NCBI GenBank assembly: GCA_903822005.1
Contig: CAIJNL010000036.1
Location: forward strand, 62,001-126,000
From: an uncultured Nitrospiraceae bacterium
GTDB lineage: Bacteria > Nitrospirota > Thermodesulfovibrionia > Thermodesulfovibrionales > Dissulfurispiraceae
Length of the DNA: 64,000 nucleotides
Direction: 5' to 3'
Shown here: positions 1-64,000 of the stretch, piece by piece
Layout of the letters: each line of letters starts with the position of its first letter
How positions within the stretch are numbered: position 1 is the first letter of the stretch
The notes under the pieces: generated by a model
Databases searched by the model: none
Told to the model about the DNA's origin: nothing
Seen by the model: only the letters and a program-made list of their open reading frames with translations
Made by a program: the position numbers and the translations under genes

Positions 1-369
1 CGCGCTTACGGGAAGATGCCGATGGGGCTTCTCGGAAGTCTTGCGAATTACGGCGACCCCGACGCATTCGAAAAGAGCGCGGTGCTGGCGTACAGGCATG
101 GCTTTCTTGGCGCAAGCTGCATACATCCCGGCAATGTCGAAGTATTGAACATGGCATTTTCGCCAGGGGTGGAAGAGGTCGAACGCTCCGAAAAAATCGT
201 TTTTGCGATGAATGAAGCCATCGCGGCCGGAAAAGCCTCAACTTCGTTCGAAGGCAAGATGATCGATTATGTGCACCTGGACAGGGCAAAGCAGCTGCTC
301 TCGCGCAGTGCGAGGATAGCCGCGTTTGAACAAAAGAAGAAGCTGGCAAGAGAAGGCGCATCAAGTTGA
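1..369 (+). CDS. HpcH/HpaI aldolase / CitE-like CoA-ester lyase, C-terminal part
   Basis: The frame is open from the first base of the window, so the gene starts upstream and only its last 122 codons are visible. The segment CIHPGNVEVLNMAFSP is the conserved C-terminal signature of the HpcH/HpaI aldolase and citrate lyase beta-like family (malyl-CoA, citramalyl-CoA or citryl-CoA lyases), Mg-dependent TIM-barrel enzymes that cleave 3-hydroxyacyl-CoA esters. The next gene, 17 nt away, is a class III CoA-transferase, which would load or unload CoA from the same dicarboxylic acid. Which acid is used cannot be told from this fragment. Confidence 0.85.
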   Translation, partial: RAYGKMPMGLLGSLANYGDPDAFEKSAVLAYRHGFLGASCIHPGNVEVLNMAFSPGVEEVERSEKIVFAMNEAIAAGKASTSFEGKMIDYVHLDRAKQLLSRSARIAAFEQKKKLAREGASS

Positions 370-386
370 GAAAAGGAGAAAATATC

Positions 387-1610
387 ATGGCTGACAATAA
401 CGCAGGGAAAGTACAGGATCAGAAAAACGGATCGCAGATATCAGGGCCGCTCACAGGCGTGCGCTTGCTTGACCTGAGCGCATACATTGCGGGACCCTAC
501 GGATGTTCGTTGCTTGCCGACATGGGCGCCGAGGTCATAAAGATCGAGCCGCCTGATGGAGACAATCTTCGCAAATATCCATCTACCCTCCCGTCCGAGA
601 GCCGCGCGTTCCTCGGAGTAAACCGCAGCAAGTTAGGATTAGCACTTGATCTGAAGCAGCCTGACGGTCAGGCGGTCCTGATGAGGTTGATCAAAAAGGC
701 CGATGTGCTCGTGCATAACTTCCGCCCGAGCGTGCCGCCGAGGCTCGGTATTGATTATGACAAGCTGAAGGAAGTCAATCCGCGTCTTATCTACTGCGCC
801 GTTACAGGCTATGGCGAGACCGGCCCGCTAAAGGACAACGCGGGATTAGACCAGGTCGTGCAGACGATGACAGGCATGTGTTCGATGCAGGGCCCGGCAG
901 GGGGGCCGCCGCAGATACTGTATGGTTCAGTAGTCGATTTTTACGCTGCCGCCCTGGTGGCCGCAGGCGTCTCGGCCGCTCTATATGAGCGCGAGCGCAG
1001 CGGGCTCGGTCAATATGTCGGAGTTTCATTGCTCAGGAGCGCGCTGACCATGCAGTCGACCCGCCTTATTTGGGCTGAAGGGGAAAGTCGCGATGCCTTT
1101 AGAGACATGCGTTCGGGCGGCGTAACCGGCATACATCCTGCAGGCGAGGGCTATCTCTACCTCTCAGCAAATACTCCGCACTTCTGGAAAGCGCTCTGCG
1201 AAAAGACAGGGCTCAAAGAGCTTCTTGAAAATGAGAGATATGATACCGTAAAAAAGCGTAACCAGCACGCAGGAGAGCTTGTGCCGAAGCTGCATCAGGC
1301 GCTTCAGGCGAAGAGCGCCCTCGAATGGGAGGCTTTATTCGGCCAGGAAGTGCCATGCGCGGCAGCAAGGACAGTGGAAGACATGTTCGACTTCCCGCAG
1401 GTGAAGGCGGAAAACATGATCAAGACATTTGAGCATCCCAAGGCGGGAAAGTACCAGGGCTTCATGTATCCAGTAAAGTTCGGCAGGACGCCCGGCCCGG
1501 AACCTTTTTCAGCGCCGGATTTCGGTCAGCATTCCTCTGACGTGCTGACGCAGGATGGATGGACCGATGAGGAGATCGCGAAGATGCGTTCGGACCGCTC
1601 CGTTCTTTGA
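387..1610 (+). CDS. Class III (CaiB/BaiF) CoA-transferase
   Basis: The 407-residue product matches the usual length of class III CoA-transferases, which move CoA between carboxylic acids through an aspartyl-CoA intermediate. The N-terminal segment (about residues 20-60) with LLDLSAYIAGPYG and the K-I-E-P-P motif is the family CoA-binding fold. Asp155 in GLDQVVQTMTG is in the position of the catalytic aspartate. I chose ATG 387 because AAGGAG at 373-378 sits 8 nt before it; a TTG at 366 in the same frame has no such site. It follows the aldolase/lyase in an apparent operon ended by a strong terminator. Substrate not determined; a dicarboxylate CoA cycle is inferred from the neighbour. Confidence 0.9.
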   Translation: MADNNAGKVQDQKNGSQISGPLTGVRLLDLSAYIAGPYGCSLLADMGAEVIKIEPPDGDNLRKYPSTLPSESRAFLGVNRSKLGLALDLKQPDGQAVLMRLIKKADVLVHNFRPSVPPRLGIDYDKLKEVNPRLIYCAVTGYGETGPLKDNAGLDQVVQTMTGMCSMQGPAGGPPQILYGSVVDFYAAALVAAGVSAALYERERSGLGQYVGVSLLRSALTMQSTRLIWAEGESRDAFRDMRSGGVTGIHPAGEGYLYLSANTPHFWKALCEKTGLKELLENERYDTVKKRNQHAGELVPKLHQALQAKSALEWEALFGQEVPCAAARTVEDMFDFPQVKAENMIKTFEHPKAGKYQGFMYPVKFGRTPGPEPFSAPDFGQHSSDVLTQDGWTDEEIAKMRSDRSVL

Positions 1611-1640
1611 TTGACTTTTTCTGAAAGTCGAGATTCAGTA

Positions 1641-1676
1641 AAAAAAGCCGACAGATTTGACTCTGTCGGCTTTTTT
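1641..1676 (+). terminator. Rho-independent terminator after the CoA-transferase
   Basis: Perfect stem AAAAGCCGACAG / CTGTCGGCTTTT with a short loop and a T-run. The A-run on the left arm means it could also serve the opposite strand, ending transcription from the tRNA-Val side. Confidence 0.9.
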
Positions 1677-1703
1677 GTATCCCGCGGGTTAACGGGTTTT
1701 ATA

Positions 1704-1778
<75 letters not shown>

Positions 1779-1900
1779 AACCAGGATGCGAATGTAAATT
1801 TAAACTCAAAGGGCGCCCATTTGTCAAGAAGTCAATCTGCATTAAACCTGCCTTCAGGTTATCGTGGGGGCCGTTTCCGGCGATGGCAAATTATTTTATT

Positions 1901-1929
1901 TTGCACTGGCTTAGGTATTTGTATATAGG
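1901..1929 (+). promoter_or_regulatory. Possible sigma-70 promoter for the response regulator
   Basis: TTGCAC at 1901-1906 and TATAGG at 1924-1929 with a 17-nt spacer, about 60 nt before the start codon. The -10 match is modest. Confidence 0.35.
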
Positions 1930-1990
1930 GCCTGTCGTGGTTACAATGAAGGATATAAGCGCAAGCGATGTTGTTTGGAAGGAGATTTTG

Positions 1991-2623
1991 ATGATCAGGA
2001 TTCTTATCGCAGATGATCACACGATTGTCCGTGAAGGACTAAGGCAAATATTGTCCGATACCGGCGATATGGTTGTTACGGCCGAGGCAGGAAACGGGCA
2101 GGAGGCACTCGATAAGATAATAAAGGAAGAGTTTGATGTGGTGGTTCTTGATATAGCAATGCCGGGCAGGAGCGGCCTGGACATACTGAAAGAGCTTCGA
2201 AGTTTTAATGCGAAACTACCTGTCCTGGTTCTCAGCATGTATCCCGAGGAGCAGTATGCTGTTCGGGTGCTCAGGGCAGGAGCTGACGGGTATCTGACCA
2301 AGGAGAGCGCACCGAATGAGCTGATAACGGCGATACGCAGGCTCTATTCAGGGGAAAAATATATCAGTCCTTCTTTGGCTGAAAAACTGGCGTTTAATCT
2401 CGAAGCTCATTCTACCAGACCGCCACATGAGCTTCTTTCTGACCGCGAATACCAGGTGCTGTGCAGGCTCTCATCCGGCAAAACGGTAAAAGACATAGCA
2501 GATGAATTGTCCCTTAGCGTAAAGACTATCAGTACCTACCGCTCAAGAATCCTGGAGAAGATGGCGATGAAGAATAATGCCGAGCTTACCTATTATGCCG
2601 TGCAAAACCACCTTGTCAATTGA
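1991..2623 (+). CDS. NarL/FixJ-type response regulator
   Basis: This 210-residue cytoplasmic regulator has an N-terminal receiver domain (about residues 1-118) and a C-terminal LuxR-type helix-turn-helix (about 145-205). The receiver shows the acidic pair DD at 8-9, the phosphoacceptor Asp54 in VVLDIAMPG, and the K of TKESAP. The DNA-binding end carries SDREYQVL and KDIADELSLSVKTIS, typical of this class. Phosphorylation by a histidine kinase would control DNA binding, but no kinase gene is adjacent, so it is an orphan here. ATG 1991 is preferred to in-frame codons from 1883 because GGAAGGAG at about 1977-1984 precedes it and the receiver fold begins directly with MIRILIADDH. Confidence 0.93.
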   Translation: MIRILIADDHTIVREGLRQILSDTGDMVVTAEAGNGQEALDKIIKEEFDVVVLDIAMPGRSGLDILKELRSFNAKLPVLVLSMYPEEQYAVRVLRAGADGYLTKESAPNELITAIRRLYSGEKYISPSLAEKLAFNLEAHSTRPPHELLSDREYQVLCRLSSGKTVKDIADELSLSVKTISTYRSRILEKMAMKNNAELTYYAVQNHLVN

Positions 2624-2697
2624 AGTTTTGCGAAAGACCTCTGTTGCAGAAATAATCTGATAATCCGGCAACTAAATCTGCCGGAACATCCCGTTTC

Positions 2698-2726
2698 TTG
2701 ACTGCACAACAGCGGAACCGTATACT
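2698..2726 (+). promoter_or_regulatory. Sigma-70 promoter of ftsH
   Basis: TTGACT (2698-2703), 17-nt spacer, TATACT (2721-2726): near consensus, with the ftsH start codon 25 nt downstream of the -10 box. Confidence 0.7.
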
Positions 2727-2751
2727 TAATCGGTAAATAACAGTAAGACGA

Positions 2752-4671
2752 ATGGCGAAATTAAACGACAATAAAGAAGATAGGGCCGGAAAATTCAAAG
2801 CCCTTTTCGATAAAGCGGGGCCCGCGGGTCGTATGGCGCTTGCCTTTGGACTCGCTTTTTTGGTCTTTTATCTTGTTAACCTTTTCTTTGCCCCTGCAGA
2901 AATTCCCAGGTCTGACATTACCTACACTGAGTTTATGAGTCAGCTCGAAGCTGTGAATGTCAAATCAGTGAGTATAGAAAAACTGGTAGTACAGGGCGAG
3001 TTCGTGAGGGAGATCACTGTTCCGCAGCCTTCTCAGAAAGAACTCAACCATGTTATGCATTTCAGGACGTATCTGCCGGCATTCCAGGGGGAAGGGCTCA
3101 TTCAGAAACTCCAGGAAAAACATGTAGCGGTCACTATCAAGCCTGAAGAAAAGCCGTCGCTTGCCGGACAGTTTCTTGCGGTAGTTCTGCCCTGGGTTCT
3201 TATTATCGGGGTCTGGATATTCTTTATGAGACGCTCTCAACAGGCACAGGGCGGAGCCGGGGGGCTTGCCAATTTCGGCGCAAGCAAGGCCAAGTTGTTT
3301 GATTCCGCAAAGCCCAAGGTCACTTTTAGTGACGTTGCCGGGATGGAAAATGTAAAGACTGAACTTAGGGAGACCATTGAGTATCTCAAGGACGCTTCAA
3401 AGTTCAGGAAACTGGGCGCTAAGGTTCCAAAAGGGGTGCTGTTAATCGGTCCTCCCGGTACAGGCAAGACCCTGCTTGCCCGGGCAACGGCAGGAGAGGC
3501 GGGCGTAGCTTTTTACAGCATAAGCGCGGCTGAATTCATTGAGATGTTTGTAGGGGTCGGGGCTTCCCGAGTGAGAGATATGTTTAAAAAGGCGCGGTCA
3601 TCACAGCCGAGCATTATATTTATTGACGAAATAGACGCGGTAGGGCGCACCAGGGGCGCAGGACTGGGCGGTGGACATGACGAACGGGAGCAGACGCTTA
3701 ATCAGCTGCTGAGTGAAATGGATGGTTTCGATCCGCATGAAGAAGTCATCATTATAGCAGCCACTAACAGGCCTGATGTTCTCGATCCGGCGCTGCTCAG
3801 GCCGGGGCGCTTTGACAGGCGCATCGTTATCGACAGGCCGGGGTGGAAGGAGAGAAAATTGATCCTGGAAGTGCATGTGAGGGACAAGATACTGTCTGAT
3901 AATGTGGACCTTGAAGTCCTTGCAAAAGGAACTCCCGGCATGACAGGCGCAGATCTTGAGAATTTGGCCAACGAGGCCGCCCTGATCGCTGTCAGAAAGA
4001 ATAAAACAATGGTCGAGATGAGTGACTTTGAAGAGGCCAGAGACATAACCCTTATGGGATCGGTCAGGGAGGAGACGATCAGTGAAATTGAAAAAAAGAT
4101 CACAGCGTATCACGAAGCCGGTCACGCTCTTGTTGCGCATTCTCTGCCCAATACAGACCCGATACATAAAATAAGCATCATACCAAGAGGTATGGCCATG
4201 GGTGTCACTCAACTGCTGCCGGATGAAGACAGGCATTATTATCCCGGCGAATATCTTATGAACAGGCTCTGCGTGGCACTGGGTGGAAGGGTCGCGGAGA
4301 AGCTGATATTCAAGGACACAAGCAGCGGGGCCCAGAACGATATCAAGGAAGCGACTTTGCTGGCTGAAAAAATGGTGGCCCAGTGGGGTATGAGTGCAAA
4401 GATCGGGCCGATCAATCTGGGCCGCGGGGAAGAGCATCCTTTTCTCGGAAGGGAACTTGCCCAACCCAAGAGGTATAGTGAAGAAATGGCCTGGCAGATA
4501 GACCAGGAGATACAGAAACTGATGATCGAGGCCGAATCAAGAGCAACGGAGATTGTCGGGCGGAACAGGGCAGCCCTTGTTAGCCTTGCTGAAAATCTTA
4601 TAAAAGAAGAGACGCTTGACAGGGAGACTGTCGAGCGCATTATTGCAGAAGCCGGTAATCCAGGAGCGTAA
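2752..4671 (+). CDS. ftsH: ATP-dependent zinc metalloprotease FtsH
   Basis: FtsH is a membrane-anchored AAA+ protease that extracts and degrades misfolded membrane proteins and short-lived regulators. The 639-residue product has two N-terminal membrane segments (about 28-47 and 140-158) enclosing a periplasmic domain. The AAA module follows, with Walker A GPPGTGKT (233-240), Walker B IIFIDEID (288-295) and the second region of homology including the arginine finger near RPGRFDRR (350-357). The zinc protease motif HEAGH is at 454-458. Length and domain order are standard. A near-consensus promoter lies directly upstream. The following transglycosylase starts 63 nt later and may be co-transcribed. 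Confidence 0.98.
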
Positions 4672-4734
4672 TTTCTACGGTTGTATTCACTCCAAATCCT
4701 TGATAAAAGACGCCTCGCGTGGTAAGCTTTAAAT

Positions 4735-5412
4735 ATGAAGGTTTGTTGCGTTATATTAACACTTTTGCTCATTGGCGTAAATGCCTCTGCCGATATGTAT
4801 CAGACCACATCGGAAGATGGAACTGTGCTGTATTCGAATCAGCCTGTTATCGGCTCGCGCACCATCATGAAGGAAGAGAAGCCTGACAGGAAAGCATTAT
4901 CAAAAAGCCACAAGAGCAGCCATTATCACGCTATAGTAGATGAAAAATCCCGAAAACATAATGTTGACCCTAAACTGGTAAAGGCCGTAATATCTGCTGA
5001 ATCAGGTTGGAACGCCTCTGCCATATCTCCAAAGGGAGCTGTTGGAATCATGCAGCTGATGCCAAGGACAGCGAATGATATGGGTGTTGGCAATCGTTTT
5101 AATCCTGAACAGAATATAGAGGGAGGGATCAAATACCTGAGGTATCTGCTTGATAAATTCAGCGGTAACTTGACCCTTGCCCTTGCTGCGTATAATGCCG
5201 GGCCGGCCAGAGTAGAAAAAGTAAAGGGAGTTCCTTCTATCCCAGAGACGGTAAATTATGTTAAAAGAGTAATGAACACCTACTCCGGAGGACCTGGCAC
5301 CAGCTGGCTGCCAAGCGGGCAAAGTCCCAAAATAAGGATGGTAACCCTAGAGGACGGTTCTGTGCTGTATACAAATGCCTTCAGTCCCGGATCACTTGCC
5401 ATTTCCAATTAA
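4735..5412 (+). CDS. SLT-family lytic transglycosylase with DUF4124-like ends
   Basis: The 225-residue product begins with a signal peptide (about residues 1-19), so it acts in the periplasm. Residues about 65-190 form an SLT lytic transglycosylase domain, which cleaves peptidoglycan between MurNAc and GlcNAc to make 1,6-anhydro ends. Glu89 in ISAESGWN is the expected catalytic acid, followed by GAVGIMQLMP and ALAAYNAGPARV. The mature N-terminus (TSEDGTVLYSN) resembles DUF4124, and a related strand recurs at the C-terminus (TLEDGSVLYTN), so the catalytic domain is bracketed by two copies of one short motif. It is followed 18 nt later by nadA. Confidence 0.93.
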   Translation: MKVCCVILTLLLIGVNASADMYQTTSEDGTVLYSNQPVIGSRTIMKEEKPDRKALSKSHKSSHYHAIVDEKSRKHNVDPKLVKAVISAESGWNASAISPKGAVGIMQLMPRTANDMGVGNRFNPEQNIEGGIKYLRYLLDKFSGNLTLALAAYNAGPARVEKVKGVPSIPETVNYVKRVMNTYSGGPGTSWLPSGQSPKIRMVTLEDGSVLYTNAFSPGSLAISN

Positions 5413-5430
5413 TACCATTTAGGAGCCTTC

Positions 5431-6417
5431 ATGTCAGATCAGATTTCTCAGCTGAGAGAAGAAATATTTGCCCTCAAACAGAGTCGCAACGCGATGATTT
5501 TTGCGCATAATTACCAGAGAGATGAGGTGCAGGCGATCGCCGATTTTACGGGCGATTCTCTTGAGCTTGCGAGGTCCGCGAGATCTGTTGAGTGCGAAAT
5601 AATAGTATTATGCGGCGTGTTTTTTATGGCCGAAAGCGCTTCTATCATTTCGCCCGACAAGACTGTTTTGCTCCCAGAACCTGATGCAGGCTGTCCAATG
5701 GCCGAAATGATCGAAGTCAATGAAACCAGAAGGGTATGGAAAACATTTCCCGGATATGACAAGCAGCCTTCATTTATCTTTCCCCATGAATTCTCATTGA
5801 GGGACATAAAGAAAAATAATCCCGGGGTGCCGGTGGTCGCCTATGTGAATACATCGGCCGCTGTCAAGGCAGAAAGCGATATATGCTGCACCTCGGCAAA
5901 TGTAGTTGAGATAATAGAATCGCTGTCTTCTGACAGCGTAATATGCGTGCCGGACAGAAACCTGGCGATGTGGGCCCAGAAGAATACCAGGAAACGGATC
6001 ATCGCGTGGGATGGGTTTTGTCATGTTCACGACCGGGTGACGGTAGAAGATGTCATGCGGGCCAGAATGGACTATCCCGATGCTCTGCTAATGGCACATC
6101 CCGAATGCCGCATGGAGGTCCTCGAGCTTGCAGATCAAGTGACCAGCACTTCGGGCATGCTCAGGTATGTGCAGTCTTCGGGAGCCGGAGAGTTTATTGT
6201 CGGAACTGAGCTCGGTCTGTTTTACAGCCTCAGGAAAGAGAATCCTGACAAGATATTCCATCCATTGAGAAAGGACATGATCTGTCCAAACATGAAGAAG
6301 ACTACACTCGGGAGCATTGTGAACGCGCTCAAAAATATGGAGCTTGTTGTCACTGTTCCAGAAGAAATAAGGGCCTCTGCCAAAATAGCCCTCGACAGAA
6401 TGATAGGGGCAGATTAA
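5431..6417 (+). CDS. nadA: Quinolinate synthase NadA
   Basis: NadA condenses iminoaspartate (made by NadB) with dihydroxyacetone phosphate to give quinolinate, the first committed step of NAD synthesis. The 328-residue length suits the three-domain A-type enzyme. The three [4Fe-4S] ligands expected for the family can be placed at Cys88 (AGCPMAEM), Cys197 (WDGFCHVH) and Cys285 (ICPNMKKTT). The substrate-binding segments AHNYQRDEVQ and GDSLELAR are present near the N-terminus. The cluster is oxygen-sensitive, consistent with an anaerobe. nadB and nadC are not in the window. The gene converges with the TIM-barrel gene, with only 2 nt between their stops. Confidence 0.97.
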   Translation: MSDQISQLREEIFALKQSRNAMIFAHNYQRDEVQAIADFTGDSLELARSARSVECEIIVLCGVFFMAESASIISPDKTVLLPEPDAGCPMAEMIEVNETRRVWKTFPGYDKQPSFIFPHEFSLRDIKKNNPGVPVVAYVNTSAAVKAESDICCTSANVVEIIESLSSDSVICVPDRNLAMWAQKNTRKRIIAWDGFCHVHDRVTVEDVMRARMDYPDALLMAHPECRMEVLELADQVTSTSGMLRYVQSSGAGEFIVGTELGLFYSLRKENPDKIFHPLRKDMICPNMKKTTLGSIVNALKNMELVVTVPEEIRASAKIALDRMIGAD

Positions 6418-6419
6418 AT

Positions 6420-7175
6420 TCAGAGATATTTTTTCAGCCGGTCTAAGCCCGTCAATACATGCTCAGGAGAATGTGCTTCGAGGGTGTAAATCAGGTCGCG
6501 GTTTTCCAGACGACTGAACAGCGTGTCAAAGTCAAAGGACCCTTCTCCGGGCGGAAAATGCTGGTCAGCTGTTTTATCATTATCATGAAGATGAAGCTCT
6601 ATAATATATTGGCCGAGTTCATCCAACCATTGATCGACCGGCACTGATGTAAAAAGATTGCAATGACCTGTATCAAAACAGATACCGAAATTGTCCGAAT
6701 CCATCTCTTCCATCAGGAGCTTCAGGTTAGATGGTTCATCTTCAAAAATATTTTCGATTGCAATTCTGCAGCCAATCGCCCCGAAACGCTTATTCAAAGG
6801 GCGCCATGTTTCAAGGCTCTTCTTCAGCCAGATATTTACATCTAGCGCATATCTCCATTTTTCGTATCCCGAGTGGCAAACCACAGCACGCGGGTGAAGA
6901 ATTCCAGCCACATGCAGGGTCTGTTCAAGCCTCTCAATGGTCGCTTTTCTTATCCTGGAATCGAGGGCACCTGGAGCAAGGTCCATGAAAGGCGCATGAA
7001 CAGAGAGTGAAGGGTTGTAATCAAGCGATTTCTGCAGTCGCTTCAAACTGTCGTCAGACAGCGAATCAAGACTGTTCGAACTGAAATAGATTTCGAGATT
7101 GTATTGGCCGGCAAGAATAAAATCCATGTACCCGTCGATCTGATCGAAGGGCACATGGATATGAGGAGAGACCAT
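6420..7175 (-). CDS. Sugar phosphate isomerase/epimerase-like TIM-barrel protein
   Basis: The 251-residue product looks like the xylose isomerase-like (AP endonuclease 2) TIM-barrel family: short segments such as SVHAPFMDLAPG, IAIENIFED, FGICFDTGHCN and ELHLHDND carry the His, Glu and Asp residues that usually bind a divalent metal in this fold. Family members act as sugar isomerases, epimerases or AP endonucleases, and the sequence alone does not decide. No signal peptide. Its ATG directly follows the stop of the FmdB-like gene, so the two are probably translated from one message. Confidence 0.8.
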   Translation of the reverse strand: MVSPHIHVPFDQIDGYMDFILAGQYNLEIYFSSNSLDSLSDDSLKRLQKSLDYNPSLSVHAPFMDLAPGALDSRIRKATIERLEQTLHVAGILHPRAVVCHSGYEKWRYALDVNIWLKKSLETWRPLNKRFGAIGCRIAIENIFEDEPSNLKLLMEEMDSDNFGICFDTGHCNLFTSVPVDQWLDELGQYIIELHLHDNDKTADQHFPPGEGSFDFDTLFSRLENRDLIYTLEAHSPEHVLTGLDRLKKYL

Positions 7176-7490
7176 CTACTTTGCTGCAGCCTCTTCTTTC
7201 TTTGGCTCCGCAACTGTTTCGGTCTTTGACCCGGATTCGACCTCCGTATTGTTGATGGTGGTTTCGGTATCTTTGTTTTTTGAGGCAGGTTTGTGTACAT
7301 CCATTTTCTTTAGAGCGGAATAATCGGTTGCATACCATCCGCTTCCTTTAAGGACAAATGAAGAATTTGAAATCAGCTTATTCAGCGCGCCGCTGCATTC
7401 AGGGCATACTGTTTTTGGCGCTTCGCCGAATTTCTGAAGTATCTCCAGGTGTTTACCGCATTTTGTGCATCCATACTCATATATAGGCAT
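7176..7490 (-). CDS. FmdB-family zinc ribbon protein
   Basis: The 104-residue product starts [11 protein letters not shown], the signature of the FmdB (CxxC_CxxC_SSSS) zinc ribbon family; Cys8, Cys11, Cys29 and Cys32 form the zinc site. The C-terminal half (about 60-104) is low in complexity and rich in Lys, Glu, Thr and Ala, probably disordered. FmdB was named for a supposed regulator of formamidase; the role of the family is not settled. It is divergent from rplU and leads a two-gene operon with the TIM-barrel protein. Confidence 0.87.
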
Positions 7491-7566
7491 ATCTTCCTCC
7501 GACTGGTGATCTATCTTATAATATAATAGATCGGGGGCGGTTCGGTCAACAAAGCTGTTATTATTA

Positions 7567-7596
7567 TTGACATATTTGTTGTTATTCTGTTTTAAT
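7567..7596 (+). promoter_or_regulatory. Sigma-70 promoter of the rplU operon
   Basis: TTGACA (7567-7572) and TTTAAT (7591-7596) with an 18-nt spacer in an AT-rich stretch; the start codon of rplU is about 32 nt further on. Confidence 0.6.
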
Positions 7597-7627
7597 AATA
7601 GTCTAATTTATTCGGGGGTGTGAGAAC

Positions 7628-7942
7628 ATGTACGCAATTATAGAGACAGGCGGCGAACAGCTCAGGGTATCTGCCGGTGACGTTGTATCAGTCGAAAAGG
7701 TGGATGGAGAGTTAAATGCCGAGATAACCATAGACAAGGTGCTGATGATAAACAATGACGGCAACTCGACTTTCGGAAAGCCATATGTTAAAGGCGCGTC
7801 CGTAAGTGCCGAGATCGTCGGTGCGGGCAGATCGGCCAAGGTATCCGTAATGAAGCATCAGTCAAAGAAGGCCACAAAGAAGGTTACAGGCCACCGCCAG
7901 CATTTCAGCACCCTGAAGATTACAAAGATTAACGGAGGATAA
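7628..7942 (+). CDS. rplU: 50S ribosomal protein L21
   Basis: The 104-residue protein has the L21 pattern: [18 protein letters not shown] at the start, the central [16 protein letters not shown] strand, and the basic end with [18 protein letters not shown]21 binds 23S rRNA in the large subunit. It is first in the order rplU-rpmA-obgE, common across bacteria, and ends 1 nt before rpmA. Confidence 0.98.
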
Positions 7943-7943
7943 T

Positions 7944-8219
7944 ATGGCTCATAAAAAAGGTGTAGGAAGCACGCGAAACGGGCGTGACAGCGAGTCACAA
8001 CGGCTTGGAGTAAAAAAATTCGGCGGACAGTTTGTGAAGGCCGGGAATATTCTTATCAGGCAGCGCGGCACCAAATTTCATCCCGGGACCAACGTTGGCA
8101 AGGGGTCGGATGATACCCTTTTTGCACTGGTTGAAGGGTTTGTAAAGTTTGAGAAAAAAGACAAGGAAAGGCTTAAGGTCAGCGTTTATGCTGCTGAGCC
8201 GGCAGTTGCTAGCGTTTAA
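7944..8219 (+). CDS. rpmA: 50S ribosomal protein L27
   Basis: The 91-residue protein begins [16 protein letters not shown] and contains [23 protein letters not shown], the L27 signature. Its N-terminal tail reaches the peptidyl transferase centre and contacts tRNA ends. There is no cleavable N-terminal extension of the kind seen in Firmicutes. It is translated from the same message as rplU. Confidence 0.98.
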
Positions 8220-8241
8220 TCAAATATCCGGACAGGAGATA

Positions 8242-10392
<2,151 letters not shown>

Positions 10393-10407
10393 ACCAATCT
10401 CAAGGAA

Positions 10408-11097
10408 ATGATTCCCCGGAGTGTTGATAAAAGACTTTTTTTCTCGGGTATTGCCGCAGGCATTCTGCATGTCATCGCAGTTTGCGCAGCATTCTATATT
10501 GTAGTGCAGGGATTGCAGAAATCACAGGAGATTATCCAGATATATATAGCCTCCGGGAGTTCTAAAACCGGGTCAGAATCACTTTCGAACGGGAAGCGAC
10601 ATGATGTATCGGCTATTAGGCCTGTCACGCCTGCTTCCCCTTCGTATGAAGAAAAGGCAAAAGTTATGACTGGCCACAGCGCTGTCAGGGAATTAACGTC
10701 TCCGATAGAGTCCGCTGGCGTTAAATTTGCTGATGACCGCCCTAAAACCAATTTAGAAAACGTGCCGGCTGCGAGCAGCGGTAAGGGAGAAGTCCTCCCT
10801 TTTGGCAGCGCTTCCGGGCCGAACTTCCTCCGGCGTGAAGTGCCGGTTTATCCATTCATAGCCAGGCGAATGAATAAAGAGGGGAAGGTACTTCTCAGGC
10901 TGACTATTGATGAAAAGGGAAAGCTGATGAATGTTGAAGTGATAGAGGCTGCCGGGTTTGGTTTTACTGAAGCGGCACTGGAAGCGGTCAGAAAATCAAC
11001 GTATCGTCCCGCGATAAAGAACGGCAGTGCAGTGCTGTCCCTGGCGCTGTTGCCGGTCAGGTTTCAACTCACACGTCAGCAGGGCGAAGGGCTTTGA
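10408..11097 (+). CDS. TonB-family energy transducer
   Basis: The 229-residue product has one N-terminal membrane segment (about residues 15-40), a flexible periplasmic linker, and a C-terminal TonB domain (about 140-225) with YPFIARRMNKEGKVLLRL and the later AALEAVRKSTYRPA motif. TonB proteins carry energy from the inner-membrane ExbB-ExbD motor to outer-membrane receptors. The linker is less Pro-rich than in E. coli TonB. No exbB/exbD is nearby. Its stop overlaps the next gene, a BtuC/FecC-like permease, so it probably serves cobalamin or siderophore uptake, plausibly with the BtuB-type receptor at 21.5 kb. Confidence 0.88.
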   Translation: MIPRSVDKRLFFSGIAAGILHVIAVCAAFYIVVQGLQKSQEIIQIYIASGSSKTGSESLSNGKRHDVSAIRPVTPASPSYEEKAKVMTGHSAVRELTSPIESAGVKFADDRPKTNLENVPAASSGKGEVLPFGSASGPNFLRREVPVYPFIARRMNKEGKVLLRLTIDEKGKLMNVEVIEAAGFGFTEAALEAVRKSTYRPAIKNGSAVLSLALLPVRFQLTRQQGEGL

Positions 11098-12101
11098 GGG
11101 TTAAAACTTATATTTCTGTATTTATAGCTATTTCGCCTTTTGCGGCGGGCTGGGTTGCGCTTTTTTTGGGCGCTTATGAGCTTGCTCCCATGCAGGTGCT
11201 CAGGTCACTGGCAGAGGGCATTGGATTGCTGACGGGCCTGCCTGATTCGCCTGAACGGGCGGTAGTGTTTGATATAAGGCTTCCGCGCGTCCTGCTTGCC
11301 GCACTGGTCGGAGTTGCGCTGTCGGCCTCGGGCGTTACGCTTCAGGGCATTTTCCGCAACCCTCTGGTTGATCCATACATTCTTGGCATATCGGCAGGCG
11401 CTGCGCTCGGTTGTGCCCTGTCTGTTGGCTTTATGCCTGACGTGCCGGTCCAATTCCTCGCTTTTGTATTCGGGGTGCTCGCTGTTATGCTCGCTTATAC
11501 GATGGCCAAAACCCAGGGCGAGATTTCGCGGCTTCCGCTTATTCTCTCGGGCATCATAATGTCTGCCTTTTTTACGGCTATGCTGTCGATAATTAAGTTT
11601 CTGGTCGATCCAATGAAACTGCAGAGCATAGTATTTTGGCTTATGGGAAGTTTTGCACTTGCTGACTGGAAACTTGTCGGCATTGCAGCCATAGGCATAG
11701 GGCTGGGAATGCTTCCTTTGCTGCTCATGAGGTGGAGGATGAATGTAATGAGTATGGGTGAAGATGAGGCAAAGGGACTTGGCATTAACGTAAGCAGGGA
11801 CCGCATTATCTTCATTGCCGCTGCCACACTGGGCGTGAGCATAGCTGTATCTGTCAGCGGTATTATAGGCTGGGTGGGTCTTATGGTACCTCATCTTATC
11901 CGCATGATCGCCGGGCCCGATCACAAGAGTCTTTTGCCGCTAAGCATGGCAGGTGGGGCTACTTTCATGATTATTGCCGATACAATGGCGCGCAATCTTA
12001 CCGGTTACGATATACCGGTCGGGATCATTACAGCGATAATCGGCGCTCCATTTTTTGTTTATCTGATGAGAAAAGGCGGTACGGAGAGTTGGGGGAAGTA
12101 A
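11094..12101 (+). CDS. FecCD/BtuC-family ABC transporter permease
   Basis: The 335-residue membrane protein fits the ten-helix FecCD/BtuC family, which forms the channel for B12, haem or ferric siderophores. Typical segments are RLPRVLLAALVGVALSASG, GIFRNPLVDPYILGISAGA, ISGIIGWVGLMVPHLIRM and the final GYDIPVGIITAIIGAPFFV. Translation likely begins at TTG 11094, overlapping the tonB-like stop. The ATPase follows with a one-base overlap. Cobalamin is the likely substrate because a riboswitch-controlled btuB-btuF pair and a cobalt transporter lie in the same region; a siderophore remains possible. Confidence 0.9.
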   Translation: MRVKTYISVFIAISPFAAGWVALFLGAYELAPMQVLRSLAEGIGLLTGLPDSPERAVVFDIRLPRVLLAALVGVALSASGVTLQGIFRNPLVDPYILGISAGAALGCALSVGFMPDVPVQFLAFVFGVLAVMLAYTMAKTQGEISRLPLILSGIIMSAFFTAMLSIIKFLVDPMKLQSIVFWLMGSFALADWKLVGIAAIGIGLGMLPLLLMRWRMNVMSMGEDEAKGLGINVSRDRIIFIAAATLGVSIAVSVSGIIGWVGLMVPHLIRMIAGPDHKSLLPLSMAGGATFMIIADTMARNLTGYDIPVGIITAIIGAPFFVYLMRKGGTESWGK

Positions 12102-12898
12102 TGCTCAGGATCGAAAATCTGACATTTCGGCACGCGCATCATGAAGCTGATATTCTGCATAGTGTTACTTTTGATGCGGGGCCGGGAAAGATCACAACGA
12201 TATTGGGACCTAACGGCTCAGGCAAAACCACGCTGTTTCGATGCATTGCGGGACTATGGAAAATGAAAGAGGGCGCCGTGCTTTTTGAGGGCAGGACGCT
12301 GCGCGGTCTTTCGCCTGCGGAGAGAGCTCGCCTGCTTGCGATTGTGCCGCAGGAACACGAACCTCCGTTTCCTTATTCTGTTTTTGATATAGTTCTCATG
12401 GGCAGGGCAACTCATGTGGGTATATTTTCAGTACCGTCCAGGCGTGATTATGCGGCAGCTTATGATGCTATAGGCATTGCGGGCATTAGTCATCTGGCTG
12501 AGCGTCCCTATACAAGGATCAGCGGGGGAGAGCGGCAGCTTGTACTTATAGCCCGGGCCCTTGCCCAGGATTCCCCGATACTCATTCTGGACGAGCCTAC
12601 ATCCCATCTTGACTTCAGAAACCAGATAGTAATTCTTGAGAAGGTGCGTTCCATCGTGGCCGAAAGAGGACTTACAGCGCTTATGACTCTCCATGATCCC
12701 AACCTGGCGCTGCTTTTTTCTGATCATGCCATACTGATTAAAAATGGTTCCGTGATAGCAGACGGAAATCCCCAGGAAGTGATTTCAGCGCAGAATCTGC
12801 TTGAGATGTACGGTATTTCTGTAGATGTATTGAGGAATAATGGTATGGGTTTTATTTGCCCTAAGATAGACCGGGCCACCGGGAGGTACACAGGGTGA
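12101..12898 (+). CDS. FecE/BtuD-like ABC transporter ATPase
   Basis: The 265-residue ATP-binding subunit pairs with the FecCD-type permease. Walker A is GPNGSGKTT, the ABC signature ISGGERQLVLIARAL, and Walker B LILDEPTSHLD. ATG 12101 is chosen because GGGGGAAG precedes it and the codon overlaps the permease stop (TAATG); an in-frame TTG at 12089 is less likely. Substrate inferred as cobalamin or an iron chelate from context. Confidence 0.92.
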   Translation: MLRIENLTFRHAHHEADILHSVTFDAGPGKITTILGPNGSGKTTLFRCIAGLWKMKEGAVLFEGRTLRGLSPAERARLLAIVPQEHEPPFPYSVFDIVLMGRATHVGIFSVPSRRDYAAAYDAIGIAGISHLAERPYTRISGGERQLVLIARALAQDSPILILDEPTSHLDFRNQIVILEKVRSIVAERGLTALMTLHDPNLALLFSDHAILIKNGSVIADGNPQEVISAQNLLEMYGISVDVLRNNGMGFICPKIDRATGRYTG

Positions 12899-13728
12899 TT
12901 GCACTTACGCATCTGACCAAAACTTACGGGCAGGTTATGGCAGTGAACGACGTATCGTTCAGCGTTGGAAAAGGCGAGGTATTCGGCCTTCTGGGGCCGA
13001 ACGGCGCCGGCAAGACGACTACAATCAAGATGCTGACGCTTCTGAGCAGGCCGACCGGGGGTGGTGCAACTATCGACGGATGCGATATTGAGACGCGAAG
13101 GAAGGACATAAAAAAGCGTATCAGCGTGGTCCCCCAGGAGAACAATCTTGACCGGGAACTCACTGCATATGAAAACCTGATGATCTACGGCATGCTCCAT
13201 TCAATATCCGACCGCGTGAGGAAGATTCAGCAATGCCTCGAGCTTGTCGCCCTTTGGGACCGCCGGGACAGCGTCATAAGCAGTTTTTCAGGGGGTATGC
13301 AGCGCCGGCTCCTTATTGCCCGTGCCCTGCTGACCGAGCCTCTGGTGCTGTTTCTGGATGAGCCATCGATTGGTCTCGATCCACTGATCAGGCGGCAGAT
13401 ATGGGACATCATTCGCAAGACCAGGATAGACGGCCGCACTGTAGTTATTACTACACATTATATTGAAGAGGCCGAGGCGCTGTGCGACCGCGTCGGAATA
13501 CTCGCGAAAGGGTCCCTTATCGCAATTGATTCGCCTTCAAACCTCAAGTCCATGGTCGGCGAATTTATTGTCGAATTTATAAATGGCGACGGAAAACTAA
13601 TCCAGCACATATGCAGGGACCGGGAAGAGGCCCACGCAGTCGCTAAAGGCACGGAACAGGCAGTTACAATCAGAAAAACGAATCTTGAGGATGTCTTTGT
13701 AAAATTGACTGGGGAGCGCATAGAATGA
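12895..13728 (+). CDS. ABC exporter ATPase (DrrA/CcmA-like)
   Basis: The 277-residue protein is an ATP-binding subunit of the ABC-2 type, with Walker A GPNGAGKTT, signature FSGGMQRRLLIARALL and Walker B LFLDEPSIGLD, followed by a C-terminal region typical of DrrA-like exporters. GTG 12895 overlaps the previous stop by 4 nt. The next gene encodes the matching permease. Unlike the preceding importer genes, ABC-2 systems usually export drugs, lipids or polysaccharides, so this operon joins two transporters of different direction; its cargo is unknown. Confidence 0.9.
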   Translation: MIALTHLTKTYGQVMAVNDVSFSVGKGEVFGLLGPNGAGKTTTIKMLTLLSRPTGGGATIDGCDIETRRKDIKKRISVVPQENNLDRELTAYENLMIYGMLHSISDRVRKIQQCLELVALWDRRDSVISSFSGGMQRRLLIARALLTEPLVLFLDEPSIGLDPLIRRQIWDIIRKTRIDGRTVVITTHYIEEAEALCDRVGILAKGSLIAIDSPSNLKSMVGEFIVEFINGDGKLIQHICRDREEAHAVAKGTEQAVTIRKTNLEDVFVKLTGERIE

Positions 13729-14501
13729 AGAGCCTTCAGGGATTTGAAGGGATGGGCAGGTATCTTGATTGGTATCCCGTTTTTCTCAGGGAAATGCTTC
13801 ATTTCAGGCGCAAGTTACTTAAGCTTGGGTATCTCTTCTCGGCAATGGTGGTGCCTGTCATATATCTGGTAACCTTTGGACTCGGAATGGGCAGAAATGT
13901 GCAGATGCAGGGTACCGACTATCTCAGTTTTCTGCTGCCGGGCCTCGTGGCCATGAGTTCAATGAATAACTCTTACACCTGGGTCGCGAGTTCGCTGAAC
14001 CTGAACCGCCTCTATTTCAAGACCTTTCAGGTGCTGGTCCAGTCTCCGATCAGTTCGTCTTCTATAATGATAGGGGAGGTGCTTGCCGGAGTAGTGAAAG
14101 GCCTCTTTGCCTCATTTCTGATAATGGCAGTCGGCTTTGTCTTAGCGCGGAATTTTTCTATCACTCCTTTATTTGTAACCGTGCTGCTCCTTAACTGCAT
14201 GCTATTTGCGAGCTTTGGCGTTATTACAGGAATGATTACAACTTCGCATGAGGACACCTCAACCTACAATAACTTTTTCATCCTGCCGATGGCCTTTTTC
14301 AGCGGGACTTTTTTCCCGGTCGACAGGATGCCTGAGGGACTGCGCGCAATTGTATATTTGTTTCCTCTCACACATACAAATATTGTGATAAGGAAGTCGT
14401 CGCTGGATATAGAGGCGTTAATCTCTCTTGCGGTTCTTCTATTTTATCTGATAGTCTTTTTTGCTTACGGTTCGAGGCTCATCAGGAAATATAGCGAGTA
14501 A
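13725..14501 (+). CDS. ABC-2 type transporter permease
   Basis: The 258-residue membrane protein has about six hydrophobic helices and the ABC-2 family segment FFILPMAFFSGTFFPVDRMP followed by LTHTNIVIRKS near the C-terminus. Its start overlaps the ATPase stop by 4 nt, so the two form an exporter. It is the last gene of the run that begins at rplU, and a strong terminator follows. Confidence 0.9.
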   Translation: MKSLQGFEGMGRYLDWYPVFLREMLHFRRKLLKLGYLFSAMVVPVIYLVTFGLGMGRNVQMQGTDYLSFLLPGLVAMSSMNNSYTWVASSLNLNRLYFKTFQVLVQSPISSSSIMIGEVLAGVVKGLFASFLIMAVGFVLARNFSITPLFVTVLLLNCMLFASFGVITGMITTSHEDTSTYNNFFILPMAFFSGTFFPVDRMPEGLRAIVYLFPLTHTNIVIRKSSLDIEALISLAVLLFYLIVFFAYGSRLIRKYSE

Positions 14502-14572
14502 TGCTGGTTTGCAGTCAGGCAGATCACAGTTGACAACATTCTGAAGGCTCTGATAATCTATTCGTGAATGAG

Positions 14573-14625
14573 CCACGAAGGCTCCGCCTGGCCAGAAGGT
14601 CCGGGGAGTGATTCGTGGTTTTTTT
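14573..14625 (+). terminator. Rho-independent terminator after the ABC exporter
   Basis: Long hairpin with outer stem CCACGAA/TTCGTGG, inner pairs CTCC/GGAG and GGCC/GGTC around an AGAA loop, then a T-run of seven. It ends the rplU-to-exporter run before cbiM. Confidence 0.85.
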
Positions 14626-14708
14626 GTATTCTTTTGATGAAAGGCTAATTAGGCTTTCAAGATTATATTTATTGCTTCTCAAATTCAGCTTGGACAGGTG
14701 GTTGAGTT

Positions 14709-15398
14709 ATGCATATTCCTGACGGTTATCTGAGTCCTCAAACATATATCCCCCTGCTTGGTCTCGCTGCCGCTTTCTGGTCAGTGGCATTACGAAAGAT
14801 CAAAACCGGACTGTCGCATCGCTATATCCCGTATCTTGCAATGGCTGCCGCTTTTTCATTTCTTATCCAGATGTTCAACATACCGATTCCCGGCGGGACA
14901 ACGGGACATGCGGTGGGTGGAGCTATCATAGCCATTCTGCTTGGTCCATGGGCAGCGGTGATTGCTGTATCTATCGTACTTGTCATCCAGGCGGTTGTTT
15001 TCGGCGATGGAGGCATCACGGCTATTGGTGCCAACTGTTTCAATATGGCGGTAGTGCTGCCGTTTATTTCATATTGGGTATTCAGAATTATCTGCGGACC
15101 GGCCCGGACCGGGAAAAGAGTCAGGGCAGCCGCTTTCATGGCAGGCTATTCAGGGCTTTTCATGGCGTCAATTTCTACAGCCATACAATTTGGCATTCAA
15201 CCGCTGATCGCGCAGGATGCACAGGGATTGCCGCTTTATGCCCCGTATCCTCTGGCCATTGCGGTTCCGGCCATGGCAGTTGAGCACCTGCTGCTATTTG
15301 GGATACTCGAAGGTATAGTTACCGCGCTGATCCTGGGATATTTTATGAAACATGAGATGGACCTGATTTATGCCTTCAGGGAGATTAAAAATGACTAA
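14709..15398 (+). CDS. cbiM: Cobalt/nickel ECF transporter substrate-binding protein CbiM
   Basis: The 229-residue membrane protein begins MHIPDGYLSP, the conserved CbiM N-terminus whose backbone amide and His2 help bind Co2+ or Ni2+. Further family segments are PIPGGTTGHAVGGA and GDGGITAIGANCFNMAV. CbiM is the S-component of an energy-coupling-factor transporter; the neighbouring PDGLE protein, CbiQ and CbiO complete the complex. Cobalt is preferred here because B12 uptake genes surround it; nickel cannot be excluded. Confidence 0.95.
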   Translation: MHIPDGYLSPQTYIPLLGLAAAFWSVALRKIKTGLSHRYIPYLAMAAAFSFLIQMFNIPIPGGTTGHAVGGAIIAILLGPWAAVIAVSIVLVIQAVVFGDGGITAIGANCFNMAVVLPFISYWVFRIICGPARTGKRVRAAAFMAGYSGLFMASISTAIQFGIQPLIAQDAQGLPLYAPYPLAIAVPAMAVEHLLLFGILEGIVTALILGYFMKHEMDLIYAFREIKND

Positions 15399-15726
15399 AT
15401 TTCAGAAAAAACTCTGGATAGGGCTTGTGGTAATGGCGTTACTGAGTCCCATCGGCATTTTTCTGCCGCAGTTTTTTATGGCAGAGGGCGCCTGGGGGGA
15501 ATGGAGCTCTGAAAAACTGAAAGAGATGATGGGGTTTGTTCCTGCCGGTCTTGAAAGGCTTGCTGATCTCTGGAAAGCCCCAATAGCCGGCTATAATTTA
15601 GGCGGAGAGGGCGCATCAGTCTGGGTTCAGGGCCTGTGGTATATCGTATCCGGTCTTATAGGAATTCTTATTGTCGGATGCATCGCCTATTTCCTGGCCA
15701 GGATTATCAATCGTAATGCACCCTGA
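15391..15726 (+). CDS. PDGLE/CbiN-like small component of the cobalt transporter
   Basis: The 111-residue protein has two membrane helices (about 8-30 and 78-103) around a periplasmic loop containing GFVPAGLERLADLWKAPIAG, which matches PDGLE-domain proteins that replace CbiN/NikN beside CbiM. Its ATG lies inside the end of cbiM (8-nt overlap), preceded by GGGAG. Such subunits help metal loading of CbiM. Confidence 0.85.
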   Translation: MTKFQKKLWIGLVVMALLSPIGIFLPQFFMAEGAWGEWSSEKLKEMMGFVPAGLERLADLWKAPIAGYNLGGEGASVWVQGLWYIVSGLIGILIVGCIAYFLARIINRNAP

Positions 15727-16642
15727 TATACCGTCTTTTTTAACGAAGAAGGCGCTTCAACCGGCCATGCCGGTCAGGGGGCATTCTCGTACACTCTCTC
15801 AAATTGATCGCGGGATTGCAGGTTTCGCCAGGATAATCCATTACTCATTTATTCAGTGCGAACTTGCATCTCGCCGTGGAGTTCTTCAGTCACTCGATGC
15901 AAGAATTAAAGTGTCTTTCTGGATAGCACTTATCGTAACGATAAGTCTTAAGACGGATGTATTCAGTTTGAGCGTAATCGCTGCAGCAATTACGCTTCTC
16001 GCCGTACTTTCGAGGGTCAGTCTGCTTTTCCTGTATGGAAGGGTAATCCCGTTGGCCTTTTTTTTTGGTTTTCTTGTCTCGGCTCCTGCGATGCTTAACG
16101 TTATTTCAACCGGCCGTGTTGTTTTGCCGCTCTTCGAACTTTCGCGACCTTACGCATTCTGGATATATTTCGTGCCCCAGCATATTGGAATAACGGACGT
16201 GGGTATTAACATCTGCGCCAAGCTTACACTCCGTGTCTTCGCTTCTCTTTCTTTGTCTTTTCTTGTTGTTGCAACTACTTCATTCCCAGAAATAGTCCGG
16301 GCACTTAAGCTCTTCCGCTTGCCTGACTCGATCCTGCTTATTCTTACGCTGACCTACAAGTATGTATACCTGTTTGCACTGACAATAACAGACATGTATC
16401 GGGCAAAGAAGGCCAGACTTGTGCTTGGCACTTCCGCTTCCGAATTCCGGCAATGGTCTGCAGGCCGCATGGTAACTGTCTTTCGCAGGACAGAGCGAAG
16501 AGTCGACGATATTTATCGTGCCATGCTCAGCCGCGGTTTCTCGGGTGAATTACGACTCCTTGCGGGACATGCATTAAAACCCCTTGATATGGTTGGAGCT
16601 GTTGTGCTGACTTTCATTGTGTTAGCCGCTCTGCTCGTGTAA
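15716..16642 (+). CDS. cbiQ: ECF transporter T-component CbiQ
   Basis: The product is a transmembrane scaffold (308 residues from ATG 15716, which overlaps the previous stop) that links the metal-binding CbiM to the ATPase. It has about five helices in the C-terminal two thirds and the coupling-helix region with RAMLSRGFSGELRLL, the family's Ala-Arg-Gly motif area. The N-terminus is some 50 residues longer than usual, so the true start may be a later codon. cbiO follows 1 nt after the stop. Confidence 0.92.
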   Translation: MHPDIPSFLTKKALQPAMPVRGHSRTLSQIDRGIAGFARIIHYSFIQCELASRRGVLQSLDARIKVSFWIALIVTISLKTDVFSLSVIAAAITLLAVLSRVSLLFLYGRVIPLAFFFGFLVSAPAMLNVISTGRVVLPLFELSRPYAFWIYFVPQHIGITDVGINICAKLTLRVFASLSLSFLVVATTSFPEIVRALKLFRLPDSILLILTLTYKYVYLFALTITDMYRAKKARLVLGTSASEFRQWSAGRMVTVFRRTERRVDDIYRAMLSRGFSGELRLLAGHALKPLDMVGAVVLTFIVLAALLV

Positions 16643-16643
16643 A

Positions 16644-17459
16644 ATGAACCAGGTGAATATTTTCGAACTTTCAGATGTCAGTTACAGTTACCATAAGAGA
16701 TTCCCGGCACTGACAGATGTATCTCTATCGGTGCAGCGGGGTGAATGCTTTGCCGTCATCGGTTCCAACGGCAGCGGCAAATCTACTCTTCTACAGCTAT
16801 TTGCGGGGCTTTTGCATCCGCAGAAGGGCAGGATTATGTTTGATGGCAGGGAGTTGTCAGAACAGGCCCTTAAGCATGACTCGTTCAGACAGGTATTTCG
16901 AAGCCGCGTCGGGTTCATTTTTCAGGACGCGGATGTCCAGCTTTTCTGCCCTACTGTTATTGACGAGCTTGTCTTTGGTCCGCTGCAACTCGGGCTCGAC
17001 GAGAAGACGGCAGTTGCACGTGCTGAAGAGATCATGGAGATGCTCCAGATAAGCCCTCTCAGGCATCGCCCCACGCACATGCTTTCGGGTGGTGAAAAAA
17101 AACGCGTAGCTCTCGGCTGTGTTCTCACCATGAATCCTGATATCCTACTTTTTGATGAACCTACAAATGGCCTTGATCCGCGCACCCAGGTTTTTTTACT
17201 TGAGCTGATGCTCGCGCTGAATGAAGCAGGCAAGACAATAATAATAGCCACGCACGATCTTGGTCTGGTCGGAGAGATCCAGGCCCGCGTTGCCGTGCTT
17301 TCTGAAGAGCACAGGATTGAATGCATTGGCAGCGCCCGGGATGTGCTGCATAATGAGGAATTACTGCTGCGCGTTAACCTCATTCACCAGCATTTACATT
17401 TCCACGAAGGCAAGAAACACAGCCACATCCACTCACACTATCTTTTCCATAAACACTGA
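16644..17459 (+). CDS. cbiO: Cobalt/nickel ECF transporter ATPase CbiO with His-rich tail
   Basis: The 271-residue ATPase has Walker A GSNGSGKST, Q-loop FIFQDADVQLFCPTV (typical of ECF ATPases), signature LSGGEKKRVALGCVL and Walker B ILLFDEPTNGLD. It powers cobalt or nickel uptake with CbiM and CbiQ. The last 25 residues contain about ten histidines (HQHLHFHEGKKHSHIHSHY), an extension beyond the ATPase fold that could bind the transported metal. It ends the cbiM operon; a gap of 184 nt follows. Confidence 0.95.
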   Translation: MNQVNIFELSDVSYSYHKRFPALTDVSLSVQRGECFAVIGSNGSGKSTLLQLFAGLLHPQKGRIMFDGRELSEQALKHDSFRQVFRSRVGFIFQDADVQLFCPTVIDELVFGPLQLGLDEKTAVARAEEIMEMLQISPLRHRPTHMLSGGEKKRVALGCVLTMNPDILLFDEPTNGLDPRTQVFLLELMLALNEAGKTIIIATHDLGLVGEIQARVAVLSEEHRIECIGSARDVLHNEELLLRVNLIHQHLHFHEGKKHSHIHSHYLFHKH

Positions 17460-17496
17460 CCGGTCAAATCAAAGAATATTTCGCCAAGTTTTTCTT

Positions 17497-17526
17497 TTGC
17501 CGGCAAATGCCTCAATCTGTTAAAAT
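17497..17526 (+). promoter_or_regulatory. Possible promoter before the 7TM protein
   Basis: TTGCCG (17497-17502) and TAAAAT (17521-17526) with an 18-nt spacer; the -35 lies in a 12-bp palindrome TTTGCCGGCAAA. Weak evidence. Confidence 0.3.
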
Positions 17527-17643
17527 ATAAATTCTGCGTATTGAATTTAATGGGCTGTTGCTGAATTCCAGGCTTCCGTTTGAATAAGAAACGGGGGGGC
17601 ATTGGCCGGTTTTCATAATAGCAGGTAATTCATCGAGACTTTT

Positions 17644-18522
17644 ATGAACATTTATCCAGACATAAGAACAGTTCTCTTTTTTGCAAGCCTCATAGGGCTG
17701 GTGGTATCTCTCACATTTGTCTATGTGCTGAAAACACGCAAGACCTATGAGGGATTCCAGTTTTGGATGATAGCATCTCTTTCAAGTTTTTTTGGGGTCT
17801 TGCTTGTCAGCCTTCGCGGATTGATCCCCGACATTTTCTCAATCGTACTCGGCGGAACTTTGATCGCAAGCTTTATGGTTTATATTGCATACGGAATCAA
17901 TTTATTCATCGGAAGGGCCGCAAAAAAAGGACTATATCTCATCCCGGTAGGACTCACGGCCGTGGCCCAAGCATATTTCACTTACATTTATCCCAGCGTT
18001 AATGCCCGGACTATAGTCATCAGCATCGTTATTGCTGTACTCGATTTATGGTGTGCGGCTTTAGTCTATCGCGGAGTGTCCCGGAAAATGGGGGGACCAT
18101 GTCTTTTCCTGATTGCCGCTTTTATGATTAGTGCTGGGCTGAATGTAATTCGCTTTATATGGGTGGCCCTGGTTGATCCATATTTATCTGATTTTATGTC
18201 GTCGGCAGGACTGCATGGAATTCTGCTCATTATCATTACCGGAATTCACCTTGCTGTAGCCGTAGGTCTTATTCTTCTTAATTTTCAGCGCGTCGAACAG
18301 GATTTAAAAGATTCGCTCGATGAGATCAAGGTACTTAGAGGCATAATCCCTATCTGCGCTTCCTGCAAGAAAGTCCGTGATGACAAAGGTTACTGGAACC
18401 AGATCGAATCCTATATTCGAGATCGCTCCGAGGCTGAATTTACGCATGGTATCTGCCCTGATTGCGTTGAAAAGCTTTACCCCGGCTATACAGAAGGAAT
18501 GCAAAATAAAAAAGCACGATAA
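17644..18522 (+). CDS. Seven-helix membrane protein with C-terminal Cys-rich IPIC...ICPxC motif
   Basis: I do not recognise a named family for the whole 292-residue protein. About seven hydrophobic helices fill residues 1-225, resembling the sensor part of 7TM signalling proteins. After a short helix (about 225-240, likely coiled) comes IPICASCKKVRDDKGYW and EFTHGICPDCVEKLYP. This pattern of two CxxC pairs is common at the C-terminus of bacterial histidine kinases and sensors and probably binds zinc or a cluster. There is no kinase or cyclase domain between them, so the Cys module seems joined directly to the membrane sensor. Start codon chosen is the first ATG; ribosome site weak. Confidence 0.75.
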   Translation: MNIYPDIRTVLFFASLIGLVVSLTFVYVLKTRKTYEGFQFWMIASLSSFFGVLLVSLRGLIPDIFSIVLGGTLIASFMVYIAYGINLFIGRAAKKGLYLIPVGLTAVAQAYFTYIYPSVNARTIVISIVIAVLDLWCAALVYRGVSRKMGGPCLFLIAAFMISAGLNVIRFIWVALVDPYLSDFMSSAGLHGILLIIITGIHLAVAVGLILLNFQRVEQDLKDSLDEIKVLRGIIPICASCKKVRDDKGYWNQIESYIRDRSEAEFTHGICPDCVEKLYPGYTEGMQNKKAR

Positions 18523-18543
18523 ATAGTTTCATTCCGATCACTT

Positions 18544-18559
18544 GATCAGTTGTCTGATC
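18544..18559. repeat. 16-bp palindrome, possible operator
   Basis: GATCAG-TTGT-CTGATC is a perfect inverted repeat in the 236-nt gap before the porin-like stub and GntR gene. No T-run follows. It may be a regulator site; no second copy was noticed. Confidence 0.3.
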
Positions 18560-18758
18560 CCCCCGATCCTATGGGGAACGGTTACTCGCCTGTTTTTTCC
18601 TTGGGGAGTTGTCCGCATAGCAGTCGTAAGTTCAACAAGAGATCGAAAGATAACTATTCTGGTATTATAAAGCTGTAATAAACAGATGTGTTGTAAGTTT
18701 CGGGGACTTGGGATGAATTTCGCATAATGTTTAATGTTCCAGTATCGGAGGTCTGCAA

Positions 18759-19016
18759 GTGGGCAAAATAATATTTTTTTCTATGGCATTTATCTCGCTC
18801 GTCTTTGCGACGGGATCATTTGCCATACAGGCCGAAATCCCGGCTTCTATACCGTCAAACGGTACCAAAAGTGTGGCAAGGGGCGGTACACAGGTAACAA
18901 TAGGTGGCGAGATCAGGGTCCGCGGCGGAAATGCTCAGAATACATCTGACTTCAACAGAAATGATTCTGCGGGCGGCACCTTTGTTGCGGCTGAAAAGCA
19001 GGGTAAAGGCAAATAG
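18759..19016 (+). CDS. Short exported protein resembling the N-terminus of a porin
   Basis: The 85-residue product starts at GTG 18759 with CGGAGG just upstream and has a signal peptide (about 1-25). The mature start, with KSVARGGTQVTIGGEIRVRG then NTSDFNRND, resembles the first beta-strand of trimeric porins of anaerobic Gram-negatives, but the frame ends in TAG after about 60 mature residues. No continuation exists downstream because the GntR gene starts 8 nt later. It is either a decayed porin left behind by a deletion or a short protein of unknown use. Confidence 0.55.
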   Translation: MGKIIFFSMAFISLVFATGSFAIQAEIPASIPSNGTKSVARGGTQVTIGGEIRVRGGNAQNTSDFNRNDSAGGTFVAAEKQGKGK

Positions 19017-19023
19017 CTCCATT

Positions 19024-19743
19024 ATGCTGAAATCACTTAAGGCAGTCGAAAAAAAACGGGCATACAAAGATGTTGTTGCGCAAATCCGCGCGCTTATAGA
19101 GAATGGGTATCTGAAGCAGGGCGACCAGCTTCCGACTGAGCGTGATTTGGGTGAGATGTTCAATGTGTCCCGTTCAACAATAAGAGAAGCGATTAGGTCC
19201 ATGGAATCGCTGAAACTTATTAAGAGTCCGAAGGGTGAGGGCGCCTATGTGCTTTCATCCAGTGAAGAAGACCTGGTGCACACGCTTGCGACTGAACTGA
19301 TTAAAGAAAATGACAGTATTTATGACATTTTTTATGTGCGCAGAATTATCGAGCCCCACGTTGGCGAGCTTGCCGCGGAAAAAGCCACAGCCGGGGAGAT
19401 TGAAAAGCTTGGGACTCTGCTTGCTTCGCAAGTGGAAGCCGTCGCCAAAGGAGAGAGTATTGCCAAATATGATATCCGGTTTCACGCGATCCTGGCTGAG
19501 ATGTCGAAGAATCCGGTATTGGTGCGTCTGCTAGCCGCGTTTTCTGATCTTTTGGAAGAGACCAGAAGTGAGTATCTACAGTATGAAGAACGTTCCCATG
19601 CATCCATTTCTGGACACAATGCGGTTTTTTCAGCCGTAAAAAACAGAAATGGCGCCGCTGCCCGGCTCGCTATGTGCGCGCACCTGGAAGAAATGGAGAC
19701 GATAGTGCTCGGGAAGAAAAGAAATATGTGTGATAAGGACTGA
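19024..19743 (+). CDS. FadR-family GntR transcriptional regulator
   Basis: The 239-residue regulator has a winged helix (about residues 1-75; LPTERDLGEMFNVSRSTIREAIRSM) and an all-helical FCD ligand domain (about 95-230; VRRIIEPHVGELAAE and later FHAILAEMSKNPVL). FCD proteins commonly bind carboxylates such as lactate, pyruvate or sugar acids, often with a metal. Upstream in-frame codons exist, but the conserved fold begins at ATG 19024. No metabolic gene is adjacent, so its target is unclear; the palindrome at 18544 is a candidate site. Confidence 0.9.
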   Translation: MLKSLKAVEKKRAYKDVVAQIRALIENGYLKQGDQLPTERDLGEMFNVSRSTIREAIRSMESLKLIKSPKGEGAYVLSSSEEDLVHTLATELIKENDSIYDIFYVRRIIEPHVGELAAEKATAGEIEKLGTLLASQVEAVAKGESIAKYDIRFHAILAEMSKNPVLVRLLAAFSDLLEETRSEYLQYEERSHASISGHNAVFSAVKNRNGAAARLAMCAHLEEMETIVLGKKRNMCDKD

Positions 19744-19752
19744 GCGCAGAAA

Positions 19753-20037
19753 TCAGCAGTAACGCCAGCCTTCTACCATGAGCCGCTTGAAGCCGAGAAA
19801 TGTGGCTACATCTATCGTAAGCTCATCACCAATTATAATCCTGGGCACAAAAACAGTTACGCCGCAGACCTCTGACATTTTATACGAATCAGCAACGGCC
19901 GGTGAGCCAAGACGCACTATCGGGCATTCCTGCAGCATCATTCCGCAGCAACTTCTGACCGATTTCGGCAGTTCTAAAAATACCGTATTGCCCTGTAGCC
20001 TGATTATCTCTATTGCTTCTGCAGTTATGGACACCAT
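19753..20037 (-). CDS. CC/Se motif family protein (cysteine form)
   Basis: The 94-residue product has SCCGMM at 28-33, then IVRLGSPAV, VCGVTVFVPRII and a C-terminal FLGFKRLMVEGW. This layout matches what I know as the CC/Se motif family, in which the first Cys of the pair is selenocysteine in some members; here both codons are Cys. The function is unknown, a redox or metal role being inferred from the pair. The gene converges with the GntR regulator (9-nt gap). Assignment rests on remembered pattern, not a search. Confidence 0.65.
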   Translation of the reverse strand: MVSITAEAIEIIRLQGNTVFLELPKSVRSCCGMMLQECPIVRLGSPAVADSYKMSEVCGVTVFVPRIIIGDELTIDVATFLGFKRLMVEGWRYC

Positions 20038-20330
20038 GTTATTATTCTATACATCTTACTATGCTCCTGTCGAGACGGATTTGGGACGTTATTATAAAAA
20101 TGCGCAGAGATCAGACCTAAGCATCACTGCAGCGCTTTGGATCTAACAAAAAGAGGGTTTAGGTAATTAAAACAGATGGTTATAGTCCATGGGCTGATAA
20201 GTCGTGCAGTGCTACGTGTAAGAAGAGGCCAGAATAAATGCCAGAATGGGATTTTTCATTTTTTGTTGTCGCAAGAAAACTGATATATGCTTATAATTAT
20301 AGCAGAGAGGCCTGAAAGGGGGCTTATGAT
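20038..20330. other. Intergenic stretch without recognised genes
   Basis: 293 nt between the CC/Se-family gene and the PilZ gene. I see no RNA fold, repeat or convincing frame; it should hold promoters for both divergent genes. Confidence 0.5.
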
Positions 20331-20597
20331 ATGGAGACTTCCGAAAACAGGAAAAGGCAGGCAGAGGTTGCTGACGATCGGGTGTGGCCCAGGATCGAAT
20401 GTGCTTTTTCTGCCGATTGCTCCGCATTTGGACATCAATGGTCTTGTGAGGTGGTAAATCTTAGTGAAAAGGGCCTTGGTATAATCTCGGCCATAAAGCT
20501 GAAGAAGGGTGATATTATCACATTTGATGACCCGAAAACAAAGACCGAGGTTATTTGGGCGGAGGAGAGCAGGGCAGGACTCAAAATCCTGAATTGA
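20331..20597 (+). CDS. Single-domain PilZ-like protein
   Basis: The 88-residue protein shows both elements of a cyclic-di-GMP-binding PilZ domain: RVWPR (residues 17-21, the RxxxR element) and VNLSEKGLG (about 42-50, the D/NxSxxG element). Such proteins change the activity of partners in motility, secretion or exopolysaccharide export when c-di-GMP is bound. No partner is adjacent. AAAGGGGGC upstream is a fair ribosome site. Confidence 0.75.
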   Translation: METSENRKRQAEVADDRVWPRIECAFSADCSAFGHQWSCEVVNLSEKGLGIISAIKLKKGDIITFDDPKTKTEVIWAEESRAGLKILN

Positions 20598-20666
20598 GAT
20601 ATGTTGCTAAGGCAATTATTCGAAGGAGGGCCCAGGTCTCACTAAATGCCCATCACATTGATTCTA

Positions 20667-21038
20667 TTATCTCCGAGGGGCATATTTTATCGACACCGTG
20701 TATGAAACATTTGAAGATTCCGGGGCAGGGCAGGTATCACAGCTTATTTTTCCATGTGAGACCGTTTTGCGCGCCTTAATCATGGCTTTAATTATTTTGG
20801 TGAATTCAAAATAATCTTCGGTACATTCCGGACATAGACAGCTCACCTTGAAGATTGCATTGCTGCCGGGGTGGAAATTAACTTCCCTGGATAAGGGTTC
20901 AAGTACTCCTGTTTTACTGTATACCATACTTATAACGATTCCCGTAACGCCCGGAAAGAGCTCGGACACGGGACGCGCATCGATGCCCTCTTGTTTTTTT
21001 ACGATCCTTGCAGCTGCAAGCTTTCCTCTGCGGTTCAT
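20667..21038 (-). CDS. Cys-rich protein of unknown function
   Basis: I do not recognise this 123-residue protein. AGGAGA lies 6 nt before its ATG, supporting translation. It has no signal peptide or membrane segment. The middle contains CLCPEC and, about 35 residues later, CDTC, which together could form a zinc or cluster site. The N-terminal part is basic (RRGKLAAARIVKKQ), which would allow nucleic acid binding, but that is speculation. Confidence 0.6.
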   Translation of the reverse strand: MNRRGKLAAARIVKKQEGIDARPVSELFPGVTGIVISMVYSKTGVLEPLSREVNFHPGSNAIFKVSCLCPECTEDYFEFTKIIKAMIKARKTVSHGKISCDTCPAPESSNVSYTVSIKYAPRR

Positions 21039-21178
21039 TATTTCTCCTGCCGCACGCGATAACGTGATAGATTCTAAAAGTATATCATAAAATGTTTCAC
21101 TTTACTCTTTTCCGCACAGGGCGCCTCCATGACGGCAAGGGCGCATATGATAAACCTTGGAGGGTGCGGCCTCTCGTA

Positions 21179-21208
21179 TTGACATTAATTCAGCGTCAGG
21201 AATAATAT
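21179..21208 (+). promoter_or_regulatory. Sigma-70 promoter of the btuB transcript
   Basis: TTGACA (21179-21184) and TAATAT (21203-21208) with an 18-nt spacer, placed about 90 nt before the cobalamin riboswitch core. Confidence 0.6.
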
Positions 21209-21296
21209 AAACCCATCCTTTTTGAAAGGAATATCTTTGTGGAAAGGGAGGTATTTTTCCAGGAAGGTTGCAGTTTACATTTTGACTTATCACTGA

Positions 21297-21441
21297 CTGG
21301 ATGCAAGGGAAGAGGAGTGTAATTCTCCCGCTGCCCCGCAGCCGTAAAGGGAACGAAAGCCCAAACTAAGCCACTTTCATGGGTAATACCATGATGGGAA
21401 GGCGGGCGATTAGGGGGCCCTGAGCCGGAAGACCTGTCCAG
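21297..21441 (+). promoter_or_regulatory. Cobalamin riboswitch
   Basis: The segment contains the hallmarks of a B12 riboswitch: GGATGCAAGGGAA near the 5' side, CCGCTGCCCCGCAGCCGTAA in the core, and the B12 box GAGCCGGAAGACCTG at the 3' side. CTGGA and TCCAG close the P1 stem. It precedes btuB by 38 nt. No intrinsic terminator follows, and GAGGGGG just before the btuB ATG could be masked, so control at translation is likely: high cobalamin lowers btuB-btuF expression. Confidence 0.93.
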
Positions 21442-21479
21442 ATCAAAATCTTACCGGACTATTTTCCGAGGGGGAAAAA

Positions 21480-23504
21480 ATGGAAAAACCGTATTCGTCA
21501 GACAATTTATCAAAACGAAGTTTCCCAATCAGGGTATTCTGCTGTTCTTTATTTGGACTGCTTTTTATGCCTGCATTTTCATTTTCAGGGGAAAATCCAG
21601 AGATCCTTGATGAAGTAGTCGTTACCGCATCGCGTTATGAAGAGAAGCTTGCGAATGTGCCTGCCAATGTCACGGTCATCAATGAAGAGAGGATCAGGAA
21701 CTCCAATGCCAAAAATATAACCGACATCCTTAGAAGTGAAGGGGGAGTCAATGTGTCCGACATAGCGGGCAACCGCCGGTACTTTAGTGTTGATATCCGT
21801 GGGTTCGGCGAAAGCGGCCCTCTTAACACACTTGTGCTGGTAGACGGGCGCCGGGTCAACCAGGCTGACCTTAGCGGCACAGACTGGTCCCAGATACCGC
21901 TTGATCGCGTACAGAGGATAGAGATAATCAGGGGCGGAAGAGGGGCCGTCCTGTACGGAGATAATGCGTCCGGTGGTGTTGTAAATATCATCACAAAAGA
22001 GGGAGATAAACTGAAGGCCGGCGGCGAACTTGCCGCAGGCAGTTACAATACTTACAGCGCCAATGCCTTTGTCGGCGGCACTCTTGTCAATAACCTGCCT
22101 TTTTATGTTTCCGGCAGCTATCTTTTATCTGATGGGTACAGGGACAACAGCAGGCTTGAGTCAAAAGACACAGGTATGAATATAAGCTTATATGGCATCA
22201 AGGACCTCAAAATCAATATCGGGACCGGATACCATCAGGACGATAACCGGATGCCCGGGGCACTAAAAGAAAGCGATTTTAATGCAGGACGTCCGAGGAC
22301 ATCGACTACTCATCCAGGCGATTATGCGAAGATAGAGGACTACTATTTCAAGATTTCACCCGAATATTTCATGGCAAATAATGCGAGTCTCAAGATGGAC
22401 ATGTCTTACAGAAAGAGGACGTTCTCTTCTTATTCTTCAGGCGATTCCTGGAATTTTCTTGGGACGAGCGGAATCCAGACCATCGCTTTTTCTCCCCGGG
22501 CGACTATCAGGAATGATATCACCGGGGATATCTCCAATAATCTCGTAGCAGGCGCTGACTACCAGTGGTCACAAGAAGAGATCAGAAACAGGTCGGATTT
22601 TTTTGGATCTGTCTCCATAGGTGAATACAGGCTCAGCAAGTCGAACTACGGCGCTTATATTCACGACGAGGTTGCCATAGCCAAAAGACTCTTTTTGTCA
22701 ACGGGATATAGAAGAGACCAGGCTGACCTTACATTTAAGCCGAGCAGCCCAGACAGTCTGACCATGAGGACTCATGCCTGGACCGGCGGTGTTAATTACA
22801 ATTACCTGAACAAGTCCTATGTATATCTCGCCTATTCCAGGAGCTTCAGGTATCCCGTGCTCGACGAGTTATACAGTTATTATACAAACACCATTAATAC
22901 GTCTATGAAAACACAGACCTCTGACAGTTACGAGATCGGTACCAGGTTTTATTTCAGGGATGACATATATGCTCATATCAATCTCTTCAGGAGCGATACC
23001 GTGAATGAAATAATCTATAATCCTGTTACGTATGCGAACGAGAACATTGAAGGGATTGCCCGCCGAAACGGGCTGGAATTTTCACTCAGCGCCAGGGTGA
23101 TTGACTCGCTGACGCTAAGGGGAAATTATACATATGTCGACGCAAGGATGAGGGGCGGCATGTTTGGCGGGAAGCAGGTCCCTAATGTGCCCGAACATAA
23201 GGCCGGCATCGAAGGACAGTATTCTCCTTTCAGGGATTTTACAATGGTCCTTAATGGCACGTATGTTGGAGAAAGGCGCTTTATCAGCGACTTCCCTAAC
23301 GACTATTCGCGGCAGAAAAGTTATTTTCTGGCCAATAACAAATATAAATACAGGTGGAAGAATCTCACCCTGTTTCTGGATATTAATAATCTTTTTAACC
23401 AGAAATACTCGGAATACGGGGTGATTGGCGGTTTCCCGGCGGAAAAGGCGTATTATCCTTCGCCAGGTATTAATTTTTTCGGCGGCGTGAGGGTGGAGAT
23501 CTAA
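21480..23504 (+). CDS. btuB: TonB-dependent cobalamin receptor, BtuB-type
   Basis: The 674-residue outer membrane receptor has a signal peptide (about 1-37), a TonB box region DEVVVTASRYEE, a plug domain (about 50-160; VDGRRVNQADLSG, IEIIRGGRGAVLYGDNASGG) and a 22-strand barrel ending in GGVRVEI with an aromatic/aliphatic strand end. Control by a cobalamin riboswitch and the BtuF gene directly after it support vitamin B12 or another corrinoid as substrate. Energy would come from a TonB protein such as that at 10.4 kb. Confidence 0.93.
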   Translation: MEKPYSSDNLSKRSFPIRVFCCSLFGLLFMPAFSFSGENPEILDEVVVTASRYEEKLANVPANVTVINEERIRNSNAKNITDILRSEGGVNVSDIAGNRRYFSVDIRGFGESGPLNTLVLVDGRRVNQADLSGTDWSQIPLDRVQRIEIIRGGRGAVLYGDNASGGVVNIITKEGDKLKAGGELAAGSYNTYSANAFVGGTLVNNLPFYVSGSYLLSDGYRDNSRLESKDTGMNISLYGIKDLKINIGTGYHQDDNRMPGALKESDFNAGRPRTSTTHPGDYAKIEDYYFKISPEYFMANNASLKMDMSYRKRTFSSYSSGDSWNFLGTSGIQTIAFSPRATIRNDITGDISNNLVAGADYQWSQEEIRNRSDFFGSVSIGEYRLSKSNYGAYIHDEVAIAKRLFLSTGYRRDQADLTFKPSSPDSLTMRTHAWTGGVNYNYLNKSYVYLAYSRSFRYPVLDELYSYYTNTINTSMKTQTSDSYEIGTRFYFRDDIYAHINLFRSDTVNEIIYNPVTYANENIEGIARRNGLEFSLSARVIDSLTLRGNYTYVDARMRGGMFGGKQVPNVPEHKAGIEGQYSPFRDFTMVLNGTYVGERRFISDFPNDYSRQKSYFLANNKYKYRWKNLTLFLDINNLFNQKYSEYGVIGGFPAEKAYYPSPGINFFGGVRVEI

Positions 23505-23532
23505 CTTGACTGGCCCGGGGAGAACTCACTTG

Positions 23533-24351
23533 ATGCATTTAATCATTTCAGCTGTTTTGTTAATTATTTGCACATCGGTCGGTGTATTCGCCGCTCCGCC
23601 TAGCAGGATTATTTCACTAACGCCCAGTACAACCGAGTTGCTCTTTGCGCTTGGGCTTGAGGACAGGATTGTCGGTGTTACAAATGCCTGCGATTATCCC
23701 GCTGCTGCCCGTAAGAAGCCCCGGATAGGGTCCATGGTTACGCCCTCGATAGAGACCATCATGTCCATGCGGCCTGATCTTGTAGTGGCATCGTCCGACA
23801 GTGTTTCGCCGCAACTGATCGAGAGGCTGAACGGTCTTGGAATAAAGACCTATGTCATTCCCGGATATCGCCTTGCGGAATTTCCGCAGGCGTTGCGTAA
23901 ATTCGGCATAGCTGTCGGCAGGCAAAGGCAGGCCGGCAGGATGGCTGATAAGTTCGAGCATGACATTGCAGCTTTCCGGCAGTACGCGCTCAGCAAAGGT
24001 AAAAAACGCGCTGTTCTTTATCTGATATGGCCTGATCCGCCGATGGCGGCCGGCGCAGCCACGCCCATTCATGAGGCGCTTGAGGTGCTCGGGCTGCGGA
24101 ATGCAGGCATCTGCAGCCCGGCCTATTATCCGGTCTGTTCCCTGGAGGATATAATCGGGCGGGCACCTGACGCCATTATAATCGGAAGCGCGCATGCCGA
24201 TATAAGGGATCAGAGTATGGCGCTGATGCAGCACCTTCAAATGCTGCAGGCTGTGCGAAATGGACGGGTCTATTATGTCAGCGATCGTCTCTACCGGCTC
24301 GGGCCGAGGTTTACGGATGGATTGAAGGAATTAATAAATATATTGAAGTAA
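23533..24351 (+). CDS. btuF: Periplasmic cobalamin-binding protein BtuF-like
   Basis: The 272-residue product has a signal peptide (about 1-23) and a two-lobed class III binding-protein fold: RIISLTPSTTELLFALG, then DYPAAARKKPRIGSM and SIETIMSMRPDLVVA, all characteristic of BtuF and ferric siderophore binding proteins. ATG 23533 is preferred to an in-frame TTG at 23506 because GGGGAG sits about 10 nt upstream and the signal peptide starts there. The gap to btuB is 28 nt, so the riboswitch controls both. The BtuC/BtuD-like pair at 11.1-12.9 kb is the probable inner-membrane partner. Confidence 0.92.
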   Translation: MHLIISAVLLIICTSVGVFAAPPSRIISLTPSTTELLFALGLEDRIVGVTNACDYPAAARKKPRIGSMVTPSIETIMSMRPDLVVASSDSVSPQLIERLNGLGIKTYVIPGYRLAEFPQALRKFGIAVGRQRQAGRMADKFEHDIAAFRQYALSKGKKRAVLYLIWPDPPMAAGAATPIHEALEVLGLRNAGICSPAYYPVCSLEDIIGRAPDAIIIGSAHADIRDQSMALMQHLQMLQAVRNGRVYYVSDRLYRLGPRFTDGLKELINILK

Positions 24352-24389
24352 TGCAGGGCGTTTAAGGAGACCGTTCATAACAATTAATA

Positions 24390-24536
24390 GCCGGCAAGTT
24401 CACCCGCCTCTTGTCTCGCTGAAATAAGATCACTTCACCTTAAAGCCCGCAGTGTCAGAAAGACACATAGCACTATTGTCTGATAATGATCTAAAGCACG
24501 GAACACCCAGACATCGAGTCGGCTACCCTTGCCGGC
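24390..24536 (-). repeat. Structured repeat, module 2 (copy C, reverse)
   Basis: On the minus strand this 147-nt block matches the second half of the two-module repeats at 37764-37905 and 41250-41390. Ends pair as GCCGGCAAGGGTAGCC with GGGTGAACTTGCCGGC; the conserved 3' part reads AAGGTGAAGTG, then TCTTATT, then CAGCGAGACAAGAGGCGG. Module 1 is absent here, so module 2 can occur alone. It lies between btuF and the 3' end of glyS. Confidence 0.8.
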
Positions 24537-24572
24537 TTATGCCATTCAAGAAGACAGTCGTTAAGAAGTAGA

Positions 24573-26642
24573 TTAGATAAGCTTCGCGAAGTCGGCGATC
24601 GAGAAGGCTGTTGTCTGAACGGCCTTTATGAGGGCGAGTCGGTTCTGCTTTATTGCTTCATCCTTGTCCATAACAAGCACCTTGTCAAAGAAGGTATTGA
24701 TGGGTGCGGCAAGGCTGCTGATAGATGCGATAGCATCCGCATATTTCCGCGCAGCAACACCCTGCTCGATCTTAGGCTTGATATCGGAGAATGCGGCCCA
24801 GAGGGCCTTTTCTTCGTCCTGCACAAAGCGGCCTGTATCCGGCGGGGTCATGTCATCCACTGGAGCGATATTATTAACTCTTTTCATGAGCTGGAGAAAG
24901 AGTTCATAATTGGCTGCCTTTTTAAGCACGATGATGGCATCGGCGCGATCACGGATGGTAACGACCGGCTCTGTCCTCACAAAATGCGTAACTGCCGCAA
25001 CAGCGTCATAAGGATATCCTGCTGACTGGAGCAGGGGGTCGAGCCTCTGTTCAAAGAAGAGTATTATCTCGTCAATTATCTTAGTCTTGTCGCATTCCGG
25101 GTAAGGCTCAAGCGCCTTTGCAAAAAGATCGGCAAGAAGCAGCTCGCTCTTGGTCTGCGACAGGATCGAGATAATTCCCAGGGCCTGGCGTCTAAGGGCA
25201 AAGGGATCTTCGGTGCCGCTCGGTGCCATTCCAAGCATAAAGAAAGAAGCGATGCTGTCGATCCTGTCGGCAAGGCTTATTACAATACCGAGCTCGCTGG
25301 AAGGAATGCGGTCACCCGAAAAGGCCGGAAGATACTGTTCGGATATGGCGAGAGCAACATCTTTTCCGAGGCCGTCATTCAGTGCGTAATAGCTTCCCAT
25401 AATGCCTTGCAGCTCAGGGAACTCAAATACTACGCCTGATATCAGGTCCACCTTTGAGAGGCGGCCTGCATTCCCGGCGTCCACTATACGGGCAGGGCAG
25501 CTTTTTTCAGCGATATATTTTGCCAAAACTGAGATACGTTCGCTCTTGGCATGTACTGTGCCAAGTTTGTCATGGAAGACTACCTTTTTCAGTCCCTCAA
25601 GGCGCTCGGCCAGGGATATCTTTTTGTCGTCTTCATAGTAGAATCGGGCATCCTCAAAACGGGCCTTGATCACCTTCTGTGCCCCTCTTGCGACCATGGC
25701 AGCATTTTCCTGCTTTGTGTTGCTTACAACAACGAAATGGTTGGTAAGTTTGCCGTTATTTCCCCTGATCGCAAAATATTTCTGATGGCCCTTCATAACC
25801 GTGATCAGCAGTTCCTCCGGCAGACTGAGATATTGAACCGGGAAGGTACCGAGGACGGGCACAGGATACTCTACGAGATATGCGACGTGATTCAATAAAG
25901 TTTCGTCTTCAACTATCGATGCGTCAATGGACAAGGCCAGCTGGCGTGCGCCGTCCAGGATCATTTTCTTGCGTTCTTCTGTGTCCAGCACAACAAGGTT
26001 ATCTTTAAGGGCATTAAAATATGTGCGGTCATCCCTGACATCAACTACTACAGGCGAAAGAAAACGGTGTCCACGGGTAGATATACCGCTTTTTATGCCT
26101 TCGATCTCGAAGCCGACCGGTTCATTCCGGTAAAGGGCAAGAATCCAGTGAATTGGGCGTGGAAAGCGTATTGATCCTTCGCCCCATCTCATGGATTTTG
26201 GGAAAGCGAGGCTCAGAATCAGTTTTGCAAGCAATTCCGGAAGCAGGCCAGCGGTTGGATTGGCAGATTCTTTTATAGCTGCTACCAGATAGGTGCCTTT
26301 ACCTTTTTCCTTGCGGAGCAGGGCCTCGATGGCCATGCCATTGGATCTGGCAAAGGCCTCAGCCGCTTTTGTCGGTTTGTTGTCCTTGTCAAAAGCGACA
26401 TTCACGGGAGGGCCCCATACTTCCTTCTCATTTTCGGTCTGTGACTCAGCGATTTCCGCGATCAGTGCAAGTCTTCTGGGTGTGGCAAAAGCGCGGATAT
26501 CGCCGTATGGAATGCGCTGTTCCGTCAATAGGCCCGCAGCATTCTCTTTCAGCTTGGCGATTGCCTCGGGTAGAAAACGCGCAGGGATCTCTTCGGTCCC
26601 TATTTCGAGAAGCAGGCGTGGATATGTTCCGGCACTTGCCAT
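24573..26642 (-). CDS. glyS: Glycyl-tRNA synthetase beta subunit
   Basis: The 689-residue product matches the beta subunit of the tetrameric bacterial GlyRS, which binds tRNA-Gly. Typical segments are LLLEIGTEEIPARFLP at the N-terminus, FPKSMRWGEGSIRFPRPIHWI, and DPFALRRQALGII in the HD-like domain, with an anticodon-binding C-terminus. Its start overlaps the last base of glyQ, so the two subunits are coupled in translation. Confidence 0.98.
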   Translation of the reverse strand: MASAGTYPRLLLEIGTEEIPARFLPEAIAKLKENAAGLLTEQRIPYGDIRAFATPRRLALIAEIAESQTENEKEVWGPPVNVAFDKDNKPTKAAEAFARSNGMAIEALLRKEKGKGTYLVAAIKESANPTAGLLPELLAKLILSLAFPKSMRWGEGSIRFPRPIHWILALYRNEPVGFEIEGIKSGISTRGHRFLSPVVVDVRDDRTYFNALKDNLVVLDTEERKKMILDGARQLALSIDASIVEDETLLNHVAYLVEYPVPVLGTFPVQYLSLPEELLITVMKGHQKYFAIRGNNGKLTNHFVVVSNTKQENAAMVARGAQKVIKARFEDARFYYEDDKKISLAERLEGLKKVVFHDKLGTVHAKSERISVLAKYIAEKSCPARIVDAGNAGRLSKVDLISGVVFEFPELQGIMGSYYALNDGLGKDVALAISEQYLPAFSGDRIPSSELGIVISLADRIDSIASFFMLGMAPSGTEDPFALRRQALGIISILSQTKSELLLADLFAKALEPYPECDKTKIIDEIILFFEQRLDPLLQSAGYPYDAVAAVTHFVRTEPVVTIRDRADAIIVLKKAANYELFLQLMKRVNNIAPVDDMTPPDTGRFVQDEEKALWAAFSDIKPKIEQGVAARKYADAIASISSLAAPINTFFDKVLVMDKDEAIKQNRLALIKAVQTTAFSIADFAKLI

Positions 26643-27523
26643 TATTGTTTTTCCTCTTTGTTCAGGAGAGGATATCCCATCTCTTCGCGCTGGCGGGAGA
26701 ATGCCTCTGCGCAGAGCTTGGCAAGGTTCCTGACCCGGGCGATGTATTTGGTCCGTTCGGTCACAGAGATCACTCCCCGTGCATCGAGCAGATTAAAGGT
26801 ATGAGAGCATTTCAGGCAGTATTCGTATGAAGGTGTCACAAGGCCGACGGCATTCAGCCTCTTTGCCTCTTTCTCATAAGAGTCAAACTGGCTGAGCAGC
26901 AGCTCGACATTCGATTCATCGAAATTGAAGCGGGAGAACTCGATCTCATCCTGCTTGTGTATCTCGCCATATTTGACGCCTTTGGCCCATTCTATCTCAA
27001 AGATACTGTCTATGTCCTGAAGGTACATGGCAATTCGCTCGAGCCCGTAAGTGAGTTCAACAGAAACAGGTTTCAGGTCAATGCCGCCCACTTGCTGGAA
27101 ATAGGTAAACTGTGTGACCTCCATGCCGTCGAGCCAGACTTCCCACCCAAGACCCCAGGCGCCGAGTGTCGGGGACTCCCAGTCATCTTCCACAAACCGG
27201 ATATCATGCTTTGTAGCATCAAGCCCCAATGAAGCGAGGCTTTCGAGATATAGTTCCTGGCTTTCGAGAGGAGACGGCTTGAGGATGACCTGATACTGGT
27301 AATAGTGCTGCAGACGGTTGGGATTTTCGCCATAGCGTCCGTCGGTCGGTCTCCTGCATGGCTCTACATATGCGACTTTCCATGGTTCGGGGCCGATGAC
27401 CCTGAAAAAGGTGGCCGGGTGAAAGGTGCCCGCGCCCACTTCTATATCGTAGGGCTGCAGGATCAGGCAGCCCTTATTGGACCAGTACTCATTAAGTTTA
27501 GCTATCAGGTCTTGGAAGTACAT
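26642..27523 (-). CDS. glyQ: Glycyl-tRNA synthetase alpha subunit
   Basis: The 293-residue alpha subunit is the class II catalytic half of Gly[40 protein letters not shown] and [19 protein letters not shown] are near-invariant in the family; the Gly-adenylate is formed here. The tetrameric type is found in most Gram-negative bacteria. It begins the glyQ-glyS operon. Confidence 0.98.
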
Positions 27524-27717
27524 GTAATTTAAAATAAAATTCAGTAAATTTGAAGTTTTAATAATAAAGGAACAGCGATTTTTTTGTCAAACTGAAAGAG
27601 ACCCTGTACGCCCTGAACCAAAAAAGAGATATGAGTGAAATCACAGAAAAAGCTACTTAACAGGATTATAATTAAAGTGGTAAAAGGTGAATAATTTCGA
27701 CTGCAAAGGAGGATAGT

Positions 27718-27918
27718 ATGAGAATGACTTCTCTCCTAAGTAAACTTGTTTTTACTCTTGTGCCTATTGTGCTCCTATGGGGAGCTGGTGTTGCCCATGC
27801 CGCCAAATCCGGCAGGGACCCTCTGACTATTATGTCGGTGGCAATAGCAGAGCTTGGCGCATTGTTTCTTTTTTGCGTGATAGTGATTTATAACACGCAT
27901 AAGGCCACGCCTGATTAA
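27718..27918 (+). CDS. Small two-helix membrane protein of unknown function
   Basis: The 66-residue protein has two hydrophobic segments, about 8-28 (ending AHA, so possibly a cleaved signal peptide) and about 39-58. A strong ribosome site (AAGGAGG) precedes ATG 27718, which supports translation. No family recognised. If the first helix is cleaved, the mature product is a single-span peptide of about 38 residues. Confidence 0.65.
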   Translation: MRMTSLLSKLVFTLVPIVLLWGAGVAHAAKSGRDPLTIMSVAIAELGALFLFCVIVIYNTHKATPD

Positions 27919-28113
27919 CGCCTCAACAGACAACGATTGATTGAATCCCTATCTGTGTGGGTTCAAAGGACAGGTCTGCATTCCCGCCACACTTACTCTT
28001 TGAAGAGATATTCCAGCTATGCTTTCTGTAAGATCATGCTGAATTAGGGTATACTATGTATACAAACTAAGTATATTTGCTCGAATTTATCGAGACGACT
28101 AATTATTCCGGAG

Positions 28114-29706
28114 ATGTCAAGCATGAAATTTGCAGATTTTGAATTCAGTAAAGAGATGGTCAAGGCCATCGAAAAACTCGGGTTTGAAGAACCCACTCCC
28201 ATTCAGGCCGCTGCCATACCCATTATAATGAAAGGCATTGACGTTATTGGACAGGCGCAGACAGGCACCGGCAAGACAGCTGCCTTTGGAATTCCTATAA
28301 GCGAGATGTTCCAGCGTTCCAAAAAACCATTCGCCCTTATTCTGGAACCTACAAGGGAGCTTGCGGTCCAGGTGTCGGAAGAACTGATTAATATAGCCTT
28401 ATTTAAAAAGCTGCAAATTTTGCCTGTCTATGGCGGCAAATCGATTGATACGCAGATCAGGGCCTTCAGGCGCGGGGTTGATATCGTAGTTGGAACACCC
28501 GGGCGCATTATGGACCACATAAACAGAAAGACCTTTTCTCTGACAGACATCAAGATGGTCGTGCTTGATGAGGCCGATGAAATGCTCGATATGGGCTTTA
28601 TCGAAGACATAGAGACAATACTGAAACAAACTCCGGCTGACAGACAGACGCTTCTCTTTTCAGCGACAATGCCGGAATCGATAATCACCATTTCAAAGAA
28701 GTACATGAAAAAGCCCGAAAAGGTGAGGGTAAACCCGGGCAGCATGATAGTGCCGAAGATAAAGCAGGTTTTTTACGAGGTCAGGACCGAGGATAAGATA
28801 AATGCACTTACCAGGCTGCTTGATGTAGAGGATCCGTCGCTTGCCATCATCTTTTGCCATACCAAGCGCGATGTGGATGATGTGAGCCGCAAGCTGCAGA
28901 ATATGGGTTACAATGCCGATGCCCTGCACGGCGATTTTACGCAGGCGAGACGCGAAGAAGTTATGGGCAAATTCAGGAAGGCGCAGATTGAGATACTTGT
29001 GGCCACTGATGTTGCGGCACGAGGACTCGATATCCAGAATGTATCGCATGTCTTTAATTTTAGTATTCCCCAGAACCCGGACAATTATATCCATCGCATA
29101 GGCAGGACAGGAAGGGCGGGCAAATCCGGCATCGCTATTACACTGGTCACACCCAGGGAATATTCGTATCTCAGGCAGATAGAGAAAAAAGCCCAGACAG
29201 TAATAGGCAGACAGAAACTGCCGTCCGCGAAAGAAGCGATTAAGGTGCAGGCAAAGAATATCGAAAATTCGATTGCCGAGATCCTGGAGCAGCAGAAATA
29301 TGCCGGATACCTCGAAATCGCGCAGAGCCTCGCAGGGAGGTTTGACCCTGCAGATATTTCGGCTGCAGCCATGTATGCTGCTTTTGGTGATCTGCCAGAG
29401 GACATGCCCGAGCGGGAGAAGGCGCGGGAACGTGACAAAGACAGGCAGCGTGAACGCCCCGAATCCTCCGGGGGAAGAAGACTATTTATGACGATCGGGA
29501 AAATGGACAAGATCAATGTTCAGGATATAGTCAATTCCATAGCAGCTGAGACTGGTATCCCCCAGAGAAAGATCGTAAATGTAAGGGTTCTGGAAAAGTT
29601 CACTTTTCTAGAGGTGCCTGAAGACCTTGCAGACCGTGTTATACGCAAGATAAATGATATGGTGCTCAAGGGCAGAAAGGTGAAGATTGCCGAGGCGAGA
29701 AAGTAG
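28114..29706 (+). CDS. deaD: DEAD-box RNA helicase, CsdA/DeaD type
   Basis: The 530-residue ATP-dependent RNA helicase contains the Q motif (FEEPTPIQAAAIPI), motif I AQTGTGKT, PTRELAVQV, DEAD in LDEADEMLDMG, SAT, and motif VI HRIGRTGRAGKSG. After the two RecA-like domains (about 1-365) a linker rich in Arg, Glu and Lys (about 425-450) leads to a C-terminal DbpA-like RNA-binding domain (about 455-527). Such helicases aid ribosome assembly and mRNA decay, often in the cold. A shorter start at ATG 28123 is possible. Confidence 0.95.
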   Translation: MSSMKFADFEFSKEMVKAIEKLGFEEPTPIQAAAIPIIMKGIDVIGQAQTGTGKTAAFGIPISEMFQRSKKPFALILEPTRELAVQVSEELINIALFKKLQILPVYGGKSIDTQIRAFRRGVDIVVGTPGRIMDHINRKTFSLTDIKMVVLDEADEMLDMGFIEDIETILKQTPADRQTLLFSATMPESIITISKKYMKKPEKVRVNPGSMIVPKIKQVFYEVRTEDKINALTRLLDVEDPSLAIIFCHTKRDVDDVSRKLQNMGYNADALHGDFTQARREEVMGKFRKAQIEILVATDVAARGLDIQNVSHVFNFSIPQNPDNYIHRIGRTGRAGKSGIAITLVTPREYSYLRQIEKKAQTVIGRQKLPSAKEAIKVQAKNIENSIAEILEQQKYAGYLEIAQSLAGRFDPADISAAAMYAAFGDLPEDMPEREKARERDKDRQRERPESSGGRRLFMTIGKMDKINVQDIVNSIAAETGIPQRKIVNVRVLEKFTFLEVPEDLADRVIRKINDMVLKGRKVKIAEARK

Positions 29707-29728
29707 CTGCGCTATTAAAGATATTTTA

Positions 29729-29758
29729 TTGACAATCCGAATTGTATTGTTATATATT
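29729..29758 (+). promoter_or_regulatory. Sigma-70 promoter of the thiamine operon
   Basis: TTGACA (29729-29734) and TATATT (29753-29758), spacer 18 nt (or TATATA at 29751 with 16 nt). The TPP riboswitch begins within about 10 nt. Confidence 0.7.
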
Positions 29759-29762
29759 TAAC

Positions 29763-29856
29763 ATAGCCTGGGGGAGGTTATAGCCTGAGAGTTTCCCGAT
29801 GAGGGAAAGACCCCTGAACCTGATCCAGTTAATTCTGGCGGAGGAAATGGGATAGT
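29763..29856 (+). promoter_or_regulatory. TPP (thiamine pyrophosphate) riboswitch
   Basis: Thi-box features: GGGGGAGG, CCTGAGAG, ACCCCTGAACCTGATCCAG, then TTAATTCTGGCGGAGGAAAT. Binding of TPP should stabilise the aptamer and allow the terminator immediately downstream to form, lowering thi gene expression. Confidence 0.95.
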
Positions 29857-29866
29857 TTAAGAAGCC

Positions 29867-29903
29867 AAAGCCTCTGTTCCTGTTCAGGATGGAGGCTTTT
29901 TTT
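29867..29903 (+). terminator. Riboswitch-controlled terminator before thiS
   Basis: AAGCCTC/GAGGCTT stem followed by a T-run, sitting between the TPP aptamer and the thiS ribosome site, as expected for transcriptional attenuation. Confidence 0.88.
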
Positions 29904-29918
29904 ATTCTGGAGGTTGGA

Positions 29919-30116
29919 ATGAATTTGAAAGTTAATGGTGAGGACTACCAGACACTGAAAGAAACAGTTGCCGGACTTCTTCAGGAGATGGAAATACAGA
30001 GCGGACGGGTAGCCGTAGAGGTAAATCTGAAGATTATAAAAAAAGCTGATTATGACAACGCGCGTCTCAGCGAGGGTGACGTCATTGAGATAGTTAATTT
30101 TGTTGGCGGAGGATAG
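29919..30116 (+). CDS. thiS: Sulfur carrier protein ThiS
   Basis: The 65-residue ubiquitin-like protein starts MNLKVNGED and ends VNFVGGG; the C-terminal Gly-Gly is the site that is adenylated and converted to thiocarboxylate to deliver sulfur for the thiazole ring. ATG 29919 follows GGAGG. thiF is not adjacent, so adenylation is done by a protein encoded elsewhere. thiG follows after 90 nt. Confidence 0.93.
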   Translation: MNLKVNGEDYQTLKETVAGLLQEMEIQSGRVAVEVNLKIIKKADYDNARLSEGDVIEIVNFVGGG

Positions 30117-30206
30117 AGATATAATCCTGCACCGACTTTTATGGAAAGGGAAACAGTATCTCCCTGGGCAGCTGGCAGTGACTAAAGTAAATATTCAGGA
30201 GGCATC

Positions 30207-30980
30207 ATGAAAGAAGACAAACTGATAATACAGGGCATTGAGTTTAAGTCGCGGTTCTGGATCGGCACCGGAAAGTATAAGGACTTTGACGAGACCGCAA
30301 GGGTGATTGAGGCCTCGGGCTCCGACATGGTGACTGTCGCTGTCAGAAGGGTCAATATAACTGACAGGAAATCACCCAATCTGCTCGACTTTCTGGATCC
30401 GAAAAAATACAAGATACTGCCCAATACCGCGGGTTGCTATAACGTCGAGGATGCCCTCAGGTATTCGCGCCTTGCCAGAGAGGCGGGCGTATCGGACATG
30501 ATCAAGCTGGAGGTAATAGGCGATGAGAGGACCCTGTTTCCGGACGTTATCGGGCTTCTGAGGGCTACGGAGATACTGGCTAAGGAAGGGTTTATTGTCT
30601 TTCCCTATACTAACGATGATCCGGTTATGTGCAAGAGGCTTGAAGACGCCGGAGCTGCTGTAGTCATGCCTCTTGGCGCCCCGATCGGTTCGGGTCTCGG
30701 CCTTCGCAACCCGTACAATATCAAGATAATTCTTGAGGCTTCCAGTGTACCTGTAATTGTAGACGCAGGTGTAGGCATAGCATCTGATGCCGCCGTTGCG
30801 ATGGAACTCGGCTGTGATGCTGTTTTGATTAATACGGCTGTTGCGGGCGCAAAAGACCCCATGGCAATGGCTGAGGCCATCAAGTATGCCGTCATGGCCG
30901 GCCGGCTTGCTTATAAGGCAGGACGCATGCCTAAAAAGCTTTATGCCACGGCAAGCAGTCCGATTGATGGAATGCTTTAA
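30207..30980 (+). CDS. thiG: Thiazole synthase ThiG
   Basis: ThiG forms the thiazole phosphate moiety of thiamine from deoxyxylulose 5-phosphate, dehydroglycine and ThiS thiocarboxylate. The 257-residue TIM barrel has the Schiff-base lysine at about Lys100 ([10 protein letters not shown]), LPNTAGC and the phosphate-binding [14 protein letters not shown] near the C-terminal side. AGGAGG precedes its ATG. thiE starts on the last base of its stop codon. Confidence 0.97.
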
Positions 30981-31633
30981 TGATGTTGTCACAACTTGTT
31001 GATTTTAAGCTGTATTTGATAACTGACAGGAAGATTTTTAAAACTGAAGATGCTTATTTCACGGCAGTTGAACAGGCATTGTCGGCCGGCGTCAAGGCGG
31101 TGCAGCTAAGGGAAAAAGACCTTGCAACTAGAGAGTTGCTGGACATGGCTTATCGGTTCAGAGAGCTAACGCGGCGTTACGGTGCGAGACTCTTTATCAA
31201 TGACAGGATAGATATCGCGCTTGGTGTTGATGCGGACGGTGTCCATATTGGAAATGCCGGCGTTCCGGTTCGAGTGGCAAGAAAAATTGCTTGTGACAGG
31301 CTCACGATAGGCTGTTCGACTCATTCGAAAAAGGAAGCTGTATGTGCGGAAGAAGAGGGGGCAGATTTTATTACCTTCGGTCCGGTTTTCAAAACTCCCT
31401 CCAAGATGCAATACGGAGAGCCGGTGGGCCTGGAAGCATTGAGTGAGATGATAAAAATGGTTTCCCTGCCGGTATACGGCATCGGGGGCATAAAAATGGA
31501 TAATGTCGAGGCTGTTCTCAGTTCAGGGGCCCAAGGCATCGCGCTGATAAGCGGCATTCTTGCTTCAACAGCCGTTGAGGCGACCGCCCGGGAGTATCTT
31601 AAAAAGGCTGGTGAAAAACATGACAAGAATTGA
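30980..31633 (+). CDS. thiE: Thiamine phosphate synthase ThiE
   Basis: The 217-residue TIM barrel joins HMP pyrophosphate with thiazole phosphate to give thiamine phosphate. Family segments present are LYLITDRK, VKAVQLREKDL, RLFINDRIDIALGVDADGVHIG split across the mid region, FGPVFKTPSK and VYGIGGI. No HMP kinase (ThiD) domain is attached. The start shares one base with the thiG stop, and the thiC start lies inside its 3' end. Confidence 0.96.
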   Translation: MMLSQLVDFKLYLITDRKIFKTEDAYFTAVEQALSAGVKAVQLREKDLATRELLDMAYRFRELTRRYGARLFINDRIDIALGVDADGVHIGNAGVPVRVARKIACDRLTIGCSTHSKKEAVCAEEEGADFITFGPVFKTPSKMQYGEPVGLEALSEMIKMVSLPVYGIGGIKMDNVEAVLSSGAQGIALISGILASTAVEATAREYLKKAGEKHDKN

Positions 31634-32918
31634 ATACGCAAAAAAAGGCATAGTTACTGATGAGATGAAGGCAGTTGCCGCTGCTGAGGGCATATGTTCC
31701 GAACAGCTTGCCGCAGATATAGCTGAGGGAACCTCGCTTATCTCAAGAAATATCAATCACAAGATAACTCCACTTGGAATAGGCAAGGGTATGAGCACCA
31801 AGATCAACGCCAATATCGGTACATCAAAGGACAAGATATCTTTTGATGATGAGCTGAAAAAACTTGATGTTTGCGTGAAGTTTGGCTGTGACGCCGTCAT
31901 GGACCTTTCCACGGGAGGCGCGATCAGGGACCTCAGGCAGATGCTTATATCAAGGTCGCCTTTGTCTGTCGGAACCGTTCCCCTTTACGACGCGCTTGTC
32001 CGTACGGTTGATAAGCACGGGTCGATCGCAAAGATGACAGCCGACGAGTTCTTCCAGGTAATTGAAGATCATGCTGAAGACGGAGTCGACTTTATCACTG
32101 TTCATTGCGGAGTGACTTTGAGCGCGATAGAGCGGCTCAAGAAGGACCCCAGAATTCTCAATGTCGTCAGCAGGGGAGGTTCGTTCATTCTCGAATGGAT
32201 GATCTTTAATGAGAGGGAAAATCCTTTGTACGAACAGTATGACAGGCTGCTCGAACTATCGAAAAAGTATGATCTGACACTCAGCCTTGGTGACGGATTC
32301 AGACCGGGTTGTATTGCTGACGCGACTGACCGCAGCCAGCTCGAAGAGCTCATTATTCTTGGTGAGCTAAGGGACAGGGCTCTTGAGGCAGGTGTTCAGG
32401 CCATGATCGAGGGACCTGGCCATGTCCCGATAAACCAGGTAGAGATGAATATTAAACTGCAGAAAGAGATTTGCAAAGGGGCGCCTTTTTATGTGCTCGG
32501 CCCGCTCGTTACTGACCTCGGCATGGGCTATGACCATATAACGGCTGCTATCGGCGGAGCCATCGCTGGTGCGGCCGGGGCGGATTTCCTCTGCTATGTG
32601 ACGCCGGCTGAGCACATCAGGCTGCCGAATCTCGATGATGTGCGCGACGGTATTATTGCCTCAAAGATCGCGGCCCATGCTGCCGACATAGCAAAAGGAG
32701 TTCCCGGCGCGATTGAAAAGGACAGGAAGATGGCGCAATGCAGGAAAAATCTTGATTGGGAGGGGCAGGCTGCTCTTAGTTTCAACCCCGAACTTGTCAG
32801 GAAGTGGAGGGCTGAACTTCCGCCGAGTGTCAGCGACGTATGCAGCATGTGCGGTGAATTCTGCGCCATCAAGGCCGTGGAGCGGGCACTTGCGAGGGCA
32901 CAGGAGGTCGGCAGGTAA
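31620..32918 (+). CDS. thiC: Phosphomethylpyrimidine synthase ThiC, short form
   Basis: ThiC is a radical SAM enzyme that rearranges aminoimidazole ribotide into HMP phosphate. The 432-residue length matches the short form of many anaerobes, lacking the long N-terminal domain of E. coli ThiC. Core segments such as ADFLCYVTPAEH, EGPGHVPINQVE and GAPFYVLGPLVTDLGMGYD are present, and the cluster-binding tail reads CSMCGEFC. ATG 31620 overlaps the thiE end by 14 nt. Being last of the thi genes yet under the same riboswitch, it is regulated with thiSGE. Confidence 0.97.
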   Translation: MTRIEYAKKGIVTDEMKAVAAAEGICSEQLAADIAEGTSLISRNINHKITPLGIGKGMSTKINANIGTSKDKISFDDELKKLDVCVKFGCDAVMDLSTGGAIRDLRQMLISRSPLSVGTVPLYDALVRTVDKHGSIAKMTADEFFQVIEDHAEDGVDFITVHCGVTLSAIERLKKDPRILNVVSRGGSFILEWMIFNERENPLYEQYDRLLELSKKYDLTLSLGDGFRPGCIADATDRSQLEELIILGELRDRALEAGVQAMIEGPGHVPINQVEMNIKLQKEICKGAPFYVLGPLVTDLGMGYDHITAAIGGAIAGAAGADFLCYVTPAEHIRLPNLDDVRDGIIASKIAAHAADIAKGVPGAIEKDRKMAQCRKNLDWEGQAALSFNPELVRKWRAELPPSVSDVCSMCGEFCAIKAVERALARAQEVGR

Positions 32919-32948
32919 TCTTTATGATGCCGGACCTATGGAGGAGAA

Positions 32949-33665
32949 ATGATACTCGGTGTTAATGTAGACCATATCGCGACCCTCAGGCAGGCGCGTC
33001 TGGCCGATGAGCCTGATCCTGTTGTTGCGGCTAAACTGGCCCTTCTGGGAGGTGCGGATGGAATTACGGTGCACCTCCGGGAAGACAGGCGACATATCCA
33101 GGACAGGGATGTCACGGTTCTAAGGAAGACCGTTACCTGCGAACTGAATCTCGAGATGGCAGCCACTGACGAAATGGTGGGCATCGCCATTGGGCTTAGG
33201 CCTGAGCTGGTTACTCTGGTGCCGGAAAAAAGGATGGAACTTACAACTGAGGGAGGCCTTGATGTCAGAGGGCAGAAGATCCATCTGAAAGAGGCAATAA
33301 AGAAGATACGCGATGCGGGAATTCCTGTGAGTCTATTCATAAATCCTGATATTGACGACGTCAGGACTTCGAAAGAACTGGACGCCGATATGGTCGAGAT
33401 TCATACGGGCCACTATGCCAACTCAGTCCCTCCTATGACAAGCGACGAACTCCTCAGGGTGATCGCAGCAGTAAAAGAGGCGCGTTCGCTCGGTCTTTAT
33501 GTTAATGCTGGTCACGGGCTTAATTATAAAAATGTGCAGGAAATAGCAGCCATAAAGGATCTGAGGGGCCTATATATTGGACACAGCATTATATCGAGGG
33601 CTGTTCTCACAGGTCTTGAAGCTGCTGTCAGGGACATGAAGGACATCATAAGGCGTTGTCAATGA
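32949..33665 (+). CDS. pdxJ: Pyridoxine 5'-phosphate synthase PdxJ
   Basis: PdxJ condenses 1-deoxyxylulose 5-phosphate with 3-amino-2-oxopropyl phosphate to form pyridoxine phosphate. The 238-residue TIM barrel begins MILGVNVDHIATLRQAR and contains GGADGITVHLREDRRHI and VNAGHGLNYKN, all near-invariant. GGAGG precedes it. It uses the same sugar precursor as ThiG, which may explain its place after the thi genes. It overlaps acpS by 4 nt. Confidence 0.97.
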   Translation: MILGVNVDHIATLRQARLADEPDPVVAAKLALLGGADGITVHLREDRRHIQDRDVTVLRKTVTCELNLEMAATDEMVGIAIGLRPELVTLVPEKRMELTTEGGLDVRGQKIHLKEAIKKIRDAGIPVSLFINPDIDDVRTSKELDADMVEIHTGHYANSVPPMTSDELLRVIAAVKEARSLGLYVNAGHGLNYKNVQEIAAIKDLRGLYIGHSIISRAVLTGLEAAVRDMKDIIRRCQ

Positions 33666-34030
33666 TCTGCGGAGTTGGTACCGATATAGTCGAAATCGTC
33701 CGCATACGCGAGGCCGTAGAGAAGTGGGAGGAGCATTTTCTCAAAAAGATATTCAGCGAAAACGAGATAACTTATTGTTATTCAAGGAATGATCCTGCCC
33801 TGCATCTTGCTGCCAGGTTTGCTGCCAAAGAAGCATGCATAAAGGCCCTTTCGACCTCCATAACGGACTATATATCCATGAAGGATATCGAAGTGCGCAA
33901 TGAGCCGTCAGGCAAGCCGTCAATTCATATTTGTAAAAACAGTACAAGTCTGGGCCGGATTACCCTGCATCTTTCCCTTTCCCATGAGCGCCAGTACGCG
34001 GTTGCTACGGTAATTGCCGAAGAGCAATGA
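33662..34030 (+). CDS. acpS: Holo-[acyl-carrier-protein] synthase AcpS
   Basis: The 122-residue enzyme transfers 4'-phosphopantetheine from CoA to acyl carrier protein. Hallmarks are GVGTDIVEIVRI with the Mg-binding Asp, and RFAAKEACIKAL with the catalytic Glu and Lys. pdxJ-acpS is a widespread gene pair. Start ATG 33662 shares ATGA with the pdxJ stop. Confidence 0.95.
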   Translation: MICGVGTDIVEIVRIREAVEKWEEHFLKKIFSENEITYCYSRNDPALHLAARFAAKEACIKALSTSITDYISMKDIEVRNEPSGKPSIHICKNSTSLGRITLHLSLSHERQYAVATVIAEEQ

Positions 34031-34157
34031 TTGCACCAGTGCCGATATTCGTTCAGATTTGTTCCGGCATCTCCGGCAAGGTTGAAAGAAAAATAGCCTA
34101 AAGAGTATAATTTCAAGTCTATTTGCCTGTTTCTTCATAAATTTAAGGAGGTTTTCT

Positions 34158-34940
34158 GTGAACTGTATTGTGTGCATAAAGCAGGTTCCTGATGCCGCTG
34201 AGGTAAAGATCAACCCCGAAACTAATACGCTGATCAGGGAAGGCGTGCCGAGCATGATAAACCCGTTTGATGTTAATGCTATCGAGGCAGCGGTGCAGAT
34301 ACGTGAAAAGCTGGGCGGGAAAGTGACAGTAATAACCATGGGACCGCCTCAGGCCGATGCGGCTTTAAGAGAGGCAGTATCAATGGGAGCGGATGAGGGA
34401 ATTCTCATATCCGATAAGGCATTTGCCGGTTCGGATACGTGGGCAACGTCATATACGCTGTCCAAAGCCATAAGCAAGATCGGATTCGATATCATTTTAT
34501 GCGGAAAACAGGCGATTGATGGCGACACGGCACAGGTCGGTCCCGAGGTCGCTGAATTCCTCGATATTCCGCATGTGGCCTTTGTGAAGAAGATAGAAGA
34601 GATTTCCGAGAAATCGCTTGTCGTTCACCGCCATATGGACGATGGTTATGATGTGGTCGAAACGCCTGTACCCGTGCTTCTTACTGTTACTAGAGAGATA
34701 AACGTGCCGCGACTTCCCTCGCTCAAAGGGAAAATGGCCGCTAAAAAGGCCGTTATCGGCAAGATGGATTTTGCGGCAATCGGCGCAGAGGAGGGGAAGG
34801 TTGGACTCAAGGGTTCGCCGACCCAGGTGCAAAACATATTTGCCCCGCCGGTCAAAGGCAACAGGAGGATGCTTGAAGGTCCCATAGAGGAACAGATTAA
34901 AACGCTCGTCGATGAATTGAGGAGGCTCCAATGCGTATAG
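34158..34940 (+). CDS. etfB: Electron transfer flavoprotein beta subunit
   Basis: The 260-residue EtfB begins MNCIVCIKQVPDAAEVKI (GTG start, AAGGAGG upstream), with VITMGPPQADAALREAVSMG and the adenine nucleotide region GKQAIDGDTAQVGPEVAE. With EtfA it forms an FAD-containing heterodimer that carries electrons between acyl-CoA or other dehydrogenases and the respiratory or ferredoxin pool. Its end overlaps etfA by 10 nt. Confidence 0.95.
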   Translation: MNCIVCIKQVPDAAEVKINPETNTLIREGVPSMINPFDVNAIEAAVQIREKLGGKVTVITMGPPQADAALREAVSMGADEGILISDKAFAGSDTWATSYTLSKAISKIGFDIILCGKQAIDGDTAQVGPEVAEFLDIPHVAFVKKIEEISEKSLVVHRHMDDGYDVVETPVPVLLTVTREINVPRLPSLKGKMAAKKAVIGKMDFAAIGAEEGKVGLKGSPTQVQNIFAPPVKGNRRMLEGPIEEQIKTLVDELRRLQCV

Positions 34941-36121
34941 TCATCGATAAAGATAAATGCACGGCATGCGGCGCATGCATTGGCTCTTGTCCGGTATCCG
35001 CCATAGCGATGAAGGATGACAAGGCGGTTATAGACGACTTTTGCAATTTCTGCAAGGCCTGTATTAATGCATGTCCCGAAGGCGCTATCCTCGAGATTAA
35101 GGATGAAGAAGCAGCCCCAGCCGCAGATCTTTCGGCCTATAAAGGCGTATGGGTGTTTGCTGAGCAGAGAGAGGGCAAACTGGTTTCTGTCGGGCTGGAA
35201 CTCCTCGGCGAAGGCCGCAAACTTGCGGAGATCCGCAAGGCAGAATTATGCGCGGTGCTTTTGGGGGCAACTGAGGCCGAGGCAAAAGAGCTTATAGCCT
35301 GGGGTGCCGACAAGGTTTATCATGCAGCCGATCCGATGCTCGAGAAGTTTAATGATGAGCCTTACTCGCAGATATTCAGTCTTCTTATCAATCAGTACAA
35401 GCCCGAAATCGTACTTGCGGGGGCTTCCGCTCTTGGCAGGTCATTTTTCCCCAGGGTCGCCTGCAAGGTAAATACAGGCCTGACTGCTGATTGTACTGCC
35501 CTCGGTATACAAGAGGAGACCGGGCACCTGCTGCAGATAAGGCCGGCGTTTGGCGGCAATATCATGGCGACCATATTATGCCCGAATGATCGTCCGCAGA
35601 TGGCAACCGTTCGTCCAAAAGTAATGAAGAAAGGCGAATATGATGCAGGCCGCAAGGGCGAGATCATAAAGGTGCCCGTCAGCGGGCTTGTGTCGAAGAC
35701 CAAAGTAGTCGAGATCGTTCAGGAGTCTGCTGAAGGCATAGTAAATCTGCATGATGTAGAGGTGATAGTCTCTGGCGGCAGGGGACTGACCGATCCGAAG
35801 GGCTTCGAGATGCTCAAGGAGCTTGCGGCTCTGCTTGGCGGTGCGGTAGGCGCATCGAGGGCTGCTGTTGATGAAGGCTGGATACCTTACAGGCATCAGG
35901 TTGGTCAGACCGGTAAAACAGTGGGCCCGAAGATATATATTGCATGCGGCATTTCGGGTGCTGTTCAGCATCTTGTCGGAATGCAGTCGTCTGACATAAT
36001 AATCGCCATTAACAAGAACCCCGATGCCGCTATTTTCAGCGTGGCCACATACGGTATAGTCGGGGACGTTTATGAAGTAGTGCCTATGCTGATCAGCAAA
36101 ATCAAAGAGGTGAAGGGATAA
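34931..36121 (+). CDS. etfA: Electron transfer flavoprotein alpha subunit with N-terminal ferredoxin domain
   Basis: The 396-residue protein is longer than standard EtfA because of an N-terminal two-cluster ferredoxin domain: CTACGACIGSCP (about residues 11-22) and CNFCKACINACP (about 38-49). The EtfA domain follows, with the FAD-binding C-terminal part SGGRGLTDPKGFEMLKELA and GAVGASRAAVDEGWIPY. This fusion is typical of anaerobes and suggests direct exchange with a low-potential iron-sulfur partner, possibly electron bifurcation; that is inference. fabD begins on its last base. Confidence 0.95.
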   Translation: MRIVIDKDKCTACGACIGSCPVSAIAMKDDKAVIDDFCNFCKACINACPEGAILEIKDEEAAPAADLSAYKGVWVFAEQREGKLVSVGLELLGEGRKLAEIRKAELCAVLLGATEAEAKELIAWGADKVYHAADPMLEKFNDEPYSQIFSLLINQYKPEIVLAGASALGRSFFPRVACKVNTGLTADCTALGIQEETGHLLQIRPAFGGNIMATILCPNDRPQMATVRPKVMKKGEYDAGRKGEIIKVPVSGLVSKTKVVEIVQESAEGIVNLHDVEVIVSGGRGLTDPKGFEMLKELAALLGGAVGASRAAVDEGWIPYRHQVGQTGKTVGPKIYIACGISGAVQHLVGMQSSDIIIAINKNPDAAIFSVATYGIVGDVYEVVPMLISKIKEVKG

Positions 36122-37044
36122 TGTCTATCTCCTTTATGTTTCCCGGACAGGGCAGCCAGGCTGTTGGGATGGGAAAGAGCCTGTATGAGAATTTTGACGA
36201 GATAAAGAAACTGTATGATGATGCGTCGAATGTCCTGGGCTATGATGTCGCAGGTCTGAGCTTTAACGGACCAGCCGAGGAGCTTAATAAAACATACCGC
36301 ACTCAGCCTTGCCTGCTGGTTGCGAGCATAGCGGCTTATACCGCGCTCGGACTCAGGAACATAAGGCCTGACGCGGTCGCCGGTCATAGCCTTGGCGAGT
36401 ACTCGGCCCTTGTTGCTGCCGGCAGCCTGTCTTTTGGTGATGCTGTAAAGATAACCGAGATGCGGGGCAATATTATGCAACAGGCTGTACCCGAAGGCAA
36501 AGGCCTCATGGCAGCTATCCTCGGTCTCGACAGAAGCGTTGTCGACACTCTCTGCAAAAGCCTGAGTTCCGGATATGCGGCCGCGGCCAATTATAACTGT
36601 CCGAGTCAGGTCGTCGTGTCGGGCGAAAAGGCGGCGGTGGAAGAACTGACGGTAAAGGCCAAAGAGGCTGGGGCCAAGCGTGCGCTGCCGCTTGCGGTGA
36701 GCGTTCCTTCTCACTCCGCGCTGATGGAAGAGGCCGGCAATAAATTTGCTGAAGCGCTGAAGGAATTCGAAATTAAAGACGCGGTAATACCTTTTGTAAA
36801 CAACGTTGACGCCCGGTTCATTTCAGGGGCCGATGAGATCAGGGCATCGCTGATAAGGCAGCTCAGTCAGCCCGTGTTATGGGAAGACTGCGTCAAGACA
36901 ATATCCTCCAGAGGCATATTAACGTTTATTGAAGTTGGTCCCGGCAAGGTGCTGTCAGGACTCGTAAAGAGGATTGTTGCCGAGACAAAGATATACAATG
37001 TCGAAGACATCGACAGCCTGAACAAGACCGCTGCCGAAATCTGA
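36121..37044 (+). CDS. fabD: Malonyl-CoA:ACP transacylase
   Basis: FabD loads malonate from CoA onto acyl carrier protein for fatty acid elongation. The 307-residue alpha/beta hydrolase-like protein starts MSISFMFPGQGSQAVGMG and has the catalytic serine in GHSLGEYSALVAAG, with the His in VPSHSALM and the C-terminal VGPGKVLSGLVKR. It is separated from the other fab genes and lies after etfBA. The start shares one base with the etfA stop. Confidence 0.97.
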   Translation: MSISFMFPGQGSQAVGMGKSLYENFDEIKKLYDDASNVLGYDVAGLSFNGPAEELNKTYRTQPCLLVASIAAYTALGLRNIRPDAVAGHSLGEYSALVAAGSLSFGDAVKITEMRGNIMQQAVPEGKGLMAAILGLDRSVVDTLCKSLSSGYAAAANYNCPSQVVVSGEKAAVEELTVKAKEAGAKRALPLAVSVPSHSALMEEAGNKFAEALKEFEIKDAVIPFVNNVDARFISGADEIRASLIRQLSQPVLWEDCVKTISSRGILTFIEVGPGKVLSGLVKRIVAETKIYNVEDIDSLNKTAAEI

Positions 37045-37094
37045 GTCGCGGCTGCTTTAAGTATCAGGGAATCACTATACCAGGGAGGATGTAA

Positions 37095-37508
37095 ATGGAG
37101 AAGACGCTTCTTATAATCAAACCCGACGGGGTTAAGCAGAATATAATCGGGGAAATCGTTAGCCGGTTCGAAAAAAAAGGTCTCAGGATTGTAGCCATCA
37201 AAAAAGTATGGCTTACAAAAGCACAGGCCAAGTCTTTTTATATAGTCCACAAGGAAAAGCCTTTTTACGAACCGCTTTCGGATTTCATGTCTGAAGGGCC
37301 GGTAGTGCCTGTGGTTATTGAAGGTGCTGGGGTCATCGCAAAGGTCAGGGAGATAATGGGCGCTACAAATCCTGCCAATGCTGCTGCCGGCACAATAAGA
37401 AAGGATTTTGCTGAAAGCGTCGAGCGCAATATTGTACATGGATCTGATTCTCCAGAGTCTGCAGCATACGAGATTCCCTTTTTCTTTTCCGCTGCAGAGA
37501 TACTGTAA
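37095..37508 (+). CDS. ndk: Nucleoside diphosphate kinase
   Basis: The 137-residue enzyme equalises nucleoside triphosphate pools by phosphate transfer through a histidine. [19 protein letters not shown] begins the fold and the phosphohistidine His115 lies in [12 protein letters not shown]. Length is standard. GGGAGG precedes the ATG. A stem-loop follows the stop. Confidence 0.98.
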
Positions 37509-37521
37509 TAAACTTTTCCTG

Positions 37522-37568
37522 ATATTGCCCGGAACCGTGAGGCTTAGGCCTGCGAATCCGGGCAATAT
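37522..37568 (+). terminator. Stem-loop after ndk
   Basis: 11-bp perfect stem ATATTGCCCGG/CCGGGCAATAT with a 25-nt loop containing an internal AGGC..GCCT pair. The run after it is only TATTGTG, so it is a weak intrinsic terminator or an mRNA-stabilising end. Confidence 0.55.
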
Positions 37569-37590
37569 TATTGTGTAGTATATATTCTGG

Positions 37591-37905
37591 CTTTGAAGGC
37601 TCTGAATCTCGGCTCGCCAAATAAGCTCAGTAACTTTGACCTGGCACAGAATCGAAAATAATCACCATCTTTCGCCGAGAAGTCGCTCAACGACCGCGGC
37701 GAGCCATCGATCCTATCGCCTTCCAATCCAACCGTTAAGTAGAATAAATGTTTCAGGCGGGGCGGGCAAGGGTAGCCGACATGATGTCTCGGTGTGACCT
37801 TGCTTTAGAGTCTAATCGGTAATGGTGATGTGCGTATTTCAGATAATGCGGTAGTTAATGTGAAGTGGTGTTATTCAGCGAGACAAGAGGCGGATATCCT
37901 TGCCT
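37591..37905 (+). repeat. Structured two-module repeat, copy A
   Basis: Module 1 (37591-37726) has outer arms CTTTGAAGG / CCTTCCAA and an inner stem GGCTCGCC (37611-37618) / GGCGAGCC (37698-37705). Module 2 (37764-37905) has end arms GGGCAAGGGTAGCC / GGATATCCTTGCCT and an inner stem TGTCTCG / CGAGACA. It aligns along its length with copy B at 41072-41390; differences in the stems tend to be compensated. It fills most of the 522-nt gap between ndk and the Gly/Tyr-rich protein gene. No frame is conserved. Confidence 0.88.
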
Positions 37906-38030
37906 GTATTTATTCATAATTATTCATAATCCCTTCGAGACTGCTTCATAATTGTTTGATATCATTTAATTATAAAGGGCAGCGGATCATGAAAATTATT
38001 AACGGGTTAAATTTAAGGGAGGTAAATATA

Positions 38031-38357
38031 ATGAAAAAGCTATTACTTATCATCGGGATAATGCTGGTGGTTCTCGTCCCTGCCGGGGTCAGCTTCGCGG
38101 GACATTGGGGTGGTCATGGTTATGGCCATGGCGGTTATTGGGGTGGAGGCATTTATATCGGCCCCGGAATCTATCCTTACGCCTATCCCTACCCATATTA
38201 TTATCCATATCCGGCTTACAGCTATCCGTATCCTGCTCCAGCCCAGTGCGAGACACGATGCTACAAGCGTGTAGTGCCCACCTGCGGCACGAATGAGCGA
38301 GGGGAGCGTACTTGCAGAGACGAGGTTGTCAGGACCTGCAAGAAGTACTGTTATTAA
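38031..38357 (+). CDS. Exported Gly/His/Tyr/Pro-rich small protein
   Basis: The 108-residue protein has a signal peptide (about 1-23), then a low-complexity region with GHWGGHGYGHGGYWGGG and repeated YPYPYYYPY units, and a C-terminal part with four Cys (CETRCYKR, TCGTN, TCRDE, CKKYCY). The Tyr/Pro/Gly-rich stretch with a Cys-rich end resembles surface or envelope proteins of unknown function. ATG 38031 follows AAGGGAGG; an in-frame ATG further upstream lacks a good site. A terminator closes the gene, so it is monocistronic. Confidence 0.8.
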   Translation: MKKLLLIIGIMLVVLVPAGVSFAGHWGGHGYGHGGYWGGGIYIGPGIYPYAYPYPYYYPYPAYSYPYPAPAQCETRCYKRVVPTCGTNERGERTCRDEVVRTCKKYCY

Positions 38358-38383
38358 TAACGCGTAAGAACCCATAATAAAAA

Positions 38384-38413
38384 AACGGGGGTCTTGTTAT
38401 CCTCCGTTTTTTT
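38384..38413 (+). terminator. Rho-independent terminator
   Basis: AACGGGGG/CCTCCGTT stem with a 9-nt loop and a T-run of seven, after the Gly/Tyr-rich gene; the A-run on the left lets it act on both strands. Confidence 0.85.
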
Positions 38414-38482
38414 CCCTTCGGTTCCTTGCCTATCTCTTCACGGTGCGGATATAATAACTGAAAATTCTCGAATGGAGAGCAA

Positions 38483-39946
38483 GTGGCATACAGGGATTTG
38501 CGCGACTATATCAGGACGCTTGAAGAAAGAGGCCTGCTCCACAGGATCAAGGCCGAAGTGGACCCAATCCTCGAAATTTCAGCCATTACGGACCGTATTT
38601 GCAAAAGCCGTCAGGGAGGCAAGGCCCTTTATTTCGAAAAGGTCAAGGGGTCGGCGTTCCCGGTTGTTACCAATATATTCGGTTCATTCGAGCGTATGTG
38701 TCTCGCCCTCGAGATAAGTAAGTTGGATGATGTTGCGGCAAGGATCGAGGAGCTTATGAATCAGGCTCCTCCGAAGACGCTCTTTGAGAAACTCGCAATG
38801 TTGCCTAAACTCTTTGAATTTTCAAAGTATTTGCCCAAAACCGTAAAAAGCGCACCATGCCAGGAAGTTGTAGAAAAGGACGATCCCGATCTCGGGAAAT
38901 TCCCTATATTGAAGTGTTGGCCTGGCGACGGACAGCCGGATGATGAGGGCAGGTTCATCACCTTGCCGATGGTTTTCACCAGGGACCCTGAGAGCGGTCG
39001 GCCAAATTGCGGCATGTACAGGATTCATGTCTATGACAAAAATACAACAGGCATGCATTGGCACATTCACAAGGACGGCGCGCGCCATTACGACAAATAT
39101 CTGGCACGTAAACAGAGGATGCCTGTGTCCATTGCTGTCGGCAGCGACCCGGCGGTCATCTATGCAGCGACCGCGCCTTTACCCGCGGCGGTTGACGAGA
39201 TGCTCTTTGCAGGTTTTCTTCGCAGGGAGCCGGTTGAGATGGTGAAGTGCATTACCTCTGACATCGAGGTGCCTGCCAACAGCGAACTTGTCATCGAGGG
39301 GTATGTAGATCCGGAAGAGTCGAGGATAGAAGGGCCGTTCGGGGACCACACCGGTTTTTATTCTTCCGCTGATCTCTATCCGGTATTCCATGTAACATGT
39401 ATCACTCACCGGAAAGACCTTGTATATCCAACGACAATTGTGGGCAAGCCTCCGATGGAGGATTGCTACATGGCCAAGGCGACAGAGAGGATTTTCCTGC
39501 CGCTCATGAGGCTTGATTTCCCGGAGATAAAGGACATCAATTTGCCGATGGAAGGCGTATTTCATAATTGCTGCATTATCTCGATAAAGAAAAGCTATCC
39601 GGGGCATGCCAAAAAGATCATCCATGGGCTCTGGGGCAAGGGTCAGATGATGTTCGCAAAGCTTCTTATAGTTGTGGACGATGACGTTGATGTTCAGGAC
39701 CTCTCCTATACTGCCTGGCGCGTGCTCAACAATGTCGACTGGAAGCGGGACGTGGTTGTCGCCGATGGTCCGCTGGACGATCTCGATCATTCAGCGAACT
39801 TTCCCCGCTATGGTTCCAAGATGGGCGTTGATGCGACCCGCAAAACACGGGAAGAGGGCATGACAAGGGAGTGGCCGCAGGAACTTTTTATGTCGGATGA
39901 GATGAAAAAGCATGTTGACAGCAGATGGAAAGAGTATGGATTATAG
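38483..39946 (+). CDS. ubiD: UbiD-family prenyl-FMN-dependent decarboxylase
   Basis: The 487-residue protein has the length and motifs of UbiD: DLRDYIRTLEERGLLHRIKAEV is split over the N-terminus, with FPVVTNIFGS, RNCGMYR-like NCGMYRIHVYD, and EGPFGDHTGFYS carrying the catalytic Glu-Arg-Glu network region. UbiD removes the carboxyl group from polyprenyl-hydroxybenzoate or related aromatic acids using prenylated FMN made by UbiX, which is not in the window. In an anaerobe it may serve menaquinone synthesis by the futalosine route. GTG start at 38483. Confidence 0.93.
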   Translation: MAYRDLRDYIRTLEERGLLHRIKAEVDPILEISAITDRICKSRQGGKALYFEKVKGSAFPVVTNIFGSFERMCLALEISKLDDVAARIEELMNQAPPKTLFEKLAMLPKLFEFSKYLPKTVKSAPCQEVVEKDDPDLGKFPILKCWPGDGQPDDEGRFITLPMVFTRDPESGRPNCGMYRIHVYDKNTTGMHWHIHKDGARHYDKYLARKQRMPVSIAVGSDPAVIYAATAPLPAAVDEMLFAGFLRREPVEMVKCITSDIEVPANSELVIEGYVDPEESRIEGPFGDHTGFYSSADLYPVFHVTCITHRKDLVYPTTIVGKPPMEDCYMAKATERIFLPLMRLDFPEIKDINLPMEGVFHNCCIISIKKSYPGHAKKIIHGLWGKGQMMFAKLLIVVDDDVDVQDLSYTAWRVLNNVDWKRDVVVADGPLDDLDHSANFPRYGSKMGVDATRKTREEGMTREWPQELFMSDEMKKHVDSRWKEYGL

Positions 39947-39964
39947 ATTTGTGACTGAAGATTT

Positions 39965-41071
39965 ATGATCGAGAAAAAGAACCTGGTTACCGAAAAAGAT
40001 GTTTTCTTCATGAAGCGCGCGCTCAGGCTTGCTGAAAAGGCGAGAGGGATGACCAGCCCCAATCCGCTTGTCGGTGCTGTCCTCACGAAGAACGGTAAAA
40101 TCATAGCAGAAGATTACCACAAAAAATCTGGTGAGCCACATGCTGAAGCCCTGGCAATTCTGAAAGCGAAGGGAAAGGCTAAAGACGCTGCCCTGTATGT
40201 TACGCTTGAACCCTGCTGCCATACTGATAAAAAAACACCCCCATGCTGTCCCTCGATAGTAAAAGCCGGTATCAGTAAGGTTTTTGTTGCGATGAGAGAT
40301 CCCAATCCGAAGGTTTCGGGCAAAGGGATTAAGATGCTGCGCGATCATGGACTGATTGTGATCGAAGGTGTCCTTGAAGATAAGGCAAAAAAGCTTAATG
40401 AGGCATACTGCAAGTTTATCGCGACCAACAGGCCTTTTGTCACACTGAAAGCTGCCATGACGCTCGATGGTAAGATCGCTACGCCGGAGGGTGAATCGAA
40501 ATGGATTACCGGAGAGACAGCGAGAAAGATTGTTCATCAAATGCGCTGCAATTCGGATGGGGTGATGACTGCAATAGGAACGGTAAAAGCGGATAATCCT
40601 GAGCTTACCAGCCGAGTCAAATGTTCGAGACAACCGGTCCGGATTATCATTGATCCCGCACTGGAAACTCCGCCCGACTTCAATGTCTGCAGCGTGCCGC
40701 CCGAGACCATTTTTGTCACTCGCAGGGGTAATGACGAAAAGAAGAGCGTTTTGCGGGCAAAAGGCCTTCATTTCATCGAGTTCACCGGCAAAAGAGTCGA
40801 GTTGCCCTGGCTTATGGACAGGCTCGGCAGCATGGGAATAACTTCCGTGATGATCGAAGCCGGTTCGTCGTTTAACGCAAGTACGCTTAAGGCAGGGATT
40901 GTTGACAAGGTCATTTTTTTTATCGCGCCCAAGATCATCTGCGGTAAGGCATCGCTGCCGGTAGTTGGCGGGGACTTCTTCATAAAGCTCAATGATGCAA
41001 TTTACCTTTCCGATATCACTGTCAGGATGGTTGGGGCGGATATTATGGTGGAAGGGTATATAGTAAAGTAG
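39965..41071 (+). CDS. ribD: Riboflavin biosynthesis protein RibD
   Basis: The 368-residue bifunctional enzyme performs deamination and reduction of the pyrimidine intermediate in riboflavin synthesis. The N-terminal deaminase (about 10-150) has the zinc site HAEALA and PCCHTDKKTPPC; the C-terminal reductase (about 155-367) begins FVTLKAAMTLDGKIAT and has SVMIEAGSSFNAS. Other rib genes are not adjacent. Copy B of the structured repeat begins on the base after its stop codon, so the repeat would be part of its 3' untranslated region. Confidence 0.96.
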   Translation: MIEKKNLVTEKDVFFMKRALRLAEKARGMTSPNPLVGAVLTKNGKIIAEDYHKKSGEPHAEALAILKAKGKAKDAALYVTLEPCCHTDKKTPPCCPSIVKAGISKVFVAMRDPNPKVSGKGIKMLRDHGLIVIEGVLEDKAKKLNEAYCKFIATNRPFVTLKAAMTLDGKIATPEGESKWITGETARKIVHQMRCNSDGVMTAIGTVKADNPELTSRVKCSRQPVRIIIDPALETPPDFNVCSVPPETIFVTRRGNDEKKSVLRAKGLHFIEFTGKRVELPWLMDRLGSMGITSVMIEAGSSFNASTLKAGIVDKVIFFIAPKIICGKASLPVVGGDFFIKLNDAIYLSDITVRMVGADIMVEGYIVK

Positions 41072-41390
41072 CTGTATTCGAAGGCTCTGAATCTCGGCTC
41101 GCCAAATAAACTCAGTGACCTTTAACTAACACAGCTTCGGAAATAATCAGTATCTTTTTCCTGAGAAGCTACTCAACGACGGCGGCGAGCCTTCGATCCT
41201 ATCACCTCCGAATACAGTTGCTAATAACAGTCCATGTCGTATGCATAGAGGGCAGGGGCAGCCGACTCGATGTCTCGCGTTCCTTGCTTTAGAGTGTTAT
41301 CAGATAATAGTGAAATGCGTCTTTCAGATTATGCGGTTGTTAAGGTGAAGTGGTCTTATTCAGCGAGACAAGAGGCGGATGCCTCTGCCC
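41072..41390 (+). repeat. Structured two-module repeat, copy B
   Basis: Module 1 (41072-41217): arms CTGTATTCGAAGG / CCTCCGAATACAG (one mismatch) with inner stem GGCTCGCC (41096-41103) / GGCGAGCC (41184-41191). Module 2 (41250-41390): arms GGGCAGGGGCAGCC / GGATGCCTCTGCCC and inner stem TGTCTCGC / GCGAGACA. Spacing between modules is about 33 nt, the same as in copy A. Relative to copy A, stem positions change in pairs (G-C to A-U, C-G to U-A). It occupies the gap between ribD and hemW. Confidence 0.88.
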
Positions 41391-41439
41391 GCACTTACCC
41401 ATCTATGTAAGCGGATGTCTTTTGAGGTTACAATAACAT

Positions 41440-42564
41440 ATGGCCCGCTATCTCTATCTTCATGTCCCATTCTGCATCCGGAAATGCATCTACTGTGATT
41501 TCTATTCCGTGCCTGACTCACTGGAGCGTATTGACGATTATGTTGCGGCCCTCTGTAAAGAGATTGAATCGAGAAAGGCTTCGGTTGGTCTGCTTGAGGC
41601 TGTTTATATCGGCGGCGGTACCCCCTCCATCCTTGAAGAAAAGCATTTTTCTCAAATAATGAACGCCATCAGAAATAACTGTTCATTCCGAGGTGACGCT
41701 GAAATCAGCGTGGAGTCTAATCCCGGCACGCTCACTGGACCGAAGATCGGGGCAATGCTCGCCTCAGGAATAAATAGAATCAGCATCGGCATTCAATCTT
41801 TTAATGACGAGGAACTAGTATTGCTGGGCAGGATGCATAGCTCCGAAGAGGCCACAAGTGCTGTTATCGCTGCCAGGGAAGGGGGATTCAGGAATCTCTC
41901 CATCGATCTGATATACGGCTTGCCCGGTCAGACAGCTGAGAACTGGCAAGATACCCTTGGCAAGGCCATCGATCTGCGCCCTGAACATATATCTGCCTAT
42001 GAACTCACTCCTGAAAAAGAGACTCCGTTATTTCATATGCTCGAAAAAAGTGAGCTTGTGATGCCGGATGACGATGTCATCGCAGACATGTACTACCAAA
42101 CAATCGATACCCTTGCCAGAGCTGGATATGAGCATTACGAGATATCCAATTTCGCCATGCCGGGCTTTAGATGCAGACATAACATCAACTATTGGGACAG
42201 GGGTGAATATCTCGGAATCGGTGCAGGGGCGCATTCTTTTGTTGAGGCAACGCGCTCTTCTAGTGTCGCTGATGTCAATAAATATATAGTGGCAATAAGA
42301 AATAGCGAGCCGCCGGTCACAGAAGATAGTGTGGAAACAGACCTGGATGCCCTTAAGGAAACCATATTCCTCGGACTCAGAAAAACTGAGGGTTTCGATA
42401 TTCGGCTTGTTCCGGACAGGCAGATGGACAGGATGAAACAGGCCCTGCGAGATCTGTCTCAACAGGGCCTGATCGAAATTTCGGGCAATATGCTCAGCCT
42501 CACGCGCAAGGGGCTGATGCTATGCAACGAAGTTATTGTGCGTTTAATGTTACGTATTGATTGA
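41440..42564 (+). CDS. hemW: Radical SAM haem chaperone HemW
   Basis: The 374-residue protein has the radical SAM motif near the N-terminus in PFCIRKCIYCDFYS, then YIGGGTPSIL, RISIGIQSFNDEEL and DLIYGLPGQT, with the C-terminal HemN-like domain. HemW (formerly called HemN-like coproporphyrinogen dehydrogenase) binds haem and is thought to deliver it to membrane proteins rather than oxidise coproporphyrinogen. Its last 32 nt overlap the 3' end of the opposite degP gene. Confidence 0.93.
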   Translation: MARYLYLHVPFCIRKCIYCDFYSVPDSLERIDDYVAALCKEIESRKASVGLLEAVYIGGGTPSILEEKHFSQIMNAIRNNCSFRGDAEISVESNPGTLTGPKIGAMLASGINRISIGIQSFNDEELVLLGRMHSSEEATSAVIAAREGGFRNLSIDLIYGLPGQTAENWQDTLGKAIDLRPEHISAYELTPEKETPLFHMLEKSELVMPDDDVIADMYYQTIDTLARAGYEHYEISNFAMPGFRCRHNINYWDRGEYLGIGAGAHSFVEATRSSSVADVNKYIVAIRNSEPPVTEDSVETDLDALKETIFLGLRKTEGFDIRLVPDRQMDRMKQALRDLSQQGLIEISGNMLSLTRKGLMLCNEVIVRLMLRID

Positions 42565-43924
42565 AGCCGCCTCTTGATACCAGAAGCATCACATTATCGT
42601 TCTTTTGTACGCCTGCCGCAAGTTTCTTGAATTCAGCCGCATTTTTCACCGGCTTTCTGTTAATCTCAATTATTACATCACCCCGTTGAAGGAGTCCGAG
42701 CGCGCTGCTGTCCTCGTCAACGCCCGCAATCACAACGCCTCTGATATCTTTTTTCAGGCCGAGCTGTTTTTTTATGTCGTTTGTCAGGTTCACGACAGTA
42801 ATGCCTTTGAGGACGTTGTCGGCGTTTTCCGCACCGGACACTGCAGTATCCGCAGCCAGTTCGCTTACCGTAACCCGGACCGAAAGCGGCTTGCCATCCC
42901 GGATAATGCCTATGTCAAGCACAGTACCCGGCGCAGTAGAGGCAACCTGGTTCCTGAGATGAAAGGCGTCCTCAACCTTTTTCCCGCCAAGGCTGACAAT
43001 TATATCGCCGCGCTTGAGCCCCCCCTTTTCAGCCGGAGCCCCCTCAGTAACATCATTTAACAACACTCCCTTGTCGTCCTTCAGTCCGAACTGTTTTGCG
43101 AGTTCGGCATTCAGCGGCTGCACCTGGACCCCAATATAGCCCCTGATTACCTTACCTTTATTGATTATGCTGTCCATAATGTTATTCACCATGTTGGAAG
43201 GGACAGCGAACCCGATACCCTGATTGCCTCCGCTGGTGCTGAATATGGCATCGTTGATACCTACTAGCTCACCATTAGCATTTACGAGCGCGCCCCCGGA
43301 ATTTCCCGGATTAATAGAAGCATCAGTCTGAATGAAATCCTCATAATCGACAATGCCCATGCCGGACCTTCCTGTGGCACTGACTATACCCATCGTGACT
43401 GTCTGGCTGAGACCAAAGGGATTTCCAAAGGCTATCACGATCTCGCCTGTCCTGAGCCTGCCGGAATCTCCCCACGATATAGTCGGCAGATTTTCAGCCG
43501 CAATCTTGATGACCGCAATGTCGGTCTTGGAGTCCAGGCCGACGATCTTGCCCTTGAACTCCCTGTTGTCATTAAGCCTGACAAGAATATCTTCAGCACC
43601 CTGAATTACATGGTTGCAGGTCACGATATAGCCGTCCTTCGAAACTATTACGCCCGAGCCAAGGCTGAAGACCTTCTGTTTTTGCTGTGGTATTGCAAAA
43701 GCGAGGCGGGGCGACTTGACTGTCTTGGAGGTCGAGATGTTGACCACCGCAGGCTTGACCTTTTCTGATATCTGCGACATCGCATTGCCGAGTTCGGTCA
43801 GAAAATTCGAATCTGCCGCGGCAGGCACGGCCATTAAAATACAGACGGGGACAATAAATACCGCTGCGAAAAGTATTCCTGTAACGGCAGTCAGTATCTT
43901 TGTTTTAAACTTGATGTATCTCAC
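42533..43924 (-). CDS. degP: Periplasmic serine protease DegP/HtrA (Do family)
   Basis: The 463-residue product has an N-terminal hydrophobic export signal (about 10-37), a trypsin-like protease domain with the triad in TCNHVIQ (His), SKTDIAVI (Asp) and NPGNSGGAL (Ser), and two PDZ domains (about 260-350 and 375-460). Do proteases act as chaperone and protease for misfolded envelope proteins. It begins a run on the minus strand just downstream of tilS (14 nt), so both are probably co-transcribed. Confidence 0.96.
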   Translation of the reverse strand: MRYIKFKTKILTAVTGILFAAVFIVPVCILMAVPAAADSNFLTELGNAMSQISEKVKPAVVNISTSKTVKSPRLAFAIPQQKQKVFSLGSGVIVSKDGYIVTCNHVIQGAEDILVRLNDNREFKGKIVGLDSKTDIAVIKIAAENLPTISWGDSGRLRTGEIVIAFGNPFGLSQTVTMGIVSATGRSGMGIVDYEDFIQTDASINPGNSGGALVNANGELVGINDAIFSTSGGNQGIGFAVPSNMVNNIMDSIINKGKVIRGYIGVQVQPLNAELAKQFGLKDDKGVLLNDVTEGAPAEKGGLKRGDIIVSLGGKKVEDAFHLRNQVASTAPGTVLDIGIIRDGKPLSVRVTVSELAADTAVSGAENADNVLKGITVVNLTNDIKKQLGLKKDIRGVVIAGVDEDSSALGLLQRGDVIIEINRKPVKNAAEFKKLAAGVQKNDNVMLLVSRGGFNQYVTLNAQ

Positions 43925-43938
43925 ATGATCCTCCTGAT

Positions 43939-45336
43939 TTAAGTTAATAAGGGGCTCACTTCAAGAACAAGCACTCTTCTAGTATTATCGTTAACTTTGA
44001 AGCGATCGTCAACCCTCAAGCCCGCCACCAGCACGATGTTGTCCCTGCTGATCAATAATGGAATGATGTCTCTCCGGTCGCGCGGTATCTTTTCATCGAC
44101 AAAAAAGTCCTGTATCTTTTTCCGTTTTCCCATCCCCAGTGGATAGAAGAAATCACCTGTTTTGCGCGGACGTATGATCAACGGAAATTCGGCTGCATCG
44201 GCGTCCAGACATACAAGGCGCTTGCCGTCACCGAGACCTTCGACATCAACCTTGTCGAAAACCCTTGCGACGATCACTTGTGATGATTCAACCAATGTAA
44301 CCTCGCCGGGGCCTGCAAGGGAATATTCTGACAAGCGTGCCGGAGCATCAGATGTGAGAATAAGGGTTGCATATCCCTTGATGGCGCGTATAGAGTGCGG
44401 CAGATAAATGCGGTTTCCGGACCTGCCATGTTTGATGAGCTTGATGATGTCCTCGACATGCACAAGGCCGAGCCCCTTGAGCCCGCTGGTTTCCGCAAGG
44501 GCCCGTCGCAGCACCCTGCGCAGTATAGCCGTGTCGAGTGCAACCATCGGCAGAAGGAAGAGCTCGATAGCCGAGTCTGACTTCCTGCTGATCAGTTTCA
44601 TCAGGGTCTTTGTAACCTGTATTTCCAGATAGCGTTCTTCTTCCCTCATGATATCGGTCGTCCTGATGACCGTAGAGATGAACTCCCTGTTGATGTTCTT
44701 TATTGCGGGTATTATGAAGTGACGTATCCTGTTTCGCAGGTAGTCATCCTTCATATTCGAGGAGTCGGTCACATGGCCAGAGCCTTCTTTGCTGACATGC
44801 TCCTCGACCTCTTTTCGAGAAATGGAGATAAGCGGACGTATGAAAGGCTTGCGCACAGGCGGTATACCAGCCAGACCCAGAGGCCCGGAGCCCCTGATAA
44901 GATGCATCAGCACGGTTTCGGCCAGGTCATCCGCAGTATGTGCCAGCGCTATCCTGCTGCAATTTTTTTCGGCTGCAATGTCCCTTAACGCGGAGTAACG
45001 AAGCTCGCGCGAGGCGTCCTGTCTGTTAAGTTTTTCCCGTTTTGAATGGGCCGCCGGATCGATGCTCCGTGTTATGAAATCGATACCAAGTCCGGAACAG
45101 AGCTTTTTGCAGAAATCAATTTCGTTCGGGGTCTCATCGGGTCTGAAACCATGATCGATATAGGCGGCCGAGATAGTGATATAGTATTCTGTACTCAATG
45201 CCTTAAGAATTGTGAGCATGCAGACCGAATCCGCGCCGCCCGAAAGACCAACCAGTATCCGGTCCCCGGTCGCTATCATCGAGTGCTTCTTTATGGTCTC
45301 TTTTACATTGTCTATGATACTGTTCTGCATCTCCAC
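43939..45336 (-). CDS. tilS: tRNA(Ile)-lysidine synthase TilS
   Basis: TilS adds lysine to C34 of the CAU-anticodon isoleucine tRNA, changing its decoding from AUG to AUA. The 465-residue protein has the PP-loop SGGADS (residues 32-37), YIDHGFR and the HTADDLAET motif, with a C-terminal substrate-binding domain (about 380-465) containing FPLIIRPRKTGDFFYPLGM and KKIQDFFVDEKIPRDRRD. It starts 66 nt from the divergent tRNA-Ser gene. Confidence 0.96.
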   Translation of the reverse strand: MEMQNSIIDNVKETIKKHSMIATGDRILVGLSGGADSVCMLTILKALSTEYYITISAAYIDHGFRPDETPNEIDFCKKLCSGLGIDFITRSIDPAAHSKREKLNRQDASRELRYSALRDIAAEKNCSRIALAHTADDLAETVLMHLIRGSGPLGLAGIPPVRKPFIRPLISISRKEVEEHVSKEGSGHVTDSSNMKDDYLRNRIRHFIIPAIKNINREFISTVIRTTDIMREEERYLEIQVTKTLMKLISRKSDSAIELFLLPMVALDTAILRRVLRRALAETSGLKGLGLVHVEDIIKLIKHGRSGNRIYLPHSIRAIKGYATLILTSDAPARLSEYSLAGPGEVTLVESSQVIVARVFDKVDVEGLGDGKRLVCLDADAAEFPLIIRPRKTGDFFYPLGMGKRKKIQDFFVDEKIPRDRRDIIPLLISRDNIVLVAGLRVDDRFKVNDNTRRVLVLEVSPLLT

Positions 45337-45401
45337 AGTTTAGCACAGAGGCTTTTCCTTTACAATTGATTGCTGGTGTTGATATTATATACTTCGCATT
45401 T

Positions 45402-45494
45402 GGAGAGGTGGCCGAGCCGGTCGAAGGCAGCCGCCTGCTAAGCGGTTATAGGGGTAACACCTTATCCAGGGTTCGAATCCCTGCCTCTCCGCCA
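45402..45494 (+). tRNA. tRNA-Ser(GCT)
   Basis: Acceptor GGAGAGG/CCTCTCC, anticodon loop with CTGCTAAG (anticodon GCT), a long variable arm typical of class II tRNAs, T loop GTTCGAATC, discriminator G and encoded CCA. Decodes AGC/AGU. Confidence 0.96.
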
Positions 45495-45594
45495 CTTTTT
45501 CTGCCTGCCATCCCGATACCGATTCCAGGAAGCGGACTCATGTTGATATACTATGACTGATGATTTATTGCAATCTGTCCGGAGGTATTTTGAT

Positions 45595-45900
45595 ATGGGA
45601 TTATCCGAATGGTTGGATCAAAAGGAAGCAGAGGGCCTGGATGTATCTCAAATAGTATTGCCTGATGACCTGGCGCATAATGAAGATCCCGACGAAACAA
45701 TTTATTTTGAGGAAATAAAACCGTGCGGCATACTATGCACGCGTAATCATCCATTTTCCACGGTCGAACGTTTTGGCCATTGGTTTTATGCCAGAGGGCA
45801 GGATAAAAAGGCCGGCATTCATGCTTCCGGGATGGAGTGGGGATTATTTACAAAAAATAAAGGTCTTGCCGTCACAACGGCGAAGACACACATAGAATAA
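45595..45900 (+). CDS. Small acidic cytoplasmic protein of unknown function
   Basis: I do not recognise this 101-residue protein. ATG 45595 is preferred because CCGGAGG lies about 8 nt upstream; an in-frame ATG at 45553 without such a site would add 14 residues. It has no signal peptide or membrane segment, is acidic in its first third (DPDETIYFEEIK) and has one Cys pair (PCGILCTRN). It stands alone after tRNA-Ser. Confidence 0.6.
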   Translation: MGLSEWLDQKEAEGLDVSQIVLPDDLAHNEDPDETIYFEEIKPCGILCTRNHPFSTVERFGHWFYARGQDKKAGIHASGMEWGLFTKNKGLAVTTAKTHIE

Positions 45901-45974
45901 CAGAGATCGTTGAGACGAGCATCCCTGCCACGGACGAACTGTGAAATAATTATTAAAAGGCCTGAGTGTATTAT

Positions 45975-46005
45975 CTGATATATCAGGAGTCTCCTGATAT
46001 ATCAG
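45975..46005. repeat. 31-bp perfect palindrome
   Basis: CTGATATATCAGGAG, a single T, then CTCCTGATATATCAG: 15-bp arms around one base. Each arm itself contains the palindrome CTGATATATCAG. No T-run follows. It could extrude as a cruciform or bind a dimeric regulator twice; function unknown. Confidence 0.75.
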
Positions 46006-46103
46006 AAGGCACCGTCTTGCACTGCATTATTCCTTCAAGTCATTATTCGCATAAAACCAATGAAATCAATGCCCTTGTAAACTATTTATTTTGACATCCG
46101 GCC

Positions 46104-46118
46104 TGGCACAACTTATGC
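46104..46118 (+). promoter_or_regulatory. Candidate sigma-54 promoter before the collagen-like lipoprotein
   Basis: TGGCAC-N5-ATGC, with GG and GC 12 nt apart as needed for -24/-12 recognition. A TTGACA at 46091 gives a competing, weaker sigma-70 reading (17 nt to TATGCC). Confidence 0.4.
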
Positions 46119-46192
46119 CTCCATTATAGGTGTTACTTCTCACAATCATAGCCGCAAAAACCAGGTCTTATTAAAGAAGGAGGTGAAAACAT

Positions 46193-46456
46193 ATGAAGAA
46201 ATTTGTCGTGTTATTTGTAGCCGCAGCATTTTTTGCGGCTTTTACGTTGACGGGCTGCAATCAGCAACCGGCGCCGCCGCCTGTGCAGGGACCGCCTGGA
46301 GCGCCTGGACCGCAGGGAGCGCCTGGAGTACAGGGAGTGCAGGGAGCACCCGCGCAAGGAGCGCCTGTTCAGGGACAGCAGGGAGTTCAGGGACAGCAGG
46401 GCCCGCAGGGAGTGCAGGGACCGCAGGGAGCACCCGCACCGGAAAAAAAGTATTAG
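46193..46456 (+). CDS. Collagen-like lipoprotein
   Basis: The 87-residue product has a lipoprotein signal with lipobox LTGC (Cys22), so it should be lipid-anchored in the envelope. From residue 31 to about 80 the chain is a Gly-X-Y-type repeat made mostly of VQG, PQG, QQG and GAP triplets, like bacterial collagen-like proteins, though short and with few hydroxylatable prolines. AAGGAGGTG gives a perfect ribosome site. A strong hairpin follows the stop. Whether it forms a triple helix is unknown. Confidence 0.8.
   Translation: MKKFVVLFVAAAFFAAFTLTGCNQQPAPPPVQGPPGAPGPQGAPGVQGVQGAPAQGAPVQGQQGVQGQQGPQGVQGPQGAPAPEKKY
46283..46432 (+). repeat. Short tandem coding repeat of Gly-X-Y triplets
   Basis: Imperfect 9-nt units built on CAGGGAGTG and CAGGGACAG encode the collagen-like part of the lipoprotein. 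Such tracts readily expand or contract, so length may vary among strains. Confidence 0.75.
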
Positions 46457-46462
46457 ATGCCG

Positions 46463-46503
46463 GATATCGGGTATATCTTCATCAAGAGGACATACCCGAT
46501 ATC
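46463..46503 (+). terminator. Stem-loop after the lipoprotein gene
   Basis: 12-bp perfect stem GATATCGGGTAT/ATACCCGATATC with a 17-nt loop, followed by TATATTTTAA. Acts probably as a terminator, though the T-run is interrupted. Confidence 0.65.
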
Positions 46504-46579
46504 TATATTTTAACCTTTCATGTTTTCTGCAATTCCGAGTTGAGCATATTTTATATCACGAAGGCATCCCTTATAAATA

Positions 46580-48514
46580 TCAGTATCCTACAACCTGGCC
46601 GTCCTTGCGGTGGTCAGACCCTCCGCGGTAGAAACCCCTGACCGGTTCGCAACTGCCGTCCGGAGTCTGAGAGGACTGCGCGTCGCATTTGCCGAATAAT
46701 GCATTCGGGTCAGGCGTGAACATGATAGACTGATAGCCTCCCACCTGGCTGCCGTTGATCGACTCGACTTTGTGCCCCATTCCGCTAAGTTGCGCGCCCA
46801 CCTTGTCGTAAAGCTTTGATTCGAGGCTCAGCATATTTGGTATCTGGTTATGACGAAAACGCGCCATGTCCGAAGCAGCCTGCATGTTTGCGCCGAGTTC
46901 AAGGATATTGACGAACATCTGCGCGTGGCCTTGTGCCTGCATGTCGCCGCCCATAAGGGTGATGGCCATCAGCGGCCTCTTGTTCTGCATCACAAAACTT
47001 GCGGACAGGGTGTTGAACGGGAACTTGTGCGGTTCGATTTTGTTCGGGCTTTTAGGATCGAGCGTAAAGAGCCCGCCGCGATTGTGGAGCAGGAAGCCGT
47101 AACCCGGCACAGTCAGCCCTGAACCAAAACTGGAATAGTTGCTGTTGACCCAAGCGACCATATTGCCCCAGCGATCGGCAGTTGAGAGTACTATGGTGTC
47201 GCCGCCCGGATCGATGTTAGCGCCTGGCGTAGTCTGGGCAGCTTGAGCGGGATTCACCTGGCTGCATAGAGAAGCGGCATGCTTTTCCGACACCAGCTTC
47301 TTTACAGGCACGCTGACGAAGTTAGGATCAGCGTTATAGGCATAGAGGTCCTTGAAGGCGAGCTTCTTTGCCTCTACAAAGAAGTGCCAGTATTTCGGAT
47401 TGTCCGGTCCAAGTGTCGCCATTGTCTGTCCCGGCGCCCATTTCGGCACACAGACCTCAAGGATCTTGACTATCTCAAGCGATGCCCATGTCTGAGCAGG
47501 AGGCGGCAGGGTAAAGACATCATAGCCTTTATAAGTAGTTGTAGCGGGCTCATTCCATTCGCCACGGTAGTTTGCAAGGTCCTGCATGGTCATCGTCCCG
47601 CCCAGGGCATTTGACTTGCGCACAATCGCCTCGGCCACTTCACCCTTATAGAAGCCATTTACCCCTTTTTGCTGAAGGATTCGGAAGGTCTTTGCAAGGT
47701 CGGGATTACGGTAAATCTGACCCGCCTCGGGTTTTTTCCCGTTGATGTACCATGTAGCTATCGTGTCGGGATCTGTCTGCGTGCAGCAGTTGCGGGGATC
47801 AGCAGCCACTGGTCCCAGTGCATTGGGCATGACCCAGTCATTTGCGATACGTTCGGAGACAGGGAAGCCTTCTTCCGCATAGGCAGCCGCAGCAGCAAGT
47901 GTCTGTTTGAAGCCCATAGTGCCGAAGCGCTTTAGAACCTGGTCCCATCCCCAGACAGTGCCGGGCACAGTGACCGTCAGTATGCCGCGTGCAGGCATGC
48001 CGGACCCCGGAGCCCAGTTGTTTGGGTCCCACTTGTATCCGAGGGAATTCATTCTTGCCAATGTGGCTCCGCTCGGCGCCTTGCCGCTCGCATTGATAGC
48101 ATAAAGTTTGTTTTCTTTGGCGATATAGATGATCGCGAAAAGGTCGCCCGCGATGCCGATGTTCATCGGTTCGACCAGATTCAATACTGCTGAAGCTGCG
48201 ACAGCCGCGTCGATGGCATTGCCGCCCGCCTTGAGGATGTCGAGCCCCGCCTGTGCCGCAAGGGGCTGGCTTGTTGCCACCATGCCGTGGCGTGCCATGA
48301 CTTCTGAACGCTTTTGTGGAAGCCATCCTTGAGTCCTGTCGCCATCCACCGCATTGCACCAGGCCGGCTTGGGTGTTGCGTTACATGACTTTACCGGTGA
48401 TTGGGCCCCCAGGCCTGCCATGTCTGCCGCAAAACTGATACTGCAGAGCGCGAAAACTGCTGAAACAAGGATTGTGAGAAGTATACCAATCTGATTCGAC
48501 TTACTGCTGTTCAA
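46580..48514 (-). CDS. Exported gamma-glutamyltransferase-family protein
   Basis: The 644-residue product has a signal peptide (about 1-29) and belongs to the Ntn-hydrolase gamma-glutamyltransferase family: VMARHGMVATSQPLAAQAGL and GGNAIDAAVAASAVLNLVEP at the start, and GGDTIVLSTADRWGNMVAWV where the Thr beginning the small subunit would be released by self-cleavage. The usual TTHYSVVD is changed to DTIVLSTAD, so it may act as an acylase rather than on glutathione. A TTG start with AGGAGG upstream is used. It is divergent from the GntR regulator. Substrate unknown. Confidence 0.88.
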   Translation of the reverse strand: MNSSKSNQIGILLTILVSAVFALCSISFAADMAGLGAQSPVKSCNATPKPAWCNAVDGDRTQGWLPQKRSEVMARHGMVATSQPLAAQAGLDILKAGGNAIDAAVAASAVLNLVEPMNIGIAGDLFAIIYIAKENKLYAINASGKAPSGATLARMNSLGYKWDPNNWAPGSGMPARGILTVTVPGTVWGWDQVLKRFGTMGFKQTLAAAAAYAEEGFPVSERIANDWVMPNALGPVAADPRNCCTQTDPDTIATWYINGKKPEAGQIYRNPDLAKTFRILQQKGVNGFYKGEVAEAIVRKSNALGGTMTMQDLANYRGEWNEPATTTYKGYDVFTLPPPAQTWASLEIVKILEVCVPKWAPGQTMATLGPDNPKYWHFFVEAKKLAFKDLYAYNADPNFVSVPVKKLVSEKHAASLCSQVNPAQAAQTTPGANIDPGGDTIVLSTADRWGNMVAWVNSNYSSFGSGLTVPGYGFLLHNRGGLFTLDPKSPNKIEPHKFPFNTLSASFVMQNKRPLMAITLMGGDMQAQGHAQMFVNILELGANMQAASDMARFRHNQIPNMLSLESKLYDKVGAQLSGMGHKVESINGSQVGGYQSIMFTPDPNALFGKCDAQSSQTPDGSCEPVRGFYRGGSDHRKDGQVVGY

Positions 48515-48553
48515 GGGTATGTCCTCCTTAATGAATAATATCGCTTCCCTTTA

Positions 48554-48583
48554 ACGTTAGGCCGGGAATATGCCTCTTGTCAA
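48554..48583 (-). promoter_or_regulatory. Sigma-70 promoter of the gamma-glutamyltransferase gene
   Basis: On the minus strand TTGACA (48583-48578), 18-nt spacer, TAACGT (48559-48554), with the ribosome site about 30 nt further. Confidence 0.5.
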
Positions 48584-48610
48584 ATGGATTAGACTGCATC
48601 ATATTTTTTA

Positions 48611-48639
48611 TTGTCGGGATTGATCGCATATGTTATATT
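48611..48639 (+). promoter_or_regulatory. Sigma-70 promoter of the GntR gene
   Basis: TTGTCG (48611-48616), 17-nt spacer, TATATT (48634-48639). The operator at 48654 begins 15 nt after the -10 box, the same geometry as at 54979-55017. Confidence 0.55.
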
Positions 48640-48653
48640 AAACAGATTGTTTT

Positions 48654-48672
48654 TGTAGACATGCTGTATACA
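48654..48672. promoter_or_regulatory. Bipartite GntR operator, site 1
   Basis: TGTAGACA-TGC-TGTATACA. Two palindromic octamers 11 bp apart, just downstream of the likely transcription start of the GntR gene, so autorepression is expected. Matching sites lie at 49451 and 54999. Confidence 0.65.
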
Positions 48673-48702
48673 TTAAAATGAAAGTGGAATTGAAAATAAG
48701 AT

Positions 48703-49365
48703 ATGAGTAGAAAATTACATGCGTATGAATATTTACTGGAAGCCATTCTGTCTCTTCAATTGCCTCCCGGGGCGGCTATTATTGAAACAGAAATTGCTGC
48801 TGCCCTGAATACGAGCCGTACACCTGTGAGAGAAGCATTGAATGAGCTTGAGAAGGATGGTTTGGTTTCTCACTATTCCCAAAAGGGGACTTTTGTTTCC
48901 GAGATAAATCCGCATGACGTTGAAGAAATCTTTAATCTCAGGATTATGCTCGAAATCAGTGCGTTGCAGGAAGCCTACAGTAAAATAAGCGAAGAAGAAT
49001 TGAATAAAATTGAAATGATGTTTTCTTCATTGGATACGACAAGCCCAAAGGAAGATTTTGCTCTTGCCGATAAGGGTCTTCATTCACTGATTGTGGATAA
49101 AGCTGGAAATCGGCGCCTAAAGCAATTCATCAGCACACTTAATGTTCAGATAGAACGGTATCGAAGGATTGCTGCGATGGAGCCCACGCGATTGGCAAAT
49201 TCGAAGAAAGAACATCTCGAAATTGTCAGAACGCTCCGACAAAAGGATTTGAATTCTTGTGAAGCAAGCCTTAAAAATCATCTGAACAATGTAAAAAAGA
49301 GCACATTGGAAACGGCGAAATTATTCCTGGTAGAAAGGACCCCGGACAGATCGATTAATCGTTAA
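48703..49365 (+). CDS. GntR-family (FCD) transcriptional regulator
   Basis: The 220-residue regulator has a winged helix (about 1-70; ETEIAAALNTSRTPVREALNEL) and an FCD helical domain (about 75-210; VEEIFNLRIMLEISALQEA, HSLIVDKAGNRRLKQFI). Members of this family usually release DNA on binding a small carboxylate. Three copies of TGT(A/C)GACA-N3-TGTATACA occur before this gene, the MFS-RraA operon and the MFS-selenoprotein operon; the GTATAC core is typical for FCD regulators, so I infer it controls all three. Divergent from the gamma-glutamyltransferase gene. Confidence 0.92.
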   Translation: MSRKLHAYEYLLEAILSLQLPPGAAIIETEIAAALNTSRTPVREALNELEKDGLVSHYSQKGTFVSEINPHDVEEIFNLRIMLEISALQEAYSKISEEELNKIEMMFSSLDTTSPKEDFALADKGLHSLIVDKAGNRRLKQFISTLNVQIERYRRIAAMEPTRLANSKKEHLEIVRTLRQKDLNSCEASLKNHLNNVKKSTLETAKLFLVERTPDRSINR

Positions 49366-49441
49366 AAAATGCCGCAAATATCTTTTTTTATTTTATACCG
49401 CCTGCGGAGTATTTGAATATGAAAAGGCACTTTTTTTTGTC

Positions 49442-49469
49442 TTGACTTAATGTCGACACAATGTATACA
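49442..49469 (+). promoter_or_regulatory. Promoter with overlapping GntR operator, site 2
   Basis: Operator TGTCGACA (49451-49458)-CAA-TGTATACA (49462-49469). A TTGACT at 49442-49447 with TATACA at 49464-49469 (16-nt spacer) makes a promoter that the operator overlaps, so binding should exclude RNA polymerase. It precedes the first MFS gene by about 120 nt. Confidence 0.65.
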
Positions 49470-49589
49470 ATGTGCGAAAAGTTGGAGCCCACTGTAATTA
49501 GCATCTGATTTATAAATCGACGCGGCATACGTCAAGCATGCTTACATTGGAGCAGCGTGCTATGATTATCAATTTAAAAGGGGGCGGAA

Positions 49590-50936
49590 ATGGAAAACAA
49601 AACGAAGTCTGCTGATCAGGCAGTAAAGCCGACGAGGTACAGATGGTTTGTCGCTGCTTTGTTCTTCATAATATATACGATTGCCTGTTGCGATAGGGCA
49701 AATCTCGGCGTGGCCCTGCCGTTCCTTAGAAAAGAATTCACTATGAGCAACACGGAAGCCGGCGGACTGGTCAGTCTCTTCCTGATCGCATACGCCCTGG
49801 GGCAGCTGCCGTCCGCCTGGTTCCTCTCCAAATTCGGCGTTAAGAAAGTATTTCCTATTGCAATGATCCTTACTTCACTGGCGACCGGTGTGACAGGACT
49901 GATCGGTACTATCCTGCAGTTAAAGATTTGCCGTTTCGTACTGGGGATTGCAGAAGCTCCCCTGCCGCTAGGCGTCACATCGACCATAAACAACTGGTTT
50001 CCCGCCAAAGAAAAAGGCACCGCCTCAGGTATTTTCCTTGCGGCAGTCAAATTCGGCCCGGTAATCACGCCTCCGCTCAGCGTCATGATTATTTCATTGT
50101 GGGGCTGGAGGGAAATATTCACAGCCTTTGCCATTCCGGGCATTATTTTGTCGGTATTCTGGTATTTTTTAGTAACCGATCGGCCGTCAGCCAGTCGTTT
50201 TGTTAATAAGGCCGAACTTGATTATATCTCAGAGGAAAGCGGCGGCAAGCCCGGCACGCAAAAAGTGGTATCTTCAATTTCAATTCCATGGCTAGACAGG
50301 CTAATTCGTGTTCGCGATGAAAAAATACTCGATAGTAACCGCAGCATATTCCGATCCTGGAATATTTTAGGCAGTGCTCTTGGATATTGTTTCCAACTTG
50401 GGATATCAAACGTTCTGCTCGCATGGATTCCGACCTATCTTTTGACGGTCAAGAAATTCTCGATCATGGGCATGGGTTTCGTTGCTGCCGCTCCATGGGT
50501 TGGGGCCGTGGTGGGCAACCTTGTGGGCGGATTGCTGTCTGACAGACTTCTTGATAAACGTCGCAAGCCGGGAATGATGATTTCTGCCCTGTCAACCGCT
50601 GTAATGATGTTCGTCCTGATCAATTCTCCGGCAGACCCATTCTTCTACGGGTTGCTCCTTTTCATGACAGGAGTGTTGCTTAGCATCGGCTTTTCCGCCT
50701 ATATGGCGTATCCAATGCCTTTTGTATCTAAAGAAAAGTTCCCGGTCGCAAATGCCATCGTAAATATGGGCGGCCAACTTGGAGGCGCTGCCGCTCCGTT
50801 TATCGCAGGTATATTCCTTGATACCCTCGGTTGGGATTATGTATTCGGCTTCATGGCATCGATTTCCTGCTTAACCTTTGTTCTATTACTCACAATTACG
50901 GAACCATTAAAGGTTTCACCACGCACACAGGCGTAA
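49590..50936 (+). CDS. MFS transporter, anion:cation symporter (ACS) type
   Basis: The 448-residue twelve-helix carrier belongs to the ACS branch of the major facilitator superfamily (tartrate, galactonate, glucarate and other organic anions with H+). The early ACDRANLG-type segment in helix 1 (IACCDRANLGVALPFLRKEF), the loop motif SKFGVKKVFP and the central loop between helices 6 and 7 (about 195-255) are typical. It is nearly parallel to the carriers at 51660 and 55118. An RraA-like protein follows 22 nt later, so the pair probably imports and processes one organic acid. Confidence 0.92.
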   Translation: MENKTKSADQAVKPTRYRWFVAALFFIIYTIACCDRANLGVALPFLRKEFTMSNTEAGGLVSLFLIAYALGQLPSAWFLSKFGVKKVFPIAMILTSLATGVTGLIGTILQLKICRFVLGIAEAPLPLGVTSTINNWFPAKEKGTASGIFLAAVKFGPVITPPLSVMIISLWGWREIFTAFAIPGIILSVFWYFLVTDRPSASRFVNKAELDYISEESGGKPGTQKVVSSISIPWLDRLIRVRDEKILDSNRSIFRSWNILGSALGYCFQLGISNVLLAWIPTYLLTVKKFSIMGMGFVAAAPWVGAVVGNLVGGLLSDRLLDKRRKPGMMISALSTAVMMFVLINSPADPFFYGLLLFMTGVLLSIGFSAYMAYPMPFVSKEKFPVANAIVNMGGQLGGAAAPFIAGIFLDTLGWDYVFGFMASISCLTFVLLLTITEPLKVSPRTQA

Positions 50937-50958
50937 TTCAGACAACAACGCGGAAAGG

Positions 50959-51630
50959 ATGAATATGGAAAAAACAGCAAAAGTTTATCGTGAGAGACTT
51001 CTTAAACTCTCTACTACCAACGTGGCAGACGCGCTGGACGCGCTTTCACTGAAAGGAGCAACTTTCGGAATCCGTCCCATATGGGAAGGTTCGGCTAAAA
51101 TAGCCGGGCGCGCAGTAACACTGAAAATCACGGCTGCAGGACTCACCCCTTCCAAAAACCATCTGGGGGTCAATGCTATTCATTCGGCAGATGCAGGTGA
51201 CGTTATTGTCATCGACAATGGAGGCAGGCTCGATACCTCATGCTGGGGAGGCGTTCTTACAAATGGCGCTAAACAAAAAGGGATAGCAGGTGTAGTAATA
51301 GACGGCGCCTGCCGGGACATCGATGATTATGTTGAAGCAGGCTTTCCGGTATATTCGCGCGGCGCTGTTGTCTCTACTGCGCGAGGCAGAATTATGGAAG
51401 AGGCCACAAATGTTCTTGTGCAATTTGGCGGAGTGCAGGTGAGACCTGGTGATTTTGTGCTGGCCGACCGCAGCGGCGTTGTGATTATTCCTCATGAAAA
51501 GCTGGAAGAAGTCATCGCTAAAGCTGAGATGTTGTACCAGAAGGAAGAAGCTATGGTTGCCGATCTCAGGGCTGGTATGAGCATACTCGAAGTAGACAAT
51601 AAATATAACTACGAAAAAATGCTCAAATAA
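50959..51630 (+). CDS. RraA-family protein (HMG aldolase/oxaloacetate decarboxylase-like)
   Basis: The 223-residue protein has the RraA fold: TTNVADALDALSLKG at the N-terminus and the metal and substrate loop GGRLDTSCWGGVLTNGAKQKG followed by GVVIDGACRDIDDY. Relatives include 4-hydroxy-4-methyl-2-oxoglutarate aldolase, oxaloacetate decarboxylases and the RNase E inhibitor RraA. Next to an organic acid carrier, an aldolase or decarboxylase role is more likely than RNase control. It carries a C-terminal helical extension beyond about residue 165. Confidence 0.88.
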   Translation: MNMEKTAKVYRERLLKLSTTNVADALDALSLKGATFGIRPIWEGSAKIAGRAVTLKITAAGLTPSKNHLGVNAIHSADAGDVIVIDNGGRLDTSCWGGVLTNGAKQKGIAGVVIDGACRDIDDYVEAGFPVYSRGAVVSTARGRIMEEATNVLVQFGGVQVRPGDFVLADRSGVVIIPHEKLEEVIAKAEMLYQKEEAMVADLRAGMSILEVDNKYNYEKMLK

Positions 51631-51659
51631 AAAAACACTTTTATAACAGGGAGGGGAAA

Positions 51660-53024
51660 GTGTCAAATCTCAAGACCAACACAGGCAGTGAAATGTTGTC
51701 GGAAGCAAAGAAGTTAGCAAAGACCAATTTCCGCTGGATTCTGGCCGGACTTATATTTGTCGTTTACACTATCGCCGCAGCGGACCGCGCCAATATCGGA
51801 GTTGCTTTGCCGTTCATACGCAAGGATTTTCCGATGAGCAACACGGAAGCCGGGGCAATTGCCAGCGCCTTTTTGCTGGGGTATTCCATTTTCCAGATGC
51901 CGGCGGGTTTCTCGTTTAGCAAATGGGGAGTCAGAAAGATCTTTTCGGTCGCACTGATAGCGACTTCTCTTTTCACGGGACTGATCGGCACCGCAAGCTC
52001 TCCTCTAATGATGAAGCTGTACCGTTTCGGCCTCGGTATGTCAGAGGCCCCTCTGGGAGTAGGTATACCAGCCACTATCAACCGCTGGTATCCGCCCAAG
52101 GAAAAGTGCACTGTAGCTGGAATTTATTTTGCTGCGGCGAAATTCGGGCCGGTTATAGTACCGCCCCTGGCGGCAATTATTATCATGGCATATTCATGGC
52201 GTGAAATATTCTATTTCTTCGCTATTCCGGGCTTCATACTATCAGTAATCTGGTATTGGCTGGTAAAAAATGATCCATCGGAAAGCCCTTATTGCAATAA
52301 GGCTGAAGTTGAATATATAAAAACAGAGAAGGCAGCCGATAAATCCGAGTCGTGCGTGAAGGACACTTCGCATGATTCCATGTGGCTGGATAAACTTATC
52401 GTTGTCAGGGAAATAGACCCGATTAATACCACAAAAGGCATATTTACATCCTGGAATATCATCGGCGTAATGCTCGGCTTCTTTTTCATAATCGGCATAG
52501 TAAATGTCATTCTCACATGGATTCCGACCTATCTGATGTCGGTAAAGAAATACCCGATTATGCAGATGGGAATTGTAGCTTCCATGCCCTGGATCGGCGG
52601 TGTTGTCGGTAATATAATCGGCGGATGGATGTCCGACAGGGTTTTCAGGAAACGCCGCAAACCAACCATGCTGATTACCGCTTTTACCCTTATTTTCGCG
52701 ACTTATTCGTTGACTTTCGCGCCTAATGATGCTGTTCTTCTCAGCGTTATGCTGTTTGTGCTGGGAGTACTGCTTAACATCGGATATTCTGCTTTTGTGG
52801 TTTATGCAATGCCGATGACTTCCAAGGAAAAGTATCCGATCGCCTATTCCTTTGTAAATACCGGCGGACAGTTTGGCGGAGCGTGTGCGCCCCTGCTGAC
52901 AGGGCTTATCCTCGACAACTTTAACTGGGATGCTGTTTTTCTTTTTATGGCCGCTTATGCGGCGCTCTGCTTTCTGGTTCTGCTGACCATAATAGAGCCT
53001 TTTGAAAAAACCAAAACGGCCTGA
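51660..53024 (+). CDS. MFS transporter, ACS type (second copy)
   Basis: The 454-residue carrier resembles the one at 49590 along its length: AAADRANIGVALPFIRKDF, PMSNTEAGAIASAF, SKWGVRKIFSVALIATSLF and GQFGGACAPLLTGLILDNF. Twelve helices, no signal peptide. It starts 29 nt after the first RraA gene and is followed by a second RraA gene, so the MFS-RraA pair appears duplicated in tandem, with sequence drift suggesting different substrates. Confidence 0.92.
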   Translation: MSNLKTNTGSEMLSEAKKLAKTNFRWILAGLIFVVYTIAAADRANIGVALPFIRKDFPMSNTEAGAIASAFLLGYSIFQMPAGFSFSKWGVRKIFSVALIATSLFTGLIGTASSPLMMKLYRFGLGMSEAPLGVGIPATINRWYPPKEKCTVAGIYFAAAKFGPVIVPPLAAIIIMAYSWREIFYFFAIPGFILSVIWYWLVKNDPSESPYCNKAEVEYIKTEKAADKSESCVKDTSHDSMWLDKLIVVREIDPINTTKGIFTSWNIIGVMLGFFFIIGIVNVILTWIPTYLMSVKKYPIMQMGIVASMPWIGGVVGNIIGGWMSDRVFRKRRKPTMLITAFTLIFATYSLTFAPNDAVLLSVMLFVLGVLLNIGYSAFVVYAMPMTSKEKYPIAYSFVNTGGQFGGACAPLLTGLILDNFNWDAVFLFMAAYAALCFLVLLTIIEPFEKTKTA

Positions 53025-53076
53025 ACTCGCGGAATTGGAAGCTTACACAAACTCGGAACATACAGGAGAGAATCAC

Positions 53077-53727
53077 ATGGAAAAAATAGTAGCTGATTTC
53101 AAAAAACTTGATACACCAACAATATCGGATGCTCTGGATAAATTAGGCCTTGTCGGCCAGTGTTTCGGCATCAAATCGATCAACCCCAGGTGGAAGATAA
53201 GCGGCAGGGCCTTTACTATTAAATATGGTCCGGTAGATATCCAGAAAGGCACGGTGGGAGACTATATAGACGACGTGAACCCGGGTGACGTAATCGTGCT
53301 CGACAATCAGGGACGTCTGGACTGCACTGTATGGGGAGACATTCTTACAGGAGTGGCAAAGAGGCGCGGCATTGAGGGCACGGTAATCGACGGCGTATGC
53401 CGCGACAGCAACCGCAGTCTCGAACTTGACTATCCGATGTTCAGCGTCAACCGGTACATGAGAACAGGGAAGGACCGCGTTCAGGTGGATGCAATCGGAG
53501 GAGCAGTCTCTCTTGCCCATGTACGGGTCCGTGCAGGTGATATCATAGTGGGCGATGCCGACGGGGTGGTCGTGATACCGAAGGAATTTGAAGAAAAGGT
53601 ATTGTCCGTTGCTCTGGAAATAGAGGAAATTGAAGACAAGATCCGTGAAGCCGCTGAAAAGGGCATGCGGCTTGACGAGGCGCGCATAAAGTACAGGTAT
53701 CATAATCTTCAGACCAGGGATAAATAG
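53077..53727 (+). CDS. RraA-family protein (second copy)
   Basis: The 216-residue RraA-like protein has DTPTISDALDKLGLVG, NQGRLDCTVWGDILTGVAK and GTVIDGVCRDSNRSLELD. ATG 53077 follows ACAGGAGAG; upstream in-frame codons overlapping the MFS gene are less likely starts. It is the last gene of the MFS-RraA-MFS-RraA operon; a long hairpin follows. Confidence 0.88.
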   Translation: MEKIVADFKKLDTPTISDALDKLGLVGQCFGIKSINPRWKISGRAFTIKYGPVDIQKGTVGDYIDDVNPGDVIVLDNQGRLDCTVWGDILTGVAKRRGIEGTVIDGVCRDSNRSLELDYPMFSVNRYMRTGKDRVQVDAIGGAVSLAHVRVRAGDIIVGDADGVVVIPKEFEEKVLSVALEIEEIEDKIREAAEKGMRLDEARIKYRYHNLQTRDK

Positions 53728-53838
53728 ACAGACGCAGTCAAAAGTGACTGCTGCACACAAGAGATTTTAAAAGCAGCAGCAGGCGGCATGCGTTTTGCGG
53801 ATGCCGATTGAAGTTTAAATGTCTCTATTTGCAAGATT

Positions 53839-53882
53839 GATAACAGGTTGTTCGGTAAACATATGCCGAACAACCTGTTATC
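53839..53882. terminator. Long hairpin between convergent genes
   Basis: 17-bp perfect stem GATAACAGGTTGTTCGG/CCGAACAACCTGTTATC with a 10-nt loop between the second RraA gene and the opposite LysR gene. No clear T-run on either side, so it may end or protect both transcripts rather than be a standard terminator. Confidence 0.6.
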
Positions 53883-53894
53883 AGGACAACTGCC

Positions 53895-54800
53895 TCACAT
53901 GGTATTTTCCGAGTCCTGCATTGCCTGTTCTTTTGCCTGAAAATATTGATCAAAAATCGCCAGGGCTTTTTGAGTAAAACTCGTTGAATGCTTGTGTGTC
54001 AGTTTATAGCAGGTGTAAGCAGGCGGGGGATTGGTGAGGTAGTCAATGGAATAGTTACTGCGACAGGTTATAGCAGCGGCAACCACCTTTGGTACGATGG
54101 CCCATTGATCAGCTTCCTGCAGCAGACTGAACAGGAGGTTAGCGCTGTCAAGCCGCACACGGGGAGGGTTGAGAGAGCCCCACCAATGCTCGTGCCATGT
54201 CTGGAACTCGCGCCCCCATGGCATAAATAGTTCACGGTCCGGGTTGAGTGCCTCGGGTCTGATAAATGCATTGCCTTGCCTGGACGGACTGGCGAGACGG
54301 AGTACGACCATGGGTGAAGAAAAATACTTCGTGACTGTCACATGTGGATGGACGAGGTCCCGTAACACGAAAGCGACATCCACTTGACGCTTCTCTATTT
54401 CGAAATATAATTCTGTCGAGTGTGAAGTATGGATTTGCAGCTTGAAGGGAACCGGATGTTTGTTCAGTGCCCGATATACGGGCGGCATCACACAGGTATT
54501 GATACTGTCCACTGCACCGACCACCAGGGAGAGTTTAGGCCCGTGGGCTTGCAGGAGCTTGGCTTCCTGCCATATAAAACTCCACTGTTCAGCCAGTTTC
54601 AGAAATTCTTCGCCGGCCTGCGTGAGCTGTATGTTTTTAACGCCTTTCCCGCGGTTGATAAGTGTTAGCCCGATTTCCTGTTCCAGTACTTTAAGACGCT
54701 GGCTTATTGTCGTTTGGGCCAAATGCAATTCTGCGGCTGCCTTGCTGAAGCTTTGGGCCCTTACAACAACGAGAAAAGTTTCAATACCTAACGTATACAT
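53895..54800 (-). CDS. LysR-family transcriptional regulator
   Basis: The 301-residue regulator has the N-terminal winged helix (about 1-60; FLVVVRAQSFSKAAAELHLAQTTISQRLKVLE broken over helix-turn-helix and linker) and a periplasmic-binding-protein-like effector domain (about 90-290). LysR proteins usually bind DNA as tetramers and respond to a pathway metabolite. It is divergent from the MFS-dehydrogenase-NHL-selenoprotein operon, the usual arrangement for a LysR activator and its target, so that operon may answer both to it and to the GntR operator. Confidence 0.92.
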   Translation of the reverse strand: MYTLGIETFLVVVRAQSFSKAAAELHLAQTTISQRLKVLEQEIGLTLINRGKGVKNIQLTQAGEEFLKLAEQWSFIWQEAKLLQAHGPKLSLVVGAVDSINTCVMPPVYRALNKHPVPFKLQIHTSHSTELYFEIEKRQVDVAFVLRDLVHPHVTVTKYFSSPMVVLRLASPSRQGNAFIRPEALNPDRELFMPWGREFQTWHEHWWGSLNPPRVRLDSANLLFSLLQEADQWAIVPKVVAAAITCRSNYSIDYLTNPPPAYTCYKLTHKHSTSFTQKALAIFDQYFQAKEQAMQDSENTM

Positions 54801-54955
54801 GTTGAGAGCCTCCTGAATAGCACAAAATATGCTAACTAATACGGTTTTAATTCGTTTTACTATTGTAAAAATTTTATTTAATATTAGTTTAGACCGATCT
54901 TTTCTTAAATTGCAAAGCAGACAGGGAGGAGGGCGAGCATTCCTGAAATGGGGCG

Positions 54956-54984
54956 TTGACTTGACCAGGGACGTATGCTATATT
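54956..54984 (+). promoter_or_regulatory. Sigma-70 promoter of the MFS-selenoprotein operon
   Basis: TTGACT (54956-54961), 17-nt spacer, TATATT (54979-54984): near consensus, in the 317-nt gap between the LysR gene and the divergent MFS gene. Confidence 0.7.
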
Positions 54985-54998
54985 GAAAAGATCGTATA

Positions 54999-55017
54999 TG
55001 TCGACAGAATGTATACA
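54999..55017. promoter_or_regulatory. Bipartite GntR operator, site 3
   Basis: TGTCGACA-GAA-TGTATACA, octamer starts 11 bp apart as in sites 1 and 2. It begins 15 nt after the -10 box, so a bound regulator would block early elongation or promoter clearance. Confidence 0.65.
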
Positions 55018-55117
55018 TAGAATGGAAATCTATTCAATACGCATTAAAATTCCAAATTCATATATGAACCGCTGACTTTCGATTCGCGAGTCGTCGGTTC
55101 TAAACAGAGGGGGAAAC

Positions 55118-56461
55118 ATGAAGGAAAAGTGCAGCAAGCCGACACGTTTTCGATGGGTAGTTCTTGTTCTCATCTTTTTGGCTTACATGATAGCAGGCGC
55201 AGACAGGGCCAACATCGGCATGGTTGTTCCATTCGTCAAAGACGAGTTCAAGCTCAGCAATACCGACATAGGCGCTATGTCGAGCCTCTTTTATATCGGG
55301 TATGCTGCCATACAGGTGCCCATAGGCCTTGTATACAGCAAGTACGGCGTTCGCATCATCTTTGTTGTTGCAATGATATTGACGTCGATTTCGACCTTTG
55401 TCATGGGATTTGTGAACAGCGGCTTCCAACTCAAGGCAGCCAGGGTCGCGCTCGGTATTGCCGAAGGACCGATCAATATAGGCATTGTCTCGACCATCAA
55501 CCGCTGGTACCCGCAAAAAGAAAAAGGGTTCGCCACAGGCGTATTCATGTCCTCTATCAAATTCGCTCCAGCTGTGGTACCGCCTCTTTGCGCAATAATC
55601 ATTCAGGCCTGGGGCTGGCGTGAAATCTTTTATATCTTTGCCATTCCGGGCTTTCTGATAGCCGCGCTATGGTTCTTTTTCGTAAAGGACAATCCGAAGG
55701 AGAGCAAGCACTGTTCAGAGGCTGAACTTAACTATATCCTAACTGAATCAGCACAGGGCGGCATTGATGCCGTAAAAACTCCTGCTGAAATTAAATCAGA
55801 CGACCGTTTCAGACTGCTTGACAAGATAATACGCAAAAAAGATGTCGAGCCTCTCGATACGCACCGCAAGGTATTAACTTCGTGGAACATATGGGCCTGC
55901 GCCTTCGGCTATTTCTTTATGGTAGGCATTGCTTATGCTATTATGACCTGGGTCCCGACCTATTTGATAAAGGTCAAGCACTTTTCGACGCTCAAGACAG
56001 GGCTTGTGGCAGCTACCCCATGGATCGGGGCCATCCTCGGCAATGTGCTCGGGGGCTGGCTTTCAGACAACGTATTCCAGAAACGCAGGAAGCCGCTTAT
56101 GCTTATAACTGCGGTCTCGACTATATTTACCATGTACTCGCTGCTTTACGCGCCTGACCAGATGTATCTGCTTGCGTTACTGCTCGGCGTTTGCGGCGTA
56201 TTCCTCAACCTTGGTTACTCCACATTCCTCGTATACCCGATGGGGATCGCGTCAAAGGACAAGCTGCCGTTTGCCGCTTCTATAGTAAACTGCATGGGTT
56301 CCCTTGGCGGCGCCTTTGCTCCGTTTGTTGTAGGGGTTATACTGGATTATCAGGGCTGGGACTGGGTATTCACGTTCCTGGCACTATGTTCAATAGGCAC
56401 TTTAATGGTGGTTGTCTCGATGATCGAGCCTTTTATGACCACTAAAAAGGCCTCTGCCTGA
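55118..56461 (+). CDS. MFS transporter, ACS type (third copy)
   Basis: The 447-residue twelve-helix carrier is the third member of the local set: GADRANIGMVVPFVKDEF, NTDIGAMSSLFYIGYA and SKYGVRIIFVVAMILTSI. It starts the operon that continues with a hydroxyacid dehydrogenase, an NHL protein and the selenoprotein, so it should bring in the organic acid handled there. GGGGG at 55109-55113 gives a usable ribosome site. Confidence 0.92.
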   Translation: MKEKCSKPTRFRWVVLVLIFLAYMIAGADRANIGMVVPFVKDEFKLSNTDIGAMSSLFYIGYAAIQVPIGLVYSKYGVRIIFVVAMILTSISTFVMGFVNSGFQLKAARVALGIAEGPINIGIVSTINRWYPQKEKGFATGVFMSSIKFAPAVVPPLCAIIIQAWGWREIFYIFAIPGFLIAALWFFFVKDNPKESKHCSEAELNYILTESAQGGIDAVKTPAEIKSDDRFRLLDKIIRKKDVEPLDTHRKVLTSWNIWACAFGYFFMVGIAYAIMTWVPTYLIKVKHFSTLKTGLVAATPWIGAILGNVLGGWLSDNVFQKRRKPLMLITAVSTIFTMYSLLYAPDQMYLLALLLGVCGVFLNLGYSTFLVYPMGIASKDKLPFAASIVNCMGSLGGAFAPFVVGVILDYQGWDWVFTFLALCSIGTLMVVVSMIEPFMTTKKASA

Positions 56462-56528
56462 TTGAGAGACAGGGCTGTAACCGGATTTTTATTTTTTGAA
56501 GATAAGTACCTTTGCACGGAGGATATAG

Positions 56529-57527
56529 ATGAAAGTAATGATTATTGAAAGCGTTCATGCCTCAGCGGTTGAACTGCTGGCAAAGAGCGCTGAGGTCGTA
56601 TTTCCGGAACCGCAGAACCTTGAGGGAATCCTCAAGGCCATAGTCGACTGCGACGGACTGATTGCAAGGGGCACGGCCGTTTCGCGTGAGGTTATGCTTG
56701 CAGGGCCGAAACTGAAGGCCATCGGCAGGCACGGAGTAGGTTATGACAGCGTTGATATAGCTGCTGCAACCGAACTAAGGATACCTGTTGTCTATACCCC
56801 GGCGGCCAACACTGAAAGTGTAGCCGAGCTGGCAGCCGGTTTTATCATCTGTGCGGGACGCAAGATCATCGAGGCCAACAGGTTCATGCAGTCCGAGAAG
56901 CTGCTGTCTGACACTGTTACAATGCAGGCCATGACAAAGCGTGTCGGGTTGGTCAACGCAAACATAGGGGGAAAGACCCTCGGTATTATAGGTGTCGGCA
57001 GGATAGGGTCTCTGATAGCCCAAAAAATGATCGCCGGCTTTAACATGAAAGTGCTGGGCTATGACCCGTATGTGGACGAGAAGACCCTTGCCGGTTACGG
57101 TGTCAAGAAGGTAGACAGGCTTGAGGACATGCTGCCACTGTGCGACTTTGTCTCCCTTAACTGCCCGGGCGGAGCCGAGACCCGCAAGATGATCAATGCC
57201 GCCACTTTGGCATTGATGAAGCCGAATGCCTACCTTATCAATACGGCACGCGGCAGTGTAGTGGATGAAGAGGCCCTTGTCAAAGCAGTCCGGTCAAAGA
57301 AGATCGCCGGCGCTGCCACTGATGTCTTTGATCCGGAGCCGCCAGTGAAGGGATCTCCGATTACTCATGAAGATGCCATTATCGTCACCCCGCATATTGG
57401 CGCCCAGACCGAAGAGAGCCTGATCAACATGGGAAGGGTTGTTGTTCAGGAAGTCCTCAGCGTGCTGGAGGGCAGGAAACCCCAGTTTTTTGTGAACCCT
57501 GAAGTCTGGGAGAAAAGAAGGAAATAA
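56529..57527 (+). CDS. D-isomer specific 2-hydroxyacid dehydrogenase
   Basis: The 332-residue NAD-dependent enzyme is close to the 3-phosphoglycerate dehydrogenase branch. The nucleotide-binding motif is GIIGVGRIG (152-160); the catalytic trio is Arg241 (NTARGSVVD), Glu270 (DPEPP) and His289 (PHIGAQT). It lacks the ACT domain of biosynthetic SerA, so it more likely oxidises or reduces an imported 2-hydroxy acid than makes serine. Within the operon it follows the MFS carrier after 67 nt; AGGAGG-like GGAGGAT precedes the ATG. Confidence 0.92.
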   Translation: MKVMIIESVHASAVELLAKSAEVVFPEPQNLEGILKAIVDCDGLIARGTAVSREVMLAGPKLKAIGRHGVGYDSVDIAAATELRIPVVYTPAANTESVAELAAGFIICAGRKIIEANRFMQSEKLLSDTVTMQAMTKRVGLVNANIGGKTLGIIGVGRIGSLIAQKMIAGFNMKVLGYDPYVDEKTLAGYGVKKVDRLEDMLPLCDFVSLNCPGGAETRKMINAATLALMKPNAYLINTARGSVVDEEALVKAVRSKKIAGAATDVFDPEPPVKGSPITHEDAIIVTPHIGAQTEESLINMGRVVVQEVLSVLEGRKPQFFVNPEVWEKRRK

Positions 57528-57555
57528 CCCGGATATCGGTCCTTTCCGGGCTTTT
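57528..57555 (+). terminator. Weak hairpin after the dehydrogenase
   Basis: CCCGGA/TCCGGG stem, 11-nt loop, then CTTTT, starting on the base after the stop codon. It may reduce but probably not stop transcription into the NHL and selenoprotein genes. Confidence 0.4.
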
Positions 57556-57634
57556 GAGCCGGTCTTAAGATGATATTTGTCCGGCCGGTTAGTTAAAATA
57601 AGGACAATTGAACTATCAAGGGAGGATTCAGACT

Positions 57635-58606
57635 ATGGCTGTTGTACCGAAATTTGAAGTTATCGAGGGATGGGAGAAGCTCCCGAAGGGCTATATTCAC
57701 AAGGACGTGGACGGAGTCGGGGTCGACTCCAAAGACAACGTCTATCTGATGACCAGGCAGGACGCCCGCGTGCTCGTATATGACAAGAACGGAAACTTTG
57801 TTCGCTCCTGGGGTGAGGACATCTTCACGCCGAGGACCCACGGCATTGCTGTTGTGGATGACTTTGTATACTCGGTTGATGACGGGGACCACACAGTGCG
57901 GAAATTCACGCTCGAAGGCAAACAGCTGATGATGATCGGCACTCCCGGAAAGTCGTCAGACACCGGGTATGACGGCAAGACGATCGCAAGCATACAGAAG
58001 GGGGCGGCGCCTTTCAACCGGCCTACGGATGTTGCCATTGCTCCGGACGGAGAGATCTATGTCTGCGACGGGTACGGCAACGCCCGCGTACACCGCTTCA
58101 AGGCTGACGGCACCCTGATCCAGTCCTGGGGCGAGCCGGGCATTAAGCCGGGCGAGTTTCATCTGCCGCATGGTATCGGCATTTCTCCTGACAACCGCGT
58201 ATTTGTGACAGACAGGGAGAACGACAGGATTCAGATATTCGACCGTGACGGCAAGTTCCTCGAGATGTGGGAGCATGTACAGAGGCCCACAGATATAAGT
58301 TTTGATAAAGAAGGCCGGGTTTATGTCTCCGAACTCTGGTGGCGCGTAGGGCAGAATTCCTTTACCCGCGGCAAGATCAACTATGATCTGCCGGGCGGCG
58401 TGCGTATTCTTGACCTCAAGGGCAACATTCTCAGTCACTGGTGCAGCGCAGACCGCGAGGCTGCCGGAAACTTTGTCGCGCCGCATACCCTTTGCGTCGA
58501 TTCCCGCGGAGACCTTTATGTGGGCGAAGTGACCTGGACCTTTGGCATCAACCTGGGCGGAGTGAGCGACGGCGCGCATACCTTCCAGAAGTTCGCGCGC
58601 AAGTAA
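57635..58606 (+). CDS. NHL-repeat beta-propeller protein
   Basis: The 323-residue protein consists of NHL-type repeats: VGVDSKDNVYLMTRQDARVLVYD, FNRPTDVAIAPDG..YVCDGYGNARVHRF, LPHGIGISPDNRVFVTD and LCVDSRGDLYVGE each match one blade, giving a six-bladed propeller. It resembles the catalytic core of peptidyl-alpha-hydroxyglycine alpha-amidating lyase, but no signal peptide is seen. ATG 57635 is set by AGGGAGG upstream. The selenoprotein gene follows after 12 nt, so the two are probably made together and may act on the same substrate. Confidence 0.88.
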   Translation: MAVVPKFEVIEGWEKLPKGYIHKDVDGVGVDSKDNVYLMTRQDARVLVYDKNGNFVRSWGEDIFTPRTHGIAVVDDFVYSVDDGDHTVRKFTLEGKQLMMIGTPGKSSDTGYDGKTIASIQKGAAPFNRPTDVAIAPDGEIYVCDGYGNARVHRFKADGTLIQSWGEPGIKPGEFHLPHGIGISPDNRVFVTDRENDRIQIFDRDGKFLEMWEHVQRPTDISFDKEGRVYVSELWWRVGQNSFTRGKINYDLPGGVRILDLKGNILSHWCSADREAAGNFVAPHTLCVDSRGDLYVGEVTWTFGINLGGVSDGAHTFQKFARK

Positions 58607-58618
58607 AAAGGAGAAATC

Positions 58619-60373
58619 ATGAGACGAACGTTCATTACATGCCTCGTCTTTGCCCTGAGTATCGGTGCTGCTTTAATGCTGCCGTCGATATCAGTCGCAA
58701 AAGACCTGGGACAGGAGTGGGAAGTAATTAATCCCGCCGGCGTGATCCAGATCAAGCAGGAGCAGCTCGCTCCGCGGCTGACCACTCTGGAGGGAAAGAC
58801 CATCGTGCTTCGTTGGAACGGCAAACACAATGGCGACAACTTTCTTAACAGGATTGCGGAACTTCTAAAGGAAAGAATTCCGAGTGCAAAGGTAATCAAG
58901 CTGTACGAAGTCGACAAGTCTACAATCAGGCAGAGCGGGTCAGTGGATGTAGCGGCCCAGATCGCGCAGGTGATAAAGGGATTGAAGGCCGATATTGTTA
59001 TCGCGGCCCAGACCGATTGAGGGTCCTGTACTTCATGGCTGGTGGTCGACCAGTCCCAGGTTGAAAAAGTCGGAATACCCACGGTAACAGCTTCATCCGA
59101 TCAATTTGTAGGGTTAGCGAGAAGCACGGTAAAGAGCCTTGGCCTTCCTGACATGGCTTTCGTTGAAGTGGAGCATCCTCTCGGCATGATACCTCTGGAT
59201 GAGATCCGGGCAAAGGCCGATATGGCATTCCCGAAGATCGTGCAGATGGCGACCCAGTGGAAGCCGAATTTGACGGCCATACAAAAGATCACGCCTGCTT
59301 ATCCGGCAGAGAGGATTAGGTTCAAGGGCACCTATGACGCACTCAACAAGATGTTTTATGACAAGGGGTTGTCTATCGGATTGCCTGTAATACCTCCTAC
59401 GCCCGAGAAGGTGGCAGATATGCTCAAGGGCACTACCCGCAAGCCTGGCGAGATAGTCTGGGCAGTACCGCCAAGAATGGGGCAGCTTACGGTCGAGCTT
59501 GTCGCGGCTTATGGAGTAATGGCAGGCTGCAAACCAGAGCATATGCCTTTGCTGCTTGCAGTAGTCAAGGCCCTGAGCCATCCTGATTATGACTGGAGGG
59601 GCAGTACCTCCACTACAGCTCCGACAAACCCGGTGATAATAATCAACGGACCGATACTTGATGAACTTGGTATAGGATATTCCACCGGCGCGCTCGGCGG
59701 AGAAATGCCTGTGAATATCGCAGTCGGATATTTCATCAATCTTGTCGGCGATATCATCGGAGGATCGGTTCCTCCTGTGAATGACAAGAGCACTCTCGGA
59801 AGCCGTGCCGACCTGGTAGCAATCGTCATCGGCGAAAACGAGAAGGCGAACCCATGGAAGCAGTCCTATGCAGTAGAGCAGGGGTTCAAACCGACAGATA
59901 ATGTTGTTACCGCATATTCTTCGTATATGGGGAGCAATAATATTGATCACAGCAGCGTAAAGAGCACGCATCTGTTGAATACGATAGCGGCCGGCATCGC
60001 AGGCGCCGGAAGCGGTATCACAAGCTGCCTCACCCGGATGGACAAGGGCTATGCCTCCACTAACAAGGTAAAATTCGTATTCGTATTTTTCGGTCCTGAA
60101 CATGCCGACACCGTTTACAGGGATTTCAAGACAAAGAAAGAGACTTCTGAATACCTTGTGAAAAAAACGGCGCTGCCGTTCTGGATGTATGCGCCCGATA
60201 TCTGCATTCCTCCGAAAGAGTTCGGTCCGTATGATGAGAACACCCTTATTCCGCGCTTCACCGCCGCTGAGCAGGTACGTATAATTGTGACCGGTGGTCC
60301 CGGGAAACAGTCCCAGATCTGGCCTACCTTCACAACGGTGGCAAGGCCTGTTTCGGTGCTTGTAGAAAAGTAA
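58619..60373 (+). CDS. UGSC-family selenoprotein with in-frame UGA (Sec134)
   Basis: Reading TGA 59018-59020 as selenocysteine joins two adjacent same-frame stretches into one 584-codon gene. The codons around it give QTD-U-GSCTSW, the UGSC motif of the known UGSC (seleno)protein family, whose domain spans about residues 25-240 (LAPRLTTLEGKTIVLRWNGK, then VEKVGIPTVTASSDQF after Sec). A second domain (about 245-584; FYDKGLSIGLPVIPPTPEKV, AYGVMAGCKPEHMP) is a family often found beside UGSC proteins and is fused here. An N-terminal signal peptide (about 1-27) predicts export. A SECIS-like hairpin follows the UGA. Biochemical role unknown; a redox CxxC-like use of Sec134/Cys137 is inferred. Confidence 0.93.
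59037..59055 (+). promoter_or_regulatory. Bacterial SECIS-like hairpin
   Basis: Stem CTGGT (59039-59043) / ACCAG (59049-59053), extended by G-U and G-C pairs, with loop GGTCG. The loop begins 24 nt after the UGA and carries GGUC, like the apical loop of the E. coli fdhF SECIS that SelB binds. It lies within the coding frame as expected for bacteria. Confidence 0.75.
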
Positions 60374-60394
60374 ACTCAGAGCTGGTTAACAAAT

Positions 60395-60429
60395 AAAAAG
60401 GGGGAGCCTTTGCGGTTCCCCCTTTTTTT
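60395..60429. terminator. Bidirectional terminator
   Basis: AAAAAGGGGGA / TCCCCC followed by seven T, with inner CC/GG pairs. It closes the selenoprotein operon and, on the other strand, the convergent MFS gene at 60450. Confidence 0.92.
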
Positions 60430-60449
60430 GTGATGACCTGTCTGTATTC

Positions 60450-61676
60450 TTATTTTGCTTTGCTTGTCTCCATCGGTTTAAGCTGGGGGACGATGAACAG
60501 CATCGCCATGGCGGCAATGACCAGCATGACGCCGCCCGACAGCAGTGCCAGCTGAAAACTGCCGGTGAATTTCACTATGAACCCTGTAATCGCAGGTGAG
60601 AATATGCCTGCAATCGCGCCCGCTGTATTCATGATCCCGCCTAATGAGCCTGCAAGCTTAGGCGGTGCCAGTTCTGTCATGATTGCCCAGATCAGGCTGC
60701 CTGCACCTGACTCGGCTGCTATCGAAAATGTAAGAAGGCCTATTGCGATTATCGGATCATCGATAAAGCCGACACCCATAACCGAGGCCGCGCAGAGCTG
60801 GAGCCCGATGATTACCGACTTTCTTGCAGCGGTCACGCTCATGCCGCTTTTCAAAAGCCTGTCTGAAAGCCAGCCGATAAAGGGCTGCGCAATGAAGGCC
60901 GCCATCCATGGCAGCGAGGCATAAATTCCCATCTTGATGATCGAAAACCCGCGCTCCATAACGAGATATGCGGGGACCCAGGTCAGGAACATGTACAAAA
61001 GATAGTCCTGGAAAAATTTGGTGACGATCAGGCCGACAGTCGCGCGGTTGGTTATGATCTCTTTCCAGGGGATGGCAACTTTTTCTTTGGTTTTTGTTGC
61101 GTGTGCAGCTTCAGACTTGTCATTAAAACCGTAATACCAGAGAACGCACCAGAGCAGACTGCCGAAACCGGTGATGAAGAAAGCATTCTGCCAGCCCACG
61201 GTCTGGATCAGGAACGCCATGAGCACAGGAGTGACTGCCATACCGAGACGAACACCAGACCAGATTACTCCTACTGCTATCCCTCTTTTTTCCGACGGGA
61301 TATTGCCTGCCACGACCTTGGCGATTACCGGAAAGGCCGCGGCTTCACCTATGCCGACACCTATGCGGGCCACGAGCAGGCCATAGAAGCTTCTCGCAAA
61401 TCCTGTAACTGCCGAGAAGATGGACCAGACCGCCACTGACCAGCCAAGAACGGTCTTGGAACCGAACTTGTCGGCAAGGCCTCCGGCAGGCACGTTCAGC
61501 AGCGCGTAGGGCCAGAAAAAAGCCGAAAGCACTATGCCCATTGTCGCGGGGTCGAGCTGAAGGTCCTTGATAATGATCGGCGCGGCGACCGAAAGGCTTG
61601 CGCGGTCAAGAGCATTGATGAAAGTTCCAAAGGTGAGCAAAAAGATGATCCACCACCTGTACTTTTTTTCGTTCAT
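60450..61676 (-). CDS. MFS transporter
   Basis: The 408-residue twelve-helix carrier belongs to the ACS-like major facilitators but to a different branch from the three at 49.6-56.5 kb: LDRASLSVAAPIIIKDLQL, ADKFGSKTVLGWSVAVWS and GEAAAFPVIAKVVAGNIPSEKRG. It is probably an organic anion importer. It is convergent with the selenoprotein operon and shares its terminator; no GntR-type operator was found in its 196-nt upstream gap. Confidence 0.9.
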   Translation of the reverse strand: MNEKKYRWWIIFLLTFGTFINALDRASLSVAAPIIIKDLQLDPATMGIVLSAFFWPYALLNVPAGGLADKFGSKTVLGWSVAVWSIFSAVTGFARSFYGLLVARIGVGIGEAAAFPVIAKVVAGNIPSEKRGIAVGVIWSGVRLGMAVTPVLMAFLIQTVGWQNAFFITGFGSLLWCVLWYYGFNDKSEAAHATKTKEKVAIPWKEIITNRATVGLIVTKFFQDYLLYMFLTWVPAYLVMERGFSIIKMGIYASLPWMAAFIAQPFIGWLSDRLLKSGMSVTAARKSVIIGLQLCAASVMGVGFIDDPIIAIGLLTFSIAAESGAGSLIWAIMTELAPPKLAGSLGGIMNTAGAIAGIFSPAITGFIVKFTGSFQLALLSGGVMLVIAAMAMLFIVPQLKPMETSKAK

Positions 61677-61872
61677 TCAGACCCTCCAGGTGAAAATTAG
61701 TTACTGCCCTTAAACTGACACTTCAGTTTTTTGCTATAAATAAATTGTAACAGATATGGAGTAATTTTTCCCTGATAAAATAAGGGGTTCTGCGCAGCAG
61801 AATGCCAAGGCTTTATCAATGCTATACAGGGGCGGGAGCGCTGAAACCGGGAAGGGCGGATATGATATTTAC

Positions 61873-63099
61873 TCAGTCCTTCTCCGGCGCATCTGTTTTC
61901 GCCGGCAGGCATTTTTCTTCATTATGGCGGTCACTTGAGATCTCGACAGCAATGGCGGCGGCCTGCTCGACAGGCATGCCATCGGCCCGGCGCTCATACT
62001 CTTCTTTACCCAGATCGTCGCGTACCTTAGTCTCCAGATCTTCTGCCTGTTCCTGATGCCCCGGCAAGTCGACGCGCAGTTCCTCTATGAGCATCAGCAC
62101 TACCGCCGCTACCGGAAGGGCGAGCAGCGCCCCCGGGATGCCCAATAAAACAGTCCCCGCCAAAAGCGAGAAAAGTATTACTGATGACGGAAGGCGCAGC
62201 GCGCGTCCATAAACTCTGGGAACGATCACCTGGTTCTCGAGTATTTTGTAGACGAGCATCAGAACTAGCACTACAATAGTGACAACGGGGCCGCTTGAGA
62301 GAGAGGCCGCCACCGCTGCCGCCATCGCAAGCACGGCGCCGATGTAGGGCAGGACATCCGCAATGCCCGCGAACACCGCAATGGCCAAAGCATTAGAAAC
62401 GCCGCAGGCCATGAGGAGAAAGAAGACGAACATGGCCATAAAAACAGAGGTGATCAGCTGCCCGAGCATGTAACCGCCGACTATGGTTCCCAGTTTCAGC
62501 ATTACACGGGAAAGAAGGATGTGGTGTGACCTGGGCACAAGCAGGAAAAGGCCTCCACGCAGCCGGTCCCGGTCAATCATGATGTACAGGGCGAGGAAAA
62601 CCGAACTCATTGTATAGGTGAAAATCTCGATGAAGCGGCGGGATATCTCGATGGCATCCTTGGCCTCAAACGTAACAAGATATCCCGAGGGAAGTTCTCG
62701 AAGCAGTTCCGCCAGATATCTGGTCAGGTGGGAGCCTGCCAGCCAGTTTGCCACGCGTGCCCTCAGGGCGGGTTCTCTGTCCAGAAGGTCAGTCGCCTGA
62801 CCTATCAGGGTTGGAATGGTCATTGTTATGAGGAGAATGGTGATAACCACAAGCCCGGTGAAAAGGATCGCGATGCCCAGGCCCCTGCGCATGCGCCGGT
62901 CTTCAAGCCACTTGACAGTGGGGCTTACGGTGCCGACAATGACGAGGGCCGCCCCGAGTACAAGAATCACCGGTAATAGACGGTTCAGCACCCACATGCC
63001 GGATATGAGGAGTACCAATATTATAATGGTGGCAGGAGAAGGCTCGATACGGATCACGCGGGGCCGATCATCCATCCAGGCCTCGTGCGCCGGCTGCAT
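61873..63099 (-). CDS. AI-2E family (PerM/TqsA-like) membrane protein
   Basis: The 408-residue protein has about eight helices with the family layout: paired N-terminal helices after position 25, a long extracytoplasmic or soluble segment (about 90-165), and C-terminal helices with GVSNALAIAVFAGIADVLPYIGAVLAM and IPRVYGRALRLPSSVILFSLLAG-like motifs. Relatives export autoinducer-2 or exchange ions; function is not predictable from sequence. An acidic tail rich in Glu, Asp and Lys follows the last helix. The MFS gene at 63157 lies 57 nt upstream on the same strand. Confidence 0.9.
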   Translation of the reverse strand: MQPAHEAWMDDRPRVIRIEPSPATIIILVLLISGMWVLNRLLPVILVLGAALVIVGTVSPTVKWLEDRRMRRGLGIAILFTGLVVITILLITMTIPTLIGQATDLLDREPALRARVANWLAGSHLTRYLAELLRELPSGYLVTFEAKDAIEISRRFIEIFTYTMSSVFLALYIMIDRDRLRGGLFLLVPRSHHILLSRVMLKLGTIVGGYMLGQLITSVFMAMFVFFLLMACGVSNALAIAVFAGIADVLPYIGAVLAMAAAVAASLSSGPVVTIVVLVLMLVYKILENQVIVPRVYGRALRLPSSVILFSLLAGTVLLGIPGALLALPVAAVVLMLIEELRVDLPGHQEQAEDLETKVRDDLGKEEYERRADGMPVEQAAAIAVEISSDRHNEEKCLPAKTDAPEKD

Positions 63100-63156
63100 T
63101 ACGACAGTTCATATTCACAGTATACCACCGAGTTGTATCACTTGGAAGTGGCAGTA

Positions 63157-64000
63157 CTATTTTCTGACAACCCGCCACCAGAATATGGCTGACAGAGGCA
63201 CTATGGCCATAATCGCAGATGCCGTGCTCATAAGACCAAACCCGCCGACAGCGTAGATTACGCCGCTGCCCACCTGGCTGGCAGCAGAGGCAAGGTTCAG
63301 AAGCAGGTCATTGAATCCCTGTGTTTTGGCCCTCTCTTTTGGTGACAGCTGGTCAGCAAGCAGCGTGGACCCGGCAACATAGGCAAAATTCCAGCCCAGG
63401 CCGAGGAGAAAGAGCGCGATCACAAGCGGCACCAGGTTCACTGAAGGCGCGGCAATGAGGCATGAGATGATCATGACCGATGATCCGAGAATAATTACCG
63501 GCAGCCGGCCCCAGCGGTCTGTCATCCTTCCGGAGACAAGAGAAAACGCATACATTCCCAGGGCGTGGGCGGAGATGACAAAAGATACACCTGAAAGCGA
63601 ATGCTCGTGCATCTTCATGTGAACAGAGGTGATTGACATGGGCACCATCATGACCATCTGGGCGAAGACCATGGTGACCATGGCCACAATGACACCGGGC
63701 TGCCGCACGATATCCGAAAGAGGGCGGGTTTCCTGCACTGGGGCCGATTCCTTATTGAGCGCGCTGAGTTCCCTTCCGATGTCGCGGGGCTCGGGTTTCA
63801 GGCCGGAGAGTATCAGGATAGCAGCCAGTACCAGCACTACGAATCCGACCCCGTACGGGCCTGCCAGTTCAGGCAATCCGGCTAACAGTGCCAGCTGTCC
63901 CATAGGGCCGACCAGGAGAGGACCGACTATGGCACCCACCGTGCTTCCCAATACTACCTTGGAGATGGCCCGTCCGCGTTTTTCGGGTAAATGGACTTCC
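63157..64000 (-). CDS. MFS transporter, 5' end cut by the window
   Basis: The frame is open to the last base: upstream of a possible TTG at 63951 the codons continue as LPEKRGRAISKVVLGS, a typical MFS loop motif, so the true start lies outside. The visible 281 codons cover roughly the last eight helices, with SGRMTDRWGRLPVIILG as the central-half loop motif and QLSPKERAKTQGFND. It is a drug- or metabolite-efflux-like major facilitator; substrate unknown. Confidence 0.88.
   Translation of the reverse strand, partial: EVHLPEKRGRAISKVVLGSTVGAIVGPLLVGPMGQLALLAGLPELAGPYGVGFVVLVLAAILILSGLKPEPRDIGRELSALNKESAPVQETRPLSDIVRQPGVIVAMVTMVFAQMVMMVPMSITSVHMKMHEHSLSGVSFVISAHALGMYAFSLVSGRMTDRWGRLPVIILGSSVMIISCLIAAPSVNLVPLVIALFLLGLGWNFAYVAGSTLLADQLSPKERAKTQGFNDLLLNLASAASQVGSGVIYAVGGFGLMSTASAIMAIVPLSAIFWWRVVRK

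Follow-up and report, generated by a model that had tools for sequence, protein, structure and literature searches.

The window, a 64,000-nt stretch from the genome of an uncultured Nitrospiraceae bacterium, contains a solitary copy of a large hairpin module, m2, which is one of many in this genome. With a probability of roughly one half, we interpret these copies as a lineage-restricted, non-autonomous mobile family with BIME/REPIN organisation, whose folded single strands would be acted on by an enzyme with its gene elsewhere. The family appears to be dispersed and non-coding and to be built of three modules (m1, m2 and m3), mostly set in head-to-head pairs and otherwise found singly or in threes. 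It would have spread in the lineage as REPINs and BIMEs are thought to, as single-stranded DNA, with the folded modules recognised by that enzyme. The usual mobile unit would be the pair (m1-m2 or m3-m2), and a lone m2 such as the one at 24390-24536 would be either derived, through loss of its partner, or a single-module insertion. This reading starts from the number of copies and their placement between genes, from the homology of the modules, their covariation and the single strand on which each folds, and from absence from relatives and one empty site.

Genomic setting of the solitary module

The features of the window that belong to the family, and the neighbours of the lone copy, are collected in Table 1. 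Read as its reverse complement, 24390-24536 is a complete m2, alignable over its full length with those at 37.7 and 41.2 kb, in agreement with the initial annotation. In the alignment of the reverse complement of 24370-24556 with these two copies, mean column identity is 82% and an 18-nt stretch, CAGCGAGACAAGAGGCGG, is identical in all three m2 copies. The absence of m1 from the 5′ side, also annotated at the outset, was borne out: none was detected, the glyS-like gene ends there at 24573, and no m1 or m3 ends came up at p < 0.01 when the adjoining 90 nt on either side were scanned specifically for them. The arms pair as described and do carry the GCC/GGC extension, but the pairing is not special to this copy, and the extra terminal pairs differ between m2 copies, with compensation.

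Table 1. Family modules in the window and neighbours of the lone copy.
Feature	Position	Strand	Basis	Setting
Lone m2 module (subject of the study)	24390..24536	-	blastn, alignment, covariance model, RNA fold	
glyS-like gene	24573..26642	-		neighbour; stop 36 nt from outer stem of lone m2
Periplasmic-binding-protein-like gene	23506..24351	+		neighbour; converges on lone m2
m1	37587..37734	-	blastn, model search	head-to-head m1-m2 pair
m2	37761..37910	+	blastn, model search	pair partner of m1 at 37587..37734
m1	41071..41221	-	blastn, model search	second head-to-head pair; directly 3′ of RibD-like gene stop
m2	41245..41395	+	blastn, model search	second pair; ahead of hemW-like start at 41440

Folded as RNA, the canonical strand of the lone copy reaches -60.4 kcal/mol (z = -4.5; none of 200 shuffles as good) and its complement -43.1 kcal/mol (z -3.6). 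As single-stranded DNA, too, the canonical strand is more stable than its shuffles (z -4.1). The copy scores 131.7 bits with the m2 covariance model and 133.9 bits in the comparison of lone and paired copies. Because it is this well preserved and has no partner remnant, it may have arisen either by true insertion of a single module or by a clean partner loss. At this site the glyS stop was located in one relative only (G007), where the neighbour is different and an empty site is not readable.

A Cobalamin riboswitch, a TonB-receptor-like gene and the periplasmic-binding-protein-like gene, whose product presumably has that function, follow one another at 21266-24351 of the window. Judging by the gene functions, this is probably a vitamin B12 uptake operon. 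A TPP riboswitch lies at 29760-29863, and a tandem array of 9-nt units at 46260-46437 has the potential to code for a collagen-like stretch.

Copies, module types and arrangement

In the source genome (3,231,892 bases in 48 contigs), blastn with the lone m2 gave 40 matches, 36 of them at least 125 nt long, and blastn with m1 gave 13. Profile searches resolved three types, with 38 strong m2 copies in addition to weaker ones, 11 strong m1 and 15 full m3. With an E cut-off of 0.1, the m2 covariance model (R1) returned 76 matches, a figure that is not an m2 copy number, since m1, m3 and opposite-strand palindrome matches are among them. Single modules are about 140-145 nt long, and an m1-m2 or m3-m2 pair is about 330 nt.

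Modules of at least 14 bits, in stretches chosen around the blastn and model matches, form 52 clusters, none of which overlaps a predicted gene (gene calls by a simple custom script). Complete head-to-head two-module clusters number 18 (10 m3-m2 and 8 m1-m2), two more are complete tail-to-tail m2/m3 arrangements, and eight hold three modules or partial members. The modules do separate, as had been proposed: a single full m2 makes up 17 of the 52 clusters and a single partial m2 four, while m1 stands alone in two and m3 in one. Lone m2 copies are thus common, and no remnant is detectable beside the one in the window, so it is not a truncated exception among copies that otherwise all contain both modules.

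The initial annotation had further taken m2 for the mobile or functional unit and m1 for an accessory. This view finds no support, as m1 is itself a homologous hairpin in the opposite orientation, also occurs solo, and can be replaced by m3. The three types share one order of parts: the 5′ strand is TCGA...CTCG-like, the apical part varies, and the 3′ strand follows TTATT/GATT-CAGC(G/A)AG(A/C)C-AGA. The m2 model reaches up to 42 bits on m1 copies; this cross match alone is not decisive, because the model also reaches up to 41 bits on the opposite strand of m2 itself. On one m3 copy it gives 64 bits in the canonical orientation. Judged by the aligned motif and the 64-bit m3 match, m1, m2 and m3 are homologous hairpin modules. 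Their outer ends differ between m1/m3 and m2.

Three m1 copies (C2:280530, C35:about 14680 and C45:about 85560) are cut down to little beyond the outer stem, a small hairpin of the TCTTCG...CGAAGAC type, and represent repeated loss of the module interior.

Lone versus paired copies

Lone and paired m2 copies differ in preservation. Scores below 110 bits were found for 7 of 18 lone full-length copies and for none of 27 paired ones, a difference that is significant as a count (Fisher test, p = 0.0007) but not by ranks (p = 0.09), and the most decayed full-length m2 copies are all lone. In the account of REPINs in PMC3116915, greater decay of lone units is taken to mean that the doublet is the mobile unit. 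Against a strictly pair-only unit stand the well-preserved lone m2 copies, 11 of the 18 scoring at least 130 bits. A partner remnant lies within 90 nt in 3 of the 11 lone m2 copies that score above 100 bits, and the lone m2 at C2:280597 adjoins an internally deleted m1. Older copies may look lone through decay of the partner past detection.

Conservation of the fold and of the folding strand

In the alignment of 38 m2 copies, 93.7% of the 1025 cells in 27 base pairs are paired. Changes on both sides occur in 13 of the 27 pairs (59 cells), compared with shuffled means of 7.2 pairs and 21.4 cells; none of 500 shuffles was as high, and these counts are not to be read as probabilities, as the m2 copies are related. 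When the structure was slid by 1-3 columns, 35-48% of cells remained paired, with 9-16 double changes. For m3, double changes were found in 10 of 24 pairs.

Single departures from pairing at the same 27 m2 pairs are G.T in 63 cases and A.C in 13; G.T outnumbers A.C in 18 columns, and the reverse is seen in none. The corresponding counts for m1 are 38 and 2, but G.U is the commonest form in three m1 pairs. The consensus is much more stable on the canonical strand (canonical vs. other strand: -24.1 vs. -6.9 for m2 and -30.0 vs. -16.2 for m1). As G.T lies far above A.C, folding belongs to one defined strand in every module; and since pair partners are oppositely oriented, a module that folds well is present on either strand of a pair. 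Mean column identity across the 38 copies is 80%, and the 34 invariant columns include unpaired ones. Covariation that arose after dispersal means that the fold is still under selection, or that selection acted on it in copy lineages that went on spreading.

Covariation could also be mutational in origin. Palindromes are prone to template switching from one arm to the other, and in an imperfect palindrome this would copy changes across without selection for folding. The copy at C12:13829, in which the outer stem has been swapped wholesale with pairing retained, fits such a process. The ratio of 63:13 for G.T over A.C is unexpected from arm-to-arm copying, unpaired columns are invariant as well, and we consider this explanation highly improbable.

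The same data bear on the main rival to a mobile family, namely that the modules are structured small-RNA genes, or a regulatory RNA element in many copies, that multiplied in the lineage and were kept for an RNA function. Strong covariation, mismatches of the G.U type and invariant paired and unpaired stretches in 38 diverged m2 copies speak for such a function, and some diverged lone copies, such as C2:247486 and C12:13829, retain every pair of the model. On the other side, pair partners differ in the strand that folds, the arrangement of copies is variable, internal deletions occur, and pairs are broken in the decayed copies C14:180884 and C6:6746. We regard the RNA explanation as unlikely, also in view of gene orientation and the Rfam searches (see below).

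Gene context, insertion sites and mobility

With respect to neighbouring genes on the same strand, m2 is sense in 9 and antisense in 12 of 24 contexts, with one mixed and two without m2. This unbiased orientation argues against a cis leader, a 3′ element or a cis-acting RNA, and so counts against the RNA explanation. Convergent gene pairs are over-represented, at 16 of 51 against a baseline of 21 of 154 (p = 0.006) taken from the same fetched stretches, with genes from a simple custom script. A terminator was rejected as a general function, as many copies are antisense or lie between divergent genes.

One locus shows the state without modules. Between the RibD-like and hemW-like genes, which we named from their sequences, the gap is 368 nt in the source genome and is filled by the m1-m2 pair; it is about 17 nt in one relative (G012) and 51 nt in another (G021), as counted from translations. 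The site is thus empty in two relatives, and it is the single such site seen.

Among 10 lone m2 copies and 21 two-module clusters, no target-site duplication was clearly above chance at any offset; the best offsets, out of many tried, gave 2-mers only, in 3 of 10 and 5 of 21 cases. No defined target sequence of the kind envisaged initially emerged, apart from a weak AAG consensus at the foot of m2 on the 5′ side (A in 27 and G in 30 of 38 copies), with a slight T preference 3′. Of the 38 aligned m2 copies, one has GTAG immediately 5′ of its stem. Nearest-neighbour identity between copies is 76-87%, so there are no recent copies and mobility must be past or rare.

These data also bear on an ordinary MITE, an internally deleted DNA transposon whose mobility depends on recognition of terminal inverted repeats by a DDE transposase. 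The pair of about 330 nt, its intergenic dispersal and the empty site, a MITE trait present here at one locus in two relatives, would suit such an element. The lack of flank duplication clearly above chance, outer ends of m1/m3 and m2 that do not form one terminal repeat, and a separate covarying stem in each module do not, and this makes a MITE distinctly unlikely. Shared terminal inverted repeats of the MITE type were also rejected directly, as the ends of m1, m2 and m3 differ.

The source genome contains three Y1-transposase genes, none with a module nearby, so that no mobiliser could be tied to the family. Two of the three have inverted repeats of their own: a 281-aa, TIRtron-like Y1-transposase gene at C42:25537-25866 (L221:1950-2893) has a flanking 36-nt inverted repeat (86%), and the Y1 gene on C26 lies within a perfect 17-nt inverted repeat. 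As a candidate autonomous version, we considered the gene that two m3 copies flank on C11, which proved to be an ordinary, presumably phosphatase-like gene. Against a mobile family, then, stand the missing mobiliser, target-site duplication, GTAG tag and recent copies, and the restriction to one empty site.

Comparison with known repeat families

Integron attC sites have AAC/GTT core boxes at their stem ends. The module stem ends are GGC/GCC, and identity with attC was rejected.

As far as REPINs and BIMEs are described in the sources cited here, the family resembles them in its intergenic palindromic units, which form inverted pairs, mostly head-to-head and also tail-to-tail, or are single or clustered, in the pairing of unlike units, in compensatory changes and in the greater decay of lone units. 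REP dimers and BIMEs alternate in orientation, with a head-to-head majority, a tail-to-tail minority and threes (PMC3733652, PMC3116915), and inverted pairs of this kind account for 18 head-to-head and 2 tail-to-tail complete clusters of our 52. Unlike REPs, which measure 20-40 bp (PMC3733652), the modules are about 145 nt long with a large conserved apical region. They also lack the GTAG/CGTC tag and an adjoining RAYT; no RAYT gene flanked by modules was found among the three Y1 genes of the source genome.

In size, dispersal and predicted common fold, the modules are like bcr1, ERIC, YPAL and NEMIS, stem-loop repeats of about 100-170 bp, from which, as these are described in PMC2267715, they are set apart by three module types in head-to-head pairs. 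TIRtrons/TIRYTs are Y1 transposases with long terminal repeats (PMC3733652); genes of this type are present in the source genome (C42, with its 36-nt inverted repeat), but their repeats differ from the modules.

If the family is indeed mobile, organisation of the BIME/REPIN kind is not bound to 20-40 bp units and RAYTs, and the same kinds of pair are formed by three homologous module types several times larger than REPs. With the questions of which strand folds and which protein binds it, the family then offers a clean test of how non-coding repeats spread and of the reason for which their folds are conserved. A further proposal, rather unlikely in our estimate, is a new repeat class of large, strand-specific hairpins, confined to one lineage, in which three paralogous types in head-to-head pairs would be the recognition units of a single-strand-DNA or RNA-guided process, the fold being under selection in each copy.

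Distribution

Both forms of m2, solo and with m1, were found in the source genome but not across the lineage: the m2 model gave no confident match in any of the order's 175 further genomes, where weak partial hits in G075 (20.6 bits) and G080 (20.2 bits) were taken as chance. The same model had no matches in a sample of 394 further genomes of the phylum, and the R3 model none in the other 175 of the order; the R2 model was searched in the source genome. No close DNA relatives of the module were found in 39 related genomes. A strict pattern had no matches in plasmid and phage collections, nor in viral contigs and genome contigs from 84,980 species, a set from which the source genome may be left out.

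On the module, Rfam gave no match at the gathering score, a further point against the RNA explanation; the only match on that stretch lay on the opposite strand and reached 17.3 bits (E 7.7) against a gathering score of 40. Over the whole window, Rfam matched two riboswitches and two tRNAs only. The family is not described in any title or abstract start from our literature search, in which sequences are not searchable, and this hints that it may be undescribed so far.

A loose 20-nt motif gave 29 hits, against about 30 expected by chance by our own estimate. None was a full module by HMM, about ten belong to another repeat, and ten viral hits match in the motif alone; as these are only motif matches, we do not claim homology with them. 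The other repeat occurs mostly in gammaproteobacteria, as in Thiohalobacter thiocyanaticus (NZ_QZMU01000001.1; L156:6261-6575) and at L160, L165, L169, L170, L182 and L175. It has no Rfam match at the gathering score, and 24 blastn matches were found in one genome. Its conserved core of about 210 nt (TTCAG...CTGAA) lies between arms of about 30 nt, which differ among copies and are nearly perfectly complementary within each copy.

Follow-up and report, generated by a model that had tools for sequence, protein, structure and literature searches.

The window analysed here, 64 kb of a contig from an uncultured Nitrospiraceae bacterium, contains a reading frame (58619-60373) whose sole interruption is one TGA, which raises the question whether this triplet terminates a short gene or encodes selenocysteine (Sec) within a longer one. 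Under table 11 the frame falls into a 133-aa stub and, from GTG 59042, a 443-aa ORF, exactly the split that the initial annotation had expected of standard gene calling; its account of the uninterrupted reading, one frame open across the TGA with the codons D-U-G-S-C-T-S-W and 584 residues in all, was likewise exact. A ribosome-binding GGAG (58610-58613) precedes the start at 58619, and a GC-rich inverted repeat with a T run was seen in the sequence 3' of the gene (approximately 60398-60430). The N-terminus (MRRTFITCLVFALSIGAALMLPSISVA-KD) has the appearance of a standard signal peptide, judged by eye and by hydropathy, and the signal peptide that had been assigned to the first half of the protein is recovered on these grounds. 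By comparison with its relatives, the gene almost certainly encodes a single exported selenoprotein with Sec at this UGA. The features of the locus are collected in Table 1.

Table 1. Features of the selenoprotein locus and its upstream neighbours (window coordinates)
Feature	Position	Strand	Basis or remark
Predicted fused UGSC selenoprotein gene	58619..60373	+	Complete frame, 584 residues with TGA read as Sec, TAA stop
Signal peptide, residues 1-27	58619..58699	+	Sequence; cleavage expected after SVA
UGSC domain, residues 35-212, flavodoxin-like alpha/beta model	58721..59254	+	PF24696 E 1.5e-38; NF041046; fold neighbours
In-frame TGA, Sec134	59018..59020	+	TGA in 7/7 own copies and 53/61 relatives, Cys in 8 (search for Sec or Cys)
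Cys137 of the UGSC motif	59027..59029	+	Invariant in 48 aligned UGSC domains
SECIS-like hairpin, loop GGTCG	59037..59055 (core stem 59039-59053)	+	Hairpin scoring across the family
C-terminal partner domain, residues 225-584, unnamed family	59291..60370	+	No family model; confident structure model
NHL-repeat protein, upstream	57608..58606	+	Stop 12 nt before the selenoprotein ATG
D-2-hydroxyacid dehydrogenase family gene, upstream	56529..57527	+	
MFS transporter, upstream	55118..56461	+	
LysR-type regulator, divergent	53895..54800	-	

Conservation of the UGSC domain across the in-frame TGA

The family named in the initial annotation was confirmed by two models that match on both sides of the TGA, Pfam UGSC PF24696 with 133 bits (cut-off 25) and NCBIfam NF041046 'UGSC family (seleno)protein' with 127.5 (cut-off 125). 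A motif search that admitted only Sec or Cys letters at the Sec site returned 61 sites from other bacteria, 53 with TGA and 8 with a Cys codon, so that the Cys homologues that might have been expected at residue 134 do exist. In the search of the phylum every match to the UGSC model had TGA at this site. Across 48 aligned UGSC domains the first three residues and the second Cys of the motif D-U/C-G-x-C are invariant, and Cys137 is likely the redox partner of Sec134.

The frame remains open for 450 codons 3' of the TGA, and this part has homologues across phyla and is under purifying selection. Close paralogues have dN/dS values of 0.08-0.15 in the part upstream of the TGA and of 0.06-0.13 in the part downstream; together with the homologues, these values rule out a frame that is open by chance. 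A general reassignment of UGA was also rejected, since 20 of the window's 50 longest non-overlapping ORFs end with TGA as an ordinary stop.

Domain architecture and copies in the genome

Residues 225-584 correspond to no Pfam or NCBIfam model, and a scan of 65 members of this C-terminal family gave one single match at chance level. The structure model of the domain is confident (pLDDT 89.8); a fold search with it returned no clear neighbour, and two-subunit fumarate hydratase, cyclic amide hydrolases and chorismate mutase, matched at Z ≤5.5 only, were rejected. Neither domain had a match in PDB sequence searches. In other bacteria the partner is either fused to the UGSC domain or, usually, encoded by the adjoining gene, downstream or upstream, which holds for nearly all loci. 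The domain described at the outset as usually encoded separately is indeed the product of a neighbouring gene in most relatives.

A fusion termed UGSC/Unknown_1 was reported in 2008 in the Global Ocean Sampling selenoproteome (PMC2398784, Figure S1A). Like the protein studied here, it joins UGSC to an unknown domain in one chain, although Unknown_1 may be another family than our C-terminal one, and the accessible part of that report mentions no export, expansion or link to GrdB. The fused, exported UGSC selenoprotein proposed in the initial annotation is supported, while the fusion of UGSC as such had already been described. With the UGSC family at large (PF24696, NF041046; 'UGSC-containing protein' in 2008) the protein shares the domain, the motif, the Sec/Cys site and the SECIS-like hairpin; it differs in being exported, in its fusion to a partner of about 360 residues and in its seven copies in one genome.

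These seven fusions of UGSC and partner were found in a genome of 3.23 Mb (48 contigs). They share one layout, in which a single in-frame TGA falls at D-U-G-S-C, and identity to the 58619-60373 protein ranges from 29 to 82% among the other six. Three exported paralogues consist of the partner only, without a UGSC domain (C35:847-2187, C18:268068-269360, C46:6811-8145), each directly downstream of a fused gene; the same tandem of fused and partner-only genes was seen in Desulfovibrio and Mailhella loci. Regarding export, a strongly hydrophobic N-terminus is present in the fused proteins of the own clade (Desulfovibrionaceae, Syntrophaceae, Bacillota, Nitrospirota) and weak or absent in most relatives outside this exported clade.

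Within the phylum the UGSC family occurs in 3 of 396 genomes, namely the present one, one of the same genus and one of the same order, the latter two with one UGSC copy each. In the tree four own copies fall into one clade with the same-genus copy, two group with a same-order and a Syntrophaceae copy and one stands beside a Syntrophaceae sequence, a placement to which duplication and transfer have probably both contributed. The copy at C14:198467-200146 (L007) is far nearer to a Syntrophaceae sequence (L115) than to its own paralogues, which suggests a recent transfer.

A SECIS-like hairpin downstream of the TGA

As noted in the initial annotation, a 5-bp hairpin with a GGUC-containing loop begins 19 nt past the TGA. 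Its core (CTGGT-GGTCG-ACCAG) can be extended to 7 pairs, which places the stem 17-35 nt after the UGA with GGUCG in the loop, within the bacterial SECIS definition of a hairpin with a G in the apical loop 16-37 nt after the UGA. Taken alone, the gene's own hairpin is unremarkable, as 18.7% of synonymous shuffles score as well (p 0.19). Across the family the mean hairpin score is 18.3 at 60 TGA sites, which are related to one another and do not constitute 60 independent tests, against 9.1 in synonymous-shuffle controls; at the 8 Cys sites it is 3.9 against 4.9. The predicted hairpin of bacterial type is thus retained only where the codon is TGA. Family-wide, the GU-loop hairpin sits at one of two fixed distances after the TGA, and the paralogue L007 has kept it with an entirely different stem sequence. 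The support for a SECIS element comes from this family-wide pattern and not from the single hairpin of the 58619-60373 gene.

Selenocysteine machinery and a split selC

The initial annotation had pointed to selA, selB, selC and selD as the genes to look for. We found selA, selB and selD in the genome, all above the model cut-offs, and selC in two halves instead of an intact gene. The selD gene (C14:43911-44825) carries one in-frame TGA of its own and probably encodes a selenoprotein itself. An Rfam scan found no intact tRNA-Sec gene in the assembly; of the three best Rfam tRNA-Sec matches, two proved to be tRNA-Ser and one to be the 3' half of selC.

With the intact selC of the same-genus genome (G001) as query of a DNA search, the 5' 42 nt were located on contig C26 at 105360-105401 (L090 5361-5402) and the 3' 69 nt on contig C48 from 32503 (C48:32503-32588; L023 1521-1588). 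On C26 the sequence ...CCCGGACTTCAAAT passes into unrelated AT-rich DNA, and on C48 unrelated DNA is followed by CTTCAAATCCGG...CGCTCCCGCCA. Both halves have in common the octamer CTTCAAAT, which is located in the anticodon loop, and the anticodon loop of tRNA genes is a usual crossover site of integrases. The four genes 3' of the C48 half are collinear with the selC locus of G001, so this half lies at its native place. Apparently an inserted element has split selC at the anticodon loop; the break has the look of an integrative element, 34 kb or longer, whose insertion left the tRNA unrestored. The element brings no replacement 3' half, and no integrase adjoining the split selC was found on C26 or C48. 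The explanation may be excision of the element, its presence in only part of the population, an intact copy that was overlooked or a very recent loss of decoding; that all UGSC frames are intact argues against an old loss.

The protein could accordingly be a former selenoprotein, now dead because the element interrupted selC, as the joining of both halves to unrelated DNA at the shared octamer and the collinearity of the right flank with the intact G001 locus would suggest. However, the seven UGSC frames and selD are intact with a single TGA each, which leaves room only for a very recent loss, for an insertion in part of the population or for excision; we consider this reading improbable. Far less credit is due to a true stop at this UGA, which would leave an exported 133-aa stub and an independent 443-aa protein from GTG 59042, as in the table 11 output, and would agree with the lack of an intact selC in the assembly. 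The UGSC domain would be halved by such a stop, TGA or Cys occupies the same position across phyla and constraint is equal on either side of it; moreover, no ribosome-binding site was seen in the sequence before GTG 59042, and the 443-aa product would have no signal peptide. Least credible of all is a suppressor tRNA that inserts some other amino acid, which would fit the lack of an intact tRNA-Sec in the scan, in view of selA, selB and selD in the genome, a hairpin tied to TGA, Cys as the sole alternative residue found by a search for Sec and Cys, and the use of TGA as a stop elsewhere. Decoding of this UGA as Sec, at present or until recently, has in our assessment a very high probability.

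Relationship to GrdB

The whole-protein model has a pLDDT of 76. Its residues 57-238 have flavodoxin-like and Rossmann-like neighbours (Z up to 12.2, about 3 Å over 120-140 residues), with no thioredoxins among the fold matches listed for the UGSC domain model, and within the flavodoxin-like fold it has Sec134 and Cys137 where a helix begins. Aligned with the profile of GrdB (glycine/sarcosine/betaine reductase selenoprotein B; PF07355, TIGR01917), the UGSC profile gave an hhalign probability of 96.5% (E 9e-10, 100 columns) with Sec over Sec, the alignment being limited to the last 100 columns of GrdB. Weak matches to glycine reductase B were obtained for 25 of 48 UGSC members and to PrdB for 14, the commonest families other than UGSC, and the blocks E..GIP.V and HP.G are conserved in both GrdB and UGSC. 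By the profile match and the weak GrdB matches, the UGSC domain is homologous to the C-terminal Sec domain of GrdB. The 58619-60373 protein itself gave no match to the GRDB model, and the matches of other members stayed far below its cut-off. By its domain content it is not a GrdB, because it has neither the N-terminal half (about 320 residues) nor a GrdE partner, the C-terminal family showing no similarity to the GrdE and GrdB profiles; it further differs from GrdB in being exported. The D-proline reductase PrdB (TIGR04483) and short GrdB-like selenoproteins also share the UxxC motif, with a weaker profile match (E 4e-5) and the same differences as GrdB. In genomes of Chloroflexota, Syntrophaceae and Nitrospirota, L176, L179, L180 and comparable loci hold open UxxC frames that match the C-terminal part of the GRDB model and apparently encode short GrdB/PrdB-like selenoproteins. 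That the selenoprotein reading, the two-domain architecture and the GrdB homology all hold jointly is, in our view, probable.

Gene neighbourhood and possible function

The NHL-repeat gene and the selenoprotein gene are probably on the same transcript. Around the own gene and selected relatives we found transporters, 2-hydroxyacid dehydrogenases, an FAA hydrolase, a creatininase family protein, a CoA-transferase and an acyl-CoA dehydrogenase. In an Alcaligenaceae MAG (L107:8560-10515) selB lies directly downstream of a UGSC pair encoded by separate genes, and both adjoin CoA-transferase, acyl-CoA dehydrogenase and TctC genes, an arrangement that may be a portable selenium cassette.

On comparative evidence, SelB and the hairpin just downstream would decode the UGA as Sec. 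The Sec would attack a substrate carbon of a small organic acid, whose carbon-heteroatom bond would be reductively cleaved, and the selenium would be resolved by Cys137, with the C-terminal domain binding the substrate or passing electrons. The sevenfold set would provide variants suited to different substrates, some of them encoded next to transporter or catabolic genes of their own. Homology to GrdB makes bond cleavage with Sec as the nucleophile the most likely job of the protein, a tentative assignment to which we give slightly less than an even chance. GrdB-like proteins occur as sets of substrate-specific copies, and one has been implicated in the cleavage of the C-F bond of fluoroacetate (PMC10838667); taken with the GrdB homology and the neighbouring genes, such sets point to small organic acids as copy-specific substrates. 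The substrate is not fixed by the homology. The missing N-terminal half of GrdB and a C-terminal domain unlike GrdE count against GrdB-like chemistry and leave room for a different reaction; nor did we identify a donor of electrons to an exported reductase.

The protein might instead be a selenoprotein of the thioredoxin type, a thiol/selenol oxidoreductase that reduces proteins or peroxides and does not cleave substrates reductively. The UxxC motif would suit this activity, a Trx-like fold was assumed in the accessible part of the 2008 paper (PMC2398784), and most uncharacterised selenoproteins are thought in the literature to be redox enzymes. However, the flavodoxin- and Rossmann-like neighbours listed for the model, the profile homology to GrdB and the catabolic and transporter genes nearby speak against it, and we regard a thioredoxin-type function as rather unlikely. 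As a wider and doubtful conjecture, the family may comprise exported, substrate-specific reductive-cleavage selenoenzymes that combine a GrdB-type Sec domain with a new partner family and are present sevenfold, like reductive dehalogenases elsewhere, their decoding possibly switched by a mobile element in the selC anticodon loop.

Implications for the UGSC family

UGSC selenoproteins and, from the accessible part of the report, one fusion to an unknown domain have been known since 2008 (PMC2398784), and a 2026 review lists UGSC without a function. In our literature search, which reached a minority of subscription journals, no paper connected UGSC with Desulfovibrio, with GrdB or with any function. 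What appears to be new is the clade of exported proteins, the set of seven in one genome, the unnamed family that constantly accompanies UGSC as partner, the homology to GrdB and the splitting of selC. Gene finders split such genes in two and would thereby overlook a family of seven selenoenzymes in a single genome. UGSC proteins are among the commonest selenoproteins of aquatic microbes and have been without a function since 2008; a direct test of their function is now within reach through the homology to GrdB, the constancy of the partner family and the catabolic genes nearby.
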